From NCBI GenBank assembly GCA_020845695.1, contig JADLFG010000030.1:1-5966 (forward strand): a DNA stretch of 5,966 bases, written 5' to 3'. Below are positions 1 to 5,966 of the stretch, one piece after another. Position 1 is the stretch's first letter. Every line of letters begins with the position of its first letter. The notes under the pieces were generated by a model. That model saw only the letters and a list, made by a program, of their open reading frames with translations, had not been told where the DNA came from and made no database searches. A program made the translations under genes and the position numbers. Source of the DNA: Thermoleophilia bacterium. GTDB lineage: Bacteria; Actinomycetota; Thermoleophilia; Gaiellales; Gaiellaceae.

Positions 1-478
1 AGAGCACGCACTCGTCGCCGTCCCAGCGCTCGCCGTAGCCGGCCAGGCGAGCGGGCCGGTTCGAGATGCGGCCGTGGAGCGGGAAGTCCTCGGTCTGCTT
101 CGGCGGATAGTGGTACTGCGCGGCCGTGTCCGTCGCCATGAACAGCGTGTGGTCGATGCCGCACGTGGTCAGGAAGCCGCCGCCCCAGGTACGGAAGAAG
201 CCGAGCCCCTCCCACTCGTAGTGCCATGGGCCCGCGAAGCCGACGGGCGAGGTCCAGGCGAGCGGGACGCCGCGCAGCGCGCAGCGCCCGATGTCGAAGG
301 CCCGGTCGACGAGCACGTCGAAGCAGAAGCCGGTGCCCGTCCGGACCTCGAGCACGCGGACGCCGCGCTCGACGCCGTCGCCGAGCGTCACCAGGCGGAT
401 GCCCGCGACCTGGTCGAGACGCCCCGCGCGACGCAGGAGGTCGCCTCGCCCGTACGGCTGCCCGAAAAGCTCCGGCAT
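1..478 (-). CDS. DUF4432 family aldose-1-epimerase-like protein, N-terminal part (cut by window edge)
   Basis: The first 159 codons of a gene running off the left edge; the family is usually a little over 300 residues, so about half is visible. The start is the ATG at 478. Visible family-like features are GVRVLEVRTGTG (39-50), the strand VDRAFDIGR (57-65), the aromatic-rich GPWHYEWEGLGFFRTWGGG (83-101), TTCGID (104-109) and LHGRIS (134-139). DUF4432 proteins have the galactose-mutarotase beta-sandwich fold and are presumed to act on carbohydrates; no specific reaction is established, so I assign none. The start lies 7 nt after the stop of the cyclic-nucleotide-binding gene, with only a weak GAG upstream, suggesting translational coupling in one transcript. 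Family recognition is from sequence pattern only. The C-terminal half and any catalytic residues there cannot be judged. Confidence 0.8.
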   Translation of the reverse strand, partial: MPELFGQPYGRGDLLRRAGRLDQVAGIRLVTLGDGVERGVRVLEVRTGTGFCFDVLVDRAFDIGRCALRGVPLAWTSPVGFAGPWHYEWEGLGFFRTWGGGFLTTCGIDHTLFMATDTAAQYHYPPKQTEDFPLHGRISNRPARLAGYGERWDGDECVL

Positions 479-485
479 GAGACGC

Positions 486-899
486 TCAGGATGACAGCAC
501 GCGCCTCGCGAGCGCGCGCAGGACCTTGCGCTCGACCTGCGGGTTGTGGTCGAGCAGGCTCCAGAAGCTCTGGCTCGCGAGCACGAAGAAGCGCAGCGGC
601 GTCGTCGCGGTCACGGTCGCCGTCCGGCTGCTCTTCTCGACGAGCGCGATCTCGCCGAAGAAGTCGCCCGGGCCCAGCGTGCCGACCTGCCTGCCGTCCT
701 TGCGGACCTCCGCCTCGCCCTCGACGATCACGAAGAACTCGTGTCCGAGCTCGCCCTCCCTGCAGAGCACCTTGCCCGCGTCGACCTCGAGATCGTCCGT
801 CGAGCGCGCCAGCGCCGTGAGCTCCTTCTTCGAGAGCCCGTCGAAGAGCGGCGCCCGCGCGAGCGCCGCGACCTTCGTGTCCTGGCTGAACAGCCGCAC
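486..899 (-). CDS. Stand-alone cyclic nucleotide-binding domain protein (Crp/PKA regulatory-subunit fold)
   Basis: A 137-residue protein that is almost entirely one cNMP-binding domain. Residues 12-35 (LARAPLFDGLSKKELTAL) form the N-terminal helix pair. The beta-barrel follows with AGKVLCREGE (41-50) and FFVIVEGEAEV (55-65). The phosphate-binding cassette is FGEIALVEKSSRTATV (81-96), with the family's Glu83 and Arg92 in place, so ligand binding looks competent. LRFFVLASQSF and a C-terminal helix (120-134) end the protein. There is no helix-turn-helix and no kinase, channel or enzymatic domain, so it is not a Crp-type transcription factor. It is more likely a sensor acting through a partner, which I infer. 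The start is the GTG at 899, giving the MRLF N-terminus typical of such proteins. No Shine-Dalgarno sits at a usable distance, and a TAGGCT box ends 7 nt upstream, so it may be leaderless. It probably leads a transcript that includes the DUF4432 gene. Confidence 0.9.
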   Translation of the reverse strand: MRLFSQDTKVAALARAPLFDGLSKKELTALARSTDDLEVDAGKVLCREGELGHEFFVIVEGEAEVRKDGRQVGTLGPGDFFGEIALVEKSSRTATVTATTPLRFFVLASQSFWSLLDHNPQVERKVLRALARRVLSS

Positions 900-906
900 G
901 CCCGGG

Positions 907-936
907 AGCCTATGACTCCATGAGCTCCGGCGCCAG
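907..936 (-). promoter_or_regulatory. Candidate promoter for the cNMP-binding gene
   Basis: On the minus strand, TAGGCT (912 to 907) fits the actinobacterial -10 pattern TAnnnT and ends 7 nt before the GTG at 899, so the transcript would begin at or next to the start codon. The -35 region is poor: CTGGCG at 936-931, with an 18-nt spacer, matches TTGACA at three positions. Confidence 0.35.
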
Positions 937-1049
937 ACGTGGCGGGCGCGGGCGGCGGTCAGGACCTGCGTGTGAGACCCGGAGGGCGGTCCGCACCGGC
1001 CCGGTCCGGCGGCTGCCCGCGGTCATCCGCCAGGCGGTGCCACGAACGC
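937..1049. other. Intergenic region with no gene recognised
   Basis: The spacer between the methyltransferase stop and the cNMP-binding gene is 150 nt in all. I see no convincing coding signal here. Short GC-rich self-complementary stretches occur, for example CCGCCTGGCGG on the minus strand just after the methyltransferase stop, but none has a long stem or a following T-run. A terminator is possible but not shown. Confidence 0.4.
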
Positions 1050-1934
1050 TCAGCGCAGCGCGCCGGCGATCTCGTGCAGGTGCTCGCCGGTCGTTCCGCA
1101 GCACCCGCCGATCACCGCCGCCCCGAGCTCGGCGGCCCAGGCGGCGAACGACGCCATGTCGTTCGGCTGCGCCGGATACCGGCCCGACATCGGCTCGGGA
1201 ATCCCGGCGTTCGGCTTCACCCAGAGCGGGAGGTCGCGCCCGTGAGCTTCGATCGCGGCGGCGAACTCCGTCGCGGTCGCCCTCGCGAGCTCGAGCGAGG
1301 CGCCGCAGTTGAATCCGATCCCGTCGGCGCCGAGCCCGGCCATCGCCACGACGACGTCCTCGACGGTATGGCCCATCATCGTCCGCGGCGCGCCCTGCCC
1401 GGAATCGAACGAGAACGAGACGACGACCGGCAGGCTCGTCGCCCGGCGGCACCCGCGCAGCGCAGCCTCGGCCTCGTCGAGGGCGAACATCGTCTCGATC
1501 ACGAGCAGGTCGCAGCCGCCGAGCGCCTCCGCCTGCGCCGCGAACGCATCCTGCGCGACCTGCGGCTCGAGCTCGCCGAGCGGGGCGAGCAGCTCGCCAG
1601 TGGGACCGATCGAGCCGGCGACGAGAACCCCCGGGCGCCCCTCCAGCGCGATCGCCTCGCGGGCGCACGCGACCGCGGCACGGTTGACGCGCTCGACATC
1701 CCGATGCGCGGCGTGGCGAAGCCGGACGGCGTTCGCCCCGAACGTGTCGGTCAGGAGGATGTCCGAACCGGCCCGGATGAACGAGCGGTGGAGCGCGACG
1801 AGCTCGGCGGGAGCTTCGATCGCAAGCTCCTCGGGCGCCTGGCCGGCCTCGAGCGAGCAGGACTGGAGGCCGGTGCCGACGCCGCCGTCGGCGACGCGGA
1901 CGCCCGGGCCGAGAAGCTCGCGCAGCACGCTCAC
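1050..1934 (-). CDS. Homocysteine S-methyltransferase domain protein (MetH N-terminal / BHMT-like)
   Basis: A 294-residue single-domain protein of the homocysteine S-methyltransferase family, TIM barrels that transfer a methyl group to a thiol, normally homocysteine to methionine, through a zinc bound by three cysteines. All three ligands are present: Cys210 in GIGFNCGAS, and Cys278 and Cys279 in GGCCGTT. Other family marks are DGGVGTGLQ (17-24, where DGAMGT is more usual), AGSDILLTDTFGAN (55-68), AGSIGPTGE (106-114), ETMF (147-150) and the MMGHT segment (186-190). The last resembles the BHMT-like branch of some bacteria. No cobalamin-binding, pterin or activation domain is attached, so a methylcobalamin route would need partner proteins. 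The methyl donor cannot be read from sequence. I take the GTG at 1934 because a promoter points to it. GTG 1928, two codons later, has GAGA at usable distance and is the alternative. The open frame continues far upstream but there is only shadow sequence of the neighbours. Confidence 0.9.
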   Translation of the reverse strand: MSVLRELLGPGVRVADGGVGTGLQSCSLEAGQAPEELAIEAPAELVALHRSFIRAGSDILLTDTFGANAVRLRHAAHRDVERVNRAAVACAREAIALEGRPGVLVAGSIGPTGELLAPLGELEPQVAQDAFAAQAEALGGCDLLVIETMFALDEAEAALRGCRRATSLPVVVSFSFDSGQGAPRTMMGHTVEDVVVAMAGLGADGIGFNCGASLELARATATEFAAAIEAHGRDLPLWVKPNAGIPEPMSGRYPAQPNDMASFAAWAAELGAAVIGGCCGTTGEHLHEIAGALR

Positions 1935-1940
1935 GATCTC

Positions 1941-1969
1941 AGCGTAGCCAGGCCGGCGACGGATGACCA
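1941..1969 (-). promoter_or_regulatory. Promoter of the homocysteine methyltransferase gene
   Basis: On the minus strand, TGGTCA (1969 to 1964, four of six matches to TTGACA) is followed after exactly 17 nt by TACGCT (1946 to 1941, TAnnnT pattern). The expected transcription start falls about at 1934, which is itself a GTG start codon. This suggests a leaderless mRNA and a transcription unit separate from the upstream exporter genes. Confidence 0.55.
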
Positions 1970-2011
1970 CCCGGGCGTGGATGTCAGCGAGCCCCGACGG
2001 CAAGCGTCCGG

Positions 2012-2179
2012 TCAGGCGAGCAGGAGCAGGACGACGCCGACGGCGAGAGCGAGCGCGAGGAGCGTCGCGTACCGCGCCGGCCGCACGAGATTGCCGCTCG
2101 CGCGCAGCGCGAGCGCCGTCTCGAACCCGAGCACGGCGAGCGCCGTCAGGATGACGGCCGGCCAGAGCACCGCCATCAT
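2012..2179 (-). CDS. Small two-helix membrane protein coupled to the Mn exporter
   Basis: A 55-residue hydrophobic protein that I do not recognise. It has two predicted membrane helices, about residues 6-28 (PAVILTALAVLGFETALALR) and 37-54 (the stretch ending VGVVLLLL). They are joined by a short polar turn, ASGNLVRPARY. The first ATG (2179) overlaps the exporter's stop as ATGA, and a second in-frame ATG follows at 2176. GGAAGG lies just upstream, 6 nt from the second ATG and 3 nt from the first, so the true start may be 2176 (54 residues). Almost every codon ends in G or C, as in its neighbours, which supports real coding. The frame stays open far upstream inside the exporter gene, but that part is an out-of-frame shadow. 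By overlap it must share the exporter's transcript and riboswitch. A role as an accessory subunit is inference. Confidence 0.75.
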   Translation of the reverse strand: MMAVLWPAVILTALAVLGFETALALRASGNLVRPARYATLLALALAVGVVLLLLA

Positions 2180-3138
2180 CCACCTTCCAGGCGAGTGGCG
2201 CGCACGCCGGGTTTCGCCGCCTGCGAAGCCGGCGGCGGCCTGAGCAGCGAGAGGCCAACGGCGGCGGCCAGGACGAGGATGATGACCGCGAGGGACGCGT
2301 AGACCGGGATCTCGTACACGTCGGCGACGACCATCTTGACCCCGACGAACACGAGCACGGCGGCGAGACCGACGTTCAGGTACCTGAAGCGGCCGATCAT
2401 GCCCGCGAGCACGAAGTACAGCGCCGACAGGCCGAGCAGCGAGAAGGCGTTGGCCGCATAGACGATGAACGTCTCGCGCGTCACCGCGAAGATGGCCGGG
2501 ATCGAGTCGACGGCGAAGACGACGTCGAACGTTGCGACGAGCACGAGCGCCGCGAGCATCGGGGTCGCGATCAGCCGGCCGTTCTGGCGCGTGAGCAGCC
2601 GGTCGCCGTCGTAGTCCGCGCTCATCGGAACCGCGCGGCGGATCAGGCGCAGCACGGGATTCCGCTCCGGGTGGATCTCGACGTTCGAGTGCGTCGCCAT
2701 CCGGATCCCGGTCAGGATCAGGAAGCCGCCGAACAGGTAGATCGTGTAGTGGAAGGCGTCGAGCAGCGCCGCTCCGGCGAGGATGAAGAACCCGCGTAGG
2801 ACGACCGCGCCGACGATGCCCCAGAAGATCACGCGTCGCTGGTACGCGGCCGGGACGGCGAAGTAGCCGAAGATCAGGGCGAAGACGAACAGGTTGTCGA
2901 TCGAGAGCGACTTCTCGATCAGAAAGCCCGCCAGATACTCCTCCGCCCAGGCCTGCCCCTGCCACGCCCAGAGCGCTCCGGCGAAGCCGACCCCGAGTAC
3001 CGTCCAGGCCACGCTCCAGGCCACCGCACGGCGCATCGGGATCCGCTCGCCGCGACCGGCGAACGCGACCAGATCGACCACGAGCAGGGCGCAGACGAAG
3101 GCGCCGAAACCGGCCCACACCCACCAATCGAGCGCCAC
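2176..3138 (-). CDS. alx: Alx/TerC family membrane protein, probable Mn2+ exporter
   Basis: A 320-residue integral membrane protein, close to the 321 residues of E. coli Alx, which has a role in manganese export and is controlled by a Mn2+- and pH-responsive leader. About nine hydrophobic segments are visible, roughly at 8-27, 37-58, 79-97, 103-126, 130-147, 190-211, 225-246, 256-275 and 278-299. The two signature motifs carry the conserved acidic residues: IEKSLSIDNLFV (74-85, Asp81, Asn82) and FDVVFAVDSIPAIFAV (204-219, Asp205, Asp211). FGGFLILTGIRM and VFVGVKMVVAD are further family segments. The start is the GTG at 3138, with GGGGGAGG placed 6 nt upstream. A Mn2+ riboswitch precedes it, which independently supports the manganese assignment over a tellurite-resistance role suggested by the TerC name. 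The stop overlaps a small membrane-protein gene by 4 nt. No missing residues or truncation are seen. Confidence 0.93.
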   Translation of the reverse strand: MALDWWVWAGFGAFVCALLVVDLVAFAGRGERIPMRRAVAWSVAWTVLGVGFAGALWAWQGQAWAEEYLAGFLIEKSLSIDNLFVFALIFGYFAVPAAYQRRVIFWGIVGAVVLRGFFILAGAALLDAFHYTIYLFGGFLILTGIRMATHSNVEIHPERNPVLRLIRRAVPMSADYDGDRLLTRQNGRLIATPMLAALVLVATFDVVFAVDSIPAIFAVTRETFIVYAANAFSLLGLSALYFVLAGMIGRFRYLNVGLAAVLVFVGVKMVVADVYEIPVYASLAVIILVLAAAVGLSLLRPPPASQAAKPGVRATRLEGG

Positions 3139-3141
3139 GAA

Positions 3142-3149
3142 AGACCTCC
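3142..3149 (-). promoter_or_regulatory. Shine-Dalgarno of alx, also the anti-switch strand
   Basis: GGAGGTCT (3149 to 3142) precedes the GTG at 3138. These eight bases are complementary (one G-U) to AGACCTTC at 3180-3173, the 3' strand of the riboswitch closing stem. The ribosome site can therefore be hidden when that strand is not held in the riboswitch. Confidence 0.75.
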
Positions 3150-3170
3150 CCCGTCGAGATCGTCACACCG

Positions 3171-3268
3171 ACGAAGGTCTCTCCCGCCACGCGCTCGCGC
3201 GGCCGACATCACCGGGTCAGACGACCGAAATGACGGCGATGCCCGTTCGGGGATACTGCCCCTCCGCG
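3171..3268 (-). ncRNA. yybP-ykoY (Mn2+) riboswitch
   Basis: The leader of alx has the layout of the manganese-sensing yybP-ykoY aptamer. Closing stem P1 is CGGAGG (3266-3261) with CCUUCG (3177-3172), six pairs with one G-U. The first conserved loop is GGGGCAGUA (3262-3254). A second stem pairs AUCGCCG (3240-3234) with CGGUGAU (3214-3208) and continues as UCA (3233-3231) with UGA (3219-3217) past a two-base bulge. A GC hairpin, CGCG-CGAG-CGCG, lies at about 3199-3188. The second conserved loop ends in GAGACC (3181-3176). In this class the two loops dock and bind Mn2+, stabilising P1. The gene downstream is an Alx/TerC exporter, a classic target. The loop reads GGGGCAGUA where I recall GGGGAGUA as commonest, so one extra C may be a local variant. 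Confidence 0.85.
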
Positions 3269-3270
3269 CA

Positions 3271-3279
3271 AGCGTATCA
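3271..3279 (-). promoter_or_regulatory. Candidate extended -10 promoter for the riboswitch-alx transcript
   Basis: On the minus strand, TGATACGCT (3279 to 3271) is an extended -10 (TGn followed by TAnnnT). Its TACGCT core is identical to the -10 of the methyltransferase promoter. No -35 match is seen 16-18 nt upstream. The predicted start, about 3264-3266, coincides with the beginning of riboswitch P1, so the leader would have almost no extra 5' sequence. Confidence 0.4.
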
Positions 3280-3295
3280 CGCGCGGCACGCGCCC

Positions 3296-3315
3296 CCGGT
3301 TGATCGGCCGACCGG
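3296..3315. promoter_or_regulatory. Inverted repeat over the vapBC -35, candidate autoregulatory operator
   Basis: CCGGT (3296-3300) and ACCGG (3311-3315) form an inverted repeat separated by 10 nt. It overlaps the candidate vapB -35 box. VapBC and Phd/YefM systems commonly repress their own promoter through such repeats. The arms are short and GC-rich, so chance occurrence is possible. Confidence 0.3.
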
Positions 3316-3329
3316 CGAGATCTGATGAT
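3300..3329 (+). promoter_or_regulatory. Candidate vapBC promoter
   Basis: TTGATC (3300-3305, four of six to TTGACA), an 18-nt spacer and GATGAT (3324-3329, four of six to TATAAT). The -10 ends 8 nt before the vapB ATG at 3338, where no Shine-Dalgarno is visible, so a leaderless or nearly leaderless mRNA is likely. Confidence 0.4.
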
Positions 3330-3337
3330 CCGATTCC

Positions 3338-3589
3338 ATGCGCGAGGTCAGCGCGACCGAGGCTTCCCGCACCTTCTCGAAGCTGCTCGATGACATCGTG
3401 CATGGCCACGATTCGTACCTGATCGTCCGGCACGGTCGTGCGATCGCGCGGCTCGAACCCGCCGGAGGAGCTGGAGGGCGTGCGCTCCGCGAGCTGCTCA
3501 GGACCAGGCCGCGGGACCCGTCGTGGTCGCGGGAGCTGGCCGATCTGCGAAAGGATCTCACGATCGAGGATCGGGCCTGGCCCGACTGA
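3338..3589 (+). CDS. vapB: Phd/YefM-type antitoxin of a VapBC pair
   Basis: An 83-residue antitoxin. The N-terminal half (residues 2-41) is the Phd/YefM DNA-binding fold, with the characteristic REVSATEASRTFSKLLDDI helix region and the strand pair YLIVRHGRAIARLEP. The C-terminal half (about 48-83) is charged and ends in DLTIEDRAWPD; this is the expected flexible toxin-binding arm that blocks the PIN active site. The antitoxin is expected to neutralise VapC and to repress its own promoter. The start is the ATG at 3338: it places the family N-terminus at once, there is no good Shine-Dalgarno, and a -10 box ends 8 nt upstream, so a leaderless start fits. The gene reads into vapC: GAGGA near its 3' end sits at ribosome-binding distance from the probable toxin start. 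It diverges from the riboswitch-controlled exporter with a 199-nt shared upstream region. Confidence 0.9.
   Translation: MREVSATEASRTFSKLLDDIVHGHDSYLIVRHGRAIARLEPAGGAGGRALRELLRTRPRDPSWSRELADLRKDLTIEDRAWPD
3566..3570 (+). promoter_or_regulatory. Shine-Dalgarno that decides the vapC start
   Basis: GAGGA (3566-3570) lies inside the end of vapB, 6 nt before CTG at 3577. No comparable site precedes the only upstream GTG candidate at 3523, so this element argues for the CTG as initiation codon. Confidence 0.6.
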
Positions 3590-3972
3590 TCCTCGATACG
3601 TCCATCCTCGTCGCCGCCGAGCGCGATCCGGCCGACCCGGCGACCGCCATCGCGGACGAGGATGACGGCGCGATCGCCGCCGTGACCGTTGCTGAATTGC
3701 TCGTGGGCGTCGAGCTGGCGCGAGGGCGGCGGCGGCAGGCACGCGAGCAGTACGTGGGACGGATCCTCGCAGCGATTCCGATCGAGCCGTGCACGGTCGA
3801 GGTTGCCCGAGCGCACGCCCAGCTCCTCGCGGTGACGCGACGCTCGGGACAGCCGCGGGGCGCGCATGATCTGATCATTGCCGCGACCGCGTTGACGGCG
3901 AACCGAATCGTCGTCGCCATCGACGCGTCCGGCTTCCGGGACTTGCCCGGCGTCCAGCTTCGCGAGGCGTGA
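3577..3972 (+). CDS. vapC: PIN-domain ribonuclease toxin VapC (probable CTG start)
   Basis: A 131-residue PIN-domain protein, the usual VapC length. PIN toxins are Mg2+/Mn2+-dependent endoribonucleases that cleave tRNA or rRNA and stop growth. The acidic metal-binding set is complete: Asp7 in LILDTSILVAAER, Glu40 in VTVAELLVGVE, Asp98 in GAHDLIIAATAL, and Asp116 in AIDASGF, followed by LPGVQL. The toxin therefore looks intact. The frame is open back to GTG 3523, but that start would add 18 residues of low-complexity basic sequence with no family match or good ribosome site. CTG 3577 gives the family-like N-terminus (M)ARLILDTS, has GAGGA 6 nt upstream and overlaps vapB by 13 nt, typical of coupled antitoxin-toxin genes. 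I prefer CTG, but the start is inference. The RNA target cannot be read from sequence. The stop lies 3 nt from that of the convergent dehydratase. Confidence 0.88.
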   Translation: MARLILDTSILVAAERDPADPATAIADEDDGAIAAVTVAELLVGVELARGRRRQAREQYVGRILAAIPIEPCTVEVARAHAQLLAVTRRSGQPRGAHDLIIAATALTANRIVVAIDASGFRDLPGVQLREA

Positions 3973-3975
3973 GAC

Positions 3976-5901
3976 CTAGCCGAGCGCGGCCTGGATCGCG
4001 TCCGGGTCGTAGACGCAGCCGCCCCAGAGCCCGCCGCTGGCCGACTGGAGGCGCGCCCAGAGCGCCGTGTCGGCCGGCAGGCGCGGGTCGGGCTCGACGT
4101 CGTCGCGCACGGGACGCTCCGCCAGGACGCGGGCCGCCTGCTCGGGCGTCCACTCCTCGTCGCCGTGGCCGACGAGGTCGACGGTCGCCTCGAGCTCCCG
4201 GGGGTCGACGACGACGCGGATCACGTCGCCGTCGACGAGCCGGCCGAGCGGGCCGCCCTCGAGCGCCTCCGGGCTGACGTGGCCGATGCAGGCTCCCGTC
4301 GAGACGCCGGAGAAGCGCGCGTCGGTGACGAGCGCGACTTCGCGGCCGAAGGGGAGAAACTTCAGCGCCGACGTCAGCTGATAGGTCTCCTCCATGCCGG
4401 TGCCCAGCGGGCCGCGCCCGCAGAGGACGATCACGTCGCCCGGCGCGACCGGGTCGCCGGCGGTGCCCTTGATCGCGGCGATCGCCGCGGGCTCGCTCGC
4501 GAAGACCCTCGCGCGGCCGGTGAGGCGGTAGACGCCGTCGGCGTCGAGGACACGCGGGTCGATCGCGGTCGCCTTGATCACGCTGCCGCCGGGAGCGAGG
4601 TTCCCGCCCGGGAAGCAGACCGTCGAGGTCAGGCCCTTCTCCCGCGCGCGCCCGGGCGGTGAGATCACGTCGTCGGGATCGACGCCGTCCGCCTCCACGA
4701 GCCGCTCGCGCACGCGGGCGCGCCGCTCGCTCGACTCCCACTCGTCGAGGACGTCGTCCCAAGCCCGCCCGAGCACCGTCAGCGCCCGCGTGTGCAGGAG
4801 CCCGAGCCGGCGCAGGTGCAGCATCACCTCCGGAACGCCGCCGGCGAGGAACACGCGGACGGTCGGATGGTTGCGCGGGCCGTTCGGCAGCGCGTCGACG
4901 AGCCGCGGCGCCGAGCGGTTGACCCGGCGCCAGTCCTCGACCGTGGGTCTCGGCAGCCCGGCAGCGTGGGCGATCGCGGGGATGTGGATGAGGAGGTTCG
5001 TCGAGCCGCCGAACGCGGCGTGGACGAGCATCGCGTTCTCGATCGCCTCTGGCGTCACGACCTGTGCGAGCGTGCGCCCGGCCTGCCACTGCTCGTGGAC
5101 GGCCCGGGCCGTGCGGCGCGCGACGTCGAGCCAGATCGGCTGGCCAGACGGGGCGAGGGCCGCGTGCGGCACCGTCAGCCCGAGCGCCTCGGAGACGACC
5201 TGGGAGGTGGCCGCGGTGCCGAGGAACTGGCAGCCGCCGCCCGGCGAGGCGCAGGCCCGGCAGCCGAGATCGGCCGCCTCCTCGAGCGTGACGAGCCCGT
5301 GCGCGAACCGCGCGCCGAGCGTCTGCACGGTCCCGGCGTCCTCTCCGAGGCGCGGCGGGAGCGTCACGCCGCCCGGGACGATCGCTCCGGCGAGGTCGCG
5401 GAACGACGCGACCGCCATCAGCATCGCGGGCAGGCCCTTGTCGCAGGTGCCGACGCCGATGATCCCGCGGCGCCGTGGCAGGCTGCGGGCGAGCCGGCGC
5501 AGGACGAGGGCGGCGTCGTTGCGGTAGGGCAGCGAGTCGAACATGCCCTCCGTCCCCTGGGTGCGCCCGTCGCACGGATCGGAGACGTGGGCGGCGAACG
5601 GGAGATCGCCGAGCTCGTCGAGCTCCCGGGCGGCCTCGCGCACGAGCAGCCCGACCTCCCAGTGCCCGGTGTGGTAGCCGAGCGCGACCGGCGTCCCGTC
5701 GTCGGCCCGCAGGCCGCCCTGGGTCGAGAGGACGAGGAACTGGTCGCGCCCGACCTTTGACGCCTCCCAGCCCATGCCGGCGTTCTGGCTCAGGCCGAAG
5801 ACGTCGCCGGACGGGCTGTCGCGCAGGAGCTCCGGGGTCAGCGGCAGCGCCCCGGACGGGCCCGGCGCAGTGGTCTCGATCTCGAAGATGCGGTCGGTCA
5901 T
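3976..5901 (-). CDS. yjhG: YjhG/YagF-type sugar-acid dehydratase (D-xylonate dehydratase), IlvD/Edd superfamily
   Basis: A full-length 641-residue dehydratase (E. coli YjhG is about 655). It removes water from sugar acids, giving 2-keto-3-deoxy acids; E. coli YjhG and YagF act on D-xylonate. The Fe-S ligand cysteines of the superfamily are present: Cys110 in [10 protein letters not shown], Cys153 in GTCDKGLPA (with Lys155, the usual carbamylated metal ligand), and Cys224 in [10 protein letters not shown]. The C-terminal catalytic segment is [15 protein letters not shown] (527-541, Ser531). YjhG-specific features over branched-chain IlvD are the N-terminal extension with [20 protein letters not shown], the NAGMGW motif (40-45), the SLPYRNDA segment and the LLPDP-like ending [13 protein letters not shown]. 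The start is the ATG at 5901; a TGA lies in frame at 5925-5923 and no other start comes between. No clear Shine-Dalgarno is seen. Substrate specificity (xylonate or another pentonate or hexonate) is not certain. A palindromic candidate operator lies just upstream. Confidence 0.93.
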
Positions 5902-5920
5902 CGATGAAGCGGTACGAGAT

Positions 5921-5936
5921 GATCACGATCGTGATC
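5921..5936. promoter_or_regulatory. 16-bp perfect palindrome, candidate operator of the dehydratase gene
   Basis: GATCACGATCGTGATC is identical to its reverse complement and is centred 27-28 nt upstream of the dehydratase start. On the minus strand the overlapping GATCAT (5924 to 5919) is a weak -10 candidate, so a bound regulator would cover the promoter. A sugar-acid-responsive repressor is plausible, but its identity cannot be told from this site. Confidence 0.5.
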
Positions 5937-5965
5937 GCCGCATCCGGGCTCCGCCCGGATGCGGC
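5937..5965. terminator. 13-bp perfect hairpin, possible terminator
   Basis: GCCGCATCCGGGC (5937-5949), a TCC loop and GCCCGGATGCGGC (5953-5965) form an uninterrupted 13-bp stem. It would end a gene arriving from the right on the minus strand, or fold in plus-strand RNA. No T-run follows on the minus strand, and the plus side is cut by the window edge. It could instead be a dispersed repeat unit. Confidence 0.4.
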
Positions 5966-5966
5966 A

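Follow-up and report, generated by a model that had tools for sequence, protein, structure and literature searches.

The leader of the terC/alx gene in the 5,966-nt stretch of DNA analysed here (the window) carries an aptamer of the yybP-ykoY type, and the 3' strand of its P1.1 helix is complementary to the Shine-Dalgarno (SD) region of the gene that follows. Very probably, terC is controlled by a riboswitch of the Mn2+ class (yybP-ykoY) that acts as an ON switch of translation. The elements of the gene and leader are as follows.

2176..3138, minus strand: terC/alx gene, 320 aa, GTG start at 3138-3136, Pfam TerC 166 bits
3142..3149, minus strand: SD with its flank, GGAGGUCU; partner 3173-3180, in the longer form 3139-3149 with 3173-3183
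3148..3157, minus strand: alternative masking strand UCGACGGGGG, pairs with 3168-3177
3172..3267, minus strand: Mn2+ riboswitch aptamer of the yybP-ykoY type (P1.1, L1, P1.2, P3, P4; without a P2 hairpin; three-way junction)
3260..3265, minus strand: P1.1 switch helix, 5' strand GGAGGG; the outermost G stands opposite G3172, unpaired
3172..3177, minus strand: P1.1 switch helix, 3' strand CCUUCG, which is also the anti-SD strand
3254..3259, minus strand: L1 5' strand GCAGUA; C3258 is at the place of X. oryzae G9, A3257 corresponds to the extruded A10
3178..3181, minus strand: L1 3' strand GAGA; G3179 corresponds to G93, which tracks position 9
3250..3253, minus strand: P1.2 5' strand UCCC, partner GGGA at 3182-3185
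3182..3185, minus strand: P1.2 3' strand GGGA, partner UCCC at 3250-3253
3234..3243, minus strand: P3.1 5' strand, partner 3205-3214; both-sided changes in 7/10 pairs
3205..3214, minus strand: P3.1 3' strand, partner 3234-3243
3227..3233, minus strand: L3 metal loop UCAUUUC; A3231 corresponds to the Mn2+-ligating A41/A48
3186..3203, minus strand: P4 hairpin, from the consensus fold and covariation

Residue numbers follow the X. oryzae structure as given in PMC6754395, and their assignment is our reading of the alignment. The closest TerC relatives of the window protein are 71-72% identical to it and come from genomes titled Thermoleophilia, Gaiellaceae and Actinobacteria; by sequence, the window TerC matched none of the solved structures. 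In three TerC relatives (L001-L003) an element of ~95 nt lies directly before the gene, and it was absent by eye at the more distant TerC loci L004 and L006-L019. RNAalifold, applied to the window and L001-L003, gave a consensus fold with P1.1, L1, P1.2, P3 and P4 in a three-way junction. The stack of P1.1, L1 and P1.2 next to the P3 leg of a multi-way junction is present in this predicted secondary structure. The 146-nt leader itself folds with a z of -3.34 against shuffles, and an equally good fold arose in 2/200 shuffles.

Further leaders were collected with two models. Model R1, built from the window and L001-L003, scores the window aptamer, one of its own training sequences, at 99.9 bits, and it matched 72 of 399 genomes (threshold E 0.01). 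These matches lie at 82 places, of which one was judged false. These genomes are of the class of a Gaiellaceae genome (G002), which we take to be Thermoleophilia. Seven plasmid TerC genes served as comparators; the R1 aptamer was found at two of these loci (Kocuria L023 and Nocardia L024), and four had neither the R1 aptamer nor the terC RNA motif RF03067. The first set comprises 85 matches. Its alignment (A5) keeps 81 and drops L059 and L107 (near-copies of L058 and L105), L073 (P1.1 3' strand lost in alignment) and L109, a match at E 0.0036 without the L1 motif that was judged a false positive. Model R2 was built from these 81 leaders (the window, the class of G002 and the two plasmid leaders) and matched 89 of 396 phylum genomes, or 83 without the six genomes holding training leaders; searches over 40 genomes were run with stricter filters, and the candidates scored per genome were few (10 for R2, 6 for RF00080). 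The second, or phylum, set uses 84 of 111 places; of the others, 8 belonged to the first set, 2 lay at contig edges and 17 were dropped as the weakest.

Over the 81 aligned leaders, 95.5% of cells in the 28 aptamer pairs are paired; the alignment had been fitted to the structure and is biased in its favour. Both-sided changes occur in 22/28 of these pairs. The covariation score is 0.440, as compared to 0.143 for shuffled and at most 0.080 for slid alignments, and all shuffles and slides score below the observed value. The equivalent of the Mn2+-ligating A48, A3231 in the window, is A in 81/81 A5 leaders and in 84/84 phylum leaders (165/165), and the equivalents of L1 A10, U12 and A13 and of L3 C47 and A48 are invariant in 81/81 A5 leaders.

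L1 of the window, GCAGUA opposite GAGA, fits GGAGUA at five of its six 5' bases, and position 9 is the sole departure. The sequence-only reading had taken this C for an extra base in the first loop. L1 has the usual six bases and C3258 is a substitution at position 9, because the aligned P1.1 5' strand is 3265-3260, one base off the register of that reading. Position 9 is G in 42, C in 22 (window included) and A in 17 of the 81 A5 leaders, and together with position 93 the combinations are G·G 42, A·A 16, C·G 15, C·A 7 and A·C 1. The phylum set has G·G in 83/84 and A·A in one, and 83/84 carry GGAGUA; C at position 9 therefore seems to be a variant of the class. In a quickly built TerC tree (55 rows), which carried long-branch warnings, a minimum of 10 changes fall at position 9 and a minimum of 7 at position 93. 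The two positions change together in 4/4 well-supported independent comparisons, which is all that the tree offers and is not significant (sign test, p 0.125). It is suggestive, on this tree, that position 93 follows position 9. At the level of sequence, the residues combined at positions 9 and 93 (G·G, A·A or C·G/A) support the non-Watson-Crick pair known from the crystal structure. Elsewhere in L1, G11 is replaced by C or U in three htpX leaders (L036, L049 and L092) and in the terC leader L074.

The gene behind the window aptamer is of a Mn2+ homeostasis type (TerC/Alx), and the aptamers of its relatives precede TerC and P-type ATPases. Among the 85 first-set matches, the first gene encodes TerC in 57, HtpX in 13, a universal stress protein in 3, a DedA/VTT protein in 3, and a P-type ATPase, a V/A-type ATPase subunit D and a small acidic protein in one each; six are unclassified, the false positive L109 among them. 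The 84 first genes of the phylum set encode TerC/Alx (39), P-type ATPases (13) and HtpX (1), with 31 unclassified. A Pfam check of ten first-gene proteins returned nine as named and left the small protein unmatched. That genes for HtpX, universal stress proteins, DedA-type proteins and a V/A-type ATPase also follow the aptamer suggests a metal response wider than efflux.

Some individual loci are also of note. The locus L076 (minus strand) has two aptamers, at 724-814 and 1932-2021; one precedes terC, the other a gene for ATP-synt_D (V/A-type ATPase subunit D). In L085, L098 and L108 the aptamer lies before a 58-67 residue acidic, arginine-rich protein; the one from L098, which was the one of the three tested, had no Pfam match. 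In L039 the aptamer is followed by what appear to be the first codons of htpX, then a stop, and a TerC homologue ~800 nt further on, an arrangement that would be a deletion or an assembly fault.

The placement of htpX, encoding an M48 membrane protease, directly behind the aptamer was unexpected. It was found in 14/168 leaders, 13 in the first set and one in the second (L034, L036, L038, L040, L043, L045, L046, L048, L049, L062, L079, L092, L100 and L190). No description of htpX under a yybP-ykoY riboswitch was found in the open-licence literature searched; in B. subtilis, HtpX is reported to co-purify with a TerC protein (PMC10550928). C·A aptamers all stand before htpX (7/7) and C·G aptamers stand before terC in 14/15. 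It is conceivable, if rather unlikely, that L1 in this Actinobacterial branch has diverged into sub-classes, defined by the 9/93 combination (G·G, A·A, C·G or C·A) and by the G11 changes, which differ in metal selectivity or set-point, and that one of them senses a metal and switches on HtpX. If true, this would be a metal-triggered membrane quality-control circuit acting via the protease HtpX.

The same distribution bears on whether the window aptamer, with its class and fold unchanged, prefers another metal or responds chiefly to pH because position 9 is C. In favour of such a change of ligand are C at the one variant base of the L1 5' strand and the C·A and C·G bias towards htpX and terC, respectively, and the E. 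coli alx riboswitch is described as pH-responsive as well (PMC9603457). However, gene and L1 type are loosely linked, in that an ordinary G·G is present in 6/13 class htpX leaders and in the one phylum htpX leader. The equivalents of A48 and A10 and the remainder of L1 are kept. In the X. oryzae structure, moreover, Mn2+ is described as held by phosphates and the N7 of A48, with the G9 pair stacking on P1.1 (PMC6754395), so position 9 should tune stability and not choose the ion. We consider an altered ligand quite improbable, and Mn2+ remains the probable ligand.

The second part of the finding is the switch between P1.1 and the SD. As the sequence-only reading had it, AGACCUUC (3180-3173), CGGAGG (3266-3261) and GGAGGUCU (3149-3142) are present on the minus strand, and AGACCUUC can form 8 bp with GGAGGUCU, including one G-U, across 23 nt. 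This pairing extends to 11 bp (GAGAGACCUUC/GGAGGUCUUUC, 3183-3173 with 3149-3139). The window also has a second competing pairing, CCUUCGUCGG (3177-3168) with UCGACGGGGG (3157-3148), which is closer to the register of most relatives. An isolated 50-nt window hairpin favours the first register (-23.0 vs -20.6), whereas the minimum-energy fold of the full window leader has the other register plus an outer helix. Both registers mask the SD.

To score conservation of the pairing, the P1.1 3' strand and its flanking bases were matched in each leader with the 22 nt that precede the start codon, and the best duplex was taken; these scores depend on our start-codon calls and on the anti-SD tail of E. 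coli. In the first set (n=81; L109 excluded beforehand, L033, L060 and L073 without a start call, near-copies kept), duplexes with the leader's own SD average -15.0 kcal/mol as compared to -11.1 kcal/mol for swapped partners, and 0/20,000 permutations reach the observed value. The 53 non-redundant rows gave -15.0 vs -11.2 kcal/mol. The second set, which is independent of model building and has a start call in 71/84 leaders, gave -15.1 vs -12.2 kcal/mol (n=71; 0/20,000 permutations), and -14.5 vs -11.75 when made non-redundant both within itself and against the first set (n=59; 0/20,000 permutations). Because swapping keeps every SD, the excess of own over swapped pairing is covariation beyond SD complementarity. 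Still, a leader's own SD partner is the single best in only 6/81 and among the best 5% in 25/81, the median rank of the own partner in the second set is at about the best quarter, and 5/80 foreign SD strands pair equally well or better with the window's P1.1 strand.

From the end of P1.1 to the start codon there is a median of 35 nt in the first set (IQR 32-36) and 38 nt in the second (IQR 30-50). The pairing is centred on C95 to +3, where the positions are paired, in order, in 68, 76, 75, 69, 72, 72, 72, 62 and 56 of 79 leaders. The register of the first pairing, in which the SD flank is paired to R93 as well as to A94, occurs in 27/79. The P1.1-to-SD pairing anticipated for homologous leaders is retained, and the exact 8-bp register of 3173-3180 with 3142-3149 is only one of several.

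These data also weigh on the view that the aptamer is real and the anti-SD pairing is the usual complementarity of CCUUC to an SD, with control exerted via Rho, RNA stability or a similar route. CCUU fits any purine-rich SD, as the energy of the swapped pairs already indicates, and Rho is reported to act at the E. coli mntP riboswitch (PMC11647493). However, two independent sets of leaders both pair better with their own SD than with swapped ones, and the pairing continues beyond the core of the SD to the bases +1 to +3 that follow P1.1 (72, 62 and 56 of 79), with varied pair types, which makes ordinary complementarity a most improbable explanation. The mutually exclusive pairing of P1.1 and the SD is conserved and covaries to a degree above ordinary SD complementarity.

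In the proposed mechanism, at low Mn2+ the P1.1 3' strand (CCUUCG and its neighbours) would pair with the SD region 23 nt downstream and hide it. Mn2+ bridging L1 and L3 would stabilize P1.1 and take up its 3' strand, and the SD would then be free for the ribosome. Mn2+ as the ligand and the ON direction are both suggested by analogy with the class. Control is probably at translation, since no terminator-like site was found at 3100-3420; a promoter-like site was likewise not found there. In folding without ligand, the mean pair probability of P1.1 is below 0.5 in 79/79 leaders, and at least 5 anti-SD:SD pairs form in 64/79 minimum-energy folds. By nearest-neighbour folding, a model that omits tertiary docking and metal, the window's P1.1 state lies 7.9 kcal/mol above its masked state, and the median difference in the 79 leaders is 10.2. 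This excess counts against the proposed reading, being large for one ion at equilibrium, so the switch may be kinetic; P1.1 is made first in transcription, and timing may therefore matter.

A match to Rfam family RF00080, whose absence the sequence-only reading had named as refuting, was not obtained at the gathering threshold over the whole window, at E 1 in 3000-3400 or at E 10 in 3125-3300. This silence counts against the riboswitch reading, together with C in place of the X. oryzae G at position 9 and the absence of E. coli mntP from the R2 matches up to E 10. The lack of an RF00080 match is a weak test and does not exclude membership, because at E 0.1 RF00080 also fails to detect the proven riboswitch of E. 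coli alx, and it scores E. coli mntP at 41.6 bits, below its cut-off of 45; a score over the Rfam cut-off is a detection rule and not a property of the RNA. Matches to RF00080 at E 0.01 were found in 3/14 control genomes. In the class it matched 0 of 399 genomes over the cut-off and 4 at E 0.01, and in the same 396 phylum genomes one over the cut-off (G554) and 18 at E 0.01. Of those 18, 14 are not among the 89 of R2. RF00080 may thus detect further members, perhaps longer ones, that escape R2, and neither model is complete.

Membership is nevertheless supported by three observations. R2 finds E. coli alx (40.3 bits, E 8.3e-8). R1 or R2 and RF00080 coincide at five places, G056:C161 and G284:C34, which are in the R2 training set, G029:C446, which is the R2 match in L110, and G702:C61 and G554:C77. 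The core residues of L1 and L3 are conserved. It is extremely improbable that the leader is a different structured RNA, such as the terC RNA motif (RF03067), or that its fold arose by chance and has nothing to do with yybP-ykoY. In favour of this, the whole window is without an Rfam match above cut-off, and RF03067 is present at another TerC gene (L028), but RF03067 itself is unmatched at 3125-3300 up to E 10, and the recovery of alx and the places shared with RF00080 largely refute such a reading.

Near the leader, the sole Rfam matches were sub-threshold and unrelated (p27_CRE and mir-1986). The plasmid TerC locus L028, from Azospirillum, has two tandem RF03067 motifs before its TerC gene, at 350-407 and 659-725. 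A Chloroflexi locus (L005) has GGGGAGUAG and a GAGACC hairpin ~300 nt before terC and appears by eye to be a canonical member; it was missed by RF00080 at E 1 and by R2 at E 10.

Two further features flank the riboswitch and gene. On the plus strand, a divergent pair at 3338-3972 encodes a Phd/YefM-type antitoxin (29.7 bits, against a Pfam cut-off of 29.8) and a PIN-domain protein. It begins 70 nt from the 5' end of the aptamer, so both promoters must fit into one short interval. On the minus strand, a 54-residue ORF at 2012-2176 overlaps the end of terC and apparently encodes a two-helix membrane protein; no convincing counterpart was found in L001-L004 or L032.

Much of this system is already published. 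Descriptions of the class and of how it responds to Mn2+, of P1.1 as a switch helix, of control at the RBS in E. coli and of the three-way form are given in PMC11647493, PMC6754395, PMC9603457 and PMC9495176. No paper on a manganese riboswitch in Thermoleophilia was found in the open-licence literature searched. What is added is the breadth of Actinobacterial leaders missed at the present RF00080 cut-off, the direct P1.1-to-SD platform as a common arrangement in the Actinobacterial branch, the variants at positions 9 and 93, and the association with htpX. A better model than RF00080 would reveal Mn2+ regulons across a large phylum. Because the platform is very short and its switch strand leads straight to the SD, it offers a clean test case for translational switching and for reporters to be used in high-GC bacteria.

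The yybP-ykoY leader of C. glutamicum cg2157 (terC) is likewise an Actinobacterial terC leader, and differs in having an RF00080 score, 49.13 in a 2013 paper (PMC3890552), whereas the window is unscored; on a C. glutamicum control genome the present RF00080 gave nothing at E 0.01 and a match only at E 10. A 2013 survey that included Corynebacteriaceae and Mycobacteriaceae reported yybP-ykoY in >75% of its taxonomic groups (PMC3766115). The S. pneumoniae mgtA riboswitch is described, in the review PMC9495176, as having a three-way junction like that of the window; it acts by transcription activation, whereas the window riboswitch probably acts on translation. The X. oryzae aptamer (PDB 6N2V, PMC6754395) shares the P1.1 switch helix, whose role is published for that RNA, as well as L1 A10, the invariant A48 and the A-minor-contact pair. 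It has a four-way junction and transcriptional control, in contrast to the three-way junction without P2 and the probably translational control of the window.

E. coli alx is in the same gene family as the window gene, and a reporter of its riboswitch is described as responding to Mn2+ and the element also to alkaline pH (PMC9603457). Like the window, it has a GGGGAGUA-type L1, a CGUCA L3 and a GAGACC 3' strand; unlike alx, the window has C at position 9 of L1. In both, a downstream element competes for the P1.1 3' strand (AGACCUUGCC/GGCGAGGUCU in alx, -18.8 kcal/mol in isolation). The competing hairpin of alx ends 65 nt before the gene and excludes the SD, whereas in the window the competitor is the SD itself, 23 nt away.
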